A stretch of DNA of 50,043 nt from Brevinema andersonii (GTDB lineage: Bacteria > Spirochaetota > DYKD01): the NCBI GenBank assembly GCA_020722765.1, contig DYKD01000017.1:1-50043 (forward strand), read 5' to 3'. Of this stretch, positions 1-50,043 are shown in pieces. The notes under the pieces are model-generated. The model was not told where the DNA came from and did not search any database. It saw only the letters and a program-made list of their open reading frames with translations. Within the stretch, counting starts at the first letter, position 1. Each line of letters starts with the position of its first letter. A program made the position numbers and the translations under genes.

Positions 1-72
1 AAAACTTGTCCCAACTGCACTCATGGTTGGAATTTGACTTTTTTCGGGTGAAGTTGGGCTAAGGAGTTTTAT

Positions 73-1338
73 ATGGCTGAGTTCACGGATTGGGAAAAGA
101 AAACAGCTTTGTTCCTAACAAGCCAGACGATTTCTCTGTTGGGGACCTCTTTGGTGCAATACGCGCTACTTTGGTATGTAACTTTAGAAACGAAATCTGG
201 CATCATGATGACGATTTATATCATCTGCGGATTTGTACCCACCTTTCTGCTCTCCCCCTTTGCTGGTGTGTGGGCAGATCGCTATAACAGAAAGAACCTG
301 ATTATCTATCCGGATGCTTTCATAGCTTTAGCAACATTAGCCCTGGCAATTGTTTTCATGATGGGGGGCAAAGCGCTTTGGCTTGTCATGGTGACCGCTG
401 CGATTAGAGCTCTCGGCTCTGCCATTCAAGGTCCTGCTCTAGGTGCCATTTTACCCCAATTCGTACCAGCTGAACAATTAACACGTATCAACGGAATAAA
501 TGGCACACTGCAAGCAACCATCATGTTTGCTTCCCCCGTCTTGAGTGGGGTCTTAACCACCATGTTTCCCATCCAGACTGTTTTTTTTATTGATGTTGTT
601 ACAGCAACCATCGCTATTTCTGTGATGCTATTTTTCCTCAAAGTTCCCCTTCACAAAAAAGCAACAGAAAAACAGACAACTACCTATTTTGCAGATCTCA
701 AGTTGGGATTTGAATATATAAAAAATCATAAATATCTGAAATCATTTTTCATTTTTGTTGCAGTTCTCATGTTTTTAGTGTCTCCTGCTTCGATGCTTAC
801 TCCTCTCCAAGTGGTGCGAAGTTTTGGTGAAGAAATCTGGCGCCTTACTGCCATTGAAGTTGTTTTTTCTGCAGGGATGATGATTGGTGGTGGACTGATT
901 GCCATTTGGGGTGGTTGTAAAAATAGGATTCATACAATGATTTTGGCCACCCTTGTGATAGCTCTTTTTTCTATTGGACTAGGCGTTGTTCCTTGGTTCT
1001 GGATTTACCTTGTTTTTATGGGAATGATTGGAATCGCTATTCCCTTTTACAATACGCCATCTACTGTTTTGATTCAGGAACATGTTGATGAGAATTATTT
1101 AGGCAGAGTATTTAGCATTATGACAATGATTTTTACAGCAGTGATGCCTTTAGGTATGTTAATATTTGGACCTCTTGCGGAAGTCATCAGTATTGAATGG
1201 TTGCTGATAGGTGCTGGCATTTTCATGATTATCCAGATGCTGTTTGTATTGGGAGATAAGAGGTTGTTGGAAGCAGGGAAAGCGCTGCCCTCTTCGAGAC
1301 CGCTGAACGCTCCAGTCGATTTGCCACATGTTGATTAG
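73..1338 (+). CDS. MFS transporter, macrolide-efflux (Mef)-like
   Basis: 421-aa ORF with about 12 hydrophobic segments and an MFS loop motif (GVWADRYNRKNLI); RBS aaggag upstream. Confidence 0.85.
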   Translation: MAEFTDWEKKTALFLTSQTISLLGTSLVQYALLWYVTLETKSGIMMTIYIICGFVPTFLLSPFAGVWADRYNRKNLIIYPDAFIALATLALAIVFMMGGKALWLVMVTAAIRALGSAIQGPALGAILPQFVPAEQLTRINGINGTLQATIMFASPVLSGVLTTMFPIQTVFFIDVVTATIAISVMLFFLKVPLHKKATEKQTTTYFADLKLGFEYIKNHKYLKSFFIFVAVLMFLVSPASMLTPLQVVRSFGEEIWRLTAIEVVFSAGMMIGGGLIAIWGGCKNRIHTMILATLVIALFSIGLGVVPWFWIYLVFMGMIGIAIPFYNTPSTVLIQEHVDENYLGRVFSIMTMIFTAVMPLGMLIFGPLAEVISIEWLLIGAGIFMIIQMLFVLGDKRLLEAGKALPSSRPLNAPVDLPHVD

Positions 1339-1462
1339 ACGATACGGGATCTCTCGGCACCTGACGGTCATCGAGACATGGTCCTGAGTTTATCGAAATT
1401 TTAGGCTCTATAAAAAAATAGTGGGTTAAAAGCCGCCTAAAAAAGGACACCTGAAATTCCGA

Positions 1463-1952
1463 TGCAATATTGCAGCCAAGGGTGTAAGCGCTTCCCTTGA
1501 TATGTCGTTTTTGCTCAGTTATTTCAAGACTTTTCCTCCTGGTGTGAATGCAAAATCCTTGGTTGCTGTTGTCCGCAAGGCTAATGAAATAATGGTTGGA
1601 TATTCTATGGACGGTTTGTTTGCTGCTTCTTTCATCCAGACAGAAACTCAAGGCTGTTCCCTTGAATTCTTCAGGCGGGCCTTTTGGAATAGATAATTCT
1701 GCCACATTTACGCCAAAAAGCATTCCCATATCAAAAGGGGACTTTCTTTTGATGCATACAGATGGGCTGGAAGATGCCTGGAACAACAAAAAGATGCTTT
1801 TTAACATGAATCAGGTAGAAACTATCATTAAAAATGATTCTGTAGCTTCTCCTGATGTTATCATTGATAAAATTACAGGTTTGCGTGCTGGGTTCAAGCA
1901 TAGCAAGTATCTGGAAGACGACATCACTCTCCTGCTCTTAAAAATCCTATAG
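1463..1952 (+). pseudogene. Remnant of a SpoIIE/PP2C-type serine phosphatase
   Basis: AAKGVSASLDMSFLLSYFKTFPPG...YSMDGLFAASFIQ in one frame, then LNSSGGPFGIDNSATF...KGDFLLMHTDGLEDAWN...LEDDITLLLLKI in another; N-terminal portion absent. Confidence 0.75.
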
Positions 1953-1989
1953 GTTTCATTTGTTTTGCCCGATAATATCCTCAGACTAT

Positions 1990-2478
1990 ATGAGTAATCG
2001 CAATAGGTATGTTTTTCCGTTAGCTTTATTTTTTTCCCTGCTACTATCCTTTTTTTCTTGTGACCAAAATGGTCAGCTCAGCCTGAAACCTATCCAAGTC
2101 CAGATTTATGCGCTCTATGATTCTGAAAAGGTCGATTTGCAGAACCCTTTTATCCATCGTATTTTTTACGATCCCTTTGTCCTGAATATCAATGTGACAA
2201 ACGTATTTTCCATGTCTCAAAAGGATATTAGCGATATACAGATAAAGACCAATGATCAGAAATATTTTGTCAGTTTTCAACTGAAAAAAAGGCTTTATCC
2301 CCATTTTTTCCGGTTTACATCGTATAATACGAATACTCTTGTTGCTGTCATGGTTGATGGGAAAGTCAAAACCATTGCTAAAATTGAAAAACCGATTCCT
2401 AATGGGAATTTTATGCTTGTAGCAAAGAACAGTCAGACTGAACACCTCAGGAAGTTTCTAAGCTTGTTTTTCCTTTAG
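1990..2478 (+). CDS. Putative lipoprotein
   Basis: Signal peptide with lipobox-like LSFFSC; ORF extends to 2478; ATG at 1990 chosen over the ORF-track start at 1960. Confidence 0.6.
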   Translation: MSNRNRYVFPLALFFSLLLSFFSCDQNGQLSLKPIQVQIYALYDSEKVDLQNPFIHRIFYDPFVLNINVTNVFSMSQKDISDIQIKTNDQKYFVSFQLKKRLYPHFFRFTSYNTNTLVAVMVDGKVKTIAKIEKPIPNGNFMLVAKNSQTEHLRKFLSLFFL

Positions 2479-2499
2479 GTTTTTCTTTCTCTTCATATA

Positions 2500-2528
2500 T
2501 TGACAATCCATTCCGGTTTATGTAATTT
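2500..2528 (+). promoter_or_regulatory. Putative sigma70-type promoter upstream of nadE (TTGACA-N17-TAATTT)
   Basis: Exact -35 consensus TTGACA at 2500-2505, 17-nt spacer, TAATTT at 2523-2528. Confidence 0.5.
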
Positions 2529-2563
2529 CTTCAGGTTCAAAGTTTGATAGTTTCGGAGTTGTC

Positions 2564-4237
2564 ATGGTCAGAGTGGCTCTGGCTCAGGTCAATACTGTGG
2601 TTGGTGACCTGAAAGCCAATATTAGTATTATGAAAAGGTATATTGATAAGGCAAAATCAGCTTCTGCAGACTTGGTCATCTTTCCCGAATTGACCATTAC
2701 CGGATACCCGCCAGAGGATCTTCTCTTAAAAAATGCTTTTATAACAAGAAATATGAAAGCTTTGGAAGAAATTGCAAGTGGAGTAGGGCAGGAAACAGTC
2801 TGTCTTGGTTATGTTCGTCCAGATGACGGGTTTCTCTGTAATTCCATGGCTGTCCTTTCAAAGGGAAAGGTCGTTGGACATTATGATAAGATGCACCTTC
2901 CCAACTACTCTGTTTTTGATGAAAAGCGTTATTTTCATCAAGGGGCTCAACCAGTCATCCTTCAGATGGGGAAGGCCTCTTTTGTTCTCAGCATTTGCGA
3001 GGATCTTTGGGTTCAAAAAGGTCCTGTGGAAAAGGTTTGCGCCTCCCTTCCTGTCGATGGGGTCATTAATATTTCCTCATCTCCCTATTTCCGTTCTAAG
3101 ATCCGTACTCGGACAGACTTGGTATCTTCCAAGGCAAGAAACAATAAAACCCATGTTTTTTATTGTAATCTCGTTGGCGGGCAGGATGAACTTGTCTTTG
3201 ATGGTGGGAGCATGGTTGCTTCTCCTGAAGGGAAGATTGTTGCCATGGCTCCACAGTTTCAAGAATCTCTCCTGCTTTTTGATATGCCTCTTAATAAGAA
3301 ACCATCCCATAAAAAATATGCATTCACTCGGATTTTAACTCCTTCACCGAAAAATATCAGCAGAAATGAGATTGTTCCTCTCTTGCAAGGCTGCGAACTG
3401 GAAATCCAGGAGATTCATGATGCTCTTGTAACTGGTGTACATGATTATGTCCGGAAAAATGGTTTTTCAAAGGTTCTTATCGGTCTTAGCGGAGGCATTG
3501 ATTCTGCTGTCGTTGCAGCTCTTGCTATAAATGCATTAGGGCGTGAAAATGTTATCGGTGTTACAATGCCTTCAAGGTTCTCTTCGAAAGCTACATATAA
3601 GGATGCTCTCCTGCTTGCTAAAAACCTTGGCATCACGACAAAAATATTTCCTATTAATAATCTTTTTAAACAGTATCTCTTCTCTTTTAAGGACGAGTTC
3701 AAGAATCATCCGTTTGATGCGACAGAGGAAAATATCCAGGCTCGTATCCGTGGTAATATTTTGATGGCGCTTTCCAATAAATATGGTTGGCTGGTACTTA
3801 CTACAGGTAATAAAAGCGAGATAAGCGTCGGTTATTGTACACTTTATGGAGATATGGCTGGTGGGTTTAGTGTCATTAAGGATGTCTATAAGACCCTTGT
3901 TTATCAGCTTGCTGATTATATCAATAGGAACAAGGAGCTCATCCCTCAAAGTACTATTGATCGTCCACCTACAGCAGAACTCAGACCTGGTCAAAAAGAC
4001 CAGGATTCTCTTCCTCCCTATGACCTGTTAGACAGTATATTGGAATTGTATATAGAAAAAGACCTCTCTATAGAAGAAATTACTAAAAGAGGATTTGATA
4101 AGACCATGGTTGCAAAAGTCATTCGTATGGTAGATTTGAATGAATATAAGCGTAGGCAGGCTCCTTTGGGTATCAAAATTACACAAAAATCCTTTGGTAA
4201 GGATCGGAGAATGCCCATAGTTAACCGGTTTTCATGA
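2564..4237 (+). CDS. nadE: Glutamine-dependent NAD+ synthetase
   Basis: N-terminal CN-hydrolase domain (FPELTITGYPPEDLL, ICEDLW) and C-terminal NAD synthase (GLSGGIDSAVVAALA, TTGNKSEISVGY). Confidence 0.95.
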   Translation: MVRVALAQVNTVVGDLKANISIMKRYIDKAKSASADLVIFPELTITGYPPEDLLLKNAFITRNMKALEEIASGVGQETVCLGYVRPDDGFLCNSMAVLSKGKVVGHYDKMHLPNYSVFDEKRYFHQGAQPVILQMGKASFVLSICEDLWVQKGPVEKVCASLPVDGVINISSSPYFRSKIRTRTDLVSSKARNNKTHVFYCNLVGGQDELVFDGGSMVASPEGKIVAMAPQFQESLLLFDMPLNKKPSHKKYAFTRILTPSPKNISRNEIVPLLQGCELEIQEIHDALVTGVHDYVRKNGFSKVLIGLSGGIDSAVVAALAINALGRENVIGVTMPSRFSSKATYKDALLLAKNLGITTKIFPINNLFKQYLFSFKDEFKNHPFDATEENIQARIRGNILMALSNKYGWLVLTTGNKSEISVGYCTLYGDMAGGFSVIKDVYKTLVYQLADYINRNKELIPQSTIDRPPTAELRPGQKDQDSLPPYDLLDSILELYIEKDLSIEEITKRGFDKTMVAKVIRMVDLNEYKRRQAPLGIKITQKSFGKDRRMPIVNRFS

Positions 4238-4319
4238 TTTTTTTTGAGTTTGTTTTTTCAATATTTAATGGTATATTTACCAATATACATATTATAAATC
4301 CTCGATAAAAGGGGGTTAA

Positions 4320-5453
4320 ATGCGTAAGATTCTTTTAGTCTTTTTTCTTTGGCCTTTATGGGTTTTTGCCCAACTCTCTCCCCAAATGCAGATGGATTCT
4401 GTCCGAAAGGAAACTGACCCTGTCAAGCAGTATGATGCTCTGTTAGGTATGGTCGAATTACGGAATCCCGCATTCAATGGTTTTTTTCTGGAAATTGCAG
4501 AAAAAGATTTTCCCTATACTGTAAAACGTCTGGCATATCAGGGGTTGGAAGAGAATTCCCTCGGTGAAAATATGGTCATTGCTGACCGCATTCTTGCCTT
4601 ATTACAGGTTGAAAAGAATGACCTTCTTATAGAATCGCAGATAAGCCTTCTTGGGAAAATTGGCTCAAGCAAGCACGAAACTTCTCTGTTTCCTTACTTG
4701 TCCAATCAAAATGTAAATATTCGTCTGCCAACTATCAGATCCCTCTTTCTTATCGGGACAGCCGCCTCAGTACCTCAAGCAAGGCAAGTTTTAACTTCAG
4801 AAACTGGAGATTCTATTTATTCCAAGGACATCAGAAAATTTGCCATGCTTATCCTTTCAAAGTTTAACCAGCAAGACTCCTTGCCTGTTTTGGAAGATGC
4901 CTTCAAAAAAAGTCTCGAGAATGATGCCACTCAGGATGAATCCTTATATGCCATGAATGCTATCAATGCATCAAGCAACCAGAAAGCCCAGGAGTTAGTG
5001 CTGAATAACATTAGTAACGTCTCAGATCAAGTCCTCAAAGAGGAATTGATTCAATCTGCCAATTTGCCTGCTCTGAGCCTACAAGAAGTGACTCCCCCCC
5101 AAAGTGAAGAAGTTCCAGCATCGGTTCCTGAGGAAATAATCCCAGAAAAAACTCCAGACATTGTTCAGCAAGTAATCAATTTTAAGGATGTCATGAAAGA
5201 AACCTCTCTTTCCTTTTCTACCCCAGAGGAAGGCCTCATGCGTGCGGAAAAATTGATTCAATTGATTTCCTATCTCGAAACTGAAATCGCTTCAGGACGA
5301 CTTTCGGTAAAAGACTTTTCCAAAGTAGGGGATGCCCATTATCGGTTAGCGAGAATTTATGATAAAATACTCGATCCCGTTAGTGCGAAAGAAAACTTTA
5401 GGAAATCAGAAGAGGCTTACGCTAAATCGGTATCAGAATGGAGGAAGAAATGA
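4320..5453 (+). CDS. Secreted HEAT-repeat-like protein
   Basis: Signal peptide; repeated alpha-helical LLGKIGSSKHETSLFPYL / VRSLFLIGTAA-type units; C-terminal TPR-like segment. Confidence 0.55.
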   Translation: MRKILLVFFLWPLWVFAQLSPQMQMDSVRKETDPVKQYDALLGMVELRNPAFNGFFLEIAEKDFPYTVKRLAYQGLEENSLGENMVIADRILALLQVEKNDLLIESQISLLGKIGSSKHETSLFPYLSNQNVNIRLPTIRSLFLIGTAASVPQARQVLTSETGDSIYSKDIRKFAMLILSKFNQQDSLPVLEDAFKKSLENDATQDESLYAMNAINASSNQKAQELVLNNISNVSDQVLKEELIQSANLPALSLQEVTPPQSEEVPASVPEEIIPEKTPDIVQQVINFKDVMKETSLSFSTPEEGLMRAEKLIQLISYLETEIASGRLSVKDFSKVGDAHYRLARIYDKILDPVSAKENFRKSEEAYAKSVSEWRKK

Positions 5454-6253
5454 TTTTTAAGAAAATGATCTTTCTGGTATTGTTCTCTTTTTCCCTGGTT
5501 TCTCCTTCTTTTTCTGCTTTTTTAGCTGATGACGCAGGGAGCCTTGATGATAATAGCCTCACACCTGTAGAACAAGGGCAGCCAATTCAGGAAGAAAAAA
5601 CTACGGTCAAAACCCGATCCGCAGTTTCAGGAAATAATGCCGCTAATATAGTTGCAGTAGCAGACTTCGAGAATTATTCAAAGACGCCTGCTCTTGATTC
5701 TCTCTCAAAAGGGATTCCGGACGCTATTATCAATCAGTTAGTCCATTTGGATGGTGTGAGTCTTGTTGAACGAGCTCGATATGATTCTATAATGAAGGAA
5801 ATGCAGCTAAGTATGAGCGGTTTGATGAGCGATGTGACTATCCAGCGGGTAGGGCGCTCCCTCGCGGCAGGAAAGATGATTGTGGGCGGATTTGAGTATA
5901 ATCCTGTAACTAAATATATTCGTATTAATGCCCGTGTGGTAGAGATAGAGACGGGTCTGATATCCTTTTCTGATACAGTTGTAGATAATGAAATTTATGC
6001 AGATGAACTGCAGCGTGCCATTTCCAAGAAAATTATGTTCCATTTTATCAGAAAATATGGGGCTAAGCCTGCAGAAGCGTCTGCCTTGATGTCTTCTGAT
6101 GCAATAACAAATCAACCTGTAGAAGCAAAGAAAGCCCTAACCAATTTTAGGGAGTATGTAATAGGTTTTTTTGGAGAAAAGAGAGATAATCCACAATTAA
6201 AATCAATTTCCATAGACAAGCTACGATCTTTTGTCGGAAACATGTCAAAATGA
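5438..6253 (+). CDS. CsgG/FlgO-like secreted protein
   Basis: IVAVADFENYSKTPALDSLSKGIPDAIINQL...VSLVERARYDSIMKEMQL...AAGKMIVGGF typical of the CsgG family; overlaps the previous ORF by 16 nt. Confidence 0.7.
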   Translation: MEEEMIFKKMIFLVLFSFSLVSPSFSAFLADDAGSLDDNSLTPVEQGQPIQEEKTTVKTRSAVSGNNAANIVAVADFENYSKTPALDSLSKGIPDAIINQLVHLDGVSLVERARYDSIMKEMQLSMSGLMSDVTIQRVGRSLAAGKMIVGGFEYNPVTKYIRINARVVEIETGLISFSDTVVDNEIYADELQRAISKKIMFHFIRKYGAKPAEASALMSSDAITNQPVEAKKALTNFREYVIGFFGEKRDNPQLKSISIDKLRSFVGNMSK

Positions 6254-6267
6254 TAAGGAGAAGGAAA

Positions 6268-7818
6268 ATGAGAATAAAATCGATGTTTATTTTGCTAATG
6301 ATTGCAGTATTGATGAGCAGTTCACTTTGGGCTGGCTTTTATCGTTATATGGGGTTATCAGGTATTGCCCCCGATGCTGAAATAGATCCCTTCATGCTCA
6401 ATCCTTCCCTTATCCATAGGATTGATGGTATGAGAGTTATCATTAATCCATCGGTTTCCTATAGTTCTCACACTTATGTGGATGACGAGTATGCGTCCTC
6501 TTATTCAGTGCCAACGAATAATCTCCAGACCTCCAAAGATACTTTTTTTAATCTTACTGGAACGACTTTCGGGTTTATCCTCTCAAAAGCTAACTTGGGG
6601 ATTGCATTATTGATGAGTCCGAATTATTCAAGTTTAGTTCAGAGGATTATTTCAGATCCCAATGATAAGACAAACAATCAAGCTGATACAGAATCGGAAA
6701 CTTTGATAAAAAATAGTGGACTATATGATGGTTCTTTATTGCTTAGTTACAATATTGGTAAAGTGGCATTGAATTTTGGAGGAAGTTATCAGCGTGGATG
6801 GTCAACCAATTCTTTTAATTTCAAGACAAATGGACTTATAAAGCCATCCTCTTATTCCCGTTCATTCTCTTCTACGCCTAAACTAACAGGAAGTCTTGGA
6901 TTTCTTCTATCAGATGATGTTAAATATTCTTTAGGAGCTGTGTTCAATTATTCAACACGTGGTGGGACTAGCGATCAGAATACGATAGGTTGGTTCACTA
7001 ATGTTTTTATGGTAAATAACTTTGTTGCTGCCAGTAATAAAAGTTATGTAACTTCCACATTCTCCGGGTTTAGGCTTGGTACTGTTCTGTTTGCTGATAT
7101 TAAGATGGGAGATATCGGTTTGTTGAGGCTGACAGGAAATGGAGGATATGAATCGCAACTTGAGACTTTTGAAAAATCTTCAATGTTTCTCGCTACATTT
7201 GGACGCACAAATTTGCTTGCCTCAATACTACGAAAGACAGTGGACCCAGCATTATCTTTATCCTATCTAAAAAATTATGATAGAACTCTCCTAGGAATGG
7301 GATTAAATCTCTCTTTAGAGAATCAGTCTGAACTGCTTGATTTTAATTTAGATACAAGCACCAACCCTGTAGCACAAAATCAGCAATATACTGAATTAGA
7401 TGTGAATTCCCAATTTGATTTTGATACAGTCTTCTCAGTTGAAACATCAGCTACACCGTGGTTAACAGTGCGTGGAAGCATCCTCCCCACCTTGTTCAGT
7501 TATACTTCTGATTCTTTTGTAAAAACAGATGCAATAACAAATGCAACAGGTGGAAGTAAAATTGTTAAGCAGCGTTCAGGAAGTCAATTTAAGATTTTGC
7601 CAGAAATTGATTTCATAAGTGGACTCACTTTTAAGTTGGGGAAAAATATCACTCTTGATCTTTTGGCTACTTTGGGTGTCATTACTATTTCGTATGATAA
7701 GAAAACTGAGGCCTTATCTGAAGAACAACCGCTGATCGATTCAACTAAGAAAAGTCCTATTGATACAACTGCCAATTTAAATTTTGCGTTATATGCTGGA
7801 TTGACAATCAGAATTTAA
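6268..7818 (+). CDS. Predicted outer-membrane beta-barrel protein
   Basis: Signal peptide MRIKSMFILLMIAVLMSSSLWA, alternating amphipathic strands, C-terminal LNFALYAGLTIRI; RBS aaggagaagg before ATG 6268. Confidence 0.5.
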   Translation: MRIKSMFILLMIAVLMSSSLWAGFYRYMGLSGIAPDAEIDPFMLNPSLIHRIDGMRVIINPSVSYSSHTYVDDEYASSYSVPTNNLQTSKDTFFNLTGTTFGFILSKANLGIALLMSPNYSSLVQRIISDPNDKTNNQADTESETLIKNSGLYDGSLLLSYNIGKVALNFGGSYQRGWSTNSFNFKTNGLIKPSSYSRSFSSTPKLTGSLGFLLSDDVKYSLGAVFNYSTRGGTSDQNTIGWFTNVFMVNNFVAASNKSYVTSTFSGFRLGTVLFADIKMGDIGLLRLTGNGGYESQLETFEKSSMFLATFGRTNLLASILRKTVDPALSLSYLKNYDRTLLGMGLNLSLENQSELLDFNLDTSTNPVAQNQQYTELDVNSQFDFDTVFSVETSATPWLTVRGSILPTLFSYTSDSFVKTDAITNATGGSKIVKQRSGSQFKILPEIDFISGLTFKLGKNITLDLLATLGVITISYDKKTEALSEEQPLIDSTKKSPIDTTANLNFALYAGLTIRI

Positions 7819-7902
7819 TATTAAACAAACGAATTGCTTCATAATAAATCATTGTTATTTTTCACTATAAGTGTATTTATTTTTTTTTTATATTTTTTAG
7901 AC

Positions 7903-7937
7903 AAAAAAAAGGGAAAGGCTTTTGACCTTTCCCTTTA
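7903..7937 (-). terminator. Rho-independent terminator oriented on the minus strand
   Basis: aaagggaaagg-loop-cctttcccttt stem with an A-run on the plus-strand 5' side, giving a U-tract after the stem on the minus strand. Confidence 0.55.
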
Positions 7938-8076
7938 AGCAGATAGTTACTTGAGACATAAGTTTTTGGGAGGGGAACTTATGTTTATGATTATTTATCG
8001 TCATGGTCAGAAATTTTCTTTAGTCTTTTTTAAGCAAAAAAAGTGCCGAAATCAGGCTAAAAAATATTTTTTTTTC

Positions 8077-8105
8077 TTGACAAAGCATTATCTATTTGTT
8101 AATTT
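8077..8105 (+). promoter_or_regulatory. Putative promoter of the tRNA-rpmG-secE-nusG operon (TTGACA-N17-TAATTT)
   Basis: TTGACA 8077-8082, 17-nt spacer, TAATTT 8100-8105, directly upstream of tRNA-Thr. Confidence 0.55.
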
Positions 8106-8120
8106 ATAAGCCATTCTTTC

Positions 8121-8193
8121 GCCCACGTAGCTCAGATGGTAGAGCACCTCCATGGTAAGGAGGTGGTCATCAGTTCGATTCTGATCGTGGGCT
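8121..8193 (+). tRNA. tRNA-Thr (GGU)
   Basis: Cloverleaf: 7-bp acceptor gcccacg/cgtgggc, anticodon stem cctcc/ggagg, loop atGGTaa, T-arm ttcgatt. Confidence 0.95.
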
Positions 8194-8245
8194 GAGATTG
8201 TAAATGACGTTTAGTATGTAAATAGAGCCGAAAGGATGTTGTCTT

Positions 8246-8395
8246 ATGAGAGAGATTATTCAGTTTCAGTGCCCCGAATGTAATAATAGGAACTATAGCA
8301 AAACCAAAAACAAGAAGTTGCATACTGAGAGAATGACTGTGAAGAAATTCTGCAAGTTTTGCAGAAAGCATACTCCTCACAAGGAAGTCAAATAA
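8246..8395 (+). CDS. rpmG: 50S ribosomal protein L33 (zinc-binding form)
   Basis: 49 aa MREIIQFQCPECNNRNYSKTKNKKLHTERMTVKKFCKFCRKHTPHKEVK; CxxC pairs; below the ORF-track length cutoff. Confidence 0.95.
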   Translation: MREIIQFQCPECNNRNYSKTKNKKLHTERMTVKKFCKFCRKHTPHKEVK

Positions 8396-8402
8396 TTCTG
8401 AT

Positions 8403-8475
8403 AGGTCTGTAGCTCAATTGGTAGAGCATCGGTCTCCAAAACCGAGGGTTGCGGGTTCAATTCCTGCCGGACCTG
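8403..8475 (+). tRNA. tRNA-Trp (CCA)
   Basis: Acceptor aggtctg/cggacct, anticodon loop ctCCAaa, canonical rpmG-tRNA-Trp-secE context. Confidence 0.95.
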
Positions 8476-8497
8476 ATTTGCAAATAAAGGAATCGTT

Positions 8498-8683
8498 ATG
8501 ATAAAATCGATTAAAAAATTCATTATCGAAGCTAGAAGTGAGCTTGGTAAAGTCTCTTGGCCTTCCAAAGAGGATGTATGGGATTCAACGAAGGTTGTCA
8601 TTGCTTCAACCATAATCATTTCCATTTTCCTTGGTCTCATTGACATTTTCTTTTCCTATCTTATAAAACTGGTGATTAAATAA
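8498..8683 (+). CDS. secE: Preprotein translocase subunit SecE
   Basis: 61 aa, FIIEARSELGKVSWPSKEDV motif and one TM segment. Confidence 0.95.
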   Translation: MIKSIKKFIIEARSELGKVSWPSKEDVWDSTKVVIASTIIISIFLGLIDIFFSYLIKLVIK

Positions 8684-9222
8684 TGGCATCTTGGTATATT
8701 GTTCAGACATATTCCGGTCAGGAAGAGAAAGCTGAGACCTTCATCCGTGCCAAGCTTGCAGATGCGGAGTTTAAGAAATATATTCTCGATGTGCGTGTTC
8801 CAAAAGAAGATGTACATGAAATGCGTAATGGGAAAAAACGCACTTACAAACGGAAAAAATTCCCAGGCTATCTCCTGGTTGAGATGGATTTCACACCTGC
8901 TGGCTTTCAGCTTGTCAAGTCCATACCTGGTATAATCAATTTTGTCAATTATGATGGCTCTAAAGATCCTCGTCCGCTTTCAAGGACTGAATTGAGAAAC
9001 CTGATAGATGAACAGAAAGAAGAAGGAAAAGTTGAGCAGGTTGTCCATACAAAAAGTTTTCGTATTGATGACAGGGTTAAGATTGTTGATGGTGCTTTCA
9101 AGGATTTTTCGGGTATCGTTGAGGAAATCAACGACGAGAAAGGTCGTCTTAAGGTTCGTGTCGAGATTTTTGGCCGCTCCACTCCGGTGGATGTTGATTT
9201 TTTACAGATTGAACGTATTTGA
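8683..9222 (+). CDS. nusG: Transcription antitermination protein NusG
   Basis: WYIVQTYSGQEEKAE N-terminus and C-terminal KOW (DRVKIVDGAFKDFSGIVEEI). Confidence 0.97.
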   Translation: MASWYIVQTYSGQEEKAETFIRAKLADAEFKKYILDVRVPKEDVHEMRNGKKRTYKRKKFPGYLLVEMDFTPAGFQLVKSIPGIINFVNYDGSKDPRPLSRTELRNLIDEQKEEGKVEQVVHTKSFRIDDRVKIVDGAFKDFSGIVEEINDEKGRLKVRVEIFGRSTPVDVDFLQIERI

Positions 9223-9254
9223 TTTTGAATAGATCATACTAAAGGAATAAGATT

Positions 9255-9677
9255 ATGGCAAAGCCTATAACCGGACTAATCAAACTCCAGATTCCAGCTG
9301 GAAAAGCGAACCCTGCTCCTCCTGTAGGTCCTGCACTCGGACAGCATGGCGTCAATATCATGGATTTTTGCAAAAAATTCAACGATAAGACAAAAGCTCA
9401 GGAAGGCATGATTATCCCTGTTGTCATTACAGTCTTTAAGGATAAGACATATACTTTTATAACAAAGACACCTCCTGCTTCTGATCTTATCAAGAAAGCT
9501 CTTAAGCTGGAAAGTGGTTCAAAAGTCCCTAACAAGGATAAAGTAGGAGCTCTTACCAAGGCTCAGCTCGAAGAAATAGCTAAGACAAAGATGTCTGACC
9601 TGAATGCCAATACTGTTGAAGCTGCAATGAATATTATTGCTGGTACAGCCCGTTCCATGGGCGTTGATATCAAGTGA
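9255..9677 (+). CDS. rplK: 50S ribosomal protein L11
   Basis: [34 protein letters not shown]. Confidence 0.98.
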
Positions 9678-9694
9678 GTCAAGGAGTATCTCGG

Positions 9695-10375
9695 ATGAAG
9701 AAGAAGGAATATCTTAAGAAAGTTGCTGAAACAATTGATCGCTCAAAAACCTATTCCTTGAATGAAGCGCTCGATATGGTGAAGCAGTTTGCAGTCAAGA
9801 AGTTTGACGAGACTATCCTCGTTTGCTTCAATCTGAATAGCAAACTCAATGAAAGGGTTCGTGGAACTGTAAGTTATCCTCATTCCTTTGGTGCTGAAAA
9901 GAAAGTTCTTGTTTTTGCAAAAGGGGATAAGGCCCTGGAAGCACAGCAGGCGGGTGCCACTTATGTTGGTGATGATGACCTTATTGAAAAGGTCAAAGGT
10001 GGTTGGTTCGATTTCGATGTCGCTATCGCCACTCCTGATATGATGAAAGACGTAGGTAAGTTGGGTGCTACACTCGGTCGTCGTGGGCTTATGCCTAACC
10101 CAAAAGTAGGAACTGTCGCTGTCAATGTGGCAGACGCTGTAAAATCCTACAAGTCCGGTAAACGGGAATTCCGTTCAGAAAAAAACGGTGTTCTTCAGGT
10201 GCCTGTTGGAAAGAAGTCTCAGCCTTCTGAACAGATTGCTGAGAATATTCGTATCCTGACAGGGATTATCATGAAACTAAGACCATCAGATACGAAAGGC
10301 GAATTCATTAAGTCAACGTACTGCCATAGTGCGATGGGGCCTGGTGTCAGGCTCAATCTCAAAGATATTGAATAA
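9695..10375 (+). CDS. rplA: 50S ribosomal protein L1
   Basis: [17 protein letters not shown] 9695 preceded by aaggag preferred over the GTG at 9674. Confidence 0.97.
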
Positions 10376-10386
10376 AGAGGTCGAAG

Positions 10387-10911
10387 ATGATTAAGCAATA
10401 CAAGATTGATTCAGTTGCGGATTTGAAACAGAGAATATCACGATATGACAACTACATTTTTACGAACTACCAGGGACTGACGGTAGAAGAGATTCAAGGC
10501 ATCAAGAATAAGTTGCGTGCCCTGAAAATTGAGTACAAGGTTGTCAAGAACACTTTTTTCAGGATTGCTATGAAAGAATCTGGCAAACTTGATATGGATA
10601 AGACTGTTTATGAATATCCTTTGGCTATTGCGATGGCTCCTAAGACAGCGGATATTTCCCAAGCCATCAAGATCATGTATGATTTTATCAAAGAAAAAAA
10701 CAAGCTCGTCATCAAGGATTCCATCATTGATGATAGGATTTTTGATCCTAAACAGTTGGAAGAGATTTCCAAGCTTCCTTCGCGGAATGTCTTGATTGGC
10801 AAGATTGTCGGTCTGATGAAGGCTCCTATCAGTCGCCTCCATCGTGTGCTCCATGGTATGCCACAGAAGTTGATTCTGACCCTTAAAGAAATTGAAAAAA
10901 CAAAAGCATAA
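10387..10911 (+). CDS. rplJ: 50S ribosomal protein L10
   Basis: L10 fold sequence and rplKAJL order. Confidence 0.95.
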   Translation: MIKQYKIDSVADLKQRISRYDNYIFTNYQGLTVEEIQGIKNKLRALKIEYKVVKNTFFRIAMKESGKLDMDKTVYEYPLAIAMAPKTADISQAIKIMYDFIKEKNKLVIKDSIIDDRIFDPKQLEEISKLPSRNVLIGKIVGLMKAPISRLHRVLHGMPQKLILTLKEIEKTKA

Positions 10912-10938
10912 GCTGAAAAAATACACAGGAGGTTTCCA

Positions 10939-11310
10939 ATGACTTCAGCTGAGATGATAGAAAGTATAAAAGCTATGACGGTTCTCGAATTGGCCGATCT
11001 GGTGAAGAAACTTGAAGATGAGTTCGGTGTTGTCGCCGCAGCCCCGGTCGCTATGGCCGCAGCTCCTGCTGCAGGTCCAGCAGCCGCGGATGATGGAAAA
11101 ACTGAGTTCGATGTCATTCTTACTGCCACTGGTGAGAAGAAAATCGATGTGATCAAGGAAGTTCGTGCTATTACAGGTCTTGGCTTGAAAGAAGCGAAAG
11201 ATCTTGTTGAAGCAGGGAACAAGCCTGTCAAAGAGAAAGTTTCTAAAGATGAAGCTGCTGAGATTAAGAAAAAGCTTGAAGCTGTAGGTGCCAAGGTCGA
11301 AGTCAAATAG
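10939..11310 (+). CDS. rplL: 50S ribosomal protein L7/L12
   Basis: Ala-rich hinge, [26 protein letters not shown]. Confidence 0.98.
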
Positions 11311-11361
11311 TCCTTTGCCCTTGTACCCGTTCCAGGGTTTAATCTTTAGAATGAGGTAGAT

Positions 11362-14300
11362 ATGAAAAAAAAGATTTTTGGGATGAAACGAAAAATCATG
11401 GAAGTCCCAAATTTGATTGAGCTCCTGTATGGTTCTTATACGGAGTTCCTTCAGATGGATGTGGCACCTGAAAAACGTGCTTTGGTGGGTCTTCAGGCCG
11501 TCTTCCATGAGTTCTTTCCCATTATTAGTGCTGATGAAAATGTCATACTTGAATTTATTTCCTATAAACTAGGGGAATCCAAGTATACAGAAGTTGAAGC
11601 TCGTAGTATGGGAAAGACTTTTTCCGCACCCCTTCTGACCACGATCCGTTTGATCTATAAAAAAGACGGTGAAATCAGGGATATACGTGAACAGGAAGTC
11701 TTTTTCGGCGATATTCCTCTGATGACCAAAAGTGGTACTTTCATCTTTAATGGTGCTGAACGGACCATCGTAAGTCAGTTGCACCGTTCCCCAGGCGTCT
11801 TTTTAGGATATGATTCAAAGAAAAACCTCTATTCAGGAAGGCTAATTCCAGATAGGGGGTCTTGGCTTGAATTTGAAATTGATGATAAAGGGATTTTTGG
11901 TGTCAAGATCGATCGTCACAAACGAATCATGGTAACCTCCTTTTTGCGTGCCTTGGGTTTTGAAAAAGATGAGGAAATACTTTCCTCTCTCTTCGAATCA
12001 GAAAAAGTTGAATTTCATTCCAAGCGGGATCTTGATAAGATCATTGGCCGTCGTGTTTTAAAGCAGGTTTTGACTTCAGGTAAGGAGATGCTTCTTGACT
12101 GTGGTGATCTGATTACCCATGATATCGTGGAACAGCTTAAGACCGAGGATTTGAAAGAAATTTATCTTGTCAAACTTGAAGAATTCAAGAATTCTGACCT
12201 CATATTCAGGTCTATAGAACGCAATAGAAAAGATAACCTCATGACAAAGGAGCTTTCTCTTAAGAAGATTTACTCCATACTTCGTCCTGGAGAGCCTGTT
12301 GTTATTGAAAATGCTCTCAAAGAATTTTATAACCTTTTCTTTGATGCTGAAAAATATGATCTTGGTAAAGTAGGAAGATATAACATTAATTCCCGTTTTA
12401 ATTATACAAAAAAAGTTGATTCAAAGGCCTTGATAATGGATGATATCATCCATCTTGTAAGGAATATGATCAAACTTTATAACCAGGATTTGGAACCGGA
12501 TGACATTGATCATTTCAGTAATCGCCGAGTTCGTAGTGTTGGTGAGTTGCTTACGAATCAGCTTAAAGTCGGATTTTCCAGAATGGCTCGTATCATTAAA
12601 GAGCGTATGTCCATTCAGGAGATTGAAACACTGGGACCTCGTGAACTGATCAGTATTAAACCGATTACTTCCGTTTTGAATGAATTTTTCGGGACAAGCC
12701 AACTAAGTCAATTCCTTGATCAGACGAACCCTCTTTCAGAAATTACTCACAAACGTCGTCTCACTTCCCTAGGACCTGGCGGTCTTTCCCGCGATCGTGC
12801 CGGTTATGAGGTTCGTGACGTACATTACACTCATTATGGCCGCGTATGTCCTATTGAAACTCCAGAAGGACCAAATATTGGTCTGATTGTTTCTCTTAGT
12901 ACTTTTGCCAAAGTCAATGAATATGGATTCATCGTTACTCCCTATAGAAAAGTGAATAATGGTCATGTAACGAATGACATCCATTATCTTACTGCTTTTG
13001 ATGAAGAACGTCATGTTATCGCACAGGCAAATGCTGTCTTGGATGAAAAAAATAATTTCGTTGACGTTTTTGTCTCAGCACGTCGTGGAAAGGATTATAT
13101 CCTTTCTTTGAAAGAAGAGATTACTTTCATGGATGTCTCTCCTAAACAGATCATCAGTGTATCTGCTGGACTGATTCCATTTTTGGAACATGATGACGCT
13201 AACCGAGCGCTCATGGGGTCAAACATGCAACGTCAGGCTGTTCCTTTGCTTATCACTGAAGCTCCCATAGTCCAGACGGGTCTGGAAGAGGATGTGGCAC
13301 GGTATTCTGGTGTTGTCGTCACTGCGGAAGAGGATGGCGAAGTCACTTTTGTCGATTCTACTCGGATTGTTACTAAACACGGTTCAAAATCGAAAGAATA
13401 CCTTCTGGAAAAATTTAGAAGGACTAACCAAGGTACATGTTTTAACCAGCGTCCTACTGTACGTGTTGGTGATAAGATTGAAAAAGATGATGTCATTGCT
13501 GATGGTCCAGCCATCGATAAGGGGCATCTTGCTCTTGGCAAAAACCTTCTTGTCGCTTTTCTACCATGGGAAGGTTATAACTATGAGGATGCTATTCTCA
13601 TAAGTGAAAATGTTGTAAAAGAGGATAAGTTTACCTCTGTTCATATTGAAGAATTCGAAGTTGAAGCGCGGGAAACTAAGCTTGGTCCTGAAAAAATAAC
13701 CAGGGATATTCCTAACCTTGGTGAAGATGTTCTTTCCAATTTGGACGAGAATGGGATTATCAGGGTCGGTGCTCATGTCAAGACAAATGATATCCTGATT
13801 GGCAAGGTCACTCCTAAAGGTCAGACAGAACTTACCCCCGAATACAAATTGTTACATTCGATTTTTGGTGAGAAAGTCAAGGAAGTTCGTGACACATCCT
13901 TGAGATTGCCTCATGGAAATGACGGGATTGTCATTGATGTGAAGGTTTACCGCCGTGAAGAAGGTTTTGAACTCCTTCCTGGTGTCGAACAGCTTGTTAA
14001 AGTCTATGTCGCTCAGAAACGGAAATTGCAGGAAGGCGATAAGATGTCCGGTAGACATGGAAATAAAGGTGTTCTTGCAAAAATTCTGCCCGTTGAGGAT
14101 ATGCCTTTTCTCGAAGACGGAACTCCTGTTGAAATTGTTCTTAATCCTTTGGGTGTTCCTTCACGTATGAATATTGGTCAGATTCTGGAAACACAGCTAG
14201 GCTGGGCTGGTAGGGTTCTTGGATTCCATATATCTACTCCTGTGTTCGAGGGCGCCAAGATTGAAGATATCCAAACACTTTCTGAGGAAGCGGGGCTGCC

Positions 14301-14811
14301 AAAAATCGGTAAGAACCAGCTTTTTGATGGCAGGACTGGAGAACCTTTTAAGAATCCAGCAACTGTAGGAATCATGTATGTCCTCAAGCTTAATCATCTT
14401 GTAGAAGATAAGATTCATGCACGTTCAACGGGACCATATTCATTGGTTACTCAGCAACCACTTGGTGGTAAAGCACAGTTTGGTGGTCAGCGTCTTGGAG
14501 AAATGGAAGTGTGGGCATTTGAAGCTTATGGTATGGCACACTCGCTTCAAGAACTCCTCACTGTCAAATCTGATGACATGCTTGGTCGTGCTAAGATTTA
14601 TGAGGCAATCGTTCATAATAGACATTCCTCTTCTCCGGGTATCCCAGAATCTTTCAATGTTCTTATCCAGGAATTAAGAGGTTTGTGCTTAGATATCAAG
14701 ATACTTGATCCAAAAGCCAAAGAAATTGATCTTTACGATGATGATTCCCTCTCAATGTGGGAAGATAAGACAAAGAAAAATGTCAATGTAGATTCCTTTT
14801 TTAAGGTTTGA
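11362..14811 (+). CDS. rpoB: DNA-directed RNA polymerase subunit beta
   Basis: 1149 aa; [32 protein letters not shown] and [13 protein letters not shown] motifs. Confidence 0.99.
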
Positions 14812-14835
14812 TTTTAAAAGAAGGTAAGGTAGACA

Positions 14836-17800
14836 ATGAGTTCTTTAAAAGATCTCGCTTCCATAAAGATTGAACTTGCTTCTCCAGAACGTATCCGTGA
14901 GCTTTCTCATGGTGAAGTCAAGAAGCCTGAAACCATCAATTACCGGACTTTGAAACCGGAAAGGGATGGCTTATTCTGTGAGCGTATTTTTGGTACGACC
15001 AAAGAATGGGAATGTTCCTGTGGAAAGTACAAGGGAATGCGCTATAAAGGTGTTGTCTGTGACCGTTGTGGTGTGGAAGTCTCACATTTCAAGGTTCGCA
15101 GAGAACGTATGGGTCATATTGAATTAGCTACATCTATTGCTCATACCTGGTACTATAACAATGTTCCATCCCGGATAGGTATGCTTCTGAATGTCAGTAT
15201 CAACAACATAAAGAGCATTCTTTATTATGAACGTCTGATTGTTTTGGATGTCAATGAACAAGCCATCAAGGATGTTGATCCTTTCCTGTTATCCTTTATA
15301 AAGGAAGAGATCAAGCCTCTCTCTATTTTTACAGAAGATGAGTTTAATCTGATTCTGAAAACCATGATTACTGAACTTTTTATAAAGAAGTATCCTGATG
15401 AATATAATAAGTTCATGGCAGAATCACAGGAAAACTTGAAGGATGCCAAGAAGAACCTTTTTAACAAGCATATTGATGAATACTATGATATAACTGAAAA
15501 GCTGGTCAATGATATTAACAGAGAAGATGATGATAAGCGTGATGTTGGTGTCAGGATTGGTATGGGTGGCAAAACCATCAAGGAATTGTTGGCAAAACAG
15601 GATCTCCAGAAGGTTTCATCCGAACTGCGTATTGTCATGAAAGAGAAAGGAAAGAAAGTAGATAAGAGGATTATCAAACGCCTTGAGATTATCGAAAATT
15701 TCATGAAGTCTGGCGCTAAAGCGGAATGGATGATTCTGGATGTTCTTCCGGTAATCCCACCAGAACTCCGCCCTATGGTTGAGTTGGATGGAGGACGTTT
15801 TGCTACTTCTGATCTCAACGATCTTTATCGTCGTGTTATAAACAGGAACAACAGGCTTAAACGTCTTATCACACTTAGAGCTCCTGGTATTATTATTCGT
15901 AATGAAAAGAGGATGTTGCAGGAATCTGTTGATGCTTTGCTTGACAATTCACGTAGAAAACGAGTTGAAAAACGTTCTGGGAACAGACCTTTAAAATCTT
16001 TAAGTGACATGTTGCGTGGAAAACAGGGACGTTTTAGACAGAACCTTTTGGGGAAACGTGTTGATTATTCCGGTCGTTCAGTGATCATTGTTGGTCCAGA
16101 ATTAAAACTTCATCAGTGTGGCCTTCCTAAGAAAATGGCTTTGGAACTTTTTAAGCCTTTCCTTATCAATGATCTCATGGCGAAAGATGAAAGTCTTCAC
16201 ATAAAGAGTGCTAAAACGAAAATAGAGAAAGAAGACGCGGATGTCTTGGAATCATTGGAAAAGGTTGTCAAGAATCATCCTGTTTTTCTTAATCGTGCTC
16301 CCACCTTGCATAGGTTGGGTATACAGGCTTTTGAACCTGTTTTAATTGATGGAAAGGCGATTCGTCTTCATCCTCTTGTCTGCCGTGCTTTTAATGCGGA
16401 TTTTGATGGTGACCAAATGGCTGTTCATGTGCCTCTTTCAGTAGAAGCCCAGATAGAAGCATGGAATCTTATGCTTTCTGCCAAAAATATCCTTCTTCCA
16501 GCTAATGGGAAACCTGTTGTGGTCCCTTCGCAGGATATTGTTCTCGGAATAAATTATCTAACCAAGATAAAACCGGGATCCAAAGGTGAGAATAAGAGGT
16601 TTTCAAATAGCGAGGAAGCGCAACTGGCATATGAAAATAACGTAATTGAACTGCAGTCAAACATTTACATACGTGAAATCGAATCTAAGAATATAAGAAA
16701 TATCGAGACTTCCTTAGGTCGTGTTATTTTCAATGAAGCTCTTCCCAATGATTATGAGTATATCAATGATGTTATCAATGTAAAAAAGCTTAGCCGTATC
16801 ATTGCCGATATTAACCATAAATTTTTAACGTCTGTTACTGTGGAAGCGTTGGATAGTATCAAGTCAACTGGTTTCAAATATGCGACACTTTTTGCTCCCA
16901 GTATTGGATTGGAAGATATCATTATTCCAAAGGAAAAATATAAGATTGTAGAAGATACGCAAAAAGAAGTGAACAATATTACCAAGATGCATCTACGTGG
17001 ATTTATAACTAATAAAGAAAAGTCAAATCAGGTAATTGACCGTTGGAATGAAGCTAATGAACGTATTACGGATGTCATGTTTGATAAGTTACAAAAAGAC
17101 CGTGATGGGTTTAACCCAATCTATATGATGGCTGAATCTGGTGCTCGCGGTAGTAAATTGCAGATACGTCAGCTTGCTGGAATGCGAGGTCTGATGGCTA
17201 AACCATCAGGTGAAATCATTGAACTTCCTATTACATCCAATTTCCGAGAAGGGCTTACTGTTCTTGAATACTTCATTTCCACTCATGGTGCAAGAAAAGG
17301 TCTTTCTGATACAGCTCTTAAGACTGCTGATGCCGGTTACCTCACACGTAGGCTTGTCGATGTTTCTCAAAATGTGATGGTCACTGAAGTTGATTGTCAT
17401 ACAATTAACGGGATTACTGTTACAGCGATAAAAGACGGTGAAGATGAGCTGAAAAGCTTGAAAGAACGAATTATAGGAAGAGTCAGTCTTGAGAATATTT
17501 ATCATCCAAACACTCAGGAAATTATTGTACATTCAAATGAGGAAATTGTCGAAGAGACTGCTGAGATTATTGAAAAAGTTGGTCTGGACAGGATTAAAAT
17601 CAGGTCTGTACTGACCTGTGAAACAAAAAATGGTGTCTGTAGCAAGTGTTTTGGTCGGGATTTGTCTACGAATAAGCTTGTTGAAACTGGTGAGGCTGTA
17701 GGGATCATTGCTGCACAGTCAATAGGACAGCCTGGAACCCAGCTTACAATGAGAACTTTCCATATTGGTGGTACAGCAAGCGCAGAAAAGTCTGACAGGT

Positions 17801-19278
17801 ATATCAAGGTGAAACATCCTACATATATAACAAAAACACCTACAAAAATTGTCAAGACTGAGGATGGCAAGAGAGTTGTATCCCGTCGTGATGAACTGGT
17901 TGTTCAGAATGTCTTTTATATTTGGGAAAAGAAAGAGCTCGATCATGTCATGGTCGAAATTAACAAGAAAAACCAGCCTGGAACCGTCATTGGTAAAATC
18001 AAAAATAAGAATGTCACGGTTAATAAGGTGAGTTTTCTGAAAGAGATTGATGATAAGCTTGTACTCGTTGGTGAAAAGAAATTTTACAGGTTAAAAATCG
18101 GCACCATTTTGTATTGTGTAGAAGGTGAACTTGTTGTGCCCACAAAAGAGGAAGGCGAAAAAATCCTTGTTGAGTTTGATCCTTTCAATGAGACGATTGT
18201 TACGGAACATTCTGGTATTGTCAAGTTCAAGGATATCATTCCTGGGGAAACGCTGAAAGAAGATAAAGAAGAGAATTCTGATAACATAAATTTTGTCGTT
18301 GTTAAGAGCAAGAACAAGTCAGAGCAATATCAGCCACGTATCACAATTGTTCGGCATGATAAACACGGAGAAGAAAATTATATCATCTCTTATGGTAGTC
18401 TTCTTAATGTCACAGATGGACAGGAAGTCAAGCCTGGTGATAAACTTGTCAAGATTCCTGAAACCCTCTCAAAGACAAAAGATATTACTGGAGGCTTGCC
18501 TCGCGTCGCCGAATTGTTTGAAGGAAGACGCCCCAAAGATTGCGCTGTACTTTCTGAAATTGATGGCGAAGTCGCTTTTGGCGGCATTGTCAAAGGTAAA
18601 CGTGAGATTGTTGTTACAGATGAGCATGGGGGATCCAAGAAGTACCTGATTCCGCTGGGCAAGATGCTCACCGTACAAGATGGAGATTTCGTCCGTGCAG
18701 GAGACCCTCTCGATGTTGGTCCAAGTGATCCACATGATATTTTAAGGATTCGTGGTGAACAGGAATTGCAACAATACCTTATCAATGAGATACAGGAGGT
18801 TTATCTCCTTCAGGATGTTGATATCAATGACAAGCATATTGAAGTCATGATACGCCAGATGTTGTCAAAAGTAGAGATAACTGACGTTGGAGATACTGAC
18901 CTTTTCATAGGTGAATTTGTTGATAAGTTTGTTTTCCGTGAAGAGAACCAGAAAGTTGTCAAGAACGGTGGCAAACCAGCGACAGGTCGTGTAACCTTGT
19001 TAGGTATAACAAAAGCTTCCCTCTCAACAGACAGTTTCCTTTCTGCTGCATCTTTCCAGGAAACAACCAAGGTTTTGACTGATGCTGCTATTAAAGGAAA
19101 GGAAGATAAGCTTGAAGGTCTTAAGGAAAATATCATTATTGGTAATCTTATCCCTTCCGGTTCTGGTAACAAGATTTATAACAGGAACATTAATATTGAG
19201 CAAATTCAAGGTCCAGTACAAGAACCTGAAGTCGTTGCAGAGACTGTTGTCCCTATTGAGACTCAGGATGAAGAATAA
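14836..19278 (+). CDS. rpoC: DNA-directed RNA polymerase subunit beta'
   Basis: 1480 aa; [12 protein letters not shown] catalytic motif, N-terminal zinc ribbon [20 protein letters not shown]. Confidence 0.99.
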
Positions 19279-19313
19279 TAGAATCGAATATGCCTAGGAG
19301 GTCATGATTTTAA

Positions 19314-19688
19314 ATGCCTACGATTAACCAGTTGATTAGAAAGAACCGTGATAAGGTTCTTAACAAGAGCAAGGCTCCTGCCTTGAAGAATTGTCCACAA
19401 AGAAGAGGTGTATGTACTCGTGTCATGACATTTACACCAAAGAAACCGAACTCGGCCCTGAGAAAAGTAGCGCGCGTCAGGCTTACACATGGTATTGAAA
19501 TTACATCATACATCCCAGGTATTGGTCACAATCTTCAAGAGCATTCGGTTGTCCTTGTACGAGGCGGACGTGTAAAGGATCTTCCAGGTGTCCGTTATCA
19601 TATCGTACGTGGTGCACTCGATTCTCTCGGTGTTGCAGATCGTAAGAAGAGTCGTTCGAAATACGGCGCTAAGAAACCAAAGGCATAA
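19314..19688 (+). CDS. rpsL: 30S ribosomal protein S12
   Basis: [20 protein letters not shown]...GVRYHIVRG. Confidence 0.99.
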
Positions 19689-19699
19689 GGAGTAGAAAC

Positions 19700-20170
19700 G
19701 TGTCAAGAAAAGGTTCAAGTGTAAAAAGACCCATCGTCCCTGATTATAAGTTCAACAGCCCTGTTGTTACCCGTTTTGTCAATAAGCTCATGCTTGACGG
19801 TAAGAAAGGAATTGCTGAAAGGATTTTTTATAATGCTCTCAATATGGCTAAAGAAAAGCTTAAGCGAGATGAAATGGAAATCATTGATCAGGCTATTCGC
19901 AATGCGGCTCCAGATCTCGAAGTGAAATCACGGCGTGTCGGTGGTGCAACCTACCAGGTCCCAATCGAGGTTACTCCTGAACGAAAAGCCATCATTGCCA
20001 TCAAATGGCTTATTGAATTTGCACGTGCACGAAAAGGTCAGCCGATGGATCAGAAACTTTCTGCAGAAATTATGGATGCTTTCAACAACACGGGTTCAGC
20101 TATAAAGAAAAAAGATGATACTCATAAGATGGCCGAAGCAAATAAGGCTTTTGCTCATTACCGCTGGTAA
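19700..20170 (+). CDS. rpsG: 30S ribosomal protein S7
   Basis: S7 motifs (VKSRRVGGATYQVPIEV); GTG start. Confidence 0.98.
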   Translation: MSRKGSSVKRPIVPDYKFNSPVVTRFVNKLMLDGKKGIAERIFYNALNMAKEKLKRDEMEIIDQAIRNAAPDLEVKSRRVGGATYQVPIEVTPERKAIIAIKWLIEFARARKGQPMDQKLSAEIMDAFNNTGSAIKKKDDTHKMAEANKAFAHYRW

Positions 20171-20185
20171 TCAGCTGATTTTGTC

Positions 20186-22273
20186 ATGAAGGAGGCATTG
20201 AAAACCGATAAAAAATCGGTACGCAATATTGGCATAGTTGCGCATATCGATGCTGGTAAAACTACCACATCAGAACGTATCCTTTTTTACACTGGCAAGA
20301 CATATAAAGTAGGCGAGGTTCATGAAGGTAATACTGAAATGGACTGGATGGATCAGGAAAAAGAACGCGGTATTACCATAACCAGCGCAGCTACTGTCTG
20401 TCTTTGGAAAAAGCATAGGATCAACCTTATTGATACTCCTGGACATGTCGATTTCACTGCTGAAGTCGAACGTTCCTTGCGTGTTCTTGATGGTTGTGTT
20501 GTTGTGTTCTGTGGAGTTTCTGGTGTTGAACCACAATCTGAAAATGTTTGGTCTCAAGCTGATAAATATCATGTCCCGCGTCTGGCTTTTATCAATAAGA
20601 TGGACAGGATTGGTGCGGATTTTGACAGGGTTCTATCCATGATGCATGATCGCCTTTCAGGTAAGCATCTTCCGATTCAATATCCGATAGGTATTGAATC
20701 AGGATTTCAAGGTATAGTAGATCTTGTTGAAAATAAGGCTTATCTCTGGTCTAAAGAGAACTTTGGTTCTGAATTTTTTGAAGCTGAAATTCCAGAAGAA
20801 CTCCAGGATAAGGTGAAAAAAGCACGTTCTCATTTGATTGATTCCATTGTTGAATATGATGATGCGATGTTAGAGAAATACTTGAATGAACATTCACTGT
20901 CTGTTGATGAGATTAAAAGCCTTATTAGGAAGGGATGTCTGAATGACAAACTTGTTCCTGTTCTTTGTGGAAGTGCTTTTAAGAATGTCGGTGTCCAGAA
21001 ACTGCTGGACGGTGTTCTTGACTATTTACCTTCCCCTTTGGATGTAGAGAAGTTTGATGTCCTTTCAAAGGAAGATGGAAAAAAAGAACAGTGGGTGGCA
21101 TCAGATACCAAAAATGGTTTTATGGCTTTGGCTTTTAAAGTTGCTGCTGATCCGCATGTGGGTAAACTGGTATATTTAAAAGTCTATTCAGGTCAATTGA
21201 ATGTAGGTGATCAGCTCTATAATGTCAATAAGGACAAAAAGGAGAGGGTTACAAAAATCCTGCAGATGCATGCGAATAAACGTGAAGAAATTGATTCAGC
21301 TGAATATGGCGATATTATTGCGGTTGCAGGCCCTAAACAGACAATTACGGGCGAAACACTGACTGGGAAACGGAGTCCCTTTCTTTTAGAAACGATGATT
21401 TTCCCTACTCCTGTGATTTCTGTGGCTATTGAACCGAAAAGCAAGGCTGATGAAGAGAAGCTTTTTGAAACCTTGAATGTCTTATCTGAAGAAGACCCGA
21501 CATTCAAGATTGATAATAACAAGGAGACTGGGCAGACCATTATGTCTGGCATGGGCGAGTTGCACCTGGATATCTTGACAACAAGAATGATCAGGGAATT
21601 CAAGGTCAATGCAAATATTGGAAAACCGCAGGTTACGTATAAGGAATCCCTCGTTTCAGAATCAGACGGACATGGTCGTTATGAAAAGGATTTACAAGGA
21701 CATGGACAGTTTGGTGAAGTTCTTATAAGATTAAAACCAGGAAAAACACCAGGAACTGTTGGTTTTCGTTCCCTAGTATCTGATGATGTTATCCCGAAAC
21801 ACTTTGTTCGAAGTGTTGAGGAAGGTGTTAGGGATAGTCTTAAATCTGGCTCTTTAGCTGGTTATGAGATTATTACTGTTGATGTTGAACTTGTAGGTGG
21901 AAGTTATCATCCTACAGATTCATCTGATATTGCCTTTAGGATTGCTTCGAGTATGGCTGTTGATGATGCCTTAAAAAAGGCTAAATCAGTCTTGCTTGAA
22001 CCTATGATGACGACTGAAGTCATCGTTCCTGAAGAGTTTGTTGGAGAGGTCATTTCTGATTTAAATGCCAGACGATCAAGAATAACGGCCATTGCTGATT
22101 TTGTGGCAGGTCGCCAGAAAGTTGTAAAAGCAGATGTTCCGTTGTCTGAGATGTTCGGTTATTCAACGGTATTAAGATCCCTTTCGCAAGGACGTGCGAC
22201 TTATAGCATGCAGTTTGCCTGCTATAACAGGGTTTCGGATTCTGTTGAAAAACGTATTTTAGGTATTGGTTAA
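20186..22273 (+). CDS. fusA: Elongation factor G
   Basis: [36 protein letters not shown], canonical switch [13 protein letters not shown]. Confidence 0.97.
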
Positions 22274-22325
22274 GTGTTTACATATATTTCGAAAAAAAAA
22301 TTAAAAGCCCGTAAGGAGGAAGACG

Positions 22326-23552
22326 ATGGCAAAAGAAAAGTTTAACCGTTCAAAACCTCATGTTAATGTTGGTACGATCGGTCATATCAGCCATGGTAAG
22401 TCAACCTTGACTGCAGCGATCACAAAGGTCCTGTCCAAGAAAGGTTTGTCGGATTTCAAGTCCTATGCTGATGTTTCAGTATCTTCAGGTTCCAGAAAAA
22501 TGGATACCAAGGATCAGACAAAGAAGATCGTAACGATCTCAACGTCACATGTAGAGTACCAGTCTGATAAAAGGCATTATGCCCATATCGACTGCCCTGG
22601 ACATGCTGACTACATTAAAAACATGATTACTGGTGCGGCTCAGATGGATGGAGCCATCCTTGTTGTCGCAGCAGATGACTCTGTTATGCCCCAGACAAAG
22701 GAACATGTGCTTCTTGCTCGTCAGGTTGGTGTTCCAAGCATCGTGGTTTACCTGAACAAAGTTGATATTGTTGATGCTGACATGATTGAACTCGTAGAAT
22801 CTGAAATTCGTGATACTCTTAACAAATATGACTATCCTGGTGATAAGACTCCTATTATCCGTGGTTCAGCTTATAAGGCTCTTTATGAAGATGCACCTTC
22901 AGCAGAAGGAGCTGGTTCCATTGAAAAACTTATGGAAACACTCGATTCCTATATCCCAGAACCGGTTAGAGATATTGACAAGCCATTTTTAATGCCTATT
23001 GAGGATGTCTTTACAATTACTGGCCGTGGAACTGTAGCTACAGGTGCCATAACACGTGGTAAAGTAAAGCTCAATGATAAACTTGAAATAGTAGGTTTCC
23101 GTGAAACACGTGACACTGTTTGTACTGGTATTGAGATGTTCAAAAAAGAGATGGATGAAGGTGCAGCTGGCGATAACGTTGGATTGCTTCTACGTGGAAT
23201 GGAAAAGAAGGATGTCGAACGTGGAATGGTTTTGGCTGCCCCGAAATCTATTACTCCCCACAAGAAGTTTAAGGGACAGATATATGTTCTGACCAAGGAA
23301 GAAGGTGGTCGTCATACGCCATTCTTTAATAATTACCGTCCTCAGTTCTACATACGTACAACCGATGTGACTGGTTCTGTAACGCTTCCAGAGGGTGTTG
23401 AAATGGTTATGCCTGGCGACCATCTTGAAGGTGGAAAGACCCTTGTCGTTGAATTGATTAGCCCTGTTGCTTTGGAAAAAGGCCAGAAATTTGCTATCCG
23501 TGAAGGCGGTCGTACTGTTGCTTCTGGTTCAGTTGTTGATATTATCGAATAA
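22326..23552 (+). CDS. tuf: Elongation factor Tu with atypical P-loop and switch I
   Basis: [46 protein letters not shown]; canonical str-operon position. Confidence 0.97.
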
Positions 23553-23567
23553 TCACTACGAAATGAT

Positions 23568-23596
23568 AAAAAAGGGAACTTCATGTTCCCTTTTTT
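23568..23596 (+). terminator. Rho-independent terminator after tuf
   Basis: aaaaaagggaac-ttcat-gttccctttttt perfect stem followed by T-tract. Confidence 0.9.
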
Positions 23597-23637
23597 ATTG
23601 TTTTTTTTAATATTTTGTTATTTTTTTTATAAAAAAT

Positions 23638-23665
23638 TTGACAAAACGCTAAAAAACATTATATT
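23638..23665 (+). promoter_or_regulatory. Putative S10-operon promoter
   Basis: TTGACA at 23638-23643 and TATATT at 23660-23665 (16-nt spacer) just after the tuf terminator. Confidence 0.6.
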
Positions 23666-23736
23666 TAATGACGCTTTTTAACGTTTGATTCGTTATTTAA
23701 GCATATGATGAAATTTATTAAATAAAAGGATGAGTC

Positions 23737-24045
23737 GTGGTAGAGAATAAAATCAGAGTCAAGCTAAAAGCCTATGACAGCGAGCTTTTGGACAAATCGT
23801 CCAAAGATATTGTATTGACGGCCAAAAGAACCGGCGCTGATGTTTCCGGCCCGATTCCTCTGCCTACAAAGATTAACCGTTATACGGTTCTTCGTTCACC
23901 CCACGTCAATAAAAAGTCACGTGAACAATTTGAAATGCGTACTCATAAGCGCCTTATAGATATCCTCAACCCCACGCCTGATACAATTGATGCTCTAATG
24001 AAGCTCGACCTCCCTGCCGGCGTGTATGTTGAAATCAAACAATAG
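23737..24045 (+). CDS. rpsJ: 30S ribosomal protein S10
   Basis: S10 motifs ([38 protein letters not shown]); GTG start. Confidence 0.98.
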
Positions 24046-24055
24046 GATGTTAGCC

Positions 24056-24688
24056 ATGCCTTGCGGTCTTATCGGAAGAAAAATCGGAATGACACAATTA
24101 TTTGATGATGTTGGAAATGTTACTCCTGTGACGGTTATTGAAGCAGGTCCATGTACTGTAATTGAAAAGAATACTCTTGAGCGAAATGGTTATTCTTCTA
24201 TTACTCTTGGTTTTCAAGAAAGAAAAGAAAAGCATGTAAGAAAACCACAAGCTGGTTTTTATAAAAAGCAGAATATCACTCCTAAAAAAGTTCTTAAAGA
24301 ATTTAGATTCCCAGGACATGATGCTTTTAATATTGGAGATGTGATTAGTCTTGATAAGTTCAAAGAAGCGGATTTTATTGATGTTACTGGTATTACTAAA
24401 GGTAAAGGATTTCAAGGTGTTGTGAGACGCCATGGCATGTCTGGTGGTCCTGGTGGTCACGGTTCTCATCTTGGTCGCGAAGCTGGTTCTACTGGTATGA
24501 GAGAACATCCAGGGCATGTTTTTAAGAATCATAGAATGCCTGGGCATATGGGCAATGAACAAGTGACAACCCAGAATCTTAGAATAGTAAAAATAGACCA
24601 ATCCCAGAACCTTCTTTTTATTGAAGGTTCTGTACCAGGTAAAAATCAAGGGATTGTCTATATTAAGTCTTCTGTGAAGAAGCAGTAA
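24056..24688 (+). CDS. rplC: 50S ribosomal protein L3
   Basis: [15 protein letters not shown]...[13 protein letters not shown]; internal ATG chosen over 24026. Confidence 0.96.
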
Positions 24689-24699
24689 GGGAGTTTTTC

Positions 24700-25323
24700 A
24701 TGCAGGCCGATGTCGTTAACAAATCCGGAGAGCCGGTCAAAAAAGTAGAGCTCAACGACGCTATTTTCAATTGTGATATGAATTCTGATCTTATTTTTAG
24801 GGCAATCACTTTTGAACAGGCGAATAAGAGAACTGGAACAGCCTTTTTTAAGAATAGAGAACTTGTTTCTTTGACTGGAAAAAAAATGTTCAAGCAGAAA
24901 GGTACGGGAAATGCTCGTCATGGTGCCGCTAGTTCAAATATTTTTGTTGGAGGCGGTGCCGCTTTTGGAGCACAACGCCATAATTTCAAAAAAGATTTAC
25001 CTAAAAAAATGAAAAAAAAGGCATTGTTTTGTCTTTTATCATTGAAAATGAAAGATAAAAAATTTCATATCGTTGATAAGTTCGATGTCCCTACTGGTAA
25101 GACAAAAGAGCTTGTTTCTCAGCTTAAAGATGTTATTAATATGAATAAGAAATTTCTTCTTATAAATGACCCAGCTAATTTAAATGTCAAGCGTTCAGCT
25201 ATGAATATCAATAAACTTTCTTATATTGATTTTTCAAGTCTTAACTCATTGTCCCTTTATGAGACTAATGATGTGGTTACAGATGTCGCGACAGCTGAAA
25301 AACTCAACGCGATGCGCGTATAA
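24700..25323 (+). CDS. rplD: 50S ribosomal protein L4
   Basis: KQKGTGNARHG...VGGGAAFG and position between rplC and rplW; divergent loop. Confidence 0.95.
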   Translation: MQADVVNKSGEPVKKVELNDAIFNCDMNSDLIFRAITFEQANKRTGTAFFKNRELVSLTGKKMFKQKGTGNARHGAASSNIFVGGGAAFGAQRHNFKKDLPKKMKKKALFCLLSLKMKDKKFHIVDKFDVPTGKTKELVSQLKDVINMNKKFLLINDPANLNVKRSAMNINKLSYIDFSSLNSLSLYETNDVVTDVATAEKLNAMRV

Positions 25324-25334
25324 AGGATTCTAAA

Positions 25335-25625
25335 ATGTTGGATAGAAATGATATCATAATCCGGCCAATATTGACTGAAAAAAGCACTGATTTAAGGAAA
25401 AAACTAAATAAGTATTTGTTTGAGGTGAGTAAGCTTGTCAATAAGACTGAAGCTAAAAAAACAATTGAAAAAATGTTTAATGTTAAGGTCATAAAATGTA
25501 ATATTTTGAATGAAAAAGGCAAGATGAAACGTCGCAGAATGTCTGTCGGTTTCCAAAATGACTGGAAGAAAATAATTGTTACACTTGCCAAAGGTCAGAA
25601 AATTGAATTTTTTGAAGGATTTTAA
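25335..25625 (+). CDS. rplW: 50S ribosomal protein L23
   Basis: [24 protein letters not shown]. Confidence 0.97.
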
Positions 25626-25627
25626 TA

Positions 25628-26455
25628 ATGGCAATTAAAAAATATAGACCAGTAACTCCTTCTCTCCGTGGTACAACACGTCTTGTAAGAGATGAAATTA
25701 CTAAAAAAAATCCGCATAAACCTTTGACTGGTGGAAATTCTAAACGTTCAAGTGGACGAGGTTATGACGGTCATATTACTATAAGACGTCGTGGTGGTGG
25801 TCATAAAAGACTGTACCGTTTGATTGATTTTAAAAGAAACAAGTTTGATGTCCCTGCCCATGTTGTCGGAATAGAATATGATCCAAATAGGACTGCGAAT
25901 ATTGCTCTCATTAAATATAAAGATGGTGAATATGCCTATATTCTTGCACCTTTAGGTCTTAAAGTCGGTGCTGTTATTGAGTCTGGTCGAAACAAGAAAC
26001 ATGAAATAGGTAATTCCATGCCTATCCAGGATATTCAGATTGGTACAATCTTACATAACGTGGAAATAAAACCTGGAAAAGGTGGACAGATTGCTCGTTC
26101 TGCTGGAACATTTATTACACTTATCGCTAAAGAAGAAGACAAGGATTATTGTGTAGTTCGTATGCCTTCTGGAGAAGTCAGATATATCCATAAGACTTGT
26201 ATGGCTACAATTGGACAACTCGGAAATGTAGATCACATGAATGAGGATTTAGGTAAAGCGGGTCGTAGTAGGTGGATGGGACGTCGGCCCAAAGTCAGAG
26301 GGGTTGCAATGAATCCAGTTGATCATCCATTAGGTGGTGGTGAAGGAAAAACCTCTGGTGGAAGGAATCCGTTGACACCATGGGGTAAACCAACTCGTGG
26401 ATATAAGACTGTTCGTAAGAAAAATCCTCTTATTATTACAAAAAGGAGTAAATAA
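25628..26455 (+). CDS. rplB: 50S ribosomal protein L2
   Basis: [21 protein letters not shown]...[18 protein letters not shown]. Confidence 0.99.
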
Positions 26456-26460
26456 ACCCT

Positions 26461-26748
26461 ATGTCACGTTCGGTTAAGAAAGGTCCATATGTTGACCCTA
26501 AACTCCTCTCCAAAGTGGAAAAAATAAACCAGTCAAAAGAGAAAAAGATTATCAAGACTTGGTCTCGTCGTTCGACAATTTTTCCAGAATTCGTAGGACA
26601 TACTTTTTCTGTTTATAATGGTAAAAAGTTCCAGAATGTCTATGTGACAGAAAATATGGTTGGTCATAAATTAGGTGAATTTGTTTTGACCCGAATTTTT
26701 AAGGGTCATGGTACGTCCAAGAAAGATGAAGCTCCTTCACCGGCATAA
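26461..26748 (+). CDS. rpsS: 30S ribosomal protein S19
   Basis: [12 protein letters not shown]...[16 protein letters not shown]. Confidence 0.98.
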
Positions 26749-26754
26749 TGAGGT

Positions 26755-27111
26755 ATGAAAATGGAAGTCAAAGTCGTTAATAAATATATACGCATGTCAC
26801 CACGTAAGGTTCGTCCAGTGATTAAGCAACTGTCCAATATGGAAGTGTCACAAGCAATGAACTTGATGAAATTCGTTAAACGTGGTGTTTCTCTGGATGT
26901 CTATAAGACTTTAAAATCAGGGAAAGCCAATGCTCAAGTAATCAATCCTGATATCAAGGAATTATATATAAAAAAAATCGCTGTAGATAGTGGTCCACAG
27001 TTAAAGAGATGGAAATCCATTTCTCGTGGTAGGGCCAGCAAGATACTTAAAAGGACGACCCATTTGACTGTTGTGTTGTCTGATCAGATTTCCAAAGGAG
27101 GAAGAGGCTGA
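26755..27111 (+). CDS. rplV: 50S ribosomal protein L22
   Basis: [10 protein letters not shown]...[18 protein letters not shown]. Confidence 0.97.
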
Positions 27112-27788
27112 TGGGCCAGAAAGTTAATCCCTACGGTTTAAGACTCGGAATTGTTAAGAATTGGAAGTCAATATGGTATGATGAAAAAGATTATGCGAAA
27201 AATTTCCTAGAAGATATAAAGATAAGGGATTTTTTCCCTAAGCTTTCTTTGAAAGACGGTAAAGATTATGGTATCGCTGATATTGTAATTGAAAGGTTTC
27301 CTGCTAAAATCAATATTAATATACTGACTGCACGTCCTGGTATGATTTATGGACCTAAAGGTGCTAATATTGAAGAAATAAAAAAACAATTGGAAAAAAT
27401 GTTAAGCAAATCCGTAAAAATCAATATTAAACCAATTAAAAAAGCGGAGTTAAATGCTATACTAGTAGCTCAAACTATTACTGCCCAACTTGAAAAAAGG
27501 ATTCCTTTCAGAAGAGCTATGAAACAGGCTATGACAAATGCATTGCAGGCTGGAGCAAAAGGTATAAAAATCCGTTGTAGTGGTCGCTTGGCTGGTGCTG
27601 AAATAGCACGTGTTGAAGCTTATCAAGAAGGTAAAGTACCTCTTCATACCCTTCGTGCAGATATTGATTATGGTGCTGCTGAAGCAAAGACGACTTTTGG
27701 GAAGATTGGCGTAAAAGTATGGATTTATCATGGTGATGTTTTTTCTAAAGGCTTAAACGCCAAATCTGATACAAAAGAGATGAGGTAG
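27111..27788 (+). CDS. rpsC: 30S ribosomal protein S3
   Basis: [13 protein letters not shown]...[20 protein letters not shown]. Confidence 0.98.
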
Positions 27789-27794
27789 TTTTTC

Positions 27795-28199
27795 ATGTTA
27801 ATGCCTTCCAAAACAAAATATCGTAAGCAATTCAGAGGAAGAACAAAAGGCCTTTCTAAAGGTGGATTTAAACTGAATTTCGGTGATTACGGGCTTTGTG
27901 CCATTGAACCAGGATGGATTACAGCTAACCAGATTGAAGCAGCGCGTATTGCTATTTCTCGTGCTATAAAAAAAGGTGGTAAACTTTGGATTAGGATTTT
28001 CCCAGATAAACCAATTACAAAAAAACCTTTGGAAGTAAAGATGGGAAAAGGCAAGGGTAATCCTGAGTTTTGGGTAGCTGTTGTAAAACCAGGAAGGATG
28101 CTCTTTGAAATGACTGGAGTCACAAAAGAGGAAGCTCAGAAGTGTCTTAGGGTTGCTGGACATAAACTTTGTATTAAAACTACATTCAAGGAAAGATAA
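27795..28199 (+). CDS. rplP: 50S ribosomal protein L16
   Basis: [17 protein letters not shown]...[22 protein letters not shown]. Confidence 0.98.
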
Positions 28200-28201
28200 G
28201 C

Positions 28202-28423
28202 ATGGCTGACAAAATCAAGTTTGATACGATGACTGCATCAGAACTTAAACATAAATTGCAGGATTTTAAGGAAGAGTTTAGGAATTTGCGGTTTAATAAG
28301 GTCATTGGCCAGCTTGCGAATACAAGCAGGATTAAGAATGTAAAAAGATATATTGCTAGGATTAATACTCTTTTAAATGAATATAAGTTGAATATTCGTA
28401 AACCAAATGAAAATAAGGAATGA
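28202..28423 (+). CDS. rpmC: 50S ribosomal protein L29
   Basis: L29 sequence and operon position. Confidence 0.93.
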
Positions 28424-28692
28424 TAAACATGACTGAAAGTAATAAGGAAAAAGCGTCCTTTATTGTCGGTAAAGTTACAAGTAATAAGATGAAGAATACT
28501 GTAACTCTTGTTCGTCTTAATCGTCAGTTGGATTCCAAGTATCATAAGATTTTAATTCAGAGCACAAAATTTTCAGCTCATGATGAAGGAAATAAGTGTA
28601 ATCCTGGAGATATTGTGAAAATCGCTCCTTCTAGACCTCTAAGCAAGCTAAAACGTTGGAAGGTAATTGAAATAATTGAAAAAGCCAGATAA
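28420..28692 (+). CDS. rpsQ: 30S ribosomal protein S17
   Basis: [15 protein letters not shown]...[15 protein letters not shown]. Confidence 0.95.
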
Positions 28693-28705
28693 GGCAAGGT
28701 GACCT

Positions 28706-29074
28706 ATGATTCAGTTAACAACAGAACTAAAAGTTGCAGATAATTCCGGTGCAAAAAGAATAATGTGTTTTAATGTCTTGGGTGGATCAAGAAAAAGATA
28801 TGCACGTTTAGGAGATGTGATTGTCGCCTCAGTGAAAGAAGCTTTGCCTAATGGTGCTATTAAAAAAGGAGAAGTTGTAAAAGCTGTTGTTGTTAGGACA
28901 GCCAAAGAAGTTCGTAGAAAAGACGGTTCATATATACGATTTGATGAAAATGCAGCTGTTCTTATTGATGCTCAGAATAATCCTAGGGGAACACGTATTT
29001 TTGGACCAGTGGCTAGGGAATTAAGAGAAAAAAACTATCTTAAGATCATTTCTTTGGCACCAGAAGTAATTTAA
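28706..29074 (+). CDS. rplN: 50S ribosomal protein L14
   Basis: [21 protein letters not shown]...[13 protein letters not shown]. Confidence 0.98.
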
Positions 29075-29086
29075 GGAGACTATTGG

Positions 29087-29419
29087 ATGAAAGGCAAGAA
29101 TTTACATATAAAGAAAAATGATGTTGTCAAAGTGATTGCTGGATCTCAGAAAGGGAAAACCGCTAAGATTCTTCATATAAACATGGCTAAAGAGACGGTT
29201 CTTCTCGAAGGTGTAAATATTCATAAGAAACATGCAAGACCTTCCCAAGAACGACCTAAAGGTGGCATTATTGATATGGAAGCTCCACTTGATATTTCCA
29301 ATGTCATGTTGGTATGTCCTCGATGCAATAAGATAACACGGGTAAACTTTAAAAAGCTTGAAGATGGCAAGAATGTTCGCGTCTGCAAAAAATGTCATGA
29401 GATTGTAGACAAGGTTTAA
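29087..29419 (+). CDS. rplX: 50S ribosomal protein L24
   Basis: KKNDVVKVIAGSQKGKTAKIL KOW motif. Confidence 0.97.
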   Translation: MKGKNLHIKKNDVVKVIAGSQKGKTAKILHINMAKETVLLEGVNIHKKHARPSQERPKGGIIDMEAPLDISNVMLVCPRCNKITRVNFKKLEDGKNVRVCKKCHEIVDKV

Positions 29420-29431
29420 AGGAGCTAACGA

Positions 29432-29977
29432 ATGATTGCACGGTTAAAGGATTATTATATAAAGACTGTTGTACCTGAGATTATGAAAAAAAATGGTCTT
29501 TCAAATCTTCATCAAGTTCCACGTTTGGATAAAATTGTTTTGAATGTAGGAATTGGAGAGGCCAAAGACAATGCCAATCTTTTAAAGAGTTATGTTGAAG
29601 AGATGACTCTTATATCTGGACAAAAACCTGTAGTAACAAAAGCAAAGAAATCAATTGCAAATTTTAAGATTAGGCAAGATCAGGCTGTTGGAATCAAAGT
29701 GACACTTCGTGGTCTTCGCATGTATGAGTTCCTTGATCGTTTTGTCAATATAGCTCTTCCTCGTGTAAAGGATTTCAAGGGTGTATCAAATAAATCTTTT
29801 GATAAATCTGGAAATTATTCACTTGGAATCAAAGAACAGTATATTTTCCCGGAAATTAATTTTGACAAGATACAGAAAGTACATGGAATGGATATCATTA
29901 TTGCCATGAAAAGTGATTCACCTGAGTTATCGCGGCAAGTTCTTGAAATGCTCGGTATGCCGTTTAGAAAAAAATAA
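29432..29977 (+). CDS. rplE: 50S ribosomal protein L5
   Basis: PRLDKIVLNVGIGEA...QKPVVTKAKKSIANFKIR. Confidence 0.98.
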   Translation: MIARLKDYYIKTVVPEIMKKNGLSNLHQVPRLDKIVLNVGIGEAKDNANLLKSYVEEMTLISGQKPVVTKAKKSIANFKIRQDQAVGIKVTLRGLRMYEFLDRFVNIALPRVKDFKGVSNKSFDKSGNYSLGIKEQYIFPEINFDKIQKVHGMDIIIAMKSDSPELSRQVLEMLGMPFRKK

Positions 29978-29994
29978 GAAATTTTGGAGGATGA

Positions 29995-30180
29995 ATGGCT
30001 AAAAAATGCCTTATAGAAAAATCGAATAAAACACCTCGGTTCAAGGTTCGGAGTTATAACCGATGTCAGCTGTGTGGTCGTTCACGTGGTTATCTTAGGA
30101 AATTCAAGGTTTGTAGGATTTGTTTTAGAAAACTGGCTAGTGTTGGTCAGATTCCTGGTGTGAAGAAATCGAGTTGGTAA
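29995..30180 (+). CDS. rpsZ: 30S ribosomal protein S14 type Z
   Basis: 61 aa with [22 protein letters not shown] zinc motif. Confidence 0.97.
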
Positions 30181-30193
30181 AGGAGATTACTGA

Positions 30194-30589
30194 ATGAGTT
30201 GTCAAGATCCAATTTCCATGGCCATTGTTTCAATACGTAATGGGCTAAAAGCCCGGAAAGACCATGTCGTTATTCCAGGGTCCAAGCTGAAGACTGAAAT
30301 TATCAAAATCCTTTTCGAAGAAGGATATATTAAGGATTATAAGATCATCAACAATAAAACATCATTTGACATTAAGGTCTTATTAAAATATGACGGGAAC
30401 GGCCCAGCAATTTCAGAACTGAAAAGATCAAGCAAGTTAAGTAGGCGTTTATATGTTGATAAGCAAGAAGTTAAAAAAATCCGTAATGGGATGGGGATTT
30501 CAATTCTCACGACCTCGCACGGAATTATGACAGATCTTAAAGCCAGAAAACTTGGAATTGGTGGCGAGATCATTTGCACAGTTTGGTAG
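30194..30589 (+). CDS. rpsH: 30S ribosomal protein S8
   Basis: DPISMAIVSIRNG...GISILTTSHGIMTDLKARKLGIGGEIICTVW. Confidence 0.97.
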   Translation: MSCQDPISMAIVSIRNGLKARKDHVVIPGSKLKTEIIKILFEEGYIKDYKIINNKTSFDIKVLLKYDGNGPAISELKRSSKLSRRLYVDKQEVKKIRNGMGISILTTSHGIMTDLKARKLGIGGEIICTVW

Positions 30590-30598
30590 GAGGAAGAC

Positions 30599-31132
30599 AT
30601 GTCCCGAATCGGTAAAGCCCCGATTGTATTGCCAGAAGGTATCACCGTGGATATCGGATCAAATGTGATAAAAGTGAAGAATACTAAAGCTGAATTATCA
30701 CGTTCTTATGACCCAACGATTATTCATTTTGATTTGGAAGATAAGAAGATTGTTTTGAAGTTACAAAACAATGAACATGGTGCTTATCACGGTTTAATGA
30801 GAAAACTGGTCAATAACATGGTAGAAGGGCTTAATAAAGGGTTTGAAAAAAAACTCGAGATAAATGGTGTCGGTTATAAAGCCGCTGTTCAAGGCAAGAA
30901 AATTGCCATGACTCTTGGGTATTCTCATGTAATAGATGTGCCAATACCTGATGGTTTGGTAGTTGAAGTAGCTGAAAATACTAAAATTTCAATAAAGGGT
31001 CCAGACAAAGAATTAGTAGGTAGGTATGCTGATCAGTTGCGTGCCCTTAAAAAACCAGAACCATATCTTGGAAAAGGAATAAAGTATTCAGATGAAATTA
31101 TTAGACGAAAAGTCGGTAAGACCGGAGCATAA
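30599..31132 (+). CDS. rplF: 50S ribosomal protein L6
   Basis: MSRIGKAPIVLPEGITV...EPYLGKGIKYSDE. Confidence 0.98.
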   Translation: MSRIGKAPIVLPEGITVDIGSNVIKVKNTKAELSRSYDPTIIHFDLEDKKIVLKLQNNEHGAYHGLMRKLVNNMVEGLNKGFEKKLEINGVGYKAAVQGKKIAMTLGYSHVIDVPIPDGLVVEVAENTKISIKGPDKELVGRYADQLRALKKPEPYLGKGIKYSDEIIRRKVGKTGA

Positions 31133-31500
31133 TGATGAACTATAAGAAATCTTTTCGAAGAAATGAAAGAAAACGGGCTAGGATTCGGAGTAAGATAGTT
31201 GGAACTGCTGAAAGACCTCGCCTTTTGGTTCGAAAAACAAATAAATATCTTTATGCGCAACTAATTGATGATTTGAACAAGAAAGTGATTTCAAGTCTTA
31301 GTTCATTGGATAAGACTGCTAGTTCTTCTGGGAAATCACATAAAAGCAAGGAATATGCTAAAAAACTTGGCTTAAAAGTAGCAGAAACTGCTAAATCAAA
31401 AGGAATAAGTACTGTCGTTTTTGATCGTGGCATTTATGTATATCATGGAAAAATAAAGACTTTTGCTGATACAGTCCGTGAAAACGGACTTAAATTCTAA
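31132..31500 (+). CDS. rplR: 50S ribosomal protein L18
   Basis: RIRSKIVGTAERPRLLVRKTNKYLYAQLIDD. Confidence 0.97.
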   Translation: MMNYKKSFRRNERKRARIRSKIVGTAERPRLLVRKTNKYLYAQLIDDLNKKVISSLSSLDKTASSSGKSHKSKEYAKKLGLKVAETAKSKGISTVVFDRGIYVYHGKIKTFADTVRENGLKF

Positions 31501-31514
31501 CCGGAGGAACTGAC

Positions 31515-32039
31515 TTGGACCATAAAATGATGAACCTTAAGGATGAAAAAGATACAAAAGAATCAATCATCAATATCCGGCGTGTTGCGAAAGTCGTTAA
31601 AGGTGGTAAAAGGATGAGCTTTAGTGCACTCATTGCTATAGGCACTAAAGATGGAAAAGTCGGGATGGGAATGGGTAAAGCCAATGAAGTCCCTGAAGCC
31701 ATTCGAAAAGCTAAACAGCAAGCGACAAAAAATCTTTTTTCTGTCAAAATGAAAGGAACAACCATCCCTCATGAGGTCTCTGCAAGATTTAAAGGCGCAA
31801 AAGTCCTTATGAAACCAGCCTCGAAAGGAACTGGTGTCATTTGTGGTGGTGCTGTACGCCGTATTCTGGAATTATCACCAATATCAGATATACTTTCAAA
31901 ATCGCTTGGGTCATCAAATCACATAAATGTAGCTACAGCAACAATGATATGTTTACAGAATTTGAAAATGTTCAAAGAGATTGCGGATAAACGTGGTAAG
32001 ACAAAGAAAGAAATTTATTCTGGCGAGGTTGAAGGATGA
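31515..32039 (+). CDS. rpsE: 30S ribosomal protein S5
   Basis: VVKGGKRMSFSALIAIGTKDGKVGMGMGKANEVPEAIRKA; TTG start. Confidence 0.97.
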   Translation: MDHKMMNLKDEKDTKESIINIRRVAKVVKGGKRMSFSALIAIGTKDGKVGMGMGKANEVPEAIRKAKQQATKNLFSVKMKGTTIPHEVSARFKGAKVLMKPASKGTGVICGGAVRRILELSPISDILSKSLGSSNHINVATATMICLQNLKMFKEIADKRGKTKKEIYSGEVEG

Positions 32040-32215
32040 ATGATTTAATCAAGATTAAGCTTGTAAAAAGTATGATAGGCCAAACGCCAGACAATGTCAA
32101 GACAGCCAAAGCACTTGGTTTTAGACGGATTCATCAGGTCATTGAAAAAAAGAAGAATCCTTCTGTTATGGGTATGATTGAAAAAGTAAAATTCATGCTC
32201 CAAGTTATTTCATAA
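32036..32215 (+). CDS. rpmD: 50S ribosomal protein L30
   Basis: 59 aa MNDLIKIKLVKSMIGQTPDNVKTAKALGFRRIHQVIEKKKNPSVMGMIEKVKFMLQVIS; ATGA overlap with rpsE; absent from the ORF track. Confidence 0.95.
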   Translation: MNDLIKIKLVKSMIGQTPDNVKTAKALGFRRIHQVIEKKKNPSVMGMIEKVKFMLQVIS

Positions 32216-32227
32216 GGAGATGTATTA

Positions 32228-32713
32228 ATGTCAGGAATAAGGCTTGTTTCAAAAATAAGTAAGAATCCCATTAGAGTTGGTAGAGGATCTGGTTCTGGTC
32301 TTGGAAAAACGTCAGGACGCGGGCATAAAGGCCAAAAAGCACGTGCTGGTGGTTCTGTCCGCCGTGGTTTTGAAGGTGGGCAGATGCCATTATACAGAAG
32401 ATTGCCAAAAAGAGGTTTTTTTAACCAGTTCAAACAAGAAGTTCAAGAAATCAAATTATCTCAAATCGTTTCTTTTTTTGAAGATGGTTCAGCGATTGAT
32501 ACAAAGTCTCTTTACAAAAAAGGATTGGTGGCCAAGAAAGAAGCTTCTGTAATAAAAATATTGAATGATATCAAAGAGTTGAATAAAAAATATATAGTCA
32601 AAGTGCAAGGTGTTTCATCTGGAGCAAAGACTCTTATTGAAAAAGCAGGTGGTACTGTTGAACTTGTAAAAGCTCCTGTCAGAATAAAAGAACTTGAACA
32701 AGGAAAAGCCTGA
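32228..32713 (+). CDS. rplO: 50S ribosomal protein L15
   Basis: GRGSGSGLGKTSGRGHKGQKARAGG...FEGGQMPLYRRLPKRGF. Confidence 0.98.
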   Translation: MSGIRLVSKISKNPIRVGRGSGSGLGKTSGRGHKGQKARAGGSVRRGFEGGQMPLYRRLPKRGFFNQFKQEVQEIKLSQIVSFFEDGSAIDTKSLYKKGLVAKKEASVIKILNDIKELNKKYIVKVQGVSSGAKTLIEKAGGTVELVKAPVRIKELEQGKA

Positions 32714-34038
32714 TGTTTGAAAAATTTCTTAACATTTTCAGGATACCTGAATTAAGGAAACGTCTTTTTTTTGCTTTTGCTGTATTAGTACTTTATCGAT
32801 TAGGGACTTCTATTCCTGTGCCTGGAATCGAGATTTCACTTTTAGAGCAATATTTTTCTAAAAACGCTGGCAGTTTGTTGAATATGTTCGATGTATTTGC
32901 TGGTGGCGCTTTCATGAAGTTTTCAATTTTTGCTCTTGGTATAATGCCATATATTTCAGCATCGATTATTCTGCAACTTCTAGCGGCAGTTATTCCAGCA
33001 CTTGATCAGTTAAAAAAAGAAGGGGAATTAGGCCAGAAAAAAATCACGCAATATACACGTTTAGGCACTGTATTGATAGCCATGATTCAATCCTTTGGTG
33101 TAAGTATGTGGATTAAGGGGTTTAGGGTAGATGGGCTTCCTGTCGTAGTCATGGATCAAGCATTATTTGTTTTTATGGCTATTTTAACAATTACTGCCGG
33201 AACTATTCTCCTCATGTGGATGGGAGAACTGATTACGGAACGTGGTATCAGTAATGGGATTTCACTTATCATTTTTGCTGGAATTGTATGCAGATTGCCT
33301 GCCGCTGCAATTGAAATGTATAAGAAAATTTCAATAGGTGAGTTTAACGCGGTGTTTGTCCTTATTGTTATAATGATTTTTGTGGGCATTATTGCTTTTA
33401 TTGTTCTCATTGAACAAGGGCAAAGAAGAATCCCAGTCCAATATGCCCAACGTGTCATTGGTAGAAAAGTCTATGGAAGTCAAAACACTCACATTCCAAT
33501 AAAGATTAATCCTGTTGGTGTTATGCCCATCATTTTTGCTTCATCAATAATGATGTTTCCCGCACAAATAGCCAGTTATATTGCTTTAAAGTTCCCTATA
33601 TTCAATAATGTTGCTAGATGGCTCGGTCCAGATCATGCTTTACACATCATCATATATGGTCTGTTGATTGTTTTCTTTACATATTTTTATACATATGTTA
33701 CATATAAACCTGACGATATGGCAGAAAACTTAAAAAAATATGGTGGTTTCATTCCTGGTATTAGACCCGGCGAAACAACATCTCAATACTTTACTTATGT
33801 ATTGAACAGGTTGGTTCTTTCAGGTGCTATTGCAGTTGCATTGATTGCAATTTTGCCCAATATATTGAATAACGGCATGAAATTGCCTGCTGAATTGGCA
33901 TATTTGATGGGTGGTACATCAATCATGATTGTTGTTGGCGTTGATTTGGATCTGATGAAACACATAGAATCTCATTTATTAATGCGTCATTATGATGGAT
34001 TGGTTAAATCAGGTAAGATGAGAGGTAGATGGAAATGA
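32713..34038 (+). CDS. secY: Protein translocase subunit SecY
   Basis: 441 aa, 10 TM, PVPGI, IRPGETTSQY. Confidence 0.98.
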   Translation: MFEKFLNIFRIPELRKRLFFAFAVLVLYRLGTSIPVPGIEISLLEQYFSKNAGSLLNMFDVFAGGAFMKFSIFALGIMPYISASIILQLLAAVIPALDQLKKEGELGQKKITQYTRLGTVLIAMIQSFGVSMWIKGFRVDGLPVVVMDQALFVFMAILTITAGTILLMWMGELITERGISNGISLIIFAGIVCRLPAAAIEMYKKISIGEFNAVFVLIVIMIFVGIIAFIVLIEQGQRRIPVQYAQRVIGRKVYGSQNTHIPIKINPVGVMPIIFASSIMMFPAQIASYIALKFPIFNNVARWLGPDHALHIIIYGLLIVFFTYFYTYVTYKPDDMAENLKKYGGFIPGIRPGETTSQYFTYVLNRLVLSGAIAVALIAILPNILNNGMKLPAELAYLMGGTSIMIVVGVDLDLMKHIESHLLMRHYDGLVKSGKMRGRWK

Positions 34039-34685
34039 GACTTATCCTATTAGGACCTCCAGGTGTTGGAAAAGGTACACAGGCAAAAATCCTCGTAGAT
34101 CAACTTGTGATCCCACAACTTTCAACAGGTGATATTCTTCGAGATAATGTTAAAAAAAGCACACCTGTGGGAATAAAAGCCAAAGAATTTATGGATAAAG
34201 GCGAACTTGTACCCGATTCTGTAATCATAGACTTGATTGCAGTTCGGATAAAAGAAGATGATTGTAAAAAAGGTTTTATTTTAGATGGTTTCCCACGTAC
34301 TCTGCCACAGGCAGAAGCACTGGAGACTTTGCTTTTATCAAATGCTATTTCTATTGACTATATTATCGATATTGATACTACTGATGAAAATGTGATTGTT
34401 AGTAGGGTTGCCGGAAGGCGTGTTTGTCAGTCATGCGGTAAGATTTTTCATATGACTAATATGCCTCCAAAGAAAGAAGGAGTTTGTGATTCTTGCCAAG
34501 GACAACTGATTCAACGTAAGGATGATAATGAGGAGACCATACGAAACCGGCTTAAAGTTTATTATAAACAAACAAGCCCTTTAAAAGATTTTTATAAGAA
34601 AAAATATTCAGAAAGATACATACTTGTAGATGGCTCTCAATCAGCAATCCAAGTCAATGCATTGTTACAAAATAAATTAAAATGA
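34029..34685 (+). CDS. adk: Adenylate kinase
   Basis: LLGPPGVGKGTQAKIL, LDGFPRTLPQAEAL, zinc LID domain CQSCGKIFH...CDSCQ. Confidence 0.98.
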   Translation: MEMRLILLGPPGVGKGTQAKILVDQLVIPQLSTGDILRDNVKKSTPVGIKAKEFMDKGELVPDSVIIDLIAVRIKEDDCKKGFILDGFPRTLPQAEALETLLLSNAISIDYIIDIDTTDENVIVSRVAGRRVCQSCGKIFHMTNMPPKKEGVCDSCQGQLIQRKDDNEETIRNRLKVYYKQTSPLKDFYKKKYSERYILVDGSQSAIQVNALLQNKLK

Positions 34686-34698
34686 TAGGAGAAAAATA

Positions 34699-35442
34699 AT
34701 AAACCTATATTCATCGTCAGAGATTGAAGCTATAAAAAAAAGTTGCAAGTTGACAAGGTCAGTTTTAGATTTAGCGGAATCACTAACTTTACCTGGCGTC
34801 TCAACTAAAGAGATTGATGACGAAGTTTATAAATATATAGTGAAAAGCAAGGCCAAACCAGCTTTTTTAGGATATCACGGATTTCCAGCTTCCATTTGCA
34901 TATCGGTTAATGAAGAAGTCGTTCATGGAATTCCTCTTAAACATAAACGTCTAAGAGAAGGTCAAATTGTGAGTTATGATACAGGTACCATTCTGAATGG
35001 TTTTTTTGGAGATTCTGCTAGGACTATCGGGATAGGTTCTGTATCATCACAGCTTAAAAGGTTGATGGATGTTACCAGAGATTCCTTGTATGCTGGTATT
35101 CAAGCTGCCAAACCGAATAATAGGATTGGTGATATTGGAGCAGCCATACAGGAGTTTGTTGAAAAAAACGGTTTTAGCGTAGTTAGAGATTTTGTTGGTC
35201 ACTGTATAGGTAGAAATTTGCATGAAGAGCCTCAAATTCCAAATTTTGGTATGAAAGGTTCTGGTCTAAAGCTTAAACCAGGAATGGTATTAGCTATTGA
35301 ACCAATGGTGAATGCAGGACATTTTTCAGTGCATGTGTTAAATGATCGTTGGACTGTTGTAACTGATGACGGACGACCCTCAGCTCATTTTGAGCATGTC
35401 GTTGCATTATTAAGTGACGGTTCTGAAATTTTAAGTGAATAA
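34699..35442 (+). CDS. map: Methionine aminopeptidase type I, probable non-canonical ATA start
   Basis: [42 protein letters not shown]; conserved N-terminus extends upstream of the track start TTG 34750. Confidence 0.9.
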
Positions 35443-35462
35443 TTTCAAATTGGATTGAGGTT

Positions 35463-35684
35463 ATGGCAAAAGAAGAAGCCATCGAAGTCAAAGGAAAAGT
35501 GGCAGAAACATTGCCAAATGCCATGTTCAAGGTTGATCTTGAGAATGGACATAGGATTTTGGCACATATTTCAGGTAAGATGCGGTTACATTACATAAGG
35601 ATTCTTCCAGGTGATGAAGTAGCTGTGGAGTTGTCTCCATACGACCTTAGCAGAGGTCGGATAATATATCGTTATAAGAATTAG
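35463..35684 (+). CDS. infA: Translation initiation factor IF-1
   Basis: [34 protein letters not shown]. Confidence 0.98.
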
Positions 35685-35693
35685 GAGATTAAG

Positions 35694-35807
35694 ATGAAAG
35701 TTAGAGTATCAGTAAAGCCTATTTGTGAAAAATGCAAGGTAGTCCGTAGACGTGGGATTGTAAGAATAGTTTGTAGCAATCCAAAACATAAGCAGAAACA
35801 GAGATAA
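35694..35807 (+). CDS. rpmJ: 50S ribosomal protein L36
   Basis: 37 aa [37 protein letters not shown]; absent from the ORF track. Confidence 0.98.
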
Positions 35808-35817
35808 GGAGAATAAA

Positions 35818-36198
35818 ATGGCTCGAATTGCCGGTGTTGATCTTCCAAAAATGAAAAGAGTAGAGATGGCTCTTCCATATATTTACGGCGTGGGGTTGGT
35901 TACGTCACAGAAGATATTAAAGATTACCAATATTGACCCAAATAAGCGTGTAAAAGATCTGACAGCAGATGAGGTAAACCGTTTAAGGGAAGTTATAGAA
36001 AAACAGTATAAGATTGAAGGTGATTTAAGAGCAGAGATCGCAATGAATGTAAAAAGACTGATAGAAATCAATTGTTACCGTGGTACTCGGCATAAGAAAA
36101 ACCTTCCCGTAAGAGGTCAGAGAACACGTACAAATGCACGTACACATAAAGGTTCACGCATTGCTGTTGGTGGACTTAATAAGAAAATTACCAAATAA
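35818..36198 (+). CDS. rpsM: 30S ribosomal protein S13
   Basis: [10 protein letters not shown]...[18 protein letters not shown]. Confidence 0.98.
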
Positions 36199-36215
36199 TA
36201 ATAAGGAGTCATTCC

Positions 36216-36644
36216 TTGGCGAAGACAAATTCAAAAACAGCTTCTGCTCCACAAGTTAAAGCTGCAGCAAAGACAGAAAAGAAAACCAAGAGAAGGGTTG
36301 ATGAAGGAATCGCTGTTATTACAGCATCATTCAACAACACAATTGTAACACTGACTGACATGAAAGGTAATGTCCTTGCATGGTCAAGTTCCGGTTCCCT
36401 TGGTTTTAAAGGAGCAAAGAAAAGTACCCCTTTTGCATCACAACTTGTTGCAGAAGATGCCGCTAATAAAGCAAAAGAAAGGTATGGTCTTTATAGGATT
36501 GATGTTCGGGTCAAAGGACCTGGTGCTGGCAGGGAAGCTGCTATTCGGGCTCTCCAAGCATCAGGATTGAATGTTTCAAGTATAAAGGACATTACCCCGA
36601 TACCACACAATGGGTGTCGTCCTAGAAAAAGACGTAGAGTATAA
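36216..36644 (+). CDS. rpsK: 30S ribosomal protein S11
   Basis: [29 protein letters not shown]...[14 protein letters not shown] start. Confidence 0.97.
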
Positions 36645-36662
36645 CTCCCAGGAGGAATTTCG

Positions 36663-37289
36663 ATGGCAAGATATCTTGGGCCTAAGTGCCGAATATGTAG
36701 GCGTCTGGGCACAAAACTATTTCTCAAATCCAATAGGTGCAATTCTGAAAAATGCGCTTTGAACAAGCGTAAAACAGTTCCAGGACAAAAAGCAATGCGT
36801 CTTGGAAAGCTGACACCTTATGCACTTCAGCTTAAGGAAAAGCAGAAACTTAAAAAAATGTATGGATTGTTGGAAAAACAGTTCAAAAACACTTTTTTTG
36901 AAGCAAGTAGAAGGAAAGGTGTTACAGGTGATAATTTACTTATGTTGCTTGAAACTCGGCTTGACAATACTGTCTTTAGATTGAATTTTGCATCTGCACG
37001 AAATACAGCAAGACAGCTGGTCATGCATGGTCATATTCTGGTTAATGGTAAAAAGGTAGATATTCCCTCCTTTCATGTAAAAACAGGAGATGTTATATCT
37101 ATTGCTGAATCAAGCAGAAGTATCAAGTCTATAAATGACAGTTTGGGCGCAACAGATGAAGGGAGTATCATCCCTTGGCTCAAACTTGATGTAAATAAGT
37201 ATGAAGGAGTAGTGGATCACCTTCCTCTACGTGCAGAGATACAGGTTCCAGTTAATGAACAGACTGTTGTAGAACTTTATTCCAAGTAA
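36663..37289 (+). CDS. rpsD: 30S ribosomal protein S4 (zinc form)
   Basis: CRICRRLGTKLFLKSNRCNSEKCAL. Confidence 0.98.
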   Translation: MARYLGPKCRICRRLGTKLFLKSNRCNSEKCALNKRKTVPGQKAMRLGKLTPYALQLKEKQKLKKMYGLLEKQFKNTFFEASRRKGVTGDNLLMLLETRLDNTVFRLNFASARNTARQLVMHGHILVNGKKVDIPSFHVKTGDVISIAESSRSIKSINDSLGATDEGSIIPWLKLDVNKYEGVVDHLPLRAEIQVPVNEQTVVELYSK

Positions 37290-37306
37290 GCTGATGGGAG
37301 AAAGAG

Positions 37307-38317
37307 ATGAATACAAAAAATCTTCTTAAAGGCTTTAAAAGGCCTAAAGAAGTGCTGAAATCCAGCACGCAAAAAGATAAATATCATGGTGAATTTGTCA
37401 TAGAACCTTTAGAACGAGGGTTTGGAATGACCATCGGCAATGCATTGAGAAGGACATTGTTGTCCTCTTTGCCGGGATATGCGATTGTCTCGGTAAAATT
37501 TGAAAATGTATTGCATGAATTTTCAACTATCAAAGGTGTTGTAGAAGATGTTGCTGAAATCATTATTAATTTAAAGAGAGTTGTTGTAGCGCTTAATAAT
37601 GACTTGGAAAGTAAAACAATTGAATTTGACAAGAAAGGTTCGATGGTAATAACGGCAAAAGATCTGATGATAGATAATGATATCCAGATTTTTAATCCAG
37701 ATCAACATATTGCCACTTTATCTGACGGTCATTTGAAGTTTCGTCTTCAAATAGAATTTGGCAGAGGCTATGTTTCTGCTGAGGACATGAAAGATCGAGT
37801 AGATGAGACGGATGTCATTCCTATTGATGCTATTTTTACGCCAGTTAAGAAAGCGAATTTTAAAGTATATGATCTTCGTATCGGAAATCGTTCTGATTAC
37901 AATAAAGTCGTGTTTGATGTTGTAACAAATGGTGTCATGACAGTAGAGGAAGCGGTTGGATATTCTTCAAAGATTCTTAAAGAGACATTCTTAACATTGA
38001 TACATTTCAAAGATGTGGATGAAGATCTTGATGAATATGTGCTTGATGAAGGGCATGGTAAAAATGAGTCTAAAACAGAGAAATCGCTAAGAATGCCAGT
38101 TGAAGATCTGGAATTATCAGTCAGATCTTTGCATTGTCTTCAAACAGCTGAAATACACACGGTAGGAGAGCTTATCAGGAGAAATGACGAGGAACTGATA
38201 AAGACAAAGAATTTTGGCAAAAAGTCTTTACAAGAGATCAAAGAAAAACTTGAAAAAATGAATCTGACATTCGGTATGACAGAATCAGACATTAAACAGT
38301 ATATTGAGAATAATTAG
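37307..38317 (+). CDS. rpoA: DNA-directed RNA polymerase subunit alpha
   Basis: GFGMTIGNALRRTLLSSLPGYAI; alpha-CTD LRMPVEDLELSVRSLHCL. Confidence 0.98.
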   Translation: MNTKNLLKGFKRPKEVLKSSTQKDKYHGEFVIEPLERGFGMTIGNALRRTLLSSLPGYAIVSVKFENVLHEFSTIKGVVEDVAEIIINLKRVVVALNNDLESKTIEFDKKGSMVITAKDLMIDNDIQIFNPDQHIATLSDGHLKFRLQIEFGRGYVSAEDMKDRVDETDVIPIDAIFTPVKKANFKVYDLRIGNRSDYNKVVFDVVTNGVMTVEEAVGYSSKILKETFLTLIHFKDVDEDLDEYVLDEGHGKNESKTEKSLRMPVEDLELSVRSLHCLQTAEIHTVGELIRRNDEELIKTKNFGKKSLQEIKEKLEKMNLTFGMTESDIKQYIENN

Positions 38318-38328
38318 GAGTTTCCCGA

Positions 38329-38769
38329 ATGAAGCATGGACATAAATTTAACAAACTGAATATGATGAAATCGCATAGAAAAGCGACTTTGTCAAATATG
38401 ATGAATTCCTTGCTAAGGCATCTTCGGATTACTACGACTTTGTCTAAAGCAAGGGAGTTGAAAAGACTTATTGACAAACTTGTGAATAAGGCGAAAAAAG
38501 ACACCTTGCACAACAAACGTATCATATTACAGACGCTTAGAAATCGTTCTATGATAAAAAAGCTGTTTACAGTAATTGCTCCTAAATTTTCAAATCGAAC
38601 TGGCGGATTTACAAGGATTTATAAGCTTGGAAAACGGATGAATGACAATGCTGATATGGCAGTTATAGAGTTTGTTGAGTCTTTTGAAGAGCCAAAAGAT
38701 GAAAAGATAGATTCTAAAGAGAATAGAACAAAAGCTTCAGAAAAAGCCAAGACAGAAAAGAAAAGCTAA
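38329..38769 (+). CDS. rplQ: 50S ribosomal protein L17
   Basis: MKHGHKFNKLNMMKSHRKATLSNMMNSLLRH; Lys/Glu-rich C-terminal tail. Confidence 0.97.
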   Translation: MKHGHKFNKLNMMKSHRKATLSNMMNSLLRHLRITTTLSKARELKRLIDKLVNKAKKDTLHNKRIILQTLRNRSMIKKLFTVIAPKFSNRTGGFTRIYKLGKRMNDNADMAVIEFVESFEEPKDEKIDSKENRTKASEKAKTEKKS

Positions 38770-38836
38770 TCATGCTTAGCCCCATTTTTTTTATTAATTT
38801 GGTATAAACTGAAGTTTCAGTTCTAAAGGTAAAAAA

Positions 38837-39796
38837 ATGGCAGATGCAAACATGGCAGGTGAAGATTCAAAATTCACTTTCTTTACAAAAGAACCTATTC
38901 TATGTCCTGTATGCGGTTATTCTTTTAAAAGAGAAGAGATGCTTACTGGAAGAGGTCGTCTTATTGCAGGGAAACTTACTCTTGAATTAAGACGTCTTTA
39001 TGAGCCAAGTAAAAAATTCGGCGACATGATAAAACCATTAATATACCCTGTTACGGTCTGTCCTTCTTGTTTGTTTGCTGCTATAAAAGAGGATTTTTTA
39101 AAAGTAGACAAAAAACTTATTGAGAAAGCTCGAGAAAACTCAGAACGAAGAAAAGTAAATATCAATAAGATTTTTCCCGGACTGGATTTCAATGGATCAC
39201 GGAAAATAGAACATGGAGCTGCAAGTTATTTATTGGCGGTTGAAGGGTATTCCTACTTTGATAAATGGGCGTCACCAACCTTAAAAAAGGCGATATCAAG
39301 CCTTCGTGCAGCATGGATTTTTGGTGATTTGGAAAATGAAAATCCTGATAAGGAACAATATGGGGAATTATCAAATTTTTTCTATAAAAAAACACTTTTT
39401 TTCTATAATGAAGCCTTAGAAAGATGGCAGAAAGGTTTTGAATCCTATGATGGTGCAAAAAATTTTGGACCTGATTTGGATAAAAACTGGGGTTATGATG
39501 GAATTTTATACCTTATCGGATATTTGACAAACAAGTTTTCAGTCCTTGAAAAGGATATTTTGAAACGTAAGACAGACTTGGAAAATGCAAAACGTATTAT
39601 AAGCAAAATGTTTGGTAGTGGGAAAGTCAGTAAAGATAAACCTACTGCTATTTTGGATATGACACGGGACTTATATGATGAGATGAGCCAGGAGATAGCA
39701 AGGCTCGAGGAGGAATTAAAAAACCGTATATCTCCAGAGAACCAGCCACCTGAACCGGATTCTTCATCATCAAATGAACAAACAGGACAAAGCTAA
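38837..39796 (+). CDS. DUF2225 family protein
   Basis: N-terminal CPVCGYSFKREEM...VCPSCLFAAI zinc-ribbon-like architecture. Confidence 0.7.
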   Translation: MADANMAGEDSKFTFFTKEPILCPVCGYSFKREEMLTGRGRLIAGKLTLELRRLYEPSKKFGDMIKPLIYPVTVCPSCLFAAIKEDFLKVDKKLIEKARENSERRKVNINKIFPGLDFNGSRKIEHGAASYLLAVEGYSYFDKWASPTLKKAISSLRAAWIFGDLENENPDKEQYGELSNFFYKKTLFFYNEALERWQKGFESYDGAKNFGPDLDKNWGYDGILYLIGYLTNKFSVLEKDILKRKTDLENAKRIISKMFGSGKVSKDKPTAILDMTRDLYDEMSQEIARLEEELKNRISPENQPPEPDSSSSNEQTGQS

Positions 39797-40604
39797 CAGG
39801 ACGATTCTGCTAACAGTTGCTTATGATGGTACTGATTATGCAGGATGGCAAATTCAGAAAGAAAAATCCACTGTACAACTATCACTGGAAAAATCTTTGT
39901 ATGAGATATTACAAGAAAACATTAAAACAACTTGTGCTGGTAGAACTGATAGTGGAGTCCATGCATTAGGGAACAGAGTCCATTTTAAGACAATATCAAA
40001 GATCAAGACAGGTAATCTGTTAAAGGCATTAAATTCACTTCTTCCTAGAGATATTCGTGTCATACGTGTTGAAGACAAACCTGATACTTTTCATGCAAGA
40101 TATGAAGCAGTACGGCGATGGTATCGATATTACATCTATAACAGTAGGATTTCAATGCCATTTTTAGATCGTTATTCGTTCTTTTATCCATACCCTATTG
40201 ATATTGGGCATGTCAAGAGGAGTTTGAAATTTCTTGTTGGCGAACATGATTTTACCAGTTTTTGTTCCAAAAAAGATGAAAACAAGGTGAAAATCAGGAA
40301 AATTTTTTATATATCACTGAAAAAAACTGGAAAGTTATATTACTTTGATATTGTTGGGTCTGGTTTTTTGCATAATATGATTAGGATTATCGTCGGCACA
40401 GCATTAGCTATCAATAAGAACAAAGAAAAACCTGATAAGATGAAAGAGATACTATTTGCCAAGAACCGAATGGAATCAGGGATGACCGTTCCACCCAACG
40501 GATTGTTTCTGATGAAAGTCACATACAAGGAGGAGCTTACATGGCTGGACAAGATAATGCCAGCGAGGGGATGTCACCCCTTTCTTTTCAGTCATTTATC
40601 ATGA
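39774..40604 (+). CDS. truA: tRNA pseudouridine synthase A
   Basis: AYDGTDYAGWQIQKEKSTVQ, CAGRTDSGVHALGN, GSGFLHNMIRIIVGT. Confidence 0.96.
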   Translation: MNKQDKANRTILLTVAYDGTDYAGWQIQKEKSTVQLSLEKSLYEILQENIKTTCAGRTDSGVHALGNRVHFKTISKIKTGNLLKALNSLLPRDIRVIRVEDKPDTFHARYEAVRRWYRYYIYNSRISMPFLDRYSFFYPYPIDIGHVKRSLKFLVGEHDFTSFCSKKDENKVKIRKIFYISLKKTGKLYYFDIVGSGFLHNMIRIIVGTALAINKNKEKPDKMKEILFAKNRMESGMTVPPNGLFLMKVTYKEELTWLDKIMPARGCHPFLFSHLS

Positions 40605-40825
40605 TGCTCACAATTACAGGTATGCAACAGCTTGGGAAAGTTGGAGATGTAAAAACAAGTATTACTGAGACCGACTTGTTTCATGCAAAACAGACTATAG
40701 ATCTTATGGAGATTCTTGAAGAAAAGACCAAAGGGAATCTTACGAAAGAGGAGGATGATTTTCTTAAATCATCACTTACAAATCTTAGGCTGAGTTATAC
40801 AGATACGGTTAAAAATAAAGATTAA
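40541..40825 (+). CDS. DUF1844 family protein
   Basis: SFQSFIMMLTITGMQQLG...AKQTIDLMEILEEKTKGNLTKEEDDFL; good RBS (aaggaggagct). Confidence 0.75.
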   Translation: MAGQDNASEGMSPLSFQSFIMMLTITGMQQLGKVGDVKTSITETDLFHAKQTIDLMEILEEKTKGNLTKEEDDFLKSSLTNLRLSYTDTVKNKD

Positions 40826-40840
40826 TAATAAGGAGTTTTT

Positions 40841-40930
40841 ATGCCTTGCGGGAAAAAAAGAAAAAAACATAAGATGGCTGTTCATAAGAGGAAAAAGCGT
40901 TTACGGAAAAACAGACACAAGAAAAAATAG
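40841..40930 (+). CDS. AURKAIP1/COX24-domain mini-protein (mS38/bS22-like)
   Basis: 29 aa MPCGKKRKKHKMAVHKRKKRLRKNRHKKK with aaggag RBS; below the ORF-track cutoff. Confidence 0.75.
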   Translation: MPCGKKRKKHKMAVHKRKKRLRKNRHKKK

Positions 40931-40933
40931 TCG

Positions 40934-41932
40934 ATGAATAATCAAAAGAGTCATACTGATAAGGCTTCAAAAAGTATACATGCCGTAATCAATGAGATTC
41001 ATAAGGTTATTGTCGGTCAAGATAAGATCATTAATCAATTCTTATGGGCCTTGTTTGCATCTGGACATACGTTGATCATTGGAGTCCCTGGTTTAGCAAA
41101 AACCCTTTTAATCAAGACAATATCAGAAATTATGGATTTAGGTTTTAGTCGTATACAATTTACTCCAGACTTAATGCCTTCAGATATCATCGGTACTGAT
41201 ATTATAGAAGAAACTAAGTCTGGTAGCAGGTCATTCAGGTTTATTAAAGGTCCAGTCTTTTCACATGTTATTCTTGGAGACGAAATAAATCGATCACCTC
41301 CGAAGACACAATCTGCACTTCTCCAGGCAATGCAAGAACGTCAAGTTACTACTGGAGGGAAGACGTATCTTTTAGAAGCTCCATTTTTTGTTTTTGCTAC
41401 ACAAAATCCGATAGAACAGGAAGGGACCTATCCTTTACCTGAAGCCCAGTTGGATCGTTTCATGTTTAGCTTAAATATCGCTTATCCTGATTTTGAAGAA
41501 GAAAAATCCATAGTCAAGCAATCATCAAAATCCGAGTCAGTCAAATTAAGAAAGATACTGACAAGGACTGATATTTTAAACATACAAGACATGGTAAAAT
41601 CAATGCCCGTTTCTGATTTTATTGTAGAATACGCCATTCAAATAGTAAGAGCGTCCAGACCCAATGATGATGCTCCGAAATATGTACGAGATTGGGTTAG
41701 CTGGGGAGCTGGCCCACGTGCATCACAATACTTGATTCACGCGGCTAAATCAAAAGCAATAATTGAAGGGAAATTATCTGTTTCACGAAGTGATATTGAA
41801 GAGGTTTCCTATCCCATTCTTCAACACAGAATCATAACCAATTATAATGCCGAATCTGAAGGTGTTAACTCAAGAAAAATCATTGAAAAATTGATCCATG
41901 ACGTGAGACATGAAACGGAAAAGCGGAAGTAA
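40934..41932 (+). CDS. MoxR-family AAA+ ATPase
   Basis: GVPGLAKTLLIK Walker A, GDEINRSPPKTQSALLQAMQERQVTTGG, ATQNPIEQEGTYPLPEAQLDRF. Confidence 0.95.
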   Translation: MNNQKSHTDKASKSIHAVINEIHKVIVGQDKIINQFLWALFASGHTLIIGVPGLAKTLLIKTISEIMDLGFSRIQFTPDLMPSDIIGTDIIEETKSGSRSFRFIKGPVFSHVILGDEINRSPPKTQSALLQAMQERQVTTGGKTYLLEAPFFVFATQNPIEQEGTYPLPEAQLDRFMFSLNIAYPDFEEEKSIVKQSSKSESVKLRKILTRTDILNIQDMVKSMPVSDFIVEYAIQIVRASRPNDDAPKYVRDWVSWGAGPRASQYLIHAAKSKAIIEGKLSVSRSDIEEVSYPILQHRIITNYNAESEGVNSRKIIEKLIHDVRHETEKRK

Positions 41933-42824
41933 GAATAGTAAAATCACTGACCCACTTGATATAGAAATAATCAAGGGACTTGAGTTAAAAGCTCATCAAA
42001 TAGTGGAAGGATTCATTTCCGGTCTCCATAAAAGTCCAAGACATGGTTTTAGTGTCGAATTCAACCAGCATAAATCATATTCCCCAGGAGATGACATTCG
42101 AAGCATGGATTGGCGTGTTTTTGGAAAATCTGACAGATATTATATAAAACAATATGAAGAAGAGACCAATGCGCAGATTCATATTGTCCTCGATCATAGT
42201 GCTTCGATGAAATTCAGGCATTCACACCCTGTAAGCAAATATGAATATTCCCTTTATTTGACAGTTGCTTTGGCTTATCTTTCTTTAAAACAACGAGATT
42301 CCGTTGGTTTATATATGATCTCTGACAAGATCGACCGATATCTTCAGCCTAGTTCCAAGCAGAGCCATTTTTCTGCTATTTTAGATTTGCTTAGAGATGT
42401 AACTCCGGATGGATGTTCAAAAATACCATACGCTTTGCAAGGGTTAGCCAATAGATTGCATAGAAGAAGTATTGTCATAATCCTTTCTGATTTTTTGGAT
42501 AATGTTGACAGTATTGTCAAGTCTTTGGAAGCATTAAGATTTAAGAATAATGAAGTCATACTATTTCAAATAAATGACCAAAGTGAATTAGATTTGCCTT
42601 TTTCCAATATGGTCAAATATATCGATTCTGAAACTGGAAAAGAGATTATTGTTGACATGGTTGAGATCAAGGAGTCGTATCATGATAAGATAAAGAAATC
42701 CACTGAAGAACTTCAGGAATTCTGCAATAGGACTCATAGCCATTTTCAGATGATAACAACTGATGTCGCATATGAAGAATCCCTTAGGCAATTTGTATTG
42801 AGACGCAAGCGCATGAGGGGTTAG
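41910..42824 (+). CDS. DUF58-domain protein (vWA-like)
   Basis: GFSVEFNQHKSYSPGDDIRSMDWRVFGKSDRYYIKQYEEETNAQIHIVLDHSASM. Confidence 0.93.
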   Translation: MKRKSGSKNSKITDPLDIEIIKGLELKAHQIVEGFISGLHKSPRHGFSVEFNQHKSYSPGDDIRSMDWRVFGKSDRYYIKQYEEETNAQIHIVLDHSASMKFRHSHPVSKYEYSLYLTVALAYLSLKQRDSVGLYMISDKIDRYLQPSSKQSHFSAILDLLRDVTPDGCSKIPYALQGLANRLHRRSIVIILSDFLDNVDSIVKSLEALRFKNNEVILFQINDQSELDLPFSNMVKYIDSETGKEIIVDMVEIKESYHDKIKKSTEELQEFCNRTHSHFQMITTDVAYEESLRQFVLRRKRMRG

Positions 42825-42828
42825 CCAC

Positions 42829-43019
42829 ATGCCCCCATTTTTTTTTTTTTTCTTCCCATTAGCAGATCAGAATCTGAAGAGTTTGGTTTGAAAGAATGGG
42901 ATGTAATCATTGTCATAGGTGATGCCTATATTGATCATCTTGTTTTTGGGGATGCTAAGCTAAGAAAACGGGAAACCAAATTTCAACAAAAAGAAGGTCA
43001 TTCTTTTCTCTTTCCATGA
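42829..43019 (+). pseudogene. Truncated YgiQ-like (UPF0313 radical SAM) N-terminal remnant with T14 tract
   Basis: Frame after the T-run: FLPISRSESEEFGLKEWDVIIVIGDAYIDHLVFGDAK then stop; the ATG at 42829 is out of frame by one T. Confidence 0.65.
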
Positions 43020-43074
43020 TTTTTCTAAAAAATGAATTGTATTTTTTACTGGTGATAACAAAGAAATTATATAC

Positions 43075-43102
43075 TTGATTTTTCTTAAAAAACGCTTATT
43101 AT
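43075..43102 (+). promoter_or_regulatory. Putative promoter of the STAS gene
   Basis: TTGATT 43075-43080, TATTAT 43097-43102 (16-nt spacer). Confidence 0.4.
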
Positions 43103-43133
43103 AGACATGAATTCAATTAGTAGGAGGAATCCC

Positions 43134-43496
43134 ATGTCAGACCTTACACTTGAATCCTATCCAATTAAGGGTGTATCAAATGGTGGCATAGTGCAAATTT
43201 CAGGATATATTGATTCTTCGAACACTGCAGAAATAGAAAAACAAATAGAAGCATATCTAAATGACAATAAATATAAGATAGCCATTGATCTCAAAAAAGT
43301 TGATTTTATCTCAAGTGCTGGATGGGGAATTTTTATCAGTGAAATTAGAAATATACGTGAGAAAAAGGGGGATCTGGTTTTAGTTAATATGATTCCAGAT
43401 GTCTATGATGTTTATGAATTGATGGAGTTTTCTTCAATTATCAAATCTTTCAATTCATTGGAAGAGGCAACAATATATTTTATGAATATGAAATGA
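43134..43496 (+). CDS. STAS-domain anti-sigma factor antagonist-like protein
   Basis: GGIVQISGYIDSSNTAEIEKQIEAYL...IDLKKVDFISSAGWGIFI; RBS taggagg before ATG 43134. Confidence 0.88.
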   Translation: MSDLTLESYPIKGVSNGGIVQISGYIDSSNTAEIEKQIEAYLNDNKYKIAIDLKKVDFISSAGWGIFISEIRNIREKKGDLVLVNMIPDVYDVYELMEFSSIIKSFNSLEEATIYFMNMK

Positions 43497-43526
43497 TATT
43501 CAGATAAAATTTCCTTAGAGGACTTC

Positions 43527-45074
43527 ATGGATATTAAACATATAATCACTGATTTGAACATTGAATTTAAAAAAGATAAGATTGATAAAAAAGCAGTCAT
43601 AACAGGAATTAATGCGATTTTGAACTCCTATAATCAGATTTCATCAGTCTTAAAAAAGTATCAAAATGATTTAAAAAAAGACAACGAGAATTTTGATTTT
43701 TTCAAAATTGAAAATGAAGAAAATATGTTTAAAAAAAAAATAACCGGTTTGAGAGAACTCATAGATTTCTTAAAGAATATGGATTCCGTTTTGAGTATTG
43801 ATAAGATCATATCAAAAATTGAAGAAGCCATAGTTTCGCATCTTCTTATTGATACGATAAATATTTTCTTATACGAACACGAAAAAAAGGGGTTTTCTTG
43901 TATTAGGGCAAAAGGGACCGATGAGTTCCAGAATGGTTATTTTATTTCTGAAACTGACCCATTTGTCGAAGATCTTAAGAAGTATAATACATGTATATCA
44001 AAAAAATCATTTGAAGTGTTTTCAATGACAGGGATATTGAAAGAAAAGATTTTTTTATCAAATATCCAATTCATAGTGCCATTAATTGAAGAAAGCCAGT
44101 TGTTAGGAATGCTTTTTCTGGGAGAGAGAGTAGGTGGTTCTCCATTGACCGAAATGAATTTGGAATTCATCAATTCTTTTTCTGTTTTTGTAGCAATTGC
44201 CATTAAAAATGCCAAGATACATAAATCATGTGAAGACAAGATTAAACAATTTGAAATTCTTCATCAATTTTGCGAAAGTGTCATTGAAAAGGATGATAAA
44301 AATTCTATTTTTGAGCAAGTATTAGATGTATTAACCTCAAACTTTGATGTAAAAAAATGTTCTATCGTCTTATATGATGAAATGAAGAATTCGTTCCATG
44401 TTGAAAAGAATTTAAATTTAAGTGAATCCCAGTCTGAGACATATCTAAGAATCTTATTAGAAACAAGTGATGTCATAACAACAAGAAAGATTTATCATAT
44501 TGATGAAGCTAAAGGGCTAGATCCAGGAGATATTCTTCTTTGTATTCCGCTTGTTAAAAATTCTGTTTTGATTGGTCTTTTAAATATTTATTCGTTCAAT
44601 AATGAATATCATCATACAGAAGATATTTCGGATTTATTATCCATAATCGCGTCTCAATTTTCTTTTTCATTGGCATTAAATAAGATAGTCGATGGGAACG
44701 AATATTTATTTAAAAATCCTTTTGATTATGTTAGGCAATGGGTTGAGTATCATATAAATCGGGTTGGATCCACAGGTAAAGGTTTTTCGATTATTCGTAT
44801 AATCATAAATGCGAAAAAAATCTTTTATTCTGCTCTAATCGATTTAGGCTCTAAAATCAAAACCATTTTGCCACTTGACTGTTCTTTAAAACATGTGGGA
44901 TACAATGAAATGATAATTATACAGAGCGGTACGACTTCAAAAAAAAATGTAGAGCATTTCATAAAAGCCGCATTCAATTCAGTCTCAAGTTTGAAATCAT
45001 CCGTTAAAGTTGTCATTTATCCTGATGATGGGGAAAACACGGATACGCTCATAAGGAAATTATATTATGATTAA
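43527..45074 (+). CDS. GAF-domain protein with degenerate C-terminal GGDEF-like domain
   Basis: Two GAF-like segments (IQFIVPLIEESQLLGMLFLGE; LLCIPLVKNSVLIGLLNIYS) and a C-terminal region with VGYNEMIIIQSG at the GGDEF position. Confidence 0.65.
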   Translation: MDIKHIITDLNIEFKKDKIDKKAVITGINAILNSYNQISSVLKKYQNDLKKDNENFDFFKIENEENMFKKKITGLRELIDFLKNMDSVLSIDKIISKIEEAIVSHLLIDTINIFLYEHEKKGFSCIRAKGTDEFQNGYFISETDPFVEDLKKYNTCISKKSFEVFSMTGILKEKIFLSNIQFIVPLIEESQLLGMLFLGERVGGSPLTEMNLEFINSFSVFVAIAIKNAKIHKSCEDKIKQFEILHQFCESVIEKDDKNSIFEQVLDVLTSNFDVKKCSIVLYDEMKNSFHVEKNLNLSESQSETYLRILLETSDVITTRKIYHIDEAKGLDPGDILLCIPLVKNSVLIGLLNIYSFNNEYHHTEDISDLLSIIASQFSFSLALNKIVDGNEYLFKNPFDYVRQWVEYHINRVGSTGKGFSIIRIIINAKKIFYSALIDLGSKIKTILPLDCSLKHVGYNEMIIIQSGTTSKKNVEHFIKAAFNSVSSLKSSVKVVIYPDDGENTDTLIRKLYYD

Positions 45075-45086
45075 CAGTAATAAGAT

Positions 45087-45890
45087 ATGAATATCAATAT
45101 CCAGTCAAACTTACTAAGGACACTGCTATTATCTGTCGCTTTGCATTTTATTTTTATTTTAATGATATTGATTTCTTTTGAAAAAAAAATGGTAATAATA
45201 CCGAATTCATTAACTGTGGAGCTTTCTGGCTTTTCATCTGAGAGGTTTTCAGGATTAAGTGAGTTGTCAGACCAGAAGGCAACTGCTAATCCTGCGCAAC
45301 TAACTGAAAGTTTTTTTAGTGACAGTCGAAGCACGGATTCAGTTATTGAGGAAAATCAGCGTCAATATTTTTTACCTCCACGACCTTCACATGAGGCTAT
45401 TAAAAAAGCTAATATGGAAACAATGGAACACATGTTGCAAGAGGCAGGAGTCGATTCTTCATCGACTTCTAAGGTTCAAAGCGCAAATGAACAGAATATG
45501 CTCTCTGAAGACGATTATGAAAAAGGACAAAGATTAAAAGATTTGTCAGCATCTGATAATACTGGAACAAAAGAAGGACAAAAAAGTGTGCCTCCTGGGA
45601 CGGCTGATATTGATTCAGGTCTGGATTTAAGTGGTCTGGGCAGGAGGGTCGTCTTTTCACCTGCCAAACCGGATTATCCTGAATGGGCAAAAAGAGATCT
45701 CATCCAAGGCACTGTAAAATTGACTTTGACTTTTGATATTGAAGGGTTTGTAGTTGGTGTTAAAGTGATTCAATCTTCTGGAAATACCAGATTGGATATT
45801 ATAGCTAAGAATTATGCCCAACAACTTAGAATTCAGCCAGGAACAGAGGATGTCCAAGAATGTTATTTTTTCATGAATTTCAAGTTATAA
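45087..45890 (+). CDS. TonB-family energy transducer-like protein
   Basis: N-terminal TM, low-complexity linker, C-terminal PDYPEWAKRDLIQGTVKLTLTFDIEGFVVGVKVIQSSGNTRLD. Confidence 0.8.
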   Translation: MNINIQSNLLRTLLLSVALHFIFILMILISFEKKMVIIPNSLTVELSGFSSERFSGLSELSDQKATANPAQLTESFFSDSRSTDSVIEENQRQYFLPPRPSHEAIKKANMETMEHMLQEAGVDSSSTSKVQSANEQNMLSEDDYEKGQRLKDLSASDNTGTKEGQKSVPPGTADIDSGLDLSGLGRRVVFSPAKPDYPEWAKRDLIQGTVKLTLTFDIEGFVVGVKVIQSSGNTRLDIIAKNYAQQLRIQPGTEDVQECYFFMNFKL

Positions 45891-47786
45891 GCTGTTTTTT
45901 ATCGTTTTTTTCATGATTTTCAGATTTTCTTTAATAGATTTTATCTTAGGATAGATATTTAATAATCTTTCTATGTTCATCGAAGTGTCACGGTTTGGCA
46001 ATTCAGTTTTTCCTTTCATGTTTTCATAAGTGACAGGGATAATAAGATTTTTATCCAATTTGAATGTTTGCGCAAGAATAAGTCCGAAGTCATATCTTGA
46101 TATTTTTTCAGTTCCACCAAAATTTATTATTTGGTTTTTAATATCTAGTTTGATCATTGCTTCTATAGCCTTACCCCCATCAATGGTCGAAATAGGTGTA
46201 CGGAACTGATCCGAAAAGAGATAGATATTTTCATTGTTTTTCATTGAGGTCAATATCCAGTTTATGAAACTAGCATGATACTTGTTTGATGGACCATAAC
46301 TTAAAGCCGTTCGAAGTATGATGTAATTATAACATCGGTTTTTTATGATTTTTTCTGCTGCGAGTTTGGTTTTTTCATAAACGTACTTGGGATGAAGACG
46401 ATCAGTTTCAAGATGAAGACCAGGAGTTTTTCCCCCATAAACGAGGTCTGTTGAAAAGAAAAAAAGTTTTGACTTATAGAGATTACTCCATTGGCATATC
46501 CTTTCCGTAGCATCTTGATTGGTCTTGATCGCTGCTTGGGGATCAGCTTCACATTCTTTTAATTTTGATATGGCTGCAGTATGGATGATAATATCAGGTT
46601 TGGTTTTTTTTAAAGTTAAATCAACGCTTTTATGATTTGCCAAGTCCATTTTAAACATTTTTACGTCTTTGATTTTTGGCTTGATATTTCTGTATGTTGC
46701 ATAGATATCAAAATTTTTAGAGAGTGTTTTTATGAAGTAGGAAAGTAATTGATAGCCCCAAAGACCAGTAGCGCCTGTGATGAGTATCTTTTGTTTTGTC
46801 TTTTTTAAAGTATTATACCAATTTACGGTATGTTCAACATGTTTTTTCAGATTACGGTCAGGATGATAATTCAATCCATTGATTGCCTTATCTATCTTAA
46901 AATCATAGTCTAGTCCTGCATGATTAACCCTGTAACATGTTAAGAGTGGAGGTGATTTTATCCTGAAAATCTTATATAACGTTTCTGAAAACCACGCTAA
47001 TACATAAGCGATACGGATATGAACATTTAATGAGGGCAAGGGGATTTTCATCGTATTGCAATAATATCCAATGTAATCTTGCCAAGTGACTGATATTCCA
47101 TCAGTGATGTTGTATATTTGGTTAACTCCCATATCGGGAGCAGAAGCTTTTTTCATAGCTTGTATGAGATTCTCAATATATAATGGGGATAACAAGGCTC
47201 TTCCGCCATTGATAAATCCCATTTTACCGTTTTCAAGCGCTTCAAGTAGTTTAAGTGTTGTAGTCCTGTCATGGGGTCCATAAACATCGCCAGGTCTAAG
47301 TATTGTGATGTTTATCCTGTTACGTCTAGCATATCCCAAAGCCATTTTTTCCATGACTGATTTTGAAATTACATAGGGTGTGTTTTGTATTTTGGGCGTG
47401 TCATTTTCTGAGCAGGATTTCTGATTGAACCCCATCACAGAAAGAGAAGAAAGAATGACAGTTTTTTTTGCCTTGATTTTTTTAGCAAAGCGCAAGACTT
47501 TTAAAGTCCCAGTGACATTTGTCTCGTGAAATTTCCTGTATTCACCCCAATCACTCGCTAAACCAGCGACATGGTAGATGGTTTCAACTTTGCCAATTTT
47601 AGAGGATAACTTGACTATGTCAGTAATATCTCCGAAAACAAGTTTAACATCAAGTCCTTTCAAATAATGCAAATCACTTGAGGATCGGACTAATCCAGTT
47701 ACGTGAAATCTGTTTTTAAGCAGTGTTTCACATAGTTTGCTGCCGATAAAACCATTTGCACCAGTTACCAGGACCTTTTCTGACAT
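45885..47786 (-). CDS. Two-domain SDR protein: 3beta-HSD/NSDHL-like epimerase fused to an RmlD-like reductase
   Basis: Two Rossmann starts, VLVTGANGFIGSKLCE and ILITGATGLWGYQLLS; YVISK and YVYEKTK catalytic YxxxK motifs. Confidence 0.88.
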   Translation of the reverse strand: MSEKVLVTGANGFIGSKLCETLLKNRFHVTGLVRSSSDLHYLKGLDVKLVFGDITDIVKLSSKIGKVETIYHVAGLASDWGEYRKFHETNVTGTLKVLRFAKKIKAKKTVILSSLSVMGFNQKSCSENDTPKIQNTPYVISKSVMEKMALGYARRNRINITILRPGDVYGPHDRTTTLKLLEALENGKMGFINGGRALLSPLYIENLIQAMKKASAPDMGVNQIYNITDGISVTWQDYIGYYCNTMKIPLPSLNVHIRIAYVLAWFSETLYKIFRIKSPPLLTCYRVNHAGLDYDFKIDKAINGLNYHPDRNLKKHVEHTVNWYNTLKKTKQKILITGATGLWGYQLLSYFIKTLSKNFDIYATYRNIKPKIKDVKMFKMDLANHKSVDLTLKKTKPDIIIHTAAISKLKECEADPQAAIKTNQDATERICQWSNLYKSKLFFFSTDLVYGGKTPGLHLETDRLHPKYVYEKTKLAAEKIIKNRCYNYIILRTALSYGPSNKYHASFINWILTSMKNNENIYLFSDQFRTPISTIDGGKAIEAMIKLDIKNQIINFGGTEKISRYDFGLILAQTFKLDKNLIIPVTYENMKGKTELPNRDTSMNIERLLNIYPKIKSIKENLKIMKKTIKNSL

Positions 47787-47793
47787 TAGAATA

Positions 47794-49656
47794 TTAAATC
47801 GATTTTTCCAGAAATTTTGAAAGTCTCTGGGAAAAACCAGCAGGATCAGGCAGTTTTAATCCTTCTACAATCAGAGCCTGTTCCAATAAAAGTCTTGAGG
47901 TGTCTTCAAAAACCGTCATATCTTCGATTTTCGAAAGTTTCTGTATGATGGGATGGTCTGGATTGATTTCAAGAATGGGTTTTACATCTGGCATATTCGC
48001 ATGTCCAAAAGCTTTAAACAGCCTTTGTACACGTTGAGAGGGATCGTCCTTACCTGTTGTTATACAGGCCGGAACACCAGTCAGTCTGAATCCAGCCTTG
48101 ACGTCTTTTACAGAATCCCTGAGTACGGCTTTTATCTTTTCAACGATAGGCTTAGCATTGTCTGCCTTCTTTTTTTCTTCATCAGACATGAGGTCATCTG
48201 CCGCATCAGCTCTGTTAACTGATGAAAGTTCATGTTCCTTGTACTTTTGCATCCCTGAAAGGACCAGTTCATCAACATCATCATCCATGATGAGTACATC
48301 AAGATTTTTATTTCTATAGATTTCAAGAAGTGGAGATTTTGATATGTCAACATCTTTGGATCCCGTTATGTAATGGATTTTTTTCTGGTCAGGATTCATG
48401 TTTTTTACATATTCATCAAAGGATATGAATTTTCCGGTCTTCATTGATTTGAATATCAAAAGTTCCATAATCGTATCTCTATTCAGGAAATCCGCGGACA
48501 TCCCTTCTTTCAGAGCTCTCCCGAATTCAGAAAAGAATTTTTCATATTTTTCCCTGTTATCCATGAGGGATTTGATTTCAGAAAGAATTTTTTTTACAGA
48601 AGCTTCCTTGATTTTTTCTAATACTCGGTTATGTTGGAGGATTTCCCTGGAAACATTCAAAGGAAGGTCTTCTGCATCGATTATTCCATGTACAAATCTT
48701 AGGTAGACAGGCAATAATTCCTTGTTGTCTGACATTATGAAAACACGTTTAATATATAACTTCAGATGGCTTTGATAGTCAGCATAATACATGTCCATGG
48801 GAGCTTTTTGAGGGATATAGAAAAGGGTCGTATATTGGAGTGTTCCTTCGGCCTTTGTATGAAAATAATGAAGTGGTGGTTCTGAGTCGTGATATAGAGT
48901 CTTATAGAAATCAGAATAATCTTCCTCCTTTATTTCTGATTTCGACCTGCGCCAGAGTGCGGATGCTGAATTGACCTGTTTTTCCTTTTTTGTTTTCCCT
49001 TTTGGTTTCCCTTTGTCATCATATTCTTCATCCATGTAAGACAGGAATATGGGATATGCGATATGGTCCGAGTATTTTTTTATTGTCTGTTCTGTCTCCC
49101 AATGCTCTGAATATTCTTTTCCTTCTTCATTGAGAAAAAGACGTATTGATGTGCCATGGGAGTCTTTTTCAGTCTCAGAAATTTCATAATCACCTTTGCC
49201 CGTACTGGCCCAAAGATAGGCTTTCCCTGAATTCGCTTTTTTAGACAGGACTTCAACCTTGTCGGCAACCATGAAACTTGAGTAAAACCCGACACCGAAC
49301 TGACCTATAAGGTTAATGTCTTTTGAATCATTGTTTTTTATCTGTTCGATGAAGTTTTTCGTGCCTGAGCGTGCTATCGTACCTAAGTTGTCCTCTAAGT
49401 CCTTTTCATCCATGCCTATCCCTGTATCAGTTATAGTGAGTTCATGTTTTTCTTCATCCAAGGATATGGTTATCCGTGGTTCAAAGGATATTTTTGAGTA
49501 TGAAGGATCTGTTAGAGTTAATAGCTTGAGCTTGTCTAATGCATCAGAAGCATTGGAAATCAATTCACGAAGAAAAATCTCTTTATGTGAATATAAAGAA
49601 TGAATGATGAGTTGGAGAAGTTGATTGACTTCAGTTTGAAATTGGTGTTTAGCCAT
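47794..49656 (-). CDS. htpG: Chaperone protein HtpG (Hsp90)
   Basis: FQTEVNQLLQLIIHSLYSHKEIFLRELISNASDALDKL; GQFGVGFYSSFMVAD. Confidence 0.98.
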   Translation of the reverse strand: MAKHQFQTEVNQLLQLIIHSLYSHKEIFLRELISNASDALDKLKLLTLTDPSYSKISFEPRITISLDEEKHELTITDTGIGMDEKDLEDNLGTIARSGTKNFIEQIKNNDSKDINLIGQFGVGFYSSFMVADKVEVLSKKANSGKAYLWASTGKGDYEISETEKDSHGTSIRLFLNEEGKEYSEHWETEQTIKKYSDHIAYPIFLSYMDEEYDDKGKPKGKTKKEKQVNSASALWRRSKSEIKEEDYSDFYKTLYHDSEPPLHYFHTKAEGTLQYTTLFYIPQKAPMDMYYADYQSHLKLYIKRVFIMSDNKELLPVYLRFVHGIIDAEDLPLNVSREILQHNRVLEKIKEASVKKILSEIKSLMDNREKYEKFFSEFGRALKEGMSADFLNRDTIMELLIFKSMKTGKFISFDEYVKNMNPDQKKIHYITGSKDVDISKSPLLEIYRNKNLDVLIMDDDVDELVLSGMQKYKEHELSSVNRADAADDLMSDEEKKKADNAKPIVEKIKAVLRDSVKDVKAGFRLTGVPACITTGKDDPSQRVQRLFKAFGHANMPDVKPILEINPDHPIIQKLSKIEDMTVFEDTSRLLLEQALIVEGLKLPDPAGFSQRLSKFLEKSI

Positions 49657-49892
49657 GATACCACCTGTATTAATAAATTTCGCATAATATAAGTCCTTCC
49701 ATAAAGGATTTCAAGGGGTATTTATAAATTTGATAACTAAACCCTTGATATGTAGTATGCAGTCTATATAGATATGATTTTTATTTGGCGAGGTGGTTTT
49801 TGACTTCTTCTAAAGGCGTAAAGCTTGTTTTTAATCCTAAAATCCCTGTTTTTTATAACTATGTTTTAAAGGACAAGCGATAAAGCAGAATT

Positions 49893-50043
49893 ATGTCCAT
49901 GTTTTTAGAGAACGAGGCCAATACCCTTTGTGGAACTCGATATGCTCATCAGAAAGGTCGTACAGACTACAGATATGGCAAACAATCTGGATTTATCTAT
50001 GCTGGAGGTCAACGTGTTCCCATCCAAAAGCCACGAGTCATAT
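49893..50043 (+). mobile_element. IS256/mutator-type transposase N-terminal region, cut by window edge
   Basis: MSMFLENEANTLCGTRYAHQKGRTDYRYGKQSGFIYAGGQRVPIQKPRVI resembles the GxRY...YRxG...GGQRVPIxxPRVR signature. Confidence 0.75.

What the first reader, a model, noticed from the sequence alone, without database searches (positions are those of the whole stretch)
22470..22538. EF-Tu with a rewritten switch I (effector) loop
Between SYAD and TISTSHVEY the translation reads [20 protein letters not shown]. Canonical EF-Tu has about 13 residues here ending in APEEKARGI. The segment is about 7 residues longer, lacks the EEKxRG motif and replaces the Gly before I/V-T-I with Ile, while the catalytic-region Thr (VTI) is kept. 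The rest of the protein is near-canonical, and this is the str-operon copy. From memory, Brachyspira EF-Tu also has an atypical insert here (ending TKILTIATSHVEY), so this may mark a wider, poorly described EF-Tu class with altered GTPase or ribosome/EF-Ts interaction.
Basis: partly seen in the sequence, partly recalled or inferred. Interest (0 to 1): 0.8.

Follow-up and report, generated by a model that had tools for sequence, protein, structure and literature searches.

The report
EF-Tu with rebuilt GTP-sensing loops
The only EF-Tu found in this spirochaete-phylum genome has an unusually long, rewritten switch I loop and has also lost a P-loop aspartate described as universally conserved; both changes touch the GTP-hydrolysis site of one of biology's most conserved proteins, and the same pair of changes recurs in some planctomycetes.

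Summary
Confirmed. The str-operon tuf (22326-23552, +; 408 aa) is the only EF-Tu found in the 92%-complete genome. Its switch I is rewritten: 24 residues from Tyr46 to Thr61 (E. coli numbering) against 16 in 122/122 canonical homologues, without PEExxRG and with Gly59 replaced. [quoted passage not shown] In the first 168-homologue alignment these were the only two columns conserved at 97% or more where the window deviates. Asp21 and Gly59 are the two protein ligands of the monovalent cation in translational GTPases.

A wider class with Gly59-less switch I (R-D-x-[ST]-K) exists in Brachyspira, other spirochaetes, Planctomycetota, Myxococcota, Elusimicrobiota, Omnitrophota, Acidobacteriota, Goldiibacteriota and phage contigs. 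It is mosaic relative to the rest of the protein (one clade rejected, p=0.0006). Asp21-to-Ser turned up only in Gly59-less EF-Tus: the window and 8 of 294 planctomycete-phylum genomes. The window is a third, longer form, not a strict member. Most likely it is a working EF-Tu with a rebuilt gamma-phosphate/cation site; the biochemistry is inference. Evasion of EF-Tu-targeting toxins is a live rival.

The parts
22326..23552 (+). tuf, EF-Tu, 408 aa plus stop
   Evidence: ORF; NCBIfam TIGR00485 EF-Tu equivalog 646 bits vs cut-off 522; Pfam G domain, D2, D3
22312..22319 (+). ribosome-binding site TAAGGAGG, 6 bases before the ATG
   Evidence: read directly from sequence
22380..22403 (+). P-loop (G1) GHISHGKS; canonical GHVDHGKT
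   Evidence: comparison of 168 homologues
22389..22391 (+). Ser22 codon AGC, equivalent of E. coli Asp21
   Evidence: Asp in 168/168 homologues; only 1 of 296 genomes sampled in the phylum matches the non-Asp pattern
22401..22403 (+). Ser26 codon TCA, equivalent of Thr25 (Mg2+ ligand; Ser also works in other GTPases)
   Evidence: Thr in 98.8% of homologues
22473..22532 (+). rewritten switch I segment [20 protein letters not shown] (residues 50-69), +8 residues, Gly59 replaced by Ile
22533..22535 (+). Thr70, equivalent of Thr61 (retained)
   Evidence: invariant column T70 in alignment A1
22590..22604 (+). switch II DCPGH with catalytic His93 (E. coli His84), retained
   Evidence: invariant columns D89-H93
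20186..22273 (+). fusA (EF-G), str operon neighbour with canonical Asp P-loop and ERGITIT switch I
23571..23597 (+). GGGAAC-TTCAT-GTTCCC hairpin followed by T run, probable terminator after tuf
   Evidence: read directly from sequence

Best explanation
This is the organism's working, single-copy EF-Tu, in which the two elements that hold the gamma-phosphate and the monovalent cation have been rebuilt together. SHOWN: switch I is replaced by an 8-residue-longer, Lys/Asp/Ser-rich loop without Gly59; P-loop Asp21 is Ser; His84, Thr61, the other G motifs, domains II and III, the sarcin-ricin loop and EF-Ts are normal. A wider group of EF-Tus in many phyla has lost Gly59, and Asp21 was found lost only in EF-Tus without the canonical switch I. 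INFERRED: the canonical K+ site (Asp21 side chain plus Gly59 carbonyl) is gone. Losing the switch I Gly may come first and make Asp21 dispensable; the acidic and basic residues of the new loop ([10 protein letters not shown]) may supply, in the GTP state, the charge that Asp21/K+ supply elsewhere. Hydrolysis on the ribosome would then rest on His84 positioned by the normal sarcin-ricin loop, and intrinsic GTPase would be less dependent on K+. The longer loop probably also changes contacts with the aa-tRNA acceptor stem and 16S h8/h14, which switch I touches in known structures (from memory).
For: Only EF-Tu in the genome, str operon, equivalog score far above cut-off. In 168 homologues the only columns of 97% or higher conservation where the window deviates are 21 and 25, so changes are focused, not decay. 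Asp21 and His84 are described as universally conserved and crucial for hydrolysis on the ribosome, with K+ bound by Asp21 (PMC5311926); the cation lies between the Asp side chain and the switch I Gly carbonyl (PMC9599734; PMC4342817). Coupling: the non-Asp21 pattern hits 1/296 Spirochaetota, 8/294 genomes of the planctomycete phylum and 1/284 of the Sorangium phylum; every gene behind the hits lacks the canonical switch I. In the planctomycete cases the loop motif is also changed, RDxSK to R-S-D-S-K. Five other translational GTPases of the genome keep P-loop Asp. The model folds as the GTP form (TM 0.86-0.87 to 1exm and 1eft).
Against: No biochemical data. The cation ligand at Gly59 is a backbone carbonyl, so replacing the glycine need not abolish binding. 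The predicted loop (residues 54-73) has pLDDT below 50, so no residue can be placed in the pocket. Asp21-to-Ser events may be few: three places in the careful tree, but one clade is not rejected (p 0.17 and 0.85). The Fisher test of the coupling (p=1.4e-4) ignores relatedness and uses Ser21 sequences fetched by pattern.
Confidence: 0.5

Rival explanations
1. Target-site evasion: switch I and Asp21 changed because toxins or proteases attack exactly these residues. E. coli Lit cleaves EF-Tu (at Gly59-Ile60, from memory), and the Salmonella Rhs effector TreTu ADP-ribosylates the EF-Tu P-loop (at Asp21, from memory). Enzyme function is merely tolerated, not redesigned.
For: Literature: Lit cleaves EF-Tu when triggered by a phage capsid peptide; TreTu ADP-ribosylates EF-Tu, with 'EF-Tu P-loop' in the title of the primary paper. 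The window lacks both residues. Phage contigs carry EF-Tus without Gly59. The loop is scattered across phyla independently of the rest of the protein.
Against: No search for such attackers in this genome or its neighbours was made; the exact target residues were not read in an accessible paper. Many phage EF-Tus have the canonical loop.
Confidence: 0.22
2. Loop drift: the loop tolerates neutral change, and the window is simply a fast-evolving lineage with no functional change.
For: Long terminal branch (0.34-0.54) and an unresolved place in the tree.
Against: Canonical residues are 112/112 invariant and loop lengths fall into discrete values, mainly 16, 18 and 21; the same motif recurs nearly letter for letter in distant phyla. 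Outside these sites no strongly conserved column is broken.
Confidence: 0.15
3. A canonical second tuf exists but is missing from the assembly, and this copy is a specialised or decaying paralogue.
For: Genome only 92% complete in 371 contigs. A degenerate EF-Tu paralogue with a broken P-loop exists in one genome of the Sorangium phylum (L232).
Against: This copy sits in the str operon with a strong ribosome-binding site and intact conserved core; spirochaete-phylum relatives nearly all have one tuf.
Confidence: 0.07
4. Sequencing or assembly error.
For: A single fragmented assembly; no close relative is held.
Against: Frame intact; Ser21 needs at least two base changes; codon usage of the segment matches the gene; the same Asp21-to-Ser and Gly59 loss occur together in other genomes.
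Confidence: 0.03

Closest known systems
Canonical bacterial EF-Tu (TIGR00485; E. coli, Thermus)
   Same: Three domains, str operon, Thr61, His84, NKxD, single housekeeping copy; 60-69% identity to the canonical homologues listed
   Different: Switch I 24 vs 16 residues without PEExxRG, Gly59 to Ile, Asp21 to Ser, Thr25 to Ser
Gly59-less EF-Tus with R-D-x-[ST]-K switch I (Brachyspira, planctomycetes, Sorangium, Elusimicrobia, Goldiibacteriota)
   Same: Switch I longer than canonical, Gly59 and PEExxRG gone, Lys three before Thr61; best identity 71% to a Goldiibacteriota member
   Different: Window loop 3-6 residues longer, lacks A50, invariant K51 and the RD of the motif; Asp21 lost, while nearly all of these keep it
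Planctomycete-phylum EF-Tus with GHISHGKT and R-S-D-S-K switch I (L222-L231)
   Same: Asp21 to Ser together with loss of Gly59
   Different: Loop 18-19 residues against 24, Thr25 kept; not grouped with the window in the careful tree, though one clade is not excluded
eIF2gamma and EFG II
   Same: Translational GTPases reported to have lost the P-loop Asp (Ala in eIF2gamma, Gly in EFG II) and the conserved switch I cation residue (PMC4342817)
   Different: Different families; not the elongation factor that carries all aminoacyl-tRNAs

Membership tests
EF-Tu (TIGR00485) | Whole-protein score over curated cut-off | tested here: met
   646.4 bits vs 522.4
EF-Tu (TIGR00485) | G domain, domain II, domain III | tested here: met
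   PF00009, PF03144, PF03143
EF-Tu (TIGR00485) | His84 in DCPGH, Thr61, NKxD | tested here: met
   invariant columns H93, T70, N144-K145-D147
EF-Tu (TIGR00485) | P-loop Asp21, described as universal | tested here: not met
   Ser; Asp in 168/168 homologues. Other EF-Tus without it exist, so it does not define the family
EF-Tu (TIGR00485) | Switch I D50..PEExxRG59 | tested here: not met
   112/112 in canonical homologues, absent here. The mark of canonical EF-Tus, not of the family as a whole
EF-Tu (TIGR00485) | aa-tRNA delivery with ribosome-stimulated GTPase | not testable with these tools
   needs biochemistry
Gly59-less R-D-x-[ST]-K switch I EF-Tus | No Gly at 59 and Y46-T61 longer than 16 | tested here: met
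   Ile at 59; 24 residues
Gly59-less R-D-x-[ST]-K switch I EF-Tus | Motif R-D-x-[ST]-K-x-[LVI]-T-[IV] | tested here: not met
   pattern does not match the window; it reads [10 protein letters not shown]
Gly59-less R-D-x-[ST]-K switch I EF-Tus | A50 and K51 (55/56 and 56/56) | tested here: not met
   S and V

The most novel reading that the evidence does not exclude
EF-Tu can dispense with the P-loop Asp21/Gly59 monovalent-cation site altogether: once switch I is swapped for a longer, charged loop, a residue of that loop (a Lys in place of the K+ ion, or a relocated Asp) does the job, giving a K+-independent EF-Tu with a different activation chemistry. The same loop has spread between phyla as a segment, independently of the rest of the gene.
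Probability: 0.3. Interest if true: 0.82.

Novelty: new variant of a known kind. Interest (0 to 1): 0.62.

Why it matters
EF-Tu is a textbook conserved GTPase, and Asp21 is described as universal and essential for hydrolysis on the ribosome. Natural EF-Tus without it, in every case seen also without Gly59, make the long-argued roles of Asp21, the monovalent cation and switch I directly testable in working proteins. They also show that a class with no solved structure in the PDB serves many bacteria, including Brachyspira, and they are natural candidates for resistance to agents that attack EF-Tu at these residues.

Tried and rejected
Second canonical tuf in the genome: none found. General loss of P-loop Asp across the genome's translational GTPases: rejected, two EF-Gs, TypA, LepA and IF2 keep it; the EFG II-like protein lacks it, as reported for that family. 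Co-altered sarcin-ricin loop: rejected, AGTACGAGAGGACC present. Broken EF-Ts: rejected, an intact short EF-Ts lies in rpsB-tsf-pyrH-frr. Alternative switch I as one vertical clade: rejected (AU p=0.0006; 0% of 200 bootstrap trees). Structure-based placement of the loop: failed, pLDDT below 50. Published description of the class: none found in the open library. From memory, Jenkins and Fuerst 2001 (cited in PMC3444138) reported an 11-residue motif unique to planctomycete EF-Tu, which may be this segment; the paper was not readable here. Primary papers on the EF-Tu cation site, Asp21 mutants and TreTu were not held.

Full report
What is there. The window's tuf gene (22326-23552, + strand, 408 aa) lies in rpsL-rpsG-fusA-tuf-rpsJ order with a TAAGGAGG ribosome-binding site and a hairpin plus T-run after the stop. 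It scores 646 bits against the NCBIfam EF-Tu equivalog (cut-off 522) and holds all three Pfam domains. It is the only EF-Tu found in its genome, which is rated 92% complete. From Tyr46 to Thr61 (E. coli numbering) the window has 24 residues; 211 EF-Tus measured give 16 (122 of them), 18 (38), 19 (1), 21 (49) and 24 (the window alone).

The P-loop reads GHISHGKS instead of GHVDHGKT. In an alignment of 168 distinct homologues from many phyla the window deviates from a column conserved at 97% or more at only two places: Asp21 (168/168 Asp, here Ser) and Thr25 (98.8% Thr, here Ser). The Ser codon is AGC, at least two changes from GAY, and the switch I segment has the same codon usage as the rest of the gene. 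The protein is therefore not decaying; two neighbouring elements of the GTP site were changed.

Why these two belong together. Reviews describe Asp21 and His84 as universally conserved and crucial for hydrolysis on the ribosome, with a K+ ion bound by Asp21 (PMC5311926). The cation of translational GTPases is placed between the P-loop Asp side chain and the backbone carbonyl of the switch I Gly (PMC9599734; PMC4342817). That Gly is Gly59, which the window has as Ile. The window has lost both residues, a combination reported for eIF2gamma but for no EF-Tu in the papers found here.

The wider class. An alternative switch I with R-D-x-[ST]-K before x-[LV]-T-I replaces PEExxRG in many EF-Tus: Brachyspira and relatives, three other spirochaete-phylum families, Planctomycetota, Myxococcota, Elusimicrobiota, Omnitrophota, Acidobacteriota, Kiritimatiellota, a WOR-3 genome and Goldiibacteriota. 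In the spirochaete phylum the strict pattern hits 31 of 296 genomes in 7 genera, and 0 with the reversed control pattern; in the planctomycete phylum 32 of 99. Genomes with two tuf copies (Sorangium, Polyangium, Goldiibacteriota, Elusimicrobia) mostly have two equal-scoring ones. In the 56 alternative sequences compared, Gly59 is never Gly, D50 is Ala in 55 and K51 is invariant, while the canonical set is 112/112 for D50, P53, E54, E55 and G59. No chain in the PDB carries this loop. The window does not match the strict pattern and lacks A50-K51, so it is a third, longer form, not a member.

Mosaic history. Trees built without the switch I columns (and, in the later ones, without column 21) put alternative-loop EF-Tus beside canonical ones of their own phylum or family: G035 with G024, Verrucomicrobia, Omnitrophota, Goldiibacteriota, Acidobacteriota. 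Holding all alternative rows as one clade is rejected (AU p=0.0006). The loop thus has a different history from the rest of the protein: segment transfer or repeated convergence; I cannot tell which. The window's own place is unresolved (long branch).

Asp21 loss goes with Gly59 loss. A DNA pattern for non-Asp codons at position 21 (first base A, C or T) hits only the window among 296 spirochaete-phylum genomes, 8 of 294 in the planctomycete phylum (10 genes, all GH[IV]SHGKT) and 1 of 284 in the Sorangium phylum. All ten planctomycete genes have a Gly59-less loop in which R-D-x-S-K has become R-S-D-S-K or close to it. The Sorangium-phylum hit is a degenerate paralogue that also lacks the canonical loop. 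No canonical-loop EF-Tu without Asp21 was seen. Fisher's test on the aligned set gives p=1.4e-4, but that ignores relatedness and the Ser21 set was fetched by pattern. A careful tree puts the Ser21 proteins in three places, while an AU test does not reject one clade (p=0.17; p=0.85 on a larger quick tree). Independent origin is likely but not shown.

Partners. The 23S sarcin-ricin loop is canonical, EF-Ts is intact and short, and the other translational GTPases, except an EFG II-like protein, keep the P-loop Asp. The change is confined to EF-Tu. An AlphaFold2 model (pLDDT 84) takes the GTP-form domain arrangement (TM 0.86-0.87 to 1exm and 1eft), with residues 54-73 below 50, so it cannot show what fills the cation site.

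Reading. Shown: a single housekeeping EF-Tu with a rebuilt switch I and a lost Asp21, and coupling of the two losses in the samples searched. Inferred: the canonical monovalent-cation site is gone and the charged loop ([10 protein letters not shown]) takes over part of its work, with His84 and the normal sarcin-ricin loop driving hydrolysis. The main rival for the cause is selection by attackers: Lit cleaves EF-Tu and TreTu ADP-ribosylates the EF-Tu P-loop; the exact residues (Gly59-Ile60, Asp21) are from memory. EF-Tus without Gly59 on phage contigs up to 436 kb fit that rival too.

Novelty. The alternative loop may have been noticed in planctomycetes (Jenkins and Fuerst 2001, from memory; cited in PMC3444138). 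I found no description of it as a class spanning many phyla, of its mosaic history, or of EF-Tus without Asp21. I rate it a new variant of a known kind.

Noticed in passing
L199-L209, L214 (alternative loop); L210-L213, L215-L221 (canonical): IMG/VR contigs, several over 200 kb and up to 618 kb, encode EF-Tu; many have the Gly59-less loop (IAKGGTVRDENKTVTI), others the canonical one.
   Followed up: partly
L232 (G884): A degenerate EF-Tu paralogue in a Sorangium-phylum genome: P-loop GHIRHGKT, switch I SRGGQWRGPDLVIGCIPGYVEY, apparently without Thr61.
   Followed up: no
L006 (G000:C99): EFG II-like protein with P-loop GHSTTGKTT (no Asp), in line with the published note that EFG II lacks it.
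   Followed up: no
L007 (G000:C55): IF2 reads ESGAITQH, with Ala at the residue two before the switch I Thr where Gly is usual (from memory); it may bear on cation sites in this organism.
   Followed up: no
window 23410-23455: Small insertion in EF-Tu domain 3 ([17 protein letters not shown], 4 residues longer than the best PDB match).
   Followed up: no
G311:C89:7212-8396: Second tuf of an Elusimicrobiaceae genome carries an in-frame TAA, a pseudogene or sequencing error.
   Followed up: no
spirochaete, planctomycete and Sorangium phyla: The taxa with alternative EF-Tu overlap those reported to carry spdEFG1, an EF-G with its own 3-residue switch I insertion (PMC3150367). Possibly coincidence.
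   Followed up: no
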